Shown piece by piece: positions 1-33,011 of a DNA stretch of 33,011 nucleotides; the first letter of the stretch is position 1; the number at the start of each line of letters is the position of its first letter. A program made the translations under genes and the position numbers. Below the pieces are notes generated by a model. That model was given only the letters and a program-made list of their open reading frames with translations. It was not told the DNA's origin and made no database searches. The stretch spans positions 1 through 33,011 of IMG/VR virus record IMGVR_UViG_3300031673_000287. One strand, given 5' to 3'. The stretch comes from a virus.

Positions 1-1
1 G

Positions 2-316
2 ACTGATCTTAGAGGGGCTGATCTTAGCTGGGCTGATCTTAGAGGGACTGATCTTAGAGGGGCTGATCTTAGAGGGGCTGATCTTAGAGGGGCTGATCTT
101 AGAGGGGCTGATCTTAGCTGGGCTAATCTTAGAGGGGCTAATCTTAGAGGGGCTGATCTTAGCTGGGCTGATCTTAGAGGGGCTGATCTTAGAGGGGCTG
201 ATCTTAGAGGGGCTAATCTTAGAGGGGCTGATCTTAGCTGGGCTGATCTTAGCGAGGCTGATCTTAGAGGGACTGATCTTAGAGGGGCTAATCTTAGCTG
301 GGCTGATCTTTCAAAT
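2..316 (+). repeat. 15-bp tandem repeat, 21 units, coding for pentapeptides
   Basis: The unit is gctgatcttagaggg with few variants (gct or act first codon, gat or aat second, agctgg, agcgag or agaggg at the end). Codon use is almost frozen between units, so the array is a recent amplification or is being homogenised. It is coding DNA and not a CRISPR or an origin iteron array. Confidence 0.95.
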
Positions 317-565
317 ATGATATGGAATCAAGACACGATATTCCCTTTCCCAGTTTTCGGAATTCAAGGCAGTAGGCATAAAATAATTGCATATATTCCA
401 CAGCCGGGAGTTTACAGGATATATATAGGTTGTATAGAAGCTTCTCTGGATTACTGGAAAATTATGTATGATGTCGAGGGAAGGGATGACGGATATACAG
501 GCGACCAGATCAAAGAGTATTATTCACATATAAAACATATAGAAAAAGTGTTTTTTGGACAGTAA
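2..565 (+). CDS. Pentapeptide-repeat protein, 5' end outside window
   Basis: The frame is open from base 2 to the stop at 563-565, 187 codons in the window. The first 105 residues are 21 uninterrupted pentapeptides of the form A/T-D/N-L-R/S-x (for example ADLRG, ADLSW, ANLRG), which should fold as a right-handed quadrilateral beta-helix of about five turns. An 82-residue C-terminal domain follows, with the stretch GCIEASLDYWKIMYD and a helical YTGDQIKEYYSHIK end, as I recall from phage-borne pentapeptide proteins. The ATG at 317 lies at the repeat/C-domain boundary, has no good ribosome site and is not the real start. The true start is upstream of the window. Pentapeptide proteins can mimic DNA or act as scaffolds; no specific role can be assigned here. 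It heads the visible plus-strand operon. Confidence 0.85.
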   Translation, partial: TDLRGADLSWADLRGTDLRGADLRGADLRGADLRGADLSWANLRGANLRGADLSWADLRGADLRGADLRGANLRGADLSWADLSEADLRGTDLRGANLSWADLSNMIWNQDTIFPFPVFGIQGSRHKIIAYIPQPGVYRIYIGCIEASLDYWKIMYDVEGRDDGYTGDQIKEYYSHIKHIEKVFFGQ

Positions 566-587
566 AAAAAACAAAAGGAAAACTAAC

Positions 588-1034
588 ATGCAAATAACAC
601 TTGAATTTTTAGAGAAAAGTGAGGCCTGTGGTGATGCAATACAGGCATGGAAGGATTACAGATTTGAGTCTCTCGACGTTTTCGAGTGCATCGAAAAACT
701 GAAAACAGAAAAGAAAAATATCGCTAAAAATTATAATAATAAAAACTCCCTGCTGTGGGCAACATGGATATTGCCATATTGCATGAAGTTAGATGATGTA
801 AAAAAATATGCTGGATTTTGTGCTAAATTAGCTGTGGAAGCGGCATCGGCAATGGCAGCAGAATGGGCGGCAAGAGCGGAAGCGGCAGCGGCAGCGGCAA
901 GGGCAGCGGCAAGGGCAGCAGAATGGACGGCAAGAGCGGCAGGTGACAGAGCAAGCCTGCAAATTATCGATTACGGTATAAAATTATTAAAAGAATCCCA
1001 GGCGCAGGCCTATAATAAAAAGGAAGGTGTGTAA
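588..1034 (+). CDS. Phage hypothetical protein with Ala/Arg-rich segment
   Basis: A 148-residue protein. I chose the ATG at 588 because aaaagg stands upstream at normal spacing and the N-terminus MQITLEFLEKSEACGDAI resembles phage proteins starting with ITLEFL..ACE. An in-frame ATG at 555 overlaps the previous gene. Residues about 85-120 are dominated by Ala with spaced Arg, Glu and Trp (AAEWAARAEAAAAAARAAAR), encoded by GC-rich gcggca/gcaagg repeats that contrast with the AT-rich flanks. This would form a long alanine-rich helix. Function is unknown. The stop overlaps the next start (TAATG), so the two genes are probably translationally coupled. Confidence 0.7.
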   Translation: MQITLEFLEKSEACGDAIQAWKDYRFESLDVFECIEKLKTEKKNIAKNYNNKNSLLWATWILPYCMKLDDVKKYAGFCAKLAVEAASAMAAEWAARAEAAAAAARAAARAAEWTARAAGDRASLQIIDYGIKLLKESQAQAYNKKEGV

Positions 1035-1717
1035 TGAAAAAGTTAATAACATTAGATGAAAACAATTTTGACAAGGATGGCGTTTTTATTTCAAAGGAAT
1101 TTTATGACCCTGAAAAAAATTGTTATTTTTTTGATGGGAATGTGCATATTGGAAATATAAAAAAACCAATTTTCAAAGAATCAATTTTGGTTGGCGGTTA
1201 CTTGAGCGTTGGCGGTTGCTTGAGCGTTGGCGGTTACTTGCGCGTTGGCGGTTACTTGCGCGTTGGCGGTTACTTGAGCGTTGGCGGTTGCTTGAGCGTT
1301 GGCGGTTACTTGCGCGTTGGCGGTTACTTGCGCGTTGGCGGTGACTTGCGCGTTGGCGGTTACTTGCGCGTTGGCGGTTACTTGCGCGTTGACGATGACT
1401 TGAGCGTTGACGGTGACTTGCGCGTTGGCGGTGACTTGAGCGTTGACGGTGACTTGCGCGTTGACGGTTACGATTTATTAAAAAGAGGTATAATAAAAAT
1501 AGGTTATATAGGCAGTAGAAATTCGCATACAATATTCTACTGTACTAAAGAAAACGGAATAATTGTAAGATGTGGATGCACGTTTATTTCATTATCTGAT
1601 TTTGAAAAAAAGGTTATGGACACGCACGGAAACAGTGTGTATGCGAAAGAGTATTTTATTTCTATTGAAGCCGCAAAAAAATATTACGAGTTATACGAAA
1701 AAAGTGGACTAAAATAA
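1034..1717 (+). CDS. Hexapeptide (VGGYLR) repeat protein with phage C-terminal domain
   Basis: A 227-residue protein. Residues 1-50 form a leading region. Residues 51-146 are 16 tandem hexapeptides of the form L-R/S-V-G/D-G-Y/D/C. Residues from about 158 form a separate domain with IGSRNSHTIFY, a CGCTFISLSDFEKKV stretch and a helical end, a C-terminal module I recall from other phage repeat proteins. Six-residue periodicity with a conserved Leu and Val suggests a beta-solenoid. Function is unknown; it may be a DNA mimic, scaffold or surface protein. The ribosome site aaggaagg lies at the end of the upstream gene. Confidence 0.8.
   Translation: MKKLITLDENNFDKDGVFISKEFYDPEKNCYFFDGNVHIGNIKKPIFKESILVGGYLSVGGCLSVGGYLRVGGYLRVGGYLSVGGCLSVGGYLRVGGYLRVGGDLRVGGYLRVGGYLRVDDDLSVDGDLRVGGDLSVDGDLRVDGYDLLKRGIIKIGYIGSRNSHTIFYCTKENGIIVRCGCTFISLSDFEKKVMDTHGNSVYAKEYFISIEAAKKYYELYEKSGLK
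1184..1471 (+). repeat. 18-bp tandem repeat, 16 units, coding for hexapeptides
   Basis: Units of the type ttggcggttacttgcgcg run in frame through the gene. The last third drifts to gacggtgac (VDGDL), a different variant from the ggcggttac units before it. The low divergence marks it as recently expanded. Confidence 0.95.
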
Positions 1718-1738
1718 AAAAACAAAAGGAGAACTAAC

Positions 1739-1795
1739 GTGAAAAAGCTACTAATGATATTACTGTTAGTGTCCAACACTAAAAAGGAATGGTAG
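1739..1795 (+). pseudogene. Remnant lipoprotein leader, copy A
   Basis: A GTG start with the ribosome context caaaaggagaactaac encodes 18 residues, VKKLLMILLLVSNTKKEW, then TAG. The first 11 codons match the leaders at 2666 and 3035 nearly base for base, then identity stops abruptly and no lipobox cysteine follows. It looks like the 5' end of a lipoprotein gene whose body has been lost. It might still serve as a leader peptide for the gene at 1801. Confidence 0.55.
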
Positions 1796-1800
1796 TAATA

Positions 1801-2217
1801 ATGTTTGAAAATAAGGAAAGTAAAGAATATTTCATTTGCCCTGTTTGTTATTCTGAATTATATTTTAATATAGATATACAAAAACTGGAGGAACTATCTT
1901 TTTCTAATAGTTCTGATAGCAAAATATTTCATATCTGGTCTCCGTGTAATTGTTTCAGGTGCATCGGACATTTTGATAATGAAAATGAAGCCGTTGAATT
2001 TTTAAAAATAATTCACTCGAAGGAATGGACGGGTGACAACAAAAAAACAAGAATGAGAGAAATTGTAGATAGATATATTCCGGACGGAGAAAACTCATTG
2101 CAGATTTATATACGCAAGAATAAATTTATCCAGGAAAATCCAGATAGCCCATGGGTAAAAAAAGCAATATCCTGGAATGATAGAATTATTGCTAAGAATA
2201 AAAAGGAAGGTGAGTGA
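1801..2217 (+). CDS. Small zinc-ribbon-like phage protein
   Basis: A 138-residue protein from the ATG at 1801, preceded by AAGGA at about 12 bases. An ATG four codons earlier would sit directly on that ribosome site. The N-terminus holds C13-x2-C16, and C49, C51 and C54 lie near SPCNCFRC, a plausible zinc-binding knuckle pair. The rest is charged and helical. I do not recognise a family. Its start sits just after the remnant leader, and the pair looks like a junction where an unrelated gene joined a lipoprotein leader. Confidence 0.6.
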   Translation: MFENKESKEYFICPVCYSELYFNIDIQKLEELSFSNSSDSKIFHIWSPCNCFRCIGHFDNENEAVEFLKIIHSKEWTGDNKKTRMREIVDRYIPDGENSLQIYIRKNKFIQENPDSPWVKKAISWNDRIIAKNKKEGE

Positions 2218-2245
2218 TACAGGGAAAAGAACTTATCACGCTGGC

Positions 2246-2482
2246 ATGGAATATTCACAGGAAGAATATGATAATATAACTACCGAAAATTTATTTAGAA
2301 GTACGCAAGAAATAATTTGTGCTGATAAAAAAGCCGATGAGGATTTTAGAAAGTTTATTGATTCTGATTTGGGAGTGCCCTGGAATCCCAAGCCACCTGG
2401 AAGGCGAATAAATGATGGTAGTATCCTGGGAAAGTTACTTAAAAAAATTATTAAAAAAAACAAACAAGGAGATTTAAGATGA
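2246..2482 (+). CDS. Small hypothetical protein
   Basis: A 78-residue protein from the ATG at 2246 (MEYSQEEYDNITTENLF). In-frame alternatives are GTG at 2210, which lies directly on an aaggaagg ribosome site, and ATG at 2177 inside the previous gene, so the start is uncertain. The C-terminus is basic (LLKKIIKKNKQGDLR). Its TGA stop overlaps the next ATG (ATGA at 2479-2482). Function is unknown. Confidence 0.5.
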   Translation: MEYSQEEYDNITTENLFRSTQEIICADKKADEDFRKFIDSDLGVPWNPKPPGRRINDGSILGKLLKKIIKKNKQGDLR

Positions 2483-2664
2483 GAGTATGTCCATTGAAAA
2501 AAATGAAAACTTTACAATACGACAGTGAAGGTAAAATTTCTTGCGAGGTAGAAACTTTTGAGAAATGTGACAAGGAGTGTGTTATGTTTGACAGTAGTCA
2601 AGTTATTCCTAAAAGCTGCTTGCTGGCTTCGTTTTTAAAAACAAATATATTAAGGAATAATTAA
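2479..2664 (+). CDS. Small Cys-containing hypothetical protein
   Basis: A 61-residue protein with the ribosome site aaggag upstream and a start overlapping the previous stop. Cysteines fall at CP near the N-terminus, SCEV, KCDKEC and SCLL. The C-x3-C pair and spaced cysteines could bind a metal, but no family is recognised. It ends one base before the small lipoprotein start at 2666. Confidence 0.5.
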   Translation: MRVCPLKKMKTLQYDSEGKISCEVETFEKCDKECVMFDSSQVIPKSCLLASFLKTNILRNN

Positions 2665-2665
2665 C

Positions 2666-2779
2666 ATGAGAAAGCTACTAATGATATTACTACTCGCGGC
2701 CCTATGTTCTGGGTGTAATGATGACCAGGGGGAGAGCTATTCGTTAAAGTTTTCCTTGACTATACCCTATAATAAATAA
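2666..2779 (+). CDS. 37-residue lipoprotein, leader copy B
   Basis: ATG with AAGGA upstream encodes MRKLLMILLLAALCSGC followed by NDDQGESY and a short tail, 37 residues in all. The signal peptide has a basic N-terminus, a leucine core and Cys17 as the likely lipidated residue. The lipobox (C-S-G-C) is loose. It shares its leader and the DQGESY stretch with the copy at 3035 and with the metalloprotease at 3429. It is either a real mini-lipoprotein or the stub of a longer one. Confidence 0.55.
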   Translation: MRKLLMILLLAALCSGCNDDQGESYSLKFSLTIPYNK

Positions 2780-2792
2780 AAGGAGATTTATA

Positions 2793-3020
2793 ATGACAGT
2801 AGAACAATCAGCAGCACTATACGAAGCAAAATTTTGGGAAAAATTAACTGAACAACAAAAAGCATTATTTCAGATTTTTGAAGACAAACTTTGTATGCCT
2901 TTTGATGTATTTCACGAATCGGTTGAAAAAACAATTGGCAGGTCAGTTCAAATAATTGAATTTGGAGTTTCGTTTGAAAATTTACGGAATGAAGTAATAG
3001 AATCTTTTAATAAAAAATAA
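2793..3020 (+). CDS. Phage hypothetical protein (LCMPFDVFHE motif)
   Basis: A 75-residue acidic helical protein with a strong ribosome site (aaaggag, 8 bases from ATG). The core EDKLCMPFDVFHESVEKTIGR is a pattern I recall from small conserved phage proteins of unknown role. It lies between two lipoprotein leaders in the same operon. No function is assigned. Confidence 0.65.
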   Translation: MTVEQSAALYEAKFWEKLTEQQKALFQIFEDKLCMPFDVFHESVEKTIGRSVQIIEFGVSFENLRNEVIESFNKK

Positions 3021-3034
3021 AAGGAGAATAAATA

Positions 3035-3130
3035 ATGAAAAAGTTACTAATGATTTTACTGCTTGCCGGACTATGCTCAGGCTGTGATTATTGTGATGAC
3101 CAGGGGGAGAGTTATGGCAGCAATTACTAA
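3035..3130 (+). CDS. 31-residue lipoprotein, leader copy C
   Basis: ATG with AAGGAG upstream encodes MKKLLMILLLAGLCSGC followed by DYCDDQGESYGSNY and TAA. Cys17 is the likely lipidation site. Eighteen bases (tgatgaccagggggagag) are identical to copy B. The next gene starts inside it at 3114, using this shared G-rich stretch as its ribosome site. Either a mini-lipoprotein or a truncated one. Confidence 0.5.
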   Translation: MKKLLMILLLAGLCSGCDYCDDQGESYGSNY

Positions 3131-3428
3131 ACAGAAATTTATAAACGTAAAATGGGACATGGATACTCAAGAAACAGTGAAAATAAAACATAATGAATCA
3201 TTTGAAAATATAAAAATATCTGAGATTGTAATTATGGACGATTTTGAAAAGGCGCATCCATTTTTGCCAACCGCATTTGAGAATGTTAAACGTAAAGATT
3301 TTTGTATTATTGATTCTGAATATATAACATTATCGCGAGAAACAGGGGGAATTTTTGACAATAGTAATTTTGATGATCCTACCATAGATAGGGCAATGAT
3401 TATATTTACTACAAAGGAGAACAATTAA
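3114..3428 (+). CDS. Hypothetical protein overlapping lipoprotein copy C
   Basis: A 104-residue protein. The ATG at 3114 is chosen because gggggagag lies 3-8 bases upstream; a start at 3063 would sit inside the lipoprotein leader in another frame. The sequence MAAITKQKFINVKWDMDT continues as a mixed alpha/beta acidic protein without transmembrane segments. No family is recognised. The stop at 3426-3428 abuts the metalloprotease ATG at 3429. Confidence 0.6.
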   Translation: MAAITKQKFINVKWDMDTQETVKIKHNESFENIKISEIVIMDDFEKAHPFLPTAFENVKRKDFCIIDSEYITLSRETGGIFDNSNFDDPTIDRAMIIFTTKENN

Positions 3429-4064
3429 ATGAAAAAGTTAATGTTACTATTACTGTTGGCTTCGGTTTTATGTGGGTGTGATTATTGCGATGTTGACCAG
3501 GGGGAGACTTATAAAAAGTGGCCTAATGGAAAAATAGCGTTCCATATCAGTAAGGATTTTAGTACAACCGACATAGAAAATATTTATGAGGCTATGGATG
3601 CCTGGGAGGCCAGTACTGATATTGAGTTTGTAGAGATGGATGTCACCGGAGATTATATCTGCTATATCCAATTAAAAAATGAATCCTGTGCAAAAATAGG
3701 GCATAATAAAAATAGCTTTGTGTATTTACAGGAAAATCTTAGTCTATACGCAGCAATGCACGAACTCGGTCATGTAATTTGTCTACCGGACGAAGTTAGG
3801 AGAAAAGATCGCAACAGTAACATAACGATACAATGGGACAATATCAAAGAAGGTGAGGAACATAATTTTTATATCGATTACAAAATTCCTTCCTGGTATT
3901 ATGACTTTGAATATGATCTACGTAGTATTATGCACTACAATTCTTTTACTTTTCTAAAAGACAGAGGTTTTGTTTTTACAGTAAATGATGATCCCGATAT
4001 GTGGATATTCAACCCAGAGATAACAACTAAAGATATTGAGAAAGTTAATGCTATTTATGAATAA
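3429..4064 (+). CDS. Astacin-like lipoprotein metalloprotease, leader copy D
   Basis: A 211-residue protein. Residues 1-17 are a lipoprotein signal peptide (Cys17 after L-C-G). The mature part begins DYCDVDQGETYKKWPNG, then a zincin fold with the start WPNGKIAFHI, the zinc motif HELGH at 111-115, the RRKDRN stretch, and a Met-turn SIMHY at 166-170, the order of the astacin family (M12A). The canonical HExxHxxGxxH reads HELGHVICLPD here: Gly is Cys118 and the third zinc ligand position is Asp121. An Asp third ligand is known in other metzincins (snapalysin), so activity is possible. Secreted and membrane-anchored, it is likely a cargo gene acting on host or environmental protein. It overlaps the tail-fibre gene on the other strand by 10 bases. 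Confidence 0.8.
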   Translation: MKKLMLLLLLASVLCGCDYCDVDQGETYKKWPNGKIAFHISKDFSTTDIENIYEAMDAWEASTDIEFVEMDVTGDYICYIQLKNESCAKIGHNKNSFVYLQENLSLYAAMHELGHVICLPDEVRRKDRNSNITIQWDNIKEGEEHNFYIDYKIPSWYYDFEYDLRSIMHYNSFTFLKDRGFVFTVNDDPDMWIFNPEITTKDIEKVNAIYE

Positions 4065-5548
4065 TCTTTTGACCACTCTAAAAGTTGGTTCTCTGTTATT
4101 CCAATATGTTTAGCAAAATGACGAACTATATTTGATAACTGAGAACTAATTCCAAGCTGTAAAGCCGTAAGTGTTTGCTGAGATGCAAATCCTTTTTTAT
4201 TTATTATTCCTAATTTTTGTAGTTTATTTGTCATATTTTTTGATATTTTTATACCTCCAATTTTTTGTTGCAAAGCCCTTCCAAGTTCAATATCATTTTC
4301 TGAGTCAAAAAGTGTCATTGTTGTTGCATAATCATTAAAAACTTCTCCAGATCCTTCCATGAACCATCTAAGATTAGAGGCATTGTACATAGCAAGCATG
4401 ACATGTGTGGCATCCATTGGTGCAATTCCAGTTCCATTTTTTTTATAAAATTCAAATCTCATATTTGTATTAGCAGGACTCCCATCCCCCACTCCGATAG
4501 CTCTCAAGCTTAATGAAGTTGGACTGGATGTTATTCCTGTTATATATGCTCCTCCCAAAGTACCTACTTTTTCAATTATTCCATAGGTATCTGTTTCTGC
4601 GACAGTAGTAATTCCATGATTTACATCTCCAGTTCCCTTTAATGTCATAATAAAATTATCATTTTGTTTCTGATTTAGACATAAACCCCCAGGATCAACA
4701 TCTGGAGCAATTTCAGCTCCTGTGGATAATTTTCCATCACCTGTTATTATTAATCGTTCTAAACCATTCGTAAATACTGAAACACTATTATTTTCCGTCT
4801 GCACTATTGAAAATTTTCCTGAAGGATCCAGACCAGCGAAAGAACCATTGTTTGGATATGGACCAGTAGCCAAATTTGTAAATCGTATACCTGCGTGCGT
4901 GGCTGTTGTATTATGTATTTGCAAGGCTGCATTTGACCAAAAATCGCTTTCAATTCTTATTTGATTATGTTGAACATCTGCGGCAATGGCTAAATCCTGA
5001 TCTATAGTACAATCAGCAGTAACCGTCAAAGTATTTGCGGAATCACTAATCAAATAAGAAGCCAATACCATATTTGTGCCATCGCTAATATATTTTCTGT
5101 TTGCGTCTTCATAAAGATCATAGGTATCACCCTCAATAGTAGGCGTAACTTTCCACGTCGCCGCCACGTTCCATATCCGCAAGCGCTTCCCTTCCGGTAG
5201 TTCGTTCGTGAAAGTGATTGTAATGTCGGCAGTGGGGTTGCAAATGACTGTTATATCTGATATGTACAACGCCAAATCAATAGACCCGGTTATGTCCTGA
5301 TTTACCACAACACCGATTGCTGTCTCCATAGCATTCAGAAAATCCGATGCCAGGGTAGTTTCATCCGTGTTAGTTATCCCACCTAGATATTTTTCTATAG
5401 GCGCTACCATGCCATAATAAAAATCGTTAATCGTCAATACTGTTTCTTCCGATCCACTTTCATCACCCGGATCATCACGGAATTTTCCGTAAGGATACCC
5501 GGATGAAGCCGCATCAAAATTCAATAAATAATTTCTTAAGTCTTTCAT
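4055..5548 (-). CDS. Tail fibre protein
   Basis: A 497-residue protein, last gene of the late operon and directly after the gp48-like gene, the usual place for a tail fibre. The N-terminal 110 residues are probably the baseplate-binding part. The middle is beta-rich with Asn/Thr-rich short repeats typical of trimeric fibres (ADCTIDQDLAIAADVQ, LQIHNTTATHAGIRF). The last 70 residues are helical (KLQKLGIINKKGFASQQ, HIGITENQLLEW) and may be a trimerisation or intramolecular chaperone tip. No S74 endosialidase-type chaperone motif is seen. Ribosome site gaggt before ATG. Its gene end overlaps the convergent metalloprotease gene. Confidence 0.75.
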   Translation of the reverse strand: MKDLRNYLLNFDAASSGYPYGKFRDDPGDESGSEETVLTINDFYYGMVAPIEKYLGGITNTDETTLASDFLNAMETAIGVVVNQDITGSIDLALYISDITVICNPTADITITFTNELPEGKRLRIWNVAATWKVTPTIEGDTYDLYEDANRKYISDGTNMVLASYLISDSANTLTVTADCTIDQDLAIAADVQHNQIRIESDFWSNAALQIHNTTATHAGIRFTNLATGPYPNNGSFAGLDPSGKFSIVQTENNSVSVFTNGLERLIITGDGKLSTGAEIAPDVDPGGLCLNQKQNDNFIMTLKGTGDVNHGITTVAETDTYGIIEKVGTLGGAYITGITSSPTSLSLRAIGVGDGSPANTNMRFEFYKKNGTGIAPMDATHVMLAMYNASNLRWFMEGSGEVFNDYATTMTLFDSENDIELGRALQQKIGGIKISKNMTNKLQKLGIINKKGFASQQTLTALQLGISSQLSNIVRHFAKHIGITENQLLEWSKDYS

Positions 5549-5566
5549 AATTTACCTCTATTTTTT

Positions 5567-7084
5567 TTATACAATTTCAACCTGCGCCACACACCAATTG
5601 CGCAGGTGTTTCATTTCGACAACCAACTGAAATAAGTAATCAAACTCATAATATGGCATTTCGATCAACTCTCCGGGATCAGCGAGCCTATCCGGAAATG
5701 GTGACAGGAAAAAGAAATAATTCCAGAATTTTCTATTGTCAAGATTATCAGATGTAATTATAATTCCAGCAGCTCCAACTACACAAAATATATTTCCGTT
5801 GTATATTACATCATATAGTGCACTAGGAATACCAGTCAGGGAAGGAAACCAGGTTACGCCGTCAGGCGAGGTCAATATCGTTCCAGAATTTCCAACGGTA
5901 CAAAATATAGTTCCGTTCCAGGTTATGCTTTGCAGGACATTTCCAGTTCCGGACGTCTGAGGTGTCCAGGTTACGCCGTCAGGCGAGGTCAATATCATTC
6001 CAGAATTTCCAACAGTGCAAAATATAGTTCCGTTCCAGGTTATGCTTTGCAGGACATTTCCAGTTCCAGAAGTCTGAGGTGTCCAGGTTACGCCGTCAGG
6101 CGAGGTCAATATCGTTCCAGCATCCCCAACAACACAAAATATAGTTCCATTCCAGATTATGCCTAAAATAACATTTCCAGTTCCGGACGTCTGAGGTGTC
6201 CATGTTACGCCGTCAGGCGAGGTAAATATCGTTCCAACATTCCCAACGGTACAAAATATAGTTCCGTTCCAGGTTATGCTTTGCAGGATATTTCCAGTTC
6301 CGGACGTCTGAGGTGTCCAGGTTACGCCGTCAGGCGAGGTCAATATCGTTCCAGAATTTCCAACAGTGCAAAATATAGTTCCATTCCAGGTTATTTCCCG
6401 CAAGTCATTTCCAGTTCCGGACGTCTGAGGTGTCCATGTTACGCCGTCAGGCGAGGTCAATATCGTTCCAAAATTTCCAACAGTGCAAAATATAGTTCCG
6501 TTCCAGGTTATGCCTCTTAAAATATTAGCAGTTCCGCTTGTACGATTGTCCCAGGTAGGTTCTTTAATCTCATATTCAACCGGCCGGGGATACAAAAATA
6601 ATGGATTTGGAGTCCTGTATTGATGCGTCCCATACTGAGCCTGTCCCCACTGCGCAACAATCTCTCCATATCCGCGCGGAGGCGAGCAAACAATAAGTTC
6701 CCCCGGCACGGTCCCGGGGTCAATATCTTTTGCTAAATTCTCATGGACATACAGCAGATACCCGGCTTTTTGCAACTGCTCTTCAATCCAGTCTGGACCG
6801 CCGAACCCACGTAGATTCGCTTTCTCTATTATTCTGTCAATCCTTAGCGCATCCGAACCAGGTAAATATTTTGGGATCCCATATTTCACGTTATAATCAT
6901 CAATCGAGTAAGGATCCATTCCTTTATAAGGCACAATATTATTTTTTACAGAATTCTTAAAATTTATAATCCTCTCATATTCCGCAGCCAAACCTCCATA
7001 AAAATCTTTGAGCTGCTCAAAACCTGGGAGAATTATAGGAATTCCCAGCCTGGTAAGTGTTTTTTTTATAGATTCTATTAACAT
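5567..7084 (-). CDS. Mu gp48-like baseplate protein with inserted seven-blade beta-propeller
   Basis: A 505-residue protein; gp48/YmfQ-type (DUF2313) proteins are usually about 200. Residues 1-170 match the gp48 class by order and content (ALRIDRIIEKANLRGFGGPD), and residues about 470-505 (FDYLFQLVVEMKHLRNWCVA) match its C-terminal end. Between them, residues 188-455 hold seven repeats of 39 residues with the core ITWNGTIFCTVGN-GTILTSPDGVTW; the seventh is diverged and shorter. Four strands per repeat and a closing strand before blade 1 (residues 176-187) fit a seven-blade propeller of the BNR/Ycf48 type. It starts one base after the baseplate J stop without its own clear ribosome site, so coupling is likely. 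Propellers bind glycans or proteins; a receptor-binding role is inference. Confidence 0.8.
   Translation of the reverse strand: MLIESIKKTLTRLGIPIILPGFEQLKDFYGGLAAEYERIINFKNSVKNNIVPYKGMDPYSIDDYNVKYGIPKYLPGSDALRIDRIIEKANLRGFGGPDWIEEQLQKAGYLLYVHENLAKDIDPGTVPGELIVCSPPRGYGEIVAQWGQAQYGTHQYRTPNPLFLYPRPVEYEIKEPTWDNRTSGTANILRGITWNGTIFCTVGNFGTILTSPDGVTWTPQTSGTGNDLREITWNGTIFCTVGNSGTILTSPDGVTWTPQTSGTGNILQSITWNGTIFCTVGNVGTIFTSPDGVTWTPQTSGTGNVILGIIWNGTIFCVVGDAGTILTSPDGVTWTPQTSGTGNVLQSITWNGTIFCTVGNSGMILTSPDGVTWTPQTSGTGNVLQSITWNGTIFCTVGNSGTILTSPDGVTWFPSLTGIPSALYDVIYNGNIFCVVGAAGIIITSDNLDNRKFWNYFFFLSPFPDRLADPGELIEMPYYEFDYLFQLVVEMKHLRNWCVAQVEIV
5720..6523 (-). repeat. 117-bp tandem repeat encoding propeller blades
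   Basis: Six near-identical 117-base units and a seventh diverged one. A stretch such as cgccgtcaggcgaggt recurs every 117 bases on the plus strand. Differences cluster in the codons just after TVGN and at the start of each blade. The near identity at DNA level points to recent amplification or gene conversion. Confidence 0.9.
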
Positions 7085-7085
7085 T

Positions 7086-8225
7086 TTATGCTATGTCCAC
7101 ATAAGTTATATTTCTTGCCTTGCCATGTTGACCGCCCCAAAATACATATCGCTCGCGTACTATACTTGTCGATACCTCAGTTATTGTCACATCGATAATT
7201 ATAGCGCCTCCCTGCTCCGCTACCGTGCTGGCTGCCGACGCAAGATTAGTTTTTGTTAAAGTATTCCTTTGAAAATTTGACACTCCTTCGATGTATGGCT
7301 GCAATGCTAAAATAAAGTCTTCCATCGCGGTTGATATTGCGTCTTTCAGGTCCGGACCAGCATTTTGTATTTCAACTTCAATATCAAATTCTGCTATTGA
7401 AATTGGCAATGTTTCTAGCACGTCACCGATAGGCCTTCTGTATGCCTTCCCGGCAGCTGTGTCAATTTCAAGATAGGTTTTTAATTCTATAAGCTGTCCG
7501 GAAGTTGGAATTCCATCCGGCTGGTTGTCAACCAGCCCATATACATTAACTTTTCCTGCCTGGTTTTCGTCTGCGTATGGCCCAATCCATACAAAATTAG
7601 GCGCTTCCAGTCCCCACAGATTATAATCTCCAGGGCTCCCGCCGGTTGCACGGCGCCGGAACCTGGATATAACGCGTTCCCGGAAAATCTCTCTATCTTC
7701 AGAATCGTCACCACTCTGTAAAGTGCTGGTAACCGTAGCCGTACCGTCAAGCGCAAGATCGGTTTGTGAAATATTTAGAACCTCGCCATCCGCAAGGTTC
7801 CCTATCTCTCCGCCGGTAAGAGCAAGCATTTCCACATCTGCTGCCACGCCTAGCACTATTGGAACTGTATATTGCACCCTGTAAGTTATGCTATTTGTGC
7901 CTATGAAAAGAGTCCCCTGCGTCACCTGCGCCCCTGGACCAGGTACATCACACACTATTATTGCGGATACTTCCGGGATAGGGGTTATCCCTGCAATTTC
8001 ACCCCATAAAATTAAACTTTCCCAATCAGCTGTTTGAGTAAAAATCTGTCTGTAAACCCATGCGATGGATTGATATAGCATATAGTCCACGCCTGAGTTT
8101 GCGCCTGATATTACTTTTATTAATGCAAGCAATAAACTAGGAACAGTCTGATTTATTTTACTTTCAACATCTGAAACTATTCTATTTTTTATTTCCTGAA
8201 TTGATGGTATAACAGGTAGCGCCAT
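7086..8225 (-). CDS. Baseplate J-like protein (Mu gp47)
   Basis: A 379-residue protein of the usual length for the baseplate J family (wedge component). It has the N-terminal helical start IPSIQEIKNRIVSDVES, the stretch VPGPGAQVTQGTLFIG, and the conserved RRRATGGSPGDYNLWG block near residue 200, which is diagnostic. It lies in the Mu order gp45-gp46-gp47-gp48. Its ATG overlaps the last base of the gp46 stop. It joins the baseplate wedge around the hub. Confidence 0.9.
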   Translation of the reverse strand: MALPVIPSIQEIKNRIVSDVESKINQTVPSLLLALIKVISGANSGVDYMLYQSIAWVYRQIFTQTADWESLILWGEIAGITPIPEVSAIIVCDVPGPGAQVTQGTLFIGTNSITYRVQYTVPIVLGVAADVEMLALTGGEIGNLADGEVLNISQTDLALDGTATVTSTLQSGDDSEDREIFRERVISRFRRRATGGSPGDYNLWGLEAPNFVWIGPYADENQAGKVNVYGLVDNQPDGIPTSGQLIELKTYLEIDTAAGKAYRRPIGDVLETLPISIAEFDIEVEIQNAGPDLKDAISTAMEDFILALQPYIEGVSNFQRNTLTKTNLASAASTVAEQGGAIIIDVTITEVSTSIVRERYVFWGGQHGKARNITYVDIA

Positions 8226-8656
8226 TATTCACCTCCTGAAACTGAGACAACGCCTTTGTCCCAGTTTATTTCATATTTTGTTTGGCCGGTAGTCGGCCTA
8301 TAAATTTCTATTCCCCAGCCTATCGCATACGCATTTATTATCAAACCTGTCACAGATATTGACTTTGCAATTTTTTCTTCAATCATAAAATTCATTGCGT
8401 TTTTCAATGCTTGTATTCCGTCATTTTTTGTTTTCTCTGAAACTGTTGCGCGTGCAATAATTTCAGGAAAGTCTGATATATATTTTTCATTTTTATTCTG
8501 AGTTATAAGATTCTGCCAGGTTGTTTTATCTCCGAATACCGCAAGCAAAACCATCGTCTCAAATCCATCTGTCATATCAGGCTGGCCGTTTTGAAAATTT
8601 ATATCAAAATCACCATCTGAGTTTTTCGCTATCAATATGTCTCCGGTATAAATCAT
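8225..8656 (-). CDS. Mu gp46-like baseplate protein
   Basis: A 143-residue protein starting MIYTGDILIAKNSDGDFDI and carrying the phage GP46 pattern (FETMVLLAVFGDKTTWQN near 35-50 and a GWGIEIYRP element near 115). Length, order (between gpV and baseplate J) and start/stop overlap with both neighbours support the call. Gp46 is a baseplate wedge component, of the same fold group as T4 gp25. Confidence 0.85.
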   Translation of the reverse strand: MIYTGDILIAKNSDGDFDINFQNGQPDMTDGFETMVLLAVFGDKTTWQNLITQNKNEKYISDFPEIIARATVSEKTKNDGIQALKNAMNFMIEEKIAKSISVTGLIINAYAIGWGIEIYRPTTGQTKYEINWDKGVVSVSGGE

Positions 8657-8865
8657 TAGCTTAGTGTCCCTGTTTCTGTTGTGGCTCCTGTTCCTGTTCC
8701 AGTGTTGACTTGAACTGTAATTCCTATATTTACAATAAAAGTTTTAATATAGTTATCGAATGCCGTTGCCATATCTGCTGCAAAAGTTGCCTCACTCATT
8801 CCGCCTGACTTCGCAGTGTTGCATAGGCTTAATATTTCAGCTTCCAGCGTTGCTTTGTTTGCCAT
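8656..8865 (-). CDS. Small hypothetical protein of the baseplate operon
   Basis: A 69-residue protein (MANKATLEAEILSLCNTAKSG) with a helical first half and a Gly/Thr-rich end (VQVNTGTGTGATTETGTLS). Ribosome site gaagga. Proteins of this type sit between gp45 and gp46 in Mu-like tail operons; the role is unknown. Stop overlaps the gp46 start. Confidence 0.6.
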   Translation of the reverse strand: MANKATLEAEILSLCNTAKSGGMSEATFAADMATAFDNYIKTFIVNIGITVQVNTGTGTGATTETGTLS

Positions 8866-8959
8866 TTTTTTTATCCTTCTTTAAATATTCAATTTTCTTA
8901 ATCTGCTTATTGAAAAAAGTATATTGCTTGTTTTTCTTTTTTATCTTAATCATAATCAT
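8837..8959 (-). CDS. 40-residue lysine-rich peptide
   Basis: ATG at 8959 with aaaggag 5 bases upstream encodes MIMIKIKKKNKQYTFFNKQI and continues as a basic peptide to TGA at 8837. The start overlaps the preceding stop (ATGA), and the 3' end overlaps the next gene by 29 bases. The strong ribosome site is the only positive evidence. Function is unknown. Confidence 0.4.
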   Translation of the reverse strand: MIMIKIKKKNKQYTFFNKQIKKIEYLKKDKKNGKQSNAGS

Positions 8960-9156
8960 ATAACTCCTTTTATATATAAATAAACAGGTGCAGATAATAT
9001 AATAATAAAACATAATATAAAACATAAAATATTAAACCAATCTTTTCTAAAACAATTTAAAAATTTTTTTGATTTTTTACTAGGAATATAATATCCTTTT
9101 TTGTATTTTTTAGTTTGTTCCGGCAAAAGTGGCGGTGAATTCCATACAATTCCCAT
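8956..9156 (-). CDS. Small single-span membrane protein
   Basis: A 66-residue protein from ATG at 9156, with GGAGG inside the end of the spike gene as ribosome site. A basic stretch (KKYKKGYYIPSKKSKKF) precedes one hydrophobic segment near the C-terminus (ILCFILCFIIILSAPVYLYI). Position in a structural operon is odd; a lysis, superinfection or envelope role is possible but unproven. Confidence 0.5.
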   Translation of the reverse strand: MGIVWNSPPLLPEQTKKYKKGYYIPSKKSKKFLNCFRKDWFNILCFILCFIIILSAPVYLYIKGVI

Positions 9157-9157
9157 T

Positions 9158-9643
9158 TTATCCTGCCTCCCATAATTGATTATATTCAATTCTCAAAGCT
9201 TCAAATGCTACAATGCTTGATGGATCAAGTATATGGTTCGTAGGCGAACCAGTTGTTTTTATAGATACAATTTCATCAAATAACTTATTGATTAATGTAT
9301 GCTGATCTTGAAGCAAATTACTTAACGAAAATTTTCCATCATTTCTTATTATTAGTGTTCCTTGCTTTGCGCCATCCGAATCTGTTGAATATACCATCGT
9401 GTCGCCTGTTTCAATATCAGTCTCCAGACTATAATTATGAGTCGCAATAATTATTTTAGCATCGCCTACTTTTGCGTCTATTCCTATCATGCCAGGATGC
9501 GGCCGCGATATTATACCAGGTACGGAATACAGCTCGCATTCATAAGACTTGCCGCCGATTCCGGAAACACTCACATTTAAAGATTTTCCAGGAGCACCGG
9601 AGAGCTTTTTATATTCGTTTGATACTACTTCAATTAATGGCAT
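9158..9643 (-). CDS. Baseplate assembly protein V / Mu gp45-like spike
   Basis: A 161-residue protein with an OB-fold-type N-terminus (GGKSYECELYSVPGIISRP, HPGMIGIDAKVGDAKIIIA) and a central GTLIIRNDGKFSLSNL segment that fits the short beta-helix of gp45. A helical tail follows. It forms the trimeric needle of contractile tails that pierces the outer membrane. Neighbours gp46 and J downstream and the hub upstream support it. Start ATG at 9643 with aggat upstream. Confidence 0.8.
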   Translation of the reverse strand: MPLIEVVSNEYKKLSGAPGKSLNVSVSGIGGKSYECELYSVPGIISRPHPGMIGIDAKVGDAKIIIATHNYSLETDIETGDTMVYSTDSDGAKQGTLIIRNDGKFSLSNLLQDQHTLINKLFDEIVSIKTTGSPTNHILDPSSIVAFEALRIEYNQLWEAG

Positions 9644-9658
9644 ATCATATTATCCTTT

Positions 9659-9862
9659 CTAAATTATCCTCGGAGGCGGAGGAGTCGGTTCCGGCCGCAT
9701 AAAATATTCAGGAAGGGGCCGTCTTGGCTGATACCCTCCTATTTTTTCAGGTGAATTTTCATCTTTAATTTTCACTATAGAATATAACAACCTAGTAGAA
9801 CATAACACAACAATTATTGAAATTATGTTAGCTACCAATAAAATTATTAAATATGTATTCAT
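9659..9862 (-). CDS. Small membrane protein with proline-rich tail
   Basis: A 67-residue protein from ATG at 9862, preceded by aaaggag. Residues 1-25 (MNTYLIILLVANIISIIVVL) form one transmembrane segment. The rest is soluble and ends in PEPTPPPPRII. No lipobox and no lysis motif are seen. Its place between hub and spike genes is unusual for a structural part. Confidence 0.55.
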   Translation of the reverse strand: MNTYLIILLVANIISIIVVLCSTRLLYSIVKIKDENSPEKIGGYQPRRPLPEYFMRPEPTPPPPRII

Positions 9863-9863
9863 T

Positions 9864-10049
9864 TTATAAACTCCTTTCATTCCATAATTTTATCGCAGTT
9901 ACCCTTCCGTTAATTCCTGCCTTCACCAACGGGCCAATGTCTCCGCAACTTTTACACTCAATATAAAATTCATCAATTATAAAGTGGCTTATAAGAGTGT
10001 GTTTCAATTCACCTTCTCCGCCGCATTTACATTTTTTTATTTCGTCCAC
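9864..10049 (-). CDS. Lar-like zinc-ribbon protein
   Basis: A 61-residue protein starting at GTG 10049, with GGAGGT upstream inside the hub gene end. It has the C-x-C-G-G start (KCKCGGEGEL), a second pair CKSCG at about 33-37, and an AIKLWNERS end. This is the pattern of Lar/restriction-alleviation zinc-ribbon proteins. Lar relieves type I restriction in the Rac prophage; whether this relative does so is inference. It overlaps the hub gene by 13 bases. Confidence 0.65.
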   Translation of the reverse strand: MDEIKKCKCGGEGELKHTLISHFIIDEFYIECKSCGDIGPLVKAGINGRVTAIKLWNERSL

Positions 10050-11341
10050 GGGAACACCTCCGGAAATTCTAATGTATACGCCTGCGGAAGTGCAAGCGTC
10101 AATGTTGCAATATTTCCACTACCGGAATCTTTTGTCAAGCTAACTCCGGTAATCAAAAATTCAGTCTCTTCAAAAATACAGCGCTTTGGGAAATATACAG
10201 TAACAAGAGTATTTTCCATCCATAAATTTCCATTAAAATCACGCCAACCACTCACGGTAGCGCTAACTGGAGCACTGGCAGCAAGCATTCTTGATCTCTT
10301 CCACTTTGCAGCGTTTGTTATATTACCAGCTTCTGTTTCGTCTGCTGTAAAAATCAATGGCCTGTAATTGGATATTGATGTGTCCAGCACTTCACTTTTA
10401 TTATTTGTTTTCCCTGAAGACTGAGAAACAGCAATTATACTTGAAAATCTTTGCGTTGAATCGTAAGACGCGTCTATATTTATGATAGGTTGTTCTCCCT
10501 GGTAAAAAGACGCGACCAGGTCAGAATCTATAGCTGCCCTAACAAATGACATTTTTCCATTTCTTGACGACGTAATCATAAATCCTTTTTGTACTGCTAA
10601 TTTTGATAGGAATGAAAATACATTATCTGTTATATCTCTATTTGCTTTTGTAAATGGATCGGAATCTCCATCCGGGAATTCTGTTTTAATTCCGAATGGG
10701 ATTAAAATATCATCTGCAATCTGTTTCATTGTTTGATTTTTATAATTCAAACTTTTAGCAGTGCTATTGCATTCTATGGTAACACCTGGAAGCGATCTAA
10801 CCTCTACCGACATTGTGCTTGATGATTCCGAACCGGAAGGAGTGTGTTTCATTGCCATACCCAATATGTACAACTCCCCTCCTATAAACAGATCAGCTTT
10901 GCTATATGTATATGGCTGCAAATATTTCGCATTCTCTGAAAATGGATCATAAGGAGCTACAAATGTAAAACTATCCGCGCATGTATCTATGCTGCGCGTT
11001 ATGCTTGAAGTCTCCCAACCACGAAAAATTTTACCGTCAATTCTAATTCCAACTTCATTTTCATTATCTGCTGGAATAGTGTCCGGGTCTTCTATATCCT
11101 CTTCTGCCGGAAGCCACAAAATATCTCCGGGGTGTATTGTTGGAAGTTCGGCTTTTGATGTGCCTCTTATAATTCCCCTACTTTGCAAATAGTCATTTGC
11201 TGCTATTATATCATTTACACGATCATATCCATACGTCGCCTGCGATATAGTATCAAGCCACGCGCCTTTTGGAACGGTGTAATTTGTTTCAGCTTCCGGC
11301 TTCGGAGCTGTTACGTAAAAATCTTTATAATTATTAGCCAT
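10037..11341 (-). CDS. Baseplate hub protein (Mu gp44 / P2 gpD class) with N-terminal LysM-like domain
   Basis: A 434-residue protein. Residues about 20-78 (YTVPKGAWLDTISQATYG to HPGDILWLPAEED) form a LysM-like or gpX-like module. From about residue 95 the hub part begins (VGIRIDGKIFRGWETSSITR), with the SFTFVAPYDPF and SLPGVTIECNSTAKSLNYKN stretches seen in Mu gp44-type proteins. The hub caps the tube and seats the spike. In P2, gpX and gpD are separate genes, so this is a fusion. Its start overlaps the end of the gpN-like gene. Confidence 0.8.
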   Translation of the reverse strand: MANNYKDFYVTAPKPEAETNYTVPKGAWLDTISQATYGYDRVNDIIAANDYLQSRGIIRGTSKAELPTIHPGDILWLPAEEDIEDPDTIPADNENEVGIRIDGKIFRGWETSSITRSIDTCADSFTFVAPYDPFSENAKYLQPYTYSKADLFIGGELYILGMAMKHTPSGSESSSTMSVEVRSLPGVTIECNSTAKSLNYKNQTMKQIADDILIPFGIKTEFPDGDSDPFTKANRDITDNVFSFLSKLAVQKGFMITSSRNGKMSFVRAAIDSDLVASFYQGEQPIINIDASYDSTQRFSSIIAVSQSSGKTNNKSEVLDTSISNYRPLIFTADETEAGNITNAAKWKRSRMLAASAPVSATVSGWRDFNGNLWMENTLVTVYFPKRCIFEETEFLITGVSLTKDSGSGNIATLTLALPQAYTLEFPEVFPWTK

Positions 11342-12596
11342 AAAAAACTAGCTCCCTTCCTGGAGATATTTCTATAAATTCGTCTCCAGTCAATTCATTA
11401 GTTGCAAGAAAAAAATCAAACGTATCATTTTCAACTGAATTATAATATTTTGCGCATAGCGTTACCATGTCGCTCGGTTCTTTTAGTGTTATTTTCTTTT
11501 CAATTTTTAGATCAAAACTTTGTGTAAGTATTATTAAATTTATTGCCTTAACTGTTTGCTGCATATATGTTACATAATTATGATCTATCAGATAAGAATT
11601 TTCCATATCCACATCTGTTGCTAATTCCACTGAATTTTCAATCGCGGCGTTTACTGAATTATATCCAGCTTCCACAATAGCTATGCCATCCGCAGAATCT
11701 TTTTTTGTTGGATAATCTGTAAAAAGCGCTGCCTCGCTTAGGGCTGCTGATCCCATCCCTGCAAGCAGCTCAAGCATTATTGCGTTGTTCAATCGGTCTT
11801 CCGGTTTTCCTTCGTCTTCATCCGTGAAAGTATCTATAAGCCCGACTATCATATCATAATATCCATTTATTTTCGCCAGGGTATCATCTACAATCCGTCC
11901 TGGGAAAAGCATTAATGTCTGTGTTGCCGCTACAATATTAAAAAGATTTGTTCCTATGTCGTCAATCACGGAATCAATTCCTGCCTGTATTGCCTCAAAT
12001 TTTGCTATTGCGCCTTCCTGAGTCTCTACTATTTTTTTTAGTGAATCAGATATTACTTTTACTGCTGCTGTTATTTTATTTTTAAGCTTTGCTAGACTTC
12101 CAGCGCCTTTCTTTATTCTGTCAACATCTGTAGATTTTTTCATTTTATTTATATTTCTAAGTGCTTCCGTCTCGGTGTTCAAATCAGTTGTGGGATATGC
12201 TATTTTGAAAGTTTGTCTAAATTCAACATTAAATTTTCCTACCTGTGCCCCTGATACGAAACTTTCAGATTGAGAAAATGACATCGGCATTACCGTAACA
12301 TCACCCCAGCGCGGATGCTTTAATATTCCAGGATTTTCAGGGCTATATCTTTCACTCAAAGCTTGCCAAAAAAAATCAGCTTCCGCATCGTAATCTTCTC
12401 CGGTAAAAAAAACATCCATAGGATATGCAGGAGACGCATTTCCCTGATCCTGCGCTACCGATTCATCACTATCAAGAATCTCGCTCACAGACGCTTTTTT
12501 CCCTTTTGACCTGGTAAGATCATTAAATTTAAAAAAATGCTCTGTTCCTGAAGGGGAAACAAAAGAACCTTGTCTTAAGTTACTTATATAGCTCAT
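11334..12596 (-). CDS. DNA circularisation/gpN-like tail protein (Mu gp43 class)
   Basis: A 420-residue protein with the N-terminal DNA_circ_N-type module (RQGSFVSPSGTEHFFKFNDL, then AYPMDVFFTGEDYD and LKHPRWGDVTVMP). The rest is helical. Despite the family name, these proteins sit between tape measure and hub and act as tail or baseplate proteins. Start and stop overlap the neighbours (ATGA with the tape measure). Confidence 0.8.
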   Translation of the reverse strand: MSYISNLRQGSFVSPSGTEHFFKFNDLTRSKGKKASVSEILDSDESVAQDQGNASPAYPMDVFFTGEDYDAEADFFWQALSERYSPENPGILKHPRWGDVTVMPMSFSQSESFVSGAQVGKFNVEFRQTFKIAYPTTDLNTETEALRNINKMKKSTDVDRIKKGAGSLAKLKNKITAAVKVISDSLKKIVETQEGAIAKFEAIQAGIDSVIDDIGTNLFNIVAATQTLMLFPGRIVDDTLAKINGYYDMIVGLIDTFTDEDEGKPEDRLNNAIMLELLAGMGSAALSEAALFTDYPTKKDSADGIAIVEAGYNSVNAAIENSVELATDVDMENSYLIDHNYVTYMQQTVKAINLIILTQSFDLKIEKKITLKEPSDMVTLCAKYYNSVENDTFDFFLATNELTGDEFIEISPGRELVFYG

Positions 12597-14707
12597 GTAG
12601 GATTAACCCCCAGATTGAGAGTAGTTCCAGGCGCCGTGCGGCCCTTCCTGTCTATCGCTGCGTTGTCAGGCATGTTATTGAAATTAACATCCACGGCAGT
12701 TCTATTTGTTGTTATATTTTCGCTTCTCTGTGTCGCTGGAGATCGAAACATTTCAGGGCCAACCGCAAATGGACTGCCTTCTCCTCTCTCTATTGTTGCG
12801 GCTGCGTTTATGGTTGCTGCCCTGGTAGCGTCCGCAAGTTTGGTTGACTCATCACCTGCAAACCCAAAAAACTTTTTGACTGAATTCCATTTGTTAGCTA
12901 CCCAATCCACAATCGCTGTGAATTTTCCTTTTATCCATTCTATAGAAGACCAAAAAGAATCCTTTATTGATTGCCACATTCCGAGAAAAAATTCTTTTAC
13001 TACTGTCCAGTTTTTTATTAAAAAATAAGCACCTATCGCAAGTATTGCTATTGCAGCAATTATAAGAAATATCGGACTTGTTAAGAATGCTATCGCGGCA
13101 CCGAATGCCCATGTAGCGGCTGTTGCAATTATTGTAACAACATTCCAGGCAGTAGTTGCGGCAACCATTAGCCAGGTCCCTATAATACTAAGTTTTGATA
13201 TAATCATCCACGCTTTTTGTGCTCCTATCCTGATCCAGGTTAGCGCAGTGCTTGCAATTACAGCGGCCCTCCATATAGCATTTCCAATTATTTGCCTTTT
13301 TTGTAAAAATAGTCTTATTTTTTTGTATTTTATAATCATTTTTTCTACTGCAAAATAAGCCTTTTCTGTAATTATATATATTTTTGTCGCAATTGTCAAT
13401 GCAATAATCAATGGCAACAATGGACTCAGTACTGTATAAACTGCTTTAATTATCCAGAATGTGGCTTTCAATCCTTTTACGATTGGAGAAGGATCAAATC
13501 TTCCAATTGCATCTGTTAATGATTTTATTCCACCTTTTCCTTGCTTATCAAATGCTTCTATAAATTTGAATGACAATTCAGTTGCTGCGCTTCCAAGAAT
13601 TTTCAACTGATTTCCTAAAGAAGTTCTCATCATATTTGCTATTTTTTCTAATCCTTTTTGTGGATCCTTAGATAGTTTTGACATAGTTTTAAAAACTTCA
13701 GCAGAATTTTTGTTTAAATTTGCTGCTCCAGCAACTGCTCTCGCTCCAAAAACGCTTCCAAAAACTGCCAACTGCTCAACTTTGCTTAATTTTGCTGCTC
13801 TTTCTCCTATCATTCCCATTATTTTAGTCATGCTTTCAAGATTACCTTCTTTATCAACAAAAGATTTTGTAGATAATCCAACTTTAGCAAGACCTTTGCT
13901 AACCTCTGCTGTAGGATTTGTTAATCGTAAAAATGCGTTTTTCATTGCAGTTGCAGCATTAGTTCCTTTTATTCCTGCGCTTCCCAAAACTGCTGTAATT
14001 GAAATCATTTCTTTCATGCTTGCTCCTGCTATAGAACCAACTGGAGCAGCAATTTTTAATGTCTCAAATAAATCTTCCATTTTTACATTTGCAGAATTTA
14101 CTGCTAATCCTAACATTGCATTCATTTCTTTTAATTTTTCAACTTTTTTTGTAGACTCTAACGCTGCAAAACCAAATGCTCCCAATAAATCAGATGACCA
14201 GTCTGAAACGCTTGCGAAATCTTCTCCACTTGCAGTCGTTAGATCAATTACTGATCGCAAAGAATTCATTGCCTCTACAGATGTAAATCCAGCCCTTGCA
14301 AAAAAATCAAGACCTTGAGCTGCTTGAGCTGCCGTAAATTGAGTTTCTGCTCCTGTTTTTCGTGCAGATAATCTTAATTGATCCATTATCTCTGATACAT
14401 TTGCTCCTGATTCTTGAGCATCTTTAAATCTTGAGGTAGCTCCAACTATTGCATCATCAAACTTTACATATTCTCTTACGGCAATTCCAACTCCTAGCGC
14501 AAGTCCTGCCATTCCTGCCTGTGCTACTCTGCTTTTACCAACTCTGTTAATCGCATTATTTGTTCTATTTGCTGCACTATTTATTCCGCGAAAATTTCCC
14601 TGCATTCTTTTTGAAAATCCAGTCATTTTTCTTTCAACATTATTGGCTGTCATCGTTATTCTGTCAACCATTGTTAATGTTGTTTGAAGTGGAAAACTAC
14701 GCACCAT
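12593..14707 (-). CDS. Tail tape measure protein
   Basis: A 704-residue protein with a TP901-type tape-measure core at about residues 90-330 (ARKTGAETQFTAAQAAQGLD, FFARAGFTSVEAMNSLRSV). Hydrophobic segments at about 410-440 and 490-565 (IFLIIAAIAILAIGAYFLI) are typical of the part that enters the host membrane. It follows the frameshifting chaperone gene, the standard position. Tail length scales with this protein, so the tail is of modest length. It begins at ATG 14707, overlapping the chaperone extension by 11 bases. Confidence 0.9.
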   Translation of the reverse strand: MVRSFPLQTTLTMVDRITMTANNVERKMTGFSKRMQGNFRGINSAANRTNNAINRVGKSRVAQAGMAGLALGVGIAVREYVKFDDAIVGATSRFKDAQESGANVSEIMDQLRLSARKTGAETQFTAAQAAQGLDFFARAGFTSVEAMNSLRSVIDLTTASGEDFASVSDWSSDLLGAFGFAALESTKKVEKLKEMNAMLGLAVNSANVKMEDLFETLKIAAPVGSIAGASMKEMISITAVLGSAGIKGTNAATAMKNAFLRLTNPTAEVSKGLAKVGLSTKSFVDKEGNLESMTKIMGMIGERAAKLSKVEQLAVFGSVFGARAVAGAANLNKNSAEVFKTMSKLSKDPQKGLEKIANMMRTSLGNQLKILGSAATELSFKFIEAFDKQGKGGIKSLTDAIGRFDPSPIVKGLKATFWIIKAVYTVLSPLLPLIIALTIATKIYIITEKAYFAVEKMIIKYKKIRLFLQKRQIIGNAIWRAAVIASTALTWIRIGAQKAWMIISKLSIIGTWLMVAATTAWNVVTIIATAATWAFGAAIAFLTSPIFLIIAAIAILAIGAYFLIKNWTVVKEFFLGMWQSIKDSFWSSIEWIKGKFTAIVDWVANKWNSVKKFFGFAGDESTKLADATRAATINAAATIERGEGSPFAVGPEMFRSPATQRSENITTNRTAVDVNFNNMPDNAAIDRKGRTAPGTTLNLGVNPT

Positions 14708-15427
14708 TTTTATTCTTTCTCTCTTTTATTCTTTGGTTTACAAGTTCTCGCATTTTATTAGCTGAAGGCAATCTCACTTTTTTTCCTTCCGCCCTCTCCG
14801 CTATTTCATTCGCGATCTCTTCCTCTGTTGCCTGGACAACATAAATATCATACCAAAACATGAGATCAATGCCTGTTAGTTTCATCAATTCCGGGATAGA
14901 AAAACTACCCTCAAAATATTTTCCTAACAGGCCTACGATCTCAAAAAAATGTGAAAAGTCTAGTCGTCTATACTCTGGGGTACTCCATCCCCGAAAAAAC
15001 CGAGCATTATTGCATTTATCCTCCCAAGGTCTTTATCTTGAAGTCTTCCCGCGAAACCAATCTCAATATTACACGCAGCCGCAACAAATGCAATAGCCTG
15101 ATCCATTTTCTGCTTTTCCTTGTAATTCTGCATTACTTTCTTCTCTTGAATTGTAGTTGACCTAACAGTTACAAGTTCAATCTGACCGCTATCATCTTTT
15201 TTTTGAATAGGGTTGAACAACCTTAAAGAAAATTCTTGAGTATCATAATTAAAGTCAAGTTTATTATTTACTACTGCCATCAATAACGACTTGACAGTAT
15301 AATTCATAAATGAATCATCTTCAACATCAATCTCAAAAAATTCTCCCCACTCTTTCAACTTTGTAATAGCAGCCTCTTTGCTGATCTTTTTTCCATTTTC
15401 TATTTTTACTTCTTTTCCACCTAACAT
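14697..15427 (-). CDS. Tail assembly chaperone -1 frameshift fusion (G-T-like)
   Basis: A -1 slip at TTTTTTC moves ribosomes from codon 145 into a frame open to the stop at 14697-14699, adding 98 residues (RGWSTPEYRRLDFSHFFEIV onward, ending KERKNKNGA). The fusion is about 243 residues. The extension between slip site and the TTG/ATG near 14888 has no stop and reads as good protein, so the downstream 63-residue stretch is a fusion tail and not a free gene. This G/GT or E/E' arrangement is conserved in long-tailed phages. Confidence 0.75.
14960..15427 (-). CDS. Tail assembly chaperone, zero-frame product (G/gp41-like)
   Basis: A 155-residue protein between the tube and the tape measure, the place of lambda G, P2 E and Mu gp41. 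It is mixed and mostly helical (AITKLKEWGEFFEIDVED, KMDQAIAFVAAACNIEIG). Ribosome site aaaggag before ATG. It ends GFFGDGVPQSIDD after the slippery site described separately. It should bind the tape measure and recruit tube subunits. Confidence 0.8.
   Translation of the reverse strand: MLGGKEVKIENGKKISKEAAITKLKEWGEFFEIDVEDDSFMNYTVKSLLMAVVNNKLDFNYDTQEFSLRLFNPIQKKDDSGQIELVTVRSTTIQEKKVMQNYKEKQKMDQAIAFVAAACNIEIGFAGRLQDKDLGRINAIMLGFFGDGVPQSIDD
14993..14999 (-). promoter_or_regulatory. Programmed -1 ribosomal frameshift site
   Basis: The heptamer T TTT TTC lies in the proper zero frame (GGT TTT TTC, the TTC being codon 145). It fits X-XXY-YYZ. A weak GGGG/CCCC stem follows almost at once. The -1 frame is open for 98 codons after it. 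Confidence 0.75.
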
Positions 15428-15449
15428 TAGAATCTCCTTTTATTTTATT

Positions 15450-15815
15450 TTATTGTAGTCTCATAGTTCCGCCAAGACTTAAAGATACTGTTCCATTTGT
15501 ATTTTTAAGCTCTCCATTTATTGCCATGTTAAACGTCAACACGTCACCACTTTGCGTTGATGCTGTACCAGCAAGAATCTTTCCCTTTTTTTTACTTAGA
15601 GTATTAAAATCTTTTTCATTAATAGTAATATCAATTACTAACGTAGCTGGTACGATTGTAGCCTCTAAATAAATATATTTATCTCCTGTTTGTTTTACTT
15701 CGTAATTAGTTCCACCATAATCCTTCTCCGGAGAAGCATCTTGTGTGGGATGCAATGTCATGTTTCCCCATTTTAAACTTACTAACGGGCCGCCTGGAAT
15801 ACCTATATCTGGCAT
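15450..15815 (-). CDS. Tail tube protein
   Basis: A 121-residue beta-rich protein (VSLKWGNMTLHPTQDAS, GDVLTFNMAINGEL) directly after the sheath gene, the length and place of the Mu gpM-type tube. It forms the inner tube inside the sheath. Ribosome site aaggaggt. A 14-base palindrome lies in its coding sequence. Confidence 0.8.
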   Translation of the reverse strand: MPDIGIPGGPLVSLKWGNMTLHPTQDASPEKDYGGTNYEVKQTGDKYIYLEATIVPATLVIDITINEKDFNTLSKKKGKILAGTASTQSGDVLTFNMAINGELKNTNGTVSLSLGGTMRLQ

Positions 15816-15832
15816 GTTAATACCTCCTTATT

Positions 15833-17350
15833 TTAATATAGAAAAGCGTATTTTAACGCTATTATTCTTAATGCTTTAGCTTCGTCATCTGTTACCTGCG
15901 CGTCAATTCTACCCTGGAATGATTCGTTTATATCCGAAGTTAATCCCTCAATTACCTCTTCCACGTTCTTTGTCCATGCGAACGGCCCCCAAAGGTCTTC
16001 TATGAGCTTAGATAAATCCGCGATAACATCCTTCGGAGATATTGCCCATTCTACATTAGTTATTGCATTATTATCTACAACCACGCCACGATCATAAGGA
16101 GATAGGCTGAAAATTTGCTCAAGAGAATAAGCCTTCGCCTGTCTCGAATGAAGAGACACTGCATCAAACCATTCCTCCGTATCTGCTCCGGTAGGTGTTT
16201 TTCTATATGTCAAAGGAATATCACCCCAGCGCATAACTCCATCATTTCCTATTTTTATAAATCCCATTCCTGCCTTAAAAAGAGCATCCTGGCTTCCATA
16301 ATTTACATTTGGAATTGTTGTGTCTCCGGATAATCCTACATCTGTTGTTTTATAGGGTCTTGCAGGATTAAGATTTTGCTCTTGAGCTATGCGACCTGCA
16401 AGAGCTGCTGCATACTCAAATTCTGGATAATATCCTCTTGCTGCCCATACAGTTCCTATCCATTCTGAATTTATAGTTGCAGGAATAGCCAATGCCTCAT
16501 CGTATGTTTTATCAACATACGCTGTATAAGCTCCAAACATTCTATGAATAGTTGGAGCACTTCTTGCATCTCCAGCGTCCTTAATTATTCCAAGATTTGT
16601 TGCGTCGTTAAAGGGGCATGTAAATTGAGTATACCATCTATCACCGAGCTTATCTTCTTCTCCGGAATCAAAAAAAATATCGTGAATATCAGGAGTTCCA
16701 GTTCCTCCAGCAAGGTATCCATCCACGTTTTCGATTACAACAGTTGTACCTCCAGGAGATTCTCCTGCCTGAACTTCTCCGCCTGGATTCTGTTTTATCA
16801 AAATTTTGTTTCCTTCTGTTCCTTTAAATTTTGATGTTATTGTTACAACTCCAATAGCATTAATTGCCGTGACTGCAATATTTCTATTTGAATCAATAGC
16901 ATCTTCTAACGCATCTCCAATGATAGTAGGAGTGTCATCTTTTTTAACATTAAATCTTACTAACTCTCCTCCGAAAGAAAAATAAAAAGTTCCTCCTTTT
17001 GTTGCGTTTACAGCAAATGTAATTGTCTCAGTTGCAGCAACAGCTCCTACAGCATCTGGAATAGGTGCAATATACACACCTCCTCCAGAATTAAAAACAG
17101 AATTAGGAAAAGCGAGTGCCTGCCTGTGAAGATGTGATCCCCAACCCGCTATATCACCTACAGCCTCCTTGCTTGAAACTTTTACTAATTCATAATCTAC
17201 TATTCCAGTTTTAAGCGGATCATATTGACCTATTATTACAGGTGTAGGCGGAATAAAGAAACTTGCCGCGCTTCTCAATACACCTGCAATCTCAATATCA
17301 ATGTTAGACGCTCTATCGCTTTGCGATATATTATTAAAACTTATTGTCAT
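15833..17350 (-). CDS. Contractile tail sheath protein
   Basis: A 505-residue protein from ATG 17350, chosen because aaaggaggt lies just upstream; a longer in-frame version would overlap the previous gene. The N-terminal part (PPTPVIIGQYDPLKTG, YELVKVSSKEAVGDIAGWGS) and the ILIKQ-type beta domain in the middle fit Mu gpL-like sheaths, as does the C-terminal helical block (ISPKDVIADLSKLIEDLW). The adjacent tube gene supports it and shows that the tail is contractile. Confidence 0.85.
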   Translation of the reverse strand: MTISFNNISQSDRASNIDIEIAGVLRSAASFFIPPTPVIIGQYDPLKTGIVDYELVKVSSKEAVGDIAGWGSHLHRQALAFPNSVFNSGGGVYIAPIPDAVGAVAATETITFAVNATKGGTFYFSFGGELVRFNVKKDDTPTIIGDALEDAIDSNRNIAVTAINAIGVVTITSKFKGTEGNKILIKQNPGGEVQAGESPGGTTVVIENVDGYLAGGTGTPDIHDIFFDSGEEDKLGDRWYTQFTCPFNDATNLGIIKDAGDARSAPTIHRMFGAYTAYVDKTYDEALAIPATINSEWIGTVWAARGYYPEFEYAAALAGRIAQEQNLNPARPYKTTDVGLSGDTTIPNVNYGSQDALFKAGMGFIKIGNDGVMRWGDIPLTYRKTPTGADTEEWFDAVSLHSRQAKAYSLEQIFSLSPYDRGVVVDNNAITNVEWAISPKDVIADLSKLIEDLWGPFAWTKNVEEVIEGLTSDINESFQGRIDAQVTDDEAKALRIIALKYAFLY

Positions 17351-17363
17351 CTTGAAACCTCCT

Positions 17364-17948
17364 TTAAGAATAATTAAATTGTACACGCCATGAGTCTATT
17401 ATTTCTAAATCTACCGTTTGTAATGCTGGAGAAATTATATCATCCGGAGCATAAGGAAAATCACATGAAAAAATATATCTGGCCGGAGCATACATTGAAG
17501 ATGATTGCCTATCATCTTCAATATCATAAAATTGTAATGAAGATTCAATTCTCCTTCTAATCTTTCCAACTGAAATATTGAACCTAACATTTTTCATTGC
17601 CTTAATTGCAAACATAACTTGTGATGTTAGAAGTTGTAATCTTATAATAGCAGATTCATCAGCAGGAACTAAATCAGTATCAGATCCCCTAACATACATA
17701 TCAAGATGATATGTTGCTGTTTGCATTTCTCCATATTCAGATGATTCTTTTGAGATAGGATCAACTTTGTTAAGCAAAATATTTACAAGCGCTTTATTAG
17801 TAACACTTTCGATATACGGCCTTGCTCTATTTTTTGAAACTTCAAATCCAAGAACAGGATCCTCAGCATATTCAGCATCCGCAACTTCTTTTATAGCATC
17901 GTAAATTCCTTCTATTGCCTGCGCATATAATGGAAAAGATATACTCAT
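17364..17948 (-). CDS. Tail terminator/completion protein (putative)
   Basis: A 194-residue protein upstream of the sheath gene, the position of Mu gp37-type or lambda U-type terminators. It opens with a helix (LYAQAIEGIYDAIKEVADA) and has a beta-rich middle (MQTATYHLDMYVRG). The role follows from position; the sequence is only compatible. Its start overlaps the preceding stop (ATGA). Confidence 0.55.
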   Translation of the reverse strand: MSISFPLYAQAIEGIYDAIKEVADAEYAEDPVLGFEVSKNRARPYIESVTNKALVNILLNKVDPISKESSEYGEMQTATYHLDMYVRGSDTDLVPADESAIIRLQLLTSQVMFAIKAMKNVRFNISVGKIRRRIESSLQFYDIEDDRQSSSMYAPARYIFSCDFPYAPDDIISPALQTVDLEIIDSWRVQFNYS

Positions 17949-18295
17949 TCTATTATCCTCAATGTTGTTGTTACCATTCCCAATGTCCTATCTTGCATCG
18001 GATCATTAAAAATTCCAGTTCTTGTTTCTCCTTTTGAATTAACAAAAGTTATTTTCCACTTCTCAAAATTATCATTATGCGTTATAGTCAAGTCGTCAAT
18101 ATGAAAACTAACAGCCATCTTGTTACTCAAGATAGGAAAACCAGTCTCAGGCTCAATTCCTATTCCAACATCAATAAAGAAAATATTTATATTCTGGCTT
18201 TCGGATAAATTATTCTCTATTATCGCCGGAATCGAAAATCCCTTGTTTAGAATTCTTTGGTTTGCTGCCTTCGCTTTTTCGTATAGGTTCGACAT
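17945..18295 (-). CDS. Head-tail joining protein (FII-like, putative)
   Basis: A 116-residue protein that starts MSNLYEKAKAANQRILNKGF and turns beta-rich, with ..SFHIDDLTITHNDNFEKW and a DRTLGMVTTTLRII end. Position between capsid and tail terminator fits a head-tail joiner. Its first 86 bases overlap the previous gene in another frame; both frames look coding. Confidence 0.5.
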   Translation of the reverse strand: MSNLYEKAKAANQRILNKGFSIPAIIENNLSESQNINIFFIDVGIGIEPETGFPILSNKMAVSFHIDDLTITHNDNFEKWKITFVNSKGETRTGIFNDPMQDRTLGMVTTTLRIIE

Positions 18296-18491
18296 CTGTT
18301 ATTGTTTCCATATTACTTTCTCTTGTTATAGTTTTGGTTTCTGATTCTATCGCTCCTGATTTAATAAATGTTTCTATCAATTTTTCAGATTTCCAAAACT
18401 CTAAAACCTCTCCTGGAACAGCTCTATCGACTTGCAATCGATAGAGCTGATTTCCTATTTTTACAGGCCCGATTGGTCTTTTAACTATCAT
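18210..18491 (-). CDS. Small connector-region protein
   Basis: A 93-residue protein (MIVKRPIGPVKIGNQLYRLQ) with a charged C-terminus. It has no recognised domain. It starts over the previous stop and overlaps the next gene by 86 bases. The coding sequence for LYRLQVDR contains a perfect 11-bp inverted repeat (see separate entry). Confidence 0.55.
   Translation of the reverse strand: MIVKRPIGPVKIGNQLYRLQVDRAVPGEVLEFWKSEKLIETFIKSGAIESETKTITRESNMETITDVEPIRKSEGSKPKNSKQGIFDSGDNRE
18420..18448. promoter_or_regulatory. Perfect 11-bp inverted repeat inside coding sequence
   Basis: Arms agctctatcga and tcgatagagct with a 7-base loop. It sits near the 5' end of the 18210-18491 gene, just downstream of the capsid gene and one small gene. 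No U-run follows, so it is not an intrinsic terminator. It could be an mRNA-processing or protein-binding site. Confidence 0.4.
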
Positions 18492-18706
18492 GCTTCGTCA
18501 CCGGAAATATTATTTTTCTTTTTTGATTCCTTTTTTGAATATTGCTCCAGCTCTTTTTCTTTGTACTCTCTACAGAGTCCATTTTCAATCGCTGTGTCAA
18601 TATCGCCTATGAAATCAACAAGAGTAAAAATTCTTCCTTCCGTCATAACCTTTCTCCGGCCTGTAAGCTTTTTACCTTTGCATACTATGTATTTTTCTTC
18701 TTTCAT
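18488..18706 (-). CDS. Small head-region protein
   Basis: A 72-residue basic protein (MKEEKYIVCKGKKLTGRRKV) right after the capsid gene, the place of lambda FI. Strong ribosome site aggagg. The first half looks folded (RIFTLVDFIGDIDTAIENG), and the C-terminal part is lysine/glutamate-rich and probably disordered. Function is unknown. Confidence 0.55.
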   Translation of the reverse strand: MKEEKYIVCKGKKLTGRRKVMTEGRIFTLVDFIGDIDTAIENGLCREYKEKELEQYSKKESKKKNNISGDEA

Positions 18707-18716
18707 TTTTTGCCTC

Positions 18717-19934
18717 CTACCATGCCGGTAATGTTATTTCTTGAACTATGTACTGTATTCCGTTGTACCATATTCCTTGCGCGAATGCCCATGCCCATTC
18801 TTCCTGAGTCAAAGTTTTTACGTTTGGATTAGGATCAACAAACGCAATCAGTCCTCTCTTGACTGAAAGTTGCATATATGGGTGTAATGGTTTTAGCAAG
18901 TATGCTATTTTATCAGGAACACCATCATAAGAAACTGTATTATTGTTAAGAGTTAATGTCTCACCATCATAACCTATAATCCTTCTTATGTTTGTTATTG
19001 ATGGGTATCTTTTTGTATCCAGGGTAACATCCGGGAAGCCTGATAAAACTCTACCTATGTGGCGAGCATCAACCTCGTTCGTAAGAATTAACAAATTATC
19101 TACACTAACTTTTCTCTGTGTTGATGGGTCTATTCTTTTTTCCAGATCGTCAATTCCATTTTCGATTGTTAAATATAAAAGCTCCTGACGTTTTGCTCCG
19201 GAAGTGATATCCGCAGGAGTTTGTTGACCACCTGAATATGAAAAATTTATTATCGGGCTTAATGCCAGATCATTTCTCAGTGCTCCGTGTCCTCTTGTAA
19301 CTGCACGACTAACCTTTGACATATCAAGTCGCTTATCGTACCATTTCGCAAGTAAGGTATACGAAAAACCAGCAGTATATGCAAAATGCTCAAAAGTGTC
19401 AGTGCTGCCTCCCATCAATTCTCCTTGTCTCACAGCCTGTCCTTCGAGATTATTTTCTTCAAAAATAACAGTCGGATCAATCATCTCAATAACTTTTGCT
19501 GTTTTTGTTGCGTCAAGATTGACGTTTTCATTATAAATGAAATTACCAAAATATGGATATTCATGGACTCCTTGCGTAAGAGAAATTTCATATGCTCTCC
19601 AAAATAGTTCCCATTCTGGCATAAGTGTATTAGAGGAAGCGTTGGGATCTAATCTTCCTGCCCTCATCCTATCATTAACACTCAATTTTTCTTTTCCGAG
19701 TGGAACATCAAACCCACTTGGATATTTTCCTGAAAATGCTACTGAATACATGTCACTGATTTTCTCTGCACTATTGAGTAGATCATATTTAGCAGTCTCT
19801 TCCATGTCCTTAAATTTTCCGCCCATGTTATCCTTTACAACGCTTACCGGGTTATCAATAAAAACCTTCCCGGATCGCAGTGCTTCAACATTCTTTTCCC
19901 GCAAACTATCTTTTGTTATTAGTTCAATAGTCAT
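18717..19934 (-). CDS. Major capsid protein (lambda gpE class)
   Basis: A 405-residue protein placed after protease/scaffold and decoration genes, as in lambda C-Nu3-D-E. It has an N-arm, a long helical region (DMEETAKYDLLNSAEKISDM), and a C-terminal block rich in structured motifs (YLLKPLHPYMQLSVKRGLI, WAWAFAQGIWYNGIQYIVQE). The ribosome site aaggagg is strong, consistent with very high expression. Assignment rests on order, length and ribosome site strength; no short signature is decisive. Confidence 0.75.
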   Translation of the reverse strand: MTIELITKDSLREKNVEALRSGKVFIDNPVSVVKDNMGGKFKDMEETAKYDLLNSAEKISDMYSVAFSGKYPSGFDVPLGKEKLSVNDRMRAGRLDPNASSNTLMPEWELFWRAYEISLTQGVHEYPYFGNFIYNENVNLDATKTAKVIEMIDPTVIFEENNLEGQAVRQGELMGGSTDTFEHFAYTAGFSYTLLAKWYDKRLDMSKVSRAVTRGHGALRNDLALSPIINFSYSGGQQTPADITSGAKRQELLYLTIENGIDDLEKRIDPSTQRKVSVDNLLILTNEVDARHIGRVLSGFPDVTLDTKRYPSITNIRRIIGYDGETLTLNNNTVSYDGVPDKIAYLLKPLHPYMQLSVKRGLIAFVDPNPNVKTLTQEEWAWAFAQGIWYNGIQYIVQEITLPAW

Positions 19935-19947
19935 ATTGTTTGCCTCC

Positions 19948-20685
19948 TTATATGTAATAGACGTGAACTATGCCACGTCCTGCCGCAGACGCAGCAAATA
20001 TTTTAACGCCATCGGCGCCGACAACTCTTGTAGAATCGTCTATGGTTCCAGCCCTTGCCAGAATTTCATCCGTAATACAGTCAATTGCATCTGTGATTAC
20101 AGCCGGAGTTCCAGCGCCTGTTTTCACTTGCATTGTTTCCAGCGCAACTGCCGCAGTACAAAGAACTGTCGCATCAATTATTTTTGCGCCTAATGGAATA
20201 TTAACAACGATTCCTGCCGATGCGTCTGCTACAATTGCAGTTTCCACAACTTTCAGGCCCTGCCCGATAGGAATTCCAGTGCGCGCCAAGTATGCAATAA
20301 AGCTAACGTCTGTAGTAGCTCCTCCAGTTCCGCCGAATGCTGTTATCTTTCCGATTGCAATCGATCCTGGTTCCGGGGTAGCTCTTAATAATCCAGCAGC
20401 AGATGATCCTCCTGGAAGAAAATAAATCTCTTCGCCTACTACGAACGTGTCAGTAGCTTCCATTTGTTTTGTTTGCTGTACGCGATAGGGCTTAATGTTT
20501 ATCATTCCTTTTTCGCCATCTGCTATTAAAGGAAAGTTTCTGACTTCTCCAAAATATCCGTCAAGATATACAAGTTCAAGTTCATCAACATCTCTTCCAA
20601 GATTGTTTGTGACTTCGACTTGAAATACATCAAGACAGGGTTCCACATAATCAAAATTGTTTGCCGGTACTGCTGTTAGTGTCAT
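19948..20685 (-). CDS. Capsid decoration protein (DUF2190-like) with extra C-terminal domain
   Basis: A 245-residue protein. Residues 20-115 fit the DUF2190/decoration type (VTNNLGRDVDELELVYLDGY, PGSIAIGKITAFGG), usually about 110 residues long. Residues 135-245 form an added Ala/Val/Ile-rich beta domain (KVVETAIVADASAGIVVNIP, GRGIVHVYYI). It lies between scaffold and capsid genes like lambda D. Its ribosome site aggagg lies at the end of the protease gene. Confidence 0.65.
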   Translation of the reverse strand: MTLTAVPANNFDYVEPCLDVFQVEVTNNLGRDVDELELVYLDGYFGEVRNFPLIADGEKGMINIKPYRVQQTKQMEATDTFVVGEEIYFLPGGSSAAGLLRATPEPGSIAIGKITAFGGTGGATTDVSFIAYLARTGIPIGQGLKVVETAIVADASAGIVVNIPLGAKIIDATVLCTAAVALETMQVKTGAGTPAVITDAIDCITDEILARAGTIDDSTRVVGADGVKIFAASAAGRGIVHVYYI

Positions 20686-20687
20686 AT

Positions 20688-21017
20688 TTATGCCTCCTGT
20701 ACTGCGCTATGAGTTGCGCCTGTTTCACTACTTGCTGTTGTATCGGTTCCAGTAGCGATGCCTTGGGGCGATTCTAATGCCGCCAGAAAATTTCCGTTGC
20801 TCATTACTGCCATCATAGATGCTATTGTTTCGTCTTTACTACTTCCATTTTTTACACATTCATCTATTTTTGCTAATAACACCGGATGCTTTTTGTATTC
20901 TTCCTTTTCTTTTAAAGCAAGAATCCCAGAAACACGTGCCTTCTCTTCATCCCTGCCCACCTGCTTAATTGCGGCGTAGGCTTCGGGATTTTCTTTTTTT
21001 AATTCTTCTGCTGTCAT
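20688..21017 (-). CDS. Nested scaffold protein, in-frame internal start (Nu3-like)
   Basis: ATG 21017 (residue 244 of the protease, MTAEELKKENPEAYAAI) has the ribosome site aaaggagg at 6 bases, much stronger than expected inside a gene. The 109-residue product is helical and charged, as scaffolds are. This mirrors lambda Nu3 inside gene C. Confidence 0.7.
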   Translation of the reverse strand: MTAEELKKENPEAYAAIKQVGRDEEKARVSGILALKEKEEYKKHPVLLAKIDECVKNGSSKDETIASMMAVMSNGNFLAALESPQGIATGTDTTASSETGATHSAVQEA

Positions 21018-21746
21018 ATCAGCCTCCTTTTTTTCTCCGCCCACGGCGGGTATATTATCAACTGCGATATTCGCAGGAGTTTTCTCTGGTTCTTTTTTAG
21101 CAAAAGGTTCAATTTTAAAAAATGCTGCTGCTTGATACACCCCTTCGCTATATGATTTATCTTCTCTAATTTTTGCAAACACTGAATCTACCTGCATTTT
21201 TGCGCTTGCAAATGCTGAATCCCTATCTTTGTCTTCATCTGTTTTTATTATCTCATCTACAAATCCAGCAGCTTTTATTTCTTCTCCAAAAAGCCAGGTC
21301 TCATCATCCATCATTTTTCGCAAGTCATCAATATTTTTTCCTGTTTTTGTTGCATAAACTTTTGCCATTATTTTTGCAATACTATCAAGATATTTTCCAG
21401 TAGTGTACATTTCCCTATGATCTCCAGCGGCAAATGACCATGGATTATGTATCATATATGCAGCGTTATCCTCTGCTGATACATTATTTGCAACTTCATT
21501 GCACGCTATATAAGTTATCATAGATGCAGCCAGACCCTTTAGTGTAATATTTATTATTGCATCAATATTTTCTCTCCTGTAATCTCTTATATCGTTATAT
21601 ATTTTAATTCCTTCCCATACAGAGCCTCCAGGGCTTGCAATATTAATTTCAAGATCATCCCCATTAGCTTTTTTTAATTCATTCCTTACAAATGCTGAGT
21701 CAATATCGTATCCAACTTCTCCGTATAAATCTATTATAGTACTCAT
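20688..21746 (-). CDS. Head maturation protease (ClpP-type) with scaffold domain
   Basis: A 352-residue protein. Residues 1-170 form a ClpP-like fold: oxyanion region SPGGSVWEG (38-46), nucleophile Ser75 in GLAASM, His100 in MIHNPW, and a DETWLFGEEIKAAGFVDE block (148-165), which holds the probable Asp. Residues from about 244 are helical and charged, a scaffold. The layout matches lambda C with Nu3 nested in its 3' end. It should cleave the scaffold and capsid proteins in procapsids. Confidence 0.85.
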   Translation of the reverse strand: MSTIIDLYGEVGYDIDSAFVRNELKKANGDDLEINIASPGGSVWEGIKIYNDIRDYRRENIDAIINITLKGLAASMITYIACNEVANNVSAEDNAAYMIHNPWSFAAGDHREMYTTGKYLDSIAKIMAKVYATKTGKNIDDLRKMMDDETWLFGEEIKAAGFVDEIIKTDEDKDRDSAFASAKMQVDSVFAKIREDKSYSEGVYQAAAFFKIEPFAKKEPEKTPANIAVDNIPAVGGEKKEADMTAEELKKENPEAYAAIKQVGRDEEKARVSGILALKEKEEYKKHPVLLAKIDECVKNGSSKDETIASMMAVMSNGNFLAALESPQGIATGTDTTASSETGATHSAVQEA

Positions 21747-21962
21747 TTATTTATCCTTTTTTATATCACTAACTTTTGTATGAAGCTCCGGGTCTATGCT
21801 CAATATTGCAGGTTCCATCATTCCTTTTTGTTCGTTCATTTGCTTTGCTACTTCAGTATGCAATTTATTCAATAATGACAAACTAACTTTTGCTGGTAGT
21901 TCGCCTAATGCCTGAAAAATTAAATTAGCTTCGTTTTCGTTAAGTTCAAAATTAAAAATCAT
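21747..21962 (-). CDS. Small conserved phage protein
   Basis: A 71-residue protein (MIFNFELNENEANLIFQALG) of a kind common in phages, with a helix and an LPAKV turn. Function is unknown. It abuts the protease start (21746). Confidence 0.55.
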   Translation of the reverse strand: MIFNFELNENEANLIFQALGELPAKVSLSLLNKLHTEVAKQMNEQKGMMEPAILSIDPELHTKVSDIKKDK

Positions 21963-21963
21963 T

Positions 21964-22185
21964 TTATTCTCCTTGTTTGTCTCTCAATCTATTTATTTCT
22001 TTTTTTATCCAACAAATGTCTTTTTCAATTCCTGGTAAAAGTTTTTCTAGTTTATCAGTTTTCTCAAATAAAATATCAAATTTCCTGCCCTGACTTTTCA
22101 AATACATGCCAAACAAAGGATAGCTGCCAGATATAACAAGAGCGAGAGCAGCAAGGATAATTTGAATAATCGTTGAATTTTCCAC
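21964..22185 (-). CDS. Small membrane protein with coiled coil
   Basis: A 73-residue protein starting at GTG 22185, with aaaggag 11 bases upstream. One N-terminal membrane span (IIQIILAALALVISGSYPLF) is followed by a charged coiled-coil-like tail (KTDKLEKLLPGIEKDICWIKKE). Holins and spanin-like proteins have such forms, and none is obvious elsewhere, but this is inference. Confidence 0.5.
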   Translation of the reverse strand: MENSTIIQIILAALALVISGSYPLFGMYLKSQGRKFDILFEKTDKLEKLLPGIEKDICWIKKEINRLRDKQGE

Positions 22186-22201
22186 ATTTATTTAAGCTCC
22201 T

Positions 22202-25090
22202 TTATTTCCTAACGCTATAATATATATTTCTGATCAGTATAGCTACCGAATCCGTTGCATTCCATACCACAACATTTACTTCACAGTTAGTGAAAAAATC
22301 CGCGATTCCATTCGGAAACACATCTATCGAGTTACCTGCCGTTATATTAGCTCTTCCTATCGCCCCACATAATTCTCCAAGCTGGTAAGAATTTGTACCT
22401 GTTCCATTGTCTGTGAAATTTATAGCTGCTCCTCCTAACGTATAAGAAACTTGAAATGTATCTGTTTGTTTATTTACAACATAATAAACAACATCTTTTC
22501 TTAATCCTGTTGAAAGTGTACCAGCAGAATTTTTAAATGTAATTATATCTCCGTTTACTCTTGGTGTTGCTGTTTCATTTATTACATCAGTTATATTATT
22601 AAATGTTACTATTCTTTGTGTTGGTTTAGTCCCGAAAAATTGTGCGCGTAAGTTTTTTGCTGCTGTTTGGGGATCCATATTCACATTAGATGATAATTTT
22701 AGCGTAACATTTTCTGTTCCGATATATTTTCCAGTTCCATTTATATTCAATTCCGTTCTCGAAACTTTATCCGCTATAAAATTTATTCCTGTTGTTACCA
22801 AAATTTTAGCGTTTACGGCAGGAATATTTACAAAAGTAGTTGTATTGCCCTCTGATCTTGCTTCAAGTACTACTGTGCTATCCGCAATTGGATCGTTTCC
22901 TGAAAATTGCAGTCTTGGATGTTCCTCATCAGCAGAACCAGATGCAAGAAAAGAACCATCCCCTCTCATTTTCCCAACATGTATAGTTCCAATACCTTCA
23001 AGGTTATCTGCAACACTGGGAGCAATATATAACATACTTTCATTGCTTTCAAGTTTGCTTCTAAGTTTTAAAATTTCAATTACATCGGTACTGCTTCCTG
23101 TTATTCTATACATGCCTCCGCCAACTTCATTTCTGCCATCCTCGAAAGTTGTTACTCCTATTGTTACACTTGTTATATTGTTTAATTCTAACGGTTGCCC
23201 TGTCCCAAGAACAAGAAAATTTGTCTCTACATTAAACCGACTTCCTGTACCGCCAATAATTTTTCCCAATCTTGCACAACTTCCAACCACAAGATTTTGT
23301 ATTGATAAAGTACCATCCACAAAAAAATCATCTGAAAACAATCCACCGTAAGGTACATTTATAAAACTACTACCAATAAACCCAAGAAACTTACCGACTG
23401 CCACACCCCCATTCCAAAATTCATCTTTTCCTAGGTACGTAACACTTTTCCCAGCAACTGTGCTGAACCCAACATTACCAGTGCTTGAATTATATGCTTT
23501 TTCGCCAGGCAATAACACTATATTTTCATGTATTTCATATTGTATATCGGCAGGAAATTCTACTGCCGGACCAGAATTTACAACCAGGCCTAAATCAGAT
23601 TGATCTGATCCAGGAAGACTCCCTGCTGTAACAACCGCCACAACAGTATTGCCGCTCCCATCGTCAAGCGTAAATTCTCCACCGGCGCCCACCGCAACTG
23701 GAGTACCGCCATCCCAAGATAGAGTTTGTCCAGAGAAAGCATAAACAAGATCATACGTTCCTGCTGCTCCAGTTTGATCTTTCAGGTATACACCTGTTAT
23801 ATTCGTAGGATATTCAAGATAATATCCATGTGGTAATTGATCCTTACTTGTTACCTCAATTACGTTAGGTGTTCCAGGATTTGGTTTTATCAAATCCCCA
23901 TATTCATCGGCTATTAAAATAATTGCATCACCATTTGAGACAGCATCTGTTAGATTTGTTTCACCTTTCTTAATTACGAATGCAGCATCAACACAAGCTC
24001 CCTCAATAGAAGTTGGAATGATAATATCATTTCCTCCAGCAGCTCTTATGGCATCATTCCGTGATTTATATTCTCCATATCCATAAATCAAAAATCTTGT
24101 CATTCTTTTCGATATTGTCTCATAATCATAAGATGCAAAATCAATCCCATACATTATTATGTAATTTCCATCTGTCGCAGTATTCAATAATCCATCAGCA
24201 CACGCATATTTGTCAGTAGGAATTTGGGTTGTGGCTCCATCAAGCGAAGCTACGCCTGTTAATGCGCTTGTAGCTGGTAGAAAAGTATAACCAACAGCTT
24301 GATCTACAGTCGGAAAATTTATCCTTTCTCTTGTTTCTCCAGCTCCGATTCTGTTGATTTCTCCGGCGAGCTGTTTCAAACTTAAATCTGTTCCGCCCGG
24401 TTCTACCTCAAGCCCTGATTTCTTTATTGAACCTCTTGTTATAACATTGCTAATTTCATCGAGATTCTGACTGTGAAAAATAGGAAATACAAATACTCCT
24501 GTTATTGTGTCTGTGTTGAATGTTACTATATTCAAGTCTGTTTGATCTGATCCTGGAAGTTCGCTTACTCTCACATCAACCTGAATAGAACTTCCAGTAT
24601 CGCCCGTCTCACTCCATAAAGTGAAAGATCCTCCAGCACCCACAGCAACCGCATCACCATTTTCCCAAGATAATGTTTGGCCAGCGAAAGTATAATATAG
24701 ATCGTAGCTTGTAGCCGTCCCGGTAGGAGAATATAATCTTGTGCCAGTTATGTTGAAAGTAGGGCGATAACTTACGAATGCAAACAAAGACACCCTAATG
24801 CTTCCACATGTTCCATCAAGCTCATCTCGTGACAAGTTTAGTTCACGTTGTGTTATTGTACCATTCTGCTCAAAAACCAGCCATTTTCCAGCAACAGTTC
24901 CTATATCCGTTATTTGAATAGTCCGCGGAGCATACTCTACAATTTTTCTCGCCTCTGTTTCCTGATCGACAAAAACAACTTTCACATAACCAGTATCAAG
25001 CTTAGAGGAATCACCTACATTCTTCTTGAATGCTGCCGCATCAATTTCTATTATTCCAGTTGACAAATATTTATCTAACTTGTTACTCAT
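22202..25090 (-). CDS. Large fibre-like virion protein (962 residues) with duplicated module
   Basis: The start at 25090 (MSNKLDKYLSTGIIEIDAAA) has gaagaggtt just upstream. Two copies of a roughly 75-residue module, at residues about 122-199 and 439-513 counted from an alternative start nine codons earlier, share NITG, the core GQTLSW, VAVGAGG and LPGSDQ. The remainder is beta-rich with Asn/Gly/Thr turns (residues 520-900), typical of fibre or spike shafts. No hydrolase motif is clear. Its place between portal and protease points to a head or neck appendage. Confidence 0.55.
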   Translation of the reverse strand: MSNKLDKYLSTGIIEIDAAAFKKNVGDSSKLDTGYVKVVFVDQETEARKIVEYAPRTIQITDIGTVAGKWLVFEQNGTITQRELNLSRDELDGTCGSIRVSLFAFVSYRPTFNITGTRLYSPTGTATSYDLYYTFAGQTLSWENGDAVAVGAGGSFTLWSETGDTGSSIQVDVRVSELPGSDQTDLNIVTFNTDTITGVFVFPIFHSQNLDEISNVITRGSIKKSGLEVEPGGTDLSLKQLAGEINRIGAGETRERINFPTVDQAVGYTFLPATSALTGVASLDGATTQIPTDKYACADGLLNTATDGNYIIMYGIDFASYDYETISKRMTRFLIYGYGEYKSRNDAIRAAGGNDIIIPTSIEGACVDAAFVIKKGETNLTDAVSNGDAIILIADEYGDLIKPNPGTPNVIEVTSKDQLPHGYYLEYPTNITGVYLKDQTGAAGTYDLVYAFSGQTLSWDGGTPVAVGAGGEFTLDDGSGNTVVAVVTAGSLPGSDQSDLGLVVNSGPAVEFPADIQYEIHENIVLLPGEKAYNSSTGNVGFSTVAGKSVTYLGKDEFWNGGVAVGKFLGFIGSSFINVPYGGLFSDDFFVDGTLSIQNLVVGSCARLGKIIGGTGSRFNVETNFLVLGTGQPLELNNITSVTIGVTTFEDGRNEVGGGMYRITGSSTDVIEILKLRSKLESNESMLYIAPSVADNLEGIGTIHVGKMRGDGSFLASGSADEEHPRLQFSGNDPIADSTVVLEARSEGNTTTFVNIPAVNAKILVTTGINFIADKVSRTELNINGTGKYIGTENVTLKLSSNVNMDPQTAAKNLRAQFFGTKPTQRIVTFNNITDVINETATPRVNGDIITFKNSAGTLSTGLRKDVVYYVVNKQTDTFQVSYTLGGAAINFTDNGTGTNSYQLGELCGAIGRANITAGNSIDVFPNGIADFFTNCEVNVVVWNATDSVAILIRNIYYSVRK

Positions 25091-25091
25091 C

Positions 25092-26216
25092 TTATAACCT
25101 CTTCCATGAATTTGCACTTATAGCTTGATACCATACAGTTGCCCCATCACTATTTATTACATCACTTGTTTTGTCTATATCAGCTTTTATTATATCACTA
25201 CCAGATGCGTTATTTGTTATAGCATATGTCCCTGAATTATGTTCTGTATCCGACACGCCAATAACCCGGCCTATTCCATTAGTTGCATCCCAAAAATTTG
25301 TTGCTAATGGCATTATAATTGACACAGCGGCAGTAGTCACATCAACGCTTATCAAATAAATATCCGCAGCTGGAGAATAAGGACTGTCTGTATGATCTAT
25401 ATTTGTTACTTTTTTTGCAATACTCCCATTTACAGAAAGTGTGCTGTTTGGAGTTGCTGTGTTAATCCCAACATTCCCATTATTTTTAGGATTTAAAAAT
25501 ATCGTTTCATCTATTCCACTTGCTCTAAATATTGTAGAATTATATACTCCTCCTAGATATTGTTGTATTTCAACAGATTCATTCGCGTCCCGCCCATCAT
25601 GTACAATATCATAACCGGAATTGTTTGATTGGCGTAGGGATACTCGCCCACTTTCTTCATTCGTTCCATCAGACTGAATTTTTATTGTTGGAGCAGAAGA
25701 AGAATATATATGCAATTTCTCGATTGGCGCAACTGTTCCAATTCCAACATTGTTATTTCCCGTCAAAGTCAGTGCTGGTACTATATTTAGTGTATTGTTG
25801 TTAGTTGTGTGAAATCTAAAATCAACATCCAAATCCCCAGGCAGATAAGTTTGAATCTGCCCTTTCAATGATGCGTTATGCTTAAAATCAAGAAATATTT
25901 TCTGCCCGGGCGCTATAGTGGCTATACGTTCAATAGTGAAAGTTGTTCCACCTGTGCCATATATTCTTGCGTCACCATTTACGTCAAGTTTTGCGGTAGG
26001 AGTGACAGTGCCAATTCCAACATCACCGCCATCCAGAATCTTAATGCCAAGATTCCCGGTAGCAGATAAAATATTATTAGTAAAAACATCCGCGCCGGAT
26101 ATGTCAACATTTCTTACAGTATTTATTTTTTTAATATCTGTTCCGTCATCAAACCAGATCAGTTGTTGAATCGGGCCGCCTGCGCCTGAGCCTCTATTTC
26201 CTATCGTGTCAATCAT
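25092..26216 (-). CDS. Trimeric fibre-like protein
   Basis: A 374-residue protein with three copies of the fibre motif V-G-I-G/N-T-x-x-P-x-x-x-L (VGIGTVTPTAKLDVNG, VGIGTVAPIEKLHI, VGINTATPNSTLSVNG) separated by beta-rich segments, and a C-terminal knob-like domain (GVSDTEHNSGTYAITNN, ISANSWKRL). Start overlaps the previous stop (ATGA); the stop is one base from the next ATG. Likely a virion fibre; attachment point unknown. Confidence 0.6.
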   Translation of the reverse strand: MIDTIGNRGSGAGGPIQQLIWFDDGTDIKKINTVRNVDISGADVFTNNILSATGNLGIKILDGGDVGIGTVTPTAKLDVNGDARIYGTGGTTFTIERIATIAPGQKIFLDFKHNASLKGQIQTYLPGDLDVDFRFHTTNNNTLNIVPALTLTGNNNVGIGTVAPIEKLHIYSSSAPTIKIQSDGTNEESGRVSLRQSNNSGYDIVHDGRDANESVEIQQYLGGVYNSTIFRASGIDETIFLNPKNNGNVGINTATPNSTLSVNGSIAKKVTNIDHTDSPYSPAADIYLISVDVTTAAVSIIMPLATNFWDATNGIGRVIGVSDTEHNSGTYAITNNASGSDIIKADIDKTSDVINSDGATVWYQAISANSWKRL

Positions 26217-26500
26217 AGATCAACCCTCACACTTCCAGCATCATTATTATCTACATCATTATTTTCACACCATAAATAAACATCTATGGCCTCGGTAGCG
26301 CTTATAGATGCTTCATTGCTTTGCTCAAAAATTTTAACTCTTTCATCTTCAGTCGTAGGAGATGCACCTCCTGTTAGTCTGTATGTTTGAAAATAATTAA
26401 CAGTCGATACAAGTCTATGAATCAATCCTGTTACAACATTAATTGCAACAGGTGTCCATATTTTTTCTGGAACTGAAATTATCACTGGATTACTGGCCAT
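26213..26500 (-). CDS. Small virion-associated protein (putative)
   Basis: A 95-residue protein (MASNPVIISVPEKIWTPVAI) with an ending like YLWCENNDVDNNDAG. It overlaps the portal gene by 11 bases and the fibre gene by 4. The ribosome site ggaggt lies in the portal end. It may be an adaptor for the fibres; no family is known to me. Confidence 0.5.
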   Translation of the reverse strand: MASNPVIISVPEKIWTPVAINVVTGLIHRLVSTVNYFQTYRLTGGASPTTEDERVKIFEQSNEASISATEAIDVYLWCENNDVDNNDAGSVRVDL

Positions 26501-28136
26501 TTCCTCTACCTCCTTTATTCAATTCGATATATGTCCGCGTGGCCTCTGTTAAATTAGCAAATTCATTATTAATAGCTTCCAGATTTTCATCATAGTCTCC
26601 GCCGCCGCGCTCTGCTGCTATCTGCTGCCCTGTTTTATATGCCATTGTTTGTTCTTCTTTGTGTGCTCTCACTGATTTTAGTGGGTCTATATCCGGGCGC
26701 TGTTCTCCGTTCCAGGATGCGTTACACCACGCGTTTCTAGTATCTTCATTTTCCCAGCCCGGAGCGTCTATAATTCCATTGTCAACTTCTCCCCACATCC
26801 ACATTTTAAAAACTTCAGCGCAAAAATTCTTTCCGTGATTTTTCACCATTTTATTAACTGCCATCCAGAATACCAGCAGCTCTCCGCGTGCGCCAGAATA
26901 ACTCTGACTAAAATTATAATCTACAACTGAAAGCGGAATGTCGGCAGATGTTGCAATGCTCTGTTTTACAAGAGTGTAAAATTTTTCAAAATTTGCGTTT
27001 GGCCTTTCAGACTTAAAGGACTCAAATCCATGTCCAGCTGGCCACTGGTCAAGAATGACTCCGCCTTTTTCAAAATCGAGTCCCTTCAAATCAGAAAGAT
27101 AATCAGAGTCGCTTGTCTTGATTGTTTTTCCATTTACTACTTGTTTTGTATTTATACCCTTAGAAATTGTAGGCTGCCCATCAATATTATCCGGAGGTTT
27201 TATAAAAATTGCAAATATAGAATTTATTATCATTGCTTTCAATTCAAGATTTAAAAGGTCGGCAAGATTTGTCAATTGTGGCATACTCATTGCAAGTAGC
27301 GGAATTCCCCTGCGCTGCTTTTCATTATCTTTTCGGTATATATGCAAAACGAAAGTACGTCCCGATCTAGATCCAAATCTCGGAACTCTTACTGATTCAT
27401 TGGTATCTTCGTTAAATACGTGATATGCTACAGCCTTGTCTTTATTATACTCAATTCCATTTATTAACTTATTCCCTTTTGATACTTCGCTCAATGATGT
27501 GGTGGCGGATATATTTTCAGGAGGTATAATCTGGATTGAAAGCGGATTACTTTTCATTGATGGAGAATATCGAAAAATCACAAAATATTCTCCATCACGG
27601 AGAAGATAAAAAAACAAATCCCATTGTATTTGATAAAAATCTCTCTCTATAAGATAATCAACTTTTTTTTGCTGCGCCCAATTTTTAAATCGTAACTCAA
27701 TGTTTTTTGTTATTTTTTTTCTTGTTTCTTTGTCTATCTCGAAGTTATATATAATATTCCACATAGGCATTAATTGCAATTCCAGACCAGAGCCAACAAC
27801 AACGTCGCAATATCTTTTTATTATAGCGCGACCGGTAGGAGACTCCCAATATGCAATTCTGGAAGCGCGTCTTAATCGCTCATTATCAAATGACCACCAT
27901 CCAGTATTATATCCGCTTGAGTCCCATATTCCATTAGCAACATTTGAATACAAATCACTTGACAGGGCATTTGTAGGTTTAGAAATATTCGTTATAGATT
28001 CTGTTAGTTCTTTTTTCTGCTCAATAAGTTTAGTTTGGAGGTCTATTTGAAGTCTTCTATTTTCAATTTCTTTATTCTGGAGTTGTATTAAAAATTCTCG
28101 GCGCGCTAAAAATGTTGTCAGAATTGGAACTTTCAT
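26490..28136 (-). CDS. Portal protein (lambda gpB class)
   Basis: A 548-residue protein with the portal pattern: RYCDVVVGSGLELQ (108-121), LRDGEYFVIFRYSP (179-192), LLAMSMPQLTNLADLLNLE (280-298), and the conserved PLSVVDYNFSQSYSGARGEL (401-420). It forms the dodecamer through which DNA enters. It lies downstream of the terminase genes; start overlaps the gpW-like gene (ATGA). Confidence 0.9.
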   Translation of the reverse strand: MKVPILTTFLARREFLIQLQNKEIENRRLQIDLQTKLIEQKKELTESITNISKPTNALSSDLYSNVANGIWDSSGYNTGWWSFDNERLRRASRIAYWESPTGRAIIKRYCDVVVGSGLELQLMPMWNIIYNFEIDKETRKKITKNIELRFKNWAQQKKVDYLIERDFYQIQWDLFFYLLRDGEYFVIFRYSPSMKSNPLSIQIIPPENISATTSLSEVSKGNKLINGIEYNKDKAVAYHVFNEDTNESVRVPRFGSRSGRTFVLHIYRKDNEKQRRGIPLLAMSMPQLTNLADLLNLELKAMIINSIFAIFIKPPDNIDGQPTISKGINTKQVVNGKTIKTSDSDYLSDLKGLDFEKGGVILDQWPAGHGFESFKSERPNANFEKFYTLVKQSIATSADIPLSVVDYNFSQSYSGARGELLVFWMAVNKMVKNHGKNFCAEVFKMWMWGEVDNGIIDAPGWENEDTRNAWCNASWNGEQRPDIDPLKSVRAHKEEQTMAYKTGQQIAAERGGGDYDENLEAINNEFANLTEATRTYIELNKGGRGNGQ

Positions 28137-28420
28137 TGCTGAACTCCCGGTGGATAATTTCTAGACATCCCTGTATAATTACCGGAATATAAAACCGGAC
28201 CACCTGCTCCCTGCAATATACGTTTTGCTGCCATATATGCGTTTAGTAATTCTGATATTGATTCTGGAGAGTGAGTCTCTACGTCCTGTCTTCCCTGAGT
28301 TGTATCAAGAACATATTTTTTTTCAGGAGTTGAATTTATAAGCATCTCCTGAAATAATATTATATTTGCCTCAATTTCCGCCAGCGTAAAAGATTTCGCG
28401 ATGAGAGAAGGGTTAAGCAT
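28133..28420 (-). CDS. gpW-like head-completion protein (putative)
   Basis: A 95-residue protein (LIAKSFTLAEIEANIILFQE and ..SISELLNAYMAAKRIL) just before the portal, the position of lambda W. The first 75 residues look helical; the tail is Gly/Pro-rich. First gene after the terminator, with its own possible promoter about 70 bases upstream. Confidence 0.55.
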   Translation of the reverse strand: MLNPSLIAKSFTLAEIEANIILFQEMLINSTPEKKYVLDTTQGRQDVETHSPESISELLNAYMAAKRILQGAGGPVLYSGNYTGMSRNYPPGVQQ

Positions 28421-28488
28421 ATATTAAGCCCCAATTGTTTATTTTTTCATCCCTGGAGCTTAAGCAGCGACAAATATTACTTTGCGAC

Positions 28489-28516
28489 CATGAGACATAT
28501 TGTTTATTCTTGTCAA
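28489..28516 (-). promoter_or_regulatory. Candidate late promoter element
   Basis: TTGACAAG, 16 bases, then CATG on the minus strand, between the terminator and the gpW-like gene. The same spaced pair occurs at 32939-32966. The -35 matches consensus but the -10 position does not, so a phage factor or a different site type is possible. The rest of the 28421-28649 gap holds nothing further that I can identify. Confidence 0.35.
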
Positions 28517-28542
28517 GTACTTTTTTAAAAAGTTGTTAAACA

Positions 28543-28573
28543 AAAATCCGGTAGTTTGGAACTACCGGATTTT
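28543..28573 (-). terminator. Bidirectional intrinsic terminator
   Basis: A perfect 14-bp stem, aaaatccggtagtt and aactaccggatttt, with a TGG loop. Runs of A and T flank it on each side, so it could act in both directions. It lies in the 229-base gap between the portal-like fragment gene and the gpW-like gene. Confidence 0.85.
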
Positions 28574-28649
28574 GTGAGGTGGATGAAAAAATTTAATTTT
28601 GATCAGAAAAAGTAAAACCATAGCAATGATGAATTTTTGTTGAATAAAG

Positions 28650-28886
28650 TCAAGTAGAAATACCATGTTTTTCCATAAATTCTTTTTCTATTTTTTTTAA
28701 AGCTGGCTCAAGTAAATGATTAAATCTATCAACTAATTTTTTTTCATACGATATACGTTGTTTTGTATATTCATTCGAGAAAATATAGTCAGCAACTGAA
28801 AATGGAAGATCAAAAGTTTTATCAATTTGTTCTATAACTTTTTTATAAAATTCATCAAAATTTTTTATCTTTTGTTTTTCTAACAT
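28650..28886 (-). CDS. Portal-fragment protein (partial portal paralogue)
   Basis: A 78-residue protein from ATG 28886 (ribosome site gaggtg). Its N-terminal 60 residues copy the portal residues 382-441 region: NFDEFY matches NFEKFY, and LPFSVADYIFSNEY matches IPLSVVDYNFSQSY, 16 of 39 identical by eye. The rest (KKLVDRFNHLLEPALKKIEK) is helical. AT-rich and K/E-rich. Kept open with its own ribosome site, so probably expressed. Could be decay debris or a functional mimic. Confidence 0.6.
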   Translation of the reverse strand: MLEKQKIKNFDEFYKKVIEQIDKTFDLPFSVADYIFSNEYTKQRISYEKKLVDRFNHLLEPALKKIEKEFMEKHGIST

Positions 28887-28901
28887 TTTACACCTCAAAT
28901 A

Positions 28902-29645
28902 TTATTTAATATATTTTTTAGCCTGTGCCATAAAAATTCTCTCCATCCGGTCAGGAGTCAAAACGCCAATTGAATTTTCGAATGTATGCCTGGCGCGTAT
29001 TTTTACACTTGTTTTTTCTAGTGTCCGAATCATTCTAATTCTTGCGCCTTTCTTTGCGAATATACCAAGTCCGCGATTAGCTCCCTCAAAAATAAAAGGC
29101 TGCGTCAAATTCCATTTTCCAGAATTTTTATATTTATATAAAATTCCCCATCTTTGACGTGCATTATATCTATCATTTTTTCCAAAATTAGATCCATTAA
29201 ACATAAGAGTTTGTGGTTTTTGTTTTGCAATTCTGTATTGTCCAGCAACTGGCTTCATGAAATTCGACCCGATTCTTGCGGACGCAAGAGGAATTGGTAC
29301 GCGATTTTCTGTCTTGCTGCTGCCTGAAATTCTAGCGCCCTCTTCCTGCTTGACCATGTAATGGCTGCCGCCCTTCATGCTACGCATTGCCACGATTGCA
29401 TTTATGCCTGTTATTTTTCGCATAGCTCCGGACTTTCGCACGGCAGTAGCTTTGAATACTTTCAGGCTTCCGAGAGTGTATTTATTTTTGAGTTTATAGC
29501 GAGTTTTTAGCTGCCGAATATATTCCTTCTCGACTGCCTCCGCTGCTTTGTTAAGCGTATCGGCAGACGCGAGTTCCATGGATCCATGATTCCGGCGCAG
29601 CCATTTTATCATTTTTTTAGAGTTGTCTGTATATCTAATTTCCAT
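28902..29645 (-). CDS. gpZ-like minor tail/morphogenesis protein (putative)
   Basis: A 247-residue very basic protein. The first half (LNKAAEAVEKEYIRQLKTRY, then ..RKITGINAIVAMRSMKGGSH, HYMVKQEEGARISG) resembles lambda Z or HK97 gp10-type tail completion proteins, which have a helix, beta meander and YxxxxExG element. Position between TerL and portal is unusual for Z. Other options are a virion morphogenesis protein. Confidence 0.45.
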   Translation of the reverse strand: MEIRYTDNSKKMIKWLRRNHGSMELASADTLNKAAEAVEKEYIRQLKTRYKLKNKYTLGSLKVFKATAVRKSGAMRKITGINAIVAMRSMKGGSHYMVKQEEGARISGSSKTENRVPIPLASARIGSNFMKPVAGQYRIAKQKPQTLMFNGSNFGKNDRYNARQRWGILYKYKNSGKWNLTQPFIFEGANRGLGIFAKKGARIRMIRTLEKTSVKIRARHTFENSIGVLTPDRMERIFMAQAKKYIK

Positions 29646-29654
29646 TTTTTATTT

Positions 29655-31670
29655 CTAAGCAGCAACATCATAAAGCACGGACTCCATAGCGTCCATGAAC
29701 AAATCAATGTCCTGCTGTATTTCCTTTAATTTTTGATCCTTACGCTTTTTATTCTCTATCTCAAAAAATCTGTCAAGCGCAAATTGATATGCTCCAAAAT
29801 TATATTTCACAATATCTAAAACTTCATTCCTACGCTGTTTCCGATTCTCAATCGATACGCTCTTAACTCCCTTCCGATTTGTTTCAACAAAAACCTCTTC
29901 ATTCGTGAGTTGCTTATAAAATTCTTTTCCAAAACTTTTCGGAAAGTGAATAAATCCGAATGGATAACCCCCGGACCTATGCGGCTTTTTTCTAAGCGTA
30001 TTATAGACAGCTTTCTTCAATCTTTGATCGTCCAGCCCAATCACGGGAGTCCCGATTTCATTCTTAAACATCTTTGTAATAGTCGCAAGACTTTCGCGCG
30101 CGATAACTGGATACACTCCGTTAATAGTACCCGGGCTATAATTAAAATTATTATCACAAAACGCATTCACCTGATCCTTATGATACTGCGAATCCACGAA
30201 TGCAATAGATACATATATCTGCGAACCATCAGCACGCGAATAGGTATTTGTTATTTTTTCAGCAAGCCTTTTCCAGCAGTCGCTTTCAACTTCCCTTGTA
30301 TCTCCCTCAAAATTCCAGTAATCAATCACCCACGCCTGACGCTCGCGGCCCCATCCCACTATTCCTGCCTCAATCCTGTCCCCCTGAATATCAGCAGCCA
30401 GGGTCAAAAATAATATCTGATTGCTGATATATCCTGTTTCCCAGTCTTCAGCGTATCTCATTAGTTCGTGCGCTTCGGGAGCGTCCGCGCGTTCGGCAAA
30501 GGTTTCCGCCAGGGTATCATTTACAAAATCCGGGTATAATATCATATCATCCTTGACGCGCTTAAATTGTATTGCAATGTCAAGCCATGATTTGAATCCA
30601 ACCGGGGAATATAATCCGTTCAAGTGGTAGCTGCGAATTCCTGGCCTATCTGGTTTCTTTGTCGGAACCCACTCACCGCGAATTAAAAACCATTCCTTAT
30701 CTTCATTTTTAATTTTGTGTTTGCACTGAATACACTCATAATATACCGGATCATTCGTTATAGTTTCTACACCGTCTATTATTGTTATTCCTATGTCAAG
30801 TTTTCCATCTTCATCTTTATTTCCAAATTTCAACTGTGAAAAAACAAGCGGCTGCATGTGTTTACATTTCGGACACGGAACGTAAAAATATCTTTTGTCT
30901 CCCTGTTCAAAAAGTGGCTCGATTTGTGATGTATGTTTTAATTTCGGTGTGCTTAAATATAATATTTTTTTATTAGGTCCGTAGGATTCCGAACGCCTTA
31001 GCATTTTCTCTATGGGATTACCGGAAGCCTTACCCTTTCCTGGCGCCTGCATGAGCTGCGGATATACGTCAATCTCATCAAGCAATAAAACCCTTTGATT
31101 AAATGATCTTGCTTTCGCTTCAGAGTTCGGGCCAATCGCGCGGATGAAAGTCCCGCCATAACTTTTTACTGCCTTCGTGTCACCGGTAGTTTTTTGATGT
31201 TTTTTTTGAACTACTGCTTTTATTTTGTCGGCCAAACCGGAAGAGTGGATCATCTGGTCAACGCGTTTTTCCATAGACTCTTCAGCCATTGCCTGGTCGC
31301 CAGAGACAAATAGTACCGGGCCGATTCCGTACTTGATGCAATACCCGATTTCATTTTCCAGAATTCCAACAGTGGCGCCGATCTGCGTCGGTTTCATAAA
31401 TACGACTTCCATAATTGGCGAGCTGTCCGAAAGACAATCTGCAATCTCTCGAAGGTAAGGAGTTCGGTCAAAACTATATGGTCCAGGATACGCTGCAACA
31501 CCGGCAGACAATACCCTGGATGACTCCGCGAATTGAGAAACTGTTTCAGTTATGTTTGCCTCCGGTATTCCAGATATTAGAGCATCAAACCATTCCGACA
31601 TTTCTGAATTGACTTCATCCGTGAGAACTAGATCAGGGAGATTTTGGATGGTTGGTTTTTTTTTAGTCAT
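29655..31670 (-). CDS. Terminase large subunit (GpA family)
   Basis: A 671-residue protein. ATPase: adenine/Walker A-like region KPTQIGATVG (93-102), Walker B LLLDEIDVYP (195-204), and motif III LYLSTPK. Two CxxC pairs (CPKC 266-269, CIQC 313-316) make a zinc knuckle. Nuclease: AADIQGD (D427) and FVDSQ (D493) supply acidic residues. It packages DNA into the procapsid. Its ATG overlaps the preceding stop by 8 bases (ATGACTAA), so translation of the two is coupled. Confidence 0.9.
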   Translation of the reverse strand: MTKKKPTIQNLPDLVLTDEVNSEMSEWFDALISGIPEANITETVSQFAESSRVLSAGVAAYPGPYSFDRTPYLREIADCLSDSSPIMEVVFMKPTQIGATVGILENEIGYCIKYGIGPVLFVSGDQAMAEESMEKRVDQMIHSSGLADKIKAVVQKKHQKTTGDTKAVKSYGGTFIRAIGPNSEAKARSFNQRVLLLDEIDVYPQLMQAPGKGKASGNPIEKMLRRSESYGPNKKILYLSTPKLKHTSQIEPLFEQGDKRYFYVPCPKCKHMQPLVFSQLKFGNKDEDGKLDIGITIIDGVETITNDPVYYECIQCKHKIKNEDKEWFLIRGEWVPTKKPDRPGIRSYHLNGLYSPVGFKSWLDIAIQFKRVKDDMILYPDFVNDTLAETFAERADAPEAHELMRYAEDWETGYISNQILFLTLAADIQGDRIEAGIVGWGRERQAWVIDYWNFEGDTREVESDCWKRLAEKITNTYSRADGSQIYVSIAFVDSQYHKDQVNAFCDNNFNYSPGTINGVYPVIARESLATITKMFKNEIGTPVIGLDDQRLKKAVYNTLRKKPHRSGGYPFGFIHFPKSFGKEFYKQLTNEEVFVETNRKGVKSVSIENRKQRRNEVLDIVKYNFGAYQFALDRFFEIENKKRKDQKLKEIQQDIDLFMDAMESVLYDVAA

Positions 31671-32298
31671 TATAAATCACTTTATAATTATCATCAATCG
31701 GAAGAGTCGGCCCCACGGAAGTAGTTTTATAAAATACGACTTCTTTTATTTTAGAAATTTCACATAGACCGTCTACAATCTCGCGAAGGTATGGAGTCCG
31801 TTCAAAAATATATGGACCAGAATATTGAGTTTTTAAAATTCTAATTTCCTTTATTTTATTTTCATATGCATCGAGATATTTTATCATATCACATAAAAGC
31901 GGAGTTCCTTTGTATTCTGAATTTTTTACAGATTCCATTTTAATATTTTTAATTTCATCACTTAAAAATTTATCATATAAATCATCAAATCCAATAGTTC
32001 CATTTTTATAATTTTCAAAAAATTCATTACCTTTTTTTATAGAGGTTTCAACATCAAGTCCTAAGCATAACAAATGCTTATAAACATTAAACACGTCTTT
32101 TAGTATTAAATTATTAAACATAGAAATACAATAAATTTCAACATACATCTGTTTTATTACATTCAACAAATTCACAGCTTTTTCTTCATCCTGAATAATT
32201 ACTTTTAATTCTTTAAAAATTTCATATAATTCACTGTTTGATTTATCTGAATAAAATTTATTAATTCTCCATTTTCCTAAAAACTTTTTCAACTTCAT
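31663..32298 (-). CDS. Protein with C-terminal TerL-fragment domain
   Basis: A 211-residue K/N-rich protein. Residues 1-150 are helical with no known match. Residues 152-200 copy TerL 52-102: GPYIFERTPYLREIVDGL matches GPYSFDRTPYLREIADCL, and EVVFYKTTSVGPT matches EVVFMKPTQIGAT, 25 of 40 identical by eye. It stops 11 residues after the Walker A position, so it can bind at most part of a nucleotide. Ribosome site ggagg. Could be a relic or a regulator/decoy. Confidence 0.65.
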   Translation of the reverse strand: MKLKKFLGKWRINKFYSDKSNSELYEIFKELKVIIQDEEKAVNLLNVIKQMYVEIYCISMFNNLILKDVFNVYKHLLCLGLDVETSIKKGNEFFENYKNGTIGFDDLYDKFLSDEIKNIKMESVKNSEYKGTPLLCDMIKYLDAYENKIKEIRILKTQYSGPYIFERTPYLREIVDGLCEISKIKEVVFYKTTSVGPTLPIDDNYKVIYND

Positions 32299-32315
32299 AC
32301 TAAACCTCCATTAAA

Positions 32316-32930
32316 TTATTTCAAAACATCCATCACTTCAATTTTCACAGCCTGCAATCCTTTTTGAATTTCTCCTCCAATAATTTTCTCAACTTCTTTT
32401 TCCATTCCAATAGCTTTTAGTTTCGCTGTTATACGTGGTGAAACTCTCCGCGCCAGGTCAACAAAATTAGATTGAACTGCTTGCGCCATTTTTCCGATTT
32501 TAGATTCAACAATAGTTCGCTCCATGAGTTGCCCAAGCCGCGCGTGAATTTCAATATTCATTTTCTGAATTTCAGTATAAATTTTTTGTTCACGTAAAGA
32601 TAAATTTTGATATTCATTTTTGTTATAACTTATTTCACGTCTACTTTTTGTTTGTTCTGATATTACTTCCTGTTTTGCTATCGTCTTTTTTTTAGCTGCA
32701 ATTTTCTTGCCGGCGACAGGCCCGCGAGAAGGTTTACTTTTTTTTGTAGACGCTTTCTTTGTTGACTTCGTGCCGGGATCAACCCCGGCAAGATAGCACT
32801 CCCAGTCTGGATGATCTTTGTCAACCTGGCCGTCAACCATAAACGCCCATTTTTTTTTTGACAAAACTCTAATCCCTTGCCTGCTAATGCCTTTTATTTC
32901 AGATGCCTCTGCGTAAGATATTAAATTCAT
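32316..32930 (-). CDS. Terminase small subunit (Nu1-like)
   Basis: A 204-residue protein from ATG 32930 (MNLISYAEASEIKGISRQGI). An upstream TTG at 32966 is in frame but lies in a repeat. The N-terminal winged-helix motif, a Lys-rich linker (KKASTKKSKPSRGPVAG) and C-terminal IHARLGQLMERTIVESKIGK helical region fit Nu1-type subunits, which bind cos/pac DNA and recruit TerL. First gene of the operon. Confidence 0.7.
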   Translation of the reverse strand: MNLISYAEASEIKGISRQGIRVLSKKKWAFMVDGQVDKDHPDWECYLAGVDPGTKSTKKASTKKSKPSRGPVAGKKIAAKKKTIAKQEVISEQTKSRREISYNKNEYQNLSLREQKIYTEIQKMNIEIHARLGQLMERTIVESKIGKMAQAVQSNFVDLARRVSPRITAKLKAIGMEKEVEKIIGGEIQKGLQAVKIEVMDVLK

Positions 32931-32938
32931 TTTGACAA

Positions 32939-32966
32939 CATGCTTGTCGCCCAAAATGCTTGTCAA
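32939..32966 (-). promoter_or_regulatory. Candidate promoter/direct-repeat site before terS
   Basis: TTGACAAG, 16 bases, CATG, as at 28489-28516. GACAAGCAT occurs twice, 16 bases apart, and ttgacaa/ttgtcaa arms flank the region. It could be a late promoter, an operator or a terminase binding site. Confidence 0.35.
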
Positions 32967-32978
32967 GCTAAAAACAGT

Positions 32979-33010
32979 GTGACTTTCCGAAAGCCGGGCT
33001 TGAAAGTTAC
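32979..33010. repeat. Imperfect inverted repeat at right edge
   Basis: Arms gtgactttc and gaaagttac (8 of 9 pair) around a 14-base loop that itself contains agcc/ggct. Likely a regulatory or packaging-related structure or an incomplete terminator; cut by the window edge. Confidence 0.3.
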
Positions 33011-33011
33011 C

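Follow-up and report, generated by a model that had tools for sequence, protein, structure and literature searches.

A seven-bladed propeller predicted within a gp48-like baseplate wedge protein of a contractile-tailed phage

Host recognition is usually ascribed to the fibres or spikes of a phage, and the core wedge proteins of the baseplate are treated as fixed machinery. The locus described here raises the question whether an open reading frame in the wedge region, with a seven-fold repeat between its two ends, is a gp48 into which a propeller has been inserted, and what such a propeller might do at that place. The window, i.e. the whole stretch of DNA that was analysed, is a virus record of 33,011 bases in a single metagenomic contig, and belongs to a contractile-tailed phage, a virus of bacteria.

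Gene order and assignment to gp48

The minus strand carries, in order, the tape measure gene, a gp43-like gene (DNA_circ_N), a gp44-like hub gene, a gene in the gp45 position, a gp46-like and a gp47-like gene, an ORF of 505 amino acids and a fibre-like gene, which is the order of gp43 to gp49 in phage Mu. The genes closest to the ORF are:

8225–8656, minus strand: gp46-like wedge protein or sheath initiator (BW1), phrog_180 with E 5e-7
7086–8225, minus strand: gp47-like wedge protein (Baseplate_J, BW2), PF04865 with E 2.4e-27, and phrog_6
5567–7084, minus strand: gp48-like baseplate wedge protein (BW3 class) with a predicted inserted propeller, 505 aa (P0001), directly after gp47, phrog_4920, orthologue L020
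4055–5548, minus strand: tail fibre-like protein (P0002), the N-terminal ~80–100 residues conserved in insert-free relatives

The ORF starts with ATG, has no internal stop codon and lies directly downstream of the gene for gp47 (Baseplate_J), with the fibre gene adjoining at its other end, so that the order gp47, ORF, fibre is that expected for gp48. It is assigned as a distant Mu-type gp48 (BW3/Tri2 class) of a contractile-tailed phage of the Mu/SppYZU01 type, on the grounds of gene position, a match of its N-terminal part to phrog_4920 (E 7.4e-6) and a series of intermediate relatives. Direct searches of Pfam and NCBIfam gave no gp48 assignment for the ORF; the Mu gp48 family, PF10076, was not matched in a direct hmmscan against Pfam at E ≤ 1, nor was it matched by the relatives L020 and L111 at E ≤ 0.05, and a sequence search of the PDB returned a chance match only. 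Other relatives, e.g. L028 and P0004, match PF10076 below its cut-off. The miss is taken as a detection limit of the model, and gp48 membership is for that reason stated as distant and through intermediates.

In all of the ten phages with a related gp47 that were examined, a protein of 239–276 residues is encoded right after gp47; these proteins belong to phrog_4920 or phrog_203, "baseplate wedge subunit", and the best match among them to the Mu gp48 family PF10076 has E 8e-8. A profile of gp48 relatives (A2) matches the solved Mu gp48 chain (9ki1) with E 1.4e-7, and the N-terminus of the ORF aligns to this profile with an hhalign probability of 91 and E 9e-7. Scans based on alignments recovered relatives where those with a single protein (P0003, or the N-terminus of the ORF) found none. 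The phrog_4920 wedge proteins of Shewanella (SppYZU01_25), Vibrio, Aeromonas and Acinetobacter phages share with the ORF the gene position, the domain and short loop repeats (CGE etc.), but have 239–276 residues and no propeller.

Empty site and insertion point

A scan of IMG/VR with a gp47 alignment gave the close relatives L020–L028, in which the next gene after gp47 encodes a gp48 of 224–282 residues without repeats, the exception being L021, which is cut off. Compared with these, the ORF is divided as follows:

6566–7084, minus strand: N-terminal part of gp48, residues 1–173 (helices, start of the alpha/beta domain, variable loop), matching residues 1–175 of L020 with 51% identity and E 1e-55
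6611–6676, minus strand: variable loop with short Q-x-G repeats (YGEIVAQWGQAQYGTHQY), seen in alignments with relatives, within the loop containing the Mu fibre-docking loop
5732–6565, minus strand: inserted segment, residues 174–451, missing in L020 and in the other orthologues without an insert
5738–6556, minus strand: seven-unit propeller repeats, residues 177–449, with units of 39 residues, predicted by AlphaFold2 and by Foldseek matches to Ycf48
5570–5731, minus strand: C-terminal part of gp48, residues 452–505 (FWNYFFFLSPFPDRLA...VAQVEIV), matching residues 180–232 of L020

Residues 452–504 show 55% identity to residues 180–232 of L020 (E 4e-17), and between the two matched ends L020 has four residues (GSDP) and the ORF 278. 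By this comparison L020, the nearest orthologue found, represents an empty site, and further insert-free orthologues are L022–L028 (L021 being cut off) and L111. An earlier note on this DNA had claimed that both ends of the gp48 class are kept, which the two matches bear out; it had also considered that homologues might reveal the repeats as a separate gene joined by error, and this is not supported, since both ends of the ORF match the insert-free L020. Close relatives were needed for the C-terminal part because the distant gp48 set (A2) alone gave no significant homology there; with a C-terminal profile of the close relatives the ORF reaches 88.5 bits, the best of 20,000 shuffles reaching 11.2. 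The G+C content is 0.446 in the insert and 0.42 and 0.40 in the flanks, which gives no compositional sign of recent transfer, and no second copy of the phage or member of the same species was found with one exact 26-base probe.

The wedge of Mu consists of one gp46, two gp47 and one peripheral gp48 (BW3), and residues 133–155 of the latter form the loop to which the N-terminus of the fibre docks (PMC11915804). When the ORF is aligned to Mu gp48 by profiles, the insertion columns fall within those of residues 133–155, indicating that the propeller is inserted in the inter-strand loop that joins the two halves of the alpha/beta domain of gp48, a loop whose Mu counterpart holds the fibre-docking loop. 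The full-length AlphaFold2 model, made from nine sequences, is poor (pLDDT 46) and the propeller was not recovered in it. A trimmed model, the range of which we read as residues 94–131 plus 452–503, has its two best VIA matches in phiCD508 9gb2_M (Z 4.5) and in residues 97–176 of Mu gp48 (9ki1_b; Z 4.2, 57 residues, rmsd 2.6), and as these values are below 8 and the model is of low confidence, the likeness of the flanks to the Mu gp48 fold is support and not proof.

Mu gp48 (BW3; PDB 9ki1, PMC11915804) has in common with the ORF that it follows gp47, that the fibre gene comes next and that the N-termini are homologous via intermediates. It has only 180 residues with a docking loop of 23, whereas the inter-strand loop is longer here and has the 278-residue propeller insert in addition. 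Mu gp48 is placed at the baseplate periphery with one copy in each of the six wedges. The Q-x-G repeats of the loop are still present just ahead of the propeller. Short Gly-containing repeats (CGE, QFG, QDG, QYG) are found in the counterpart loop of gp48 relatives, and similar short repeats occur at the C-terminus of gp48 in L020, L022, L027 and L065.

Blades, fold and distribution of the propeller

The repeats are seven units of exactly 39 residues as assembled in the single contig, with an anchor-to-anchor spacing of 39 found six times, in agreement with the 7 x 39 arrangement given in the earlier note, and Tandem Repeats Finder reports 117 bp in 5.7 copies with a score of 1071, far beyond chance. 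That the DNA repeats are nearly identical, as was also claimed there, applies to units 1–6, with 77–96% identity among themselves, but not to unit 7, which is 53–58% identical to them. Blades 1–6 find their best matches in one another (79–97% of residues), the best match among 671 blades of other phages being 67%, so that they arose by amplification within the lineage. The propeller thus appears to have been built by recent amplification of one blade, a process known from Asp-box and other propellers (PMC9218822), and recombination could plausibly alter the number of blades. In 14 of the 15 blade pairs dN is lower than dS. Core changes aside, differences between blades are concentrated at unit positions 12, 14–15 and 28–29. 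By the model these should fall ahead of or within strand one and in the loop linking strands two and three, and by the up-down topology on one face.

Since the full-length model failed in the propeller, the insert was folded alone by AlphaFold2 from an alignment of 44 propeller sequences, 43 of them from other phages. The model has a pLDDT of 97.2, a pTM of 0.93 and 28 strands, four in each of seven blades; the first strand (residues 178–181) completes the last blade, closure being read from the strand order. A closed seven-bladed propeller is well supported by this prediction, and the proposal of a propeller with seven blades set within a baseplate protein of the gp48 class, which a ring that failed to close would have spoken against, is upheld. 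At both of its ends the insert exits from the last blade, at the place of that blade's outer hairpin, and such a domain should for this reason be easy to insert in a loop.

The top Foldseek matches in the PDB are Ycf48 proteins (E 1.5e-12, TM 0.80), and the viral matches include the baseplate wedge initiator of cyanophage S-SSM7; VIA gave Z above 30 over nearly all residues against several seven-bladed proteins. By sequence the ORF matches PF19755 (DUF6242) with 39.3 bits, the cut-off being 29, and a profile of 45 phage propellers (A9) finds Ycf48 with E 5e-6, and no match to PF02012 or PF14870 was found in the ORF. The canonical Asp-box (SxDxGxTW; PMC9218822) is not present in the blades, which have SPDGVTW instead, one residue shorter. 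The propellers of Ycf48 (PSII_BNR) and DUF6242 thus share the seven blades with the insert, the former being the best Foldseek matches and the latter above cut-off, but the identity to Ycf48 is 17–20%, and the insert differs by its near-alike blades 1–6, by the SPDGVTW motif and by being carried by a baseplate protein.

A recognisable gp48 was found in 81 of 85 related loci, with lengths clustering at 250–275 residues and no internal domain of such size. Propellers or lectin-like domains have, on the other hand, been acquired repeatedly and independently by gp48 in different layouts. In L158 (2102–3502) one ORF of 466 aa directly after gp47 encodes a Mu-type gp48 with a C-terminal propeller, with both PF10076 (50 bits, cut-off 37.4) and PSII_BNR (28.9, cut-off 27) above their cut-offs. 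In L103 (6158–7695, a Shimia MAG) an ORF for a propeller extends into the initial residues of gp48 and is followed by a frame break at about 7060–7072 and then by the rest of gp48, which we read as a broken or misread N-terminal fusion. Two other loci carry what by sequence are lectin-like additions: gp48 is followed by two C-terminal LamG-like domains in L083 (6176–8437), and LamG and BACON domains are N-terminal to it in L089 (1447–4383). The fibre-position ORF next to the propeller-bearing gp48 of L158 (3385–4581) likewise has a propeller, and in L050 and L088 a propeller is present in a fibre gene located between gp47 and gp48.

The internal propeller is by this survey new among the sampled gp48s, with propellers of phage fibres and baseplates being already known, and the open-access literature yielded no paper describing a propeller in gp48 or in a wedge protein. 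The statement of the earlier note that no gp48 with such an insert had been described holds for the literature searched and for the ~80 sampled gp48 loci, but has to be narrowed, as the terminal fusions of L158 and L103 exist and baseplate propellers are known.

Propellers of this class are common on viral contigs, with at least 435 confirmed loci among 600 stretches listed, and judged from the protein ends the matches listed are mostly fibre-like or tail proteins. In L008 (5203–8445) a propeller of the same class is inserted near the N-terminal third of a tail tip (gpJ-like) protein. The class also occurs in a wedge protein of cyanophages, the gp7 wedge initiator (S-SSM7, S-CAM9, DSL-LC03), which differs by being very large, e.g. 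3001 aa in S-SSM7 according to the record coordinates, and by having the propeller near the C-terminus. We take the T4-type gp7 to correspond to gp48 within the wedge heterotrimer, (gp6)2-gp7 being equivalent to (gp47)2-gp48.

Possible roles of the propeller

The propeller of gp48 is probably an accessory receptor- or glycan-binding module that works alongside the fibre, a reading to which we assign a probability of roughly 0.6. Up to six propellers per baseplate would be displayed at the rim beside the fibre roots, where they could bind a component of the host surface, either a glycan or an envelope protein. Binding would provide an extra adhesion point, perhaps as a second step after that of the fibre, and this point would be tied mechanically to the movement of the wedge that sets off contraction, in which it may take part. 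In tblastn, P0002 matched all of L111, L118, L026, L024, L027, L020 and L023 at residues 1 to ~100, and as this fibre anchor is conserved in insert-free relatives, the propeller should add to the fibre and not replace it.

Propellers at the baseplate periphery are found in phi11 gp45, for which receptor binding is established, and in PhiKZ gp131C, for which it is proposed (PMC4901313), but these are separate receptor-binding or fibre proteins and not part of the core wedge, and that of phi11 has five blades. A putative baseplate wedge protein of Pseudomonas phage K8, GP075 (DUF2612), which adjoins fibre genes, takes on the role of a further receptor-binding protein through point mutations or internal duplications of 7 aa (PMC9887876); unlike the gp48 of the window it has no propeller. 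In the latter a wedge protein with a counterpart of the Mu fibre-docking loop has taken up a whole propeller there and kept its conserved ends. If such propellers bind hosts, annotation pipelines that look at fibres only overlook one type of receptor-binding element, and the link between adhesion and contraction would be directly testable, since the domain is joined to the wedge. With its near-identical blades, the insert is also a propeller of recent origin, at a site whose empty state is defined, and useful for studying how propellers form. A wider and more doubtful idea is that gp48/BW3 is a general display platform in contractile phages, where propellers or lectin-like domains, either inserted in it or fused to it, would form a second host sensor wired directly into the wedge, whose binding of a ligand would help to license contraction.

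The main rival of a host-binding module is a fibre-docking adaptor or structural clamp, by which the propeller would enlarge the docking loop and hold the fibre base or a neighbouring wedge without itself binding a host ligand. The insertion within the loop that contains the docking loop of Mu would suit such a role, and propellers are general platforms for protein-protein contacts, but we regard it as unlikely: the N-terminal anchor of the fibre is conserved in relatives without a propeller, indicating that docking can do without the latter, the loop has kept its short Q-x-G repeats beside the propeller, and among the matches listed the class is mostly found in fibre-like proteins.

Considerably less probable is a selfish or neutral insertion, i.e. 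a mobile cassette that is tolerated with no adaptive role, which would fit the abundance of the class (at least 435 confirmed loci on viral contigs) and the rarity of the insertion, with no other internal one in ~80 gp48s. Against it stand the exactly seven in-frame blades that are predicted to close, the excess of dS over dN in nearly all blade pairs, and the fact that gp48 has gained propellers and lectin-like domains repeatedly and independently. As no other sampled gp48 has an internal propeller, selection for a function is argued only from the intact frame, the whole number of blades and dN < dS.

We consider it very unlikely that the propeller is enzymatic and cleaves glycans, as in sialidases with Asp-boxes. 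The ORF weakly matches the NCBIfam entry F510_1955 family glycosylhydrolase (E 6e-6, well short of the cut-off) and some phage propellers are endosialidases (PMC4901313), but blades so nearly alike offer no distinct catalytic set, and the Ycf48 proteins, its closest neighbours in structure, are non-enzymatic. Misassembly of a repetitive region, joining the repeats or the adjoining fibre gene into gp48, would accord with a single metagenomic contig and with the 26-base probe that found no second copy, but is hardly credible given the frame open across both junctions, the whole number of blades in a ring that closes, the homology of both ends to the single insert-free orthologue L020 and the like G+C content of insert and flanks.

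Some further features of the window were observed apart from the wedge genes. On the minus strand, positions 22202–26216 hold a 971-aa ORF and a fibre-like ORF of 374 aa among the head genes, between a portal-like ORF and a ClpP-like protease ORF, which is an unusual location for fibre-like proteins. The C-terminal part of the ORF at 31663–32298 (minus strand) is similar to the beginning of the large terminase at 29655–31670 (YSGPYIFERTPYLREIVDGL against YPGPYSFDRTPYLREIADCL), as if it were a duplicated fragment of the terminase. On the opposite strand, adjoining the fibre gene, a small lipoprotein-like ORF (LLLLASVLCGC; 3429–4064, plus strand) has the zinc-protease motif HELGH, and the ORF at 1034–1717, also on the plus strand, consists of about 16 six-residue repeats (VGGYLR/VGGDLS, in 18-bp units), with the repeats at 1190–1471. 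The contig end contains a 15-bp tandem repeat in 20.5 copies (3–310).
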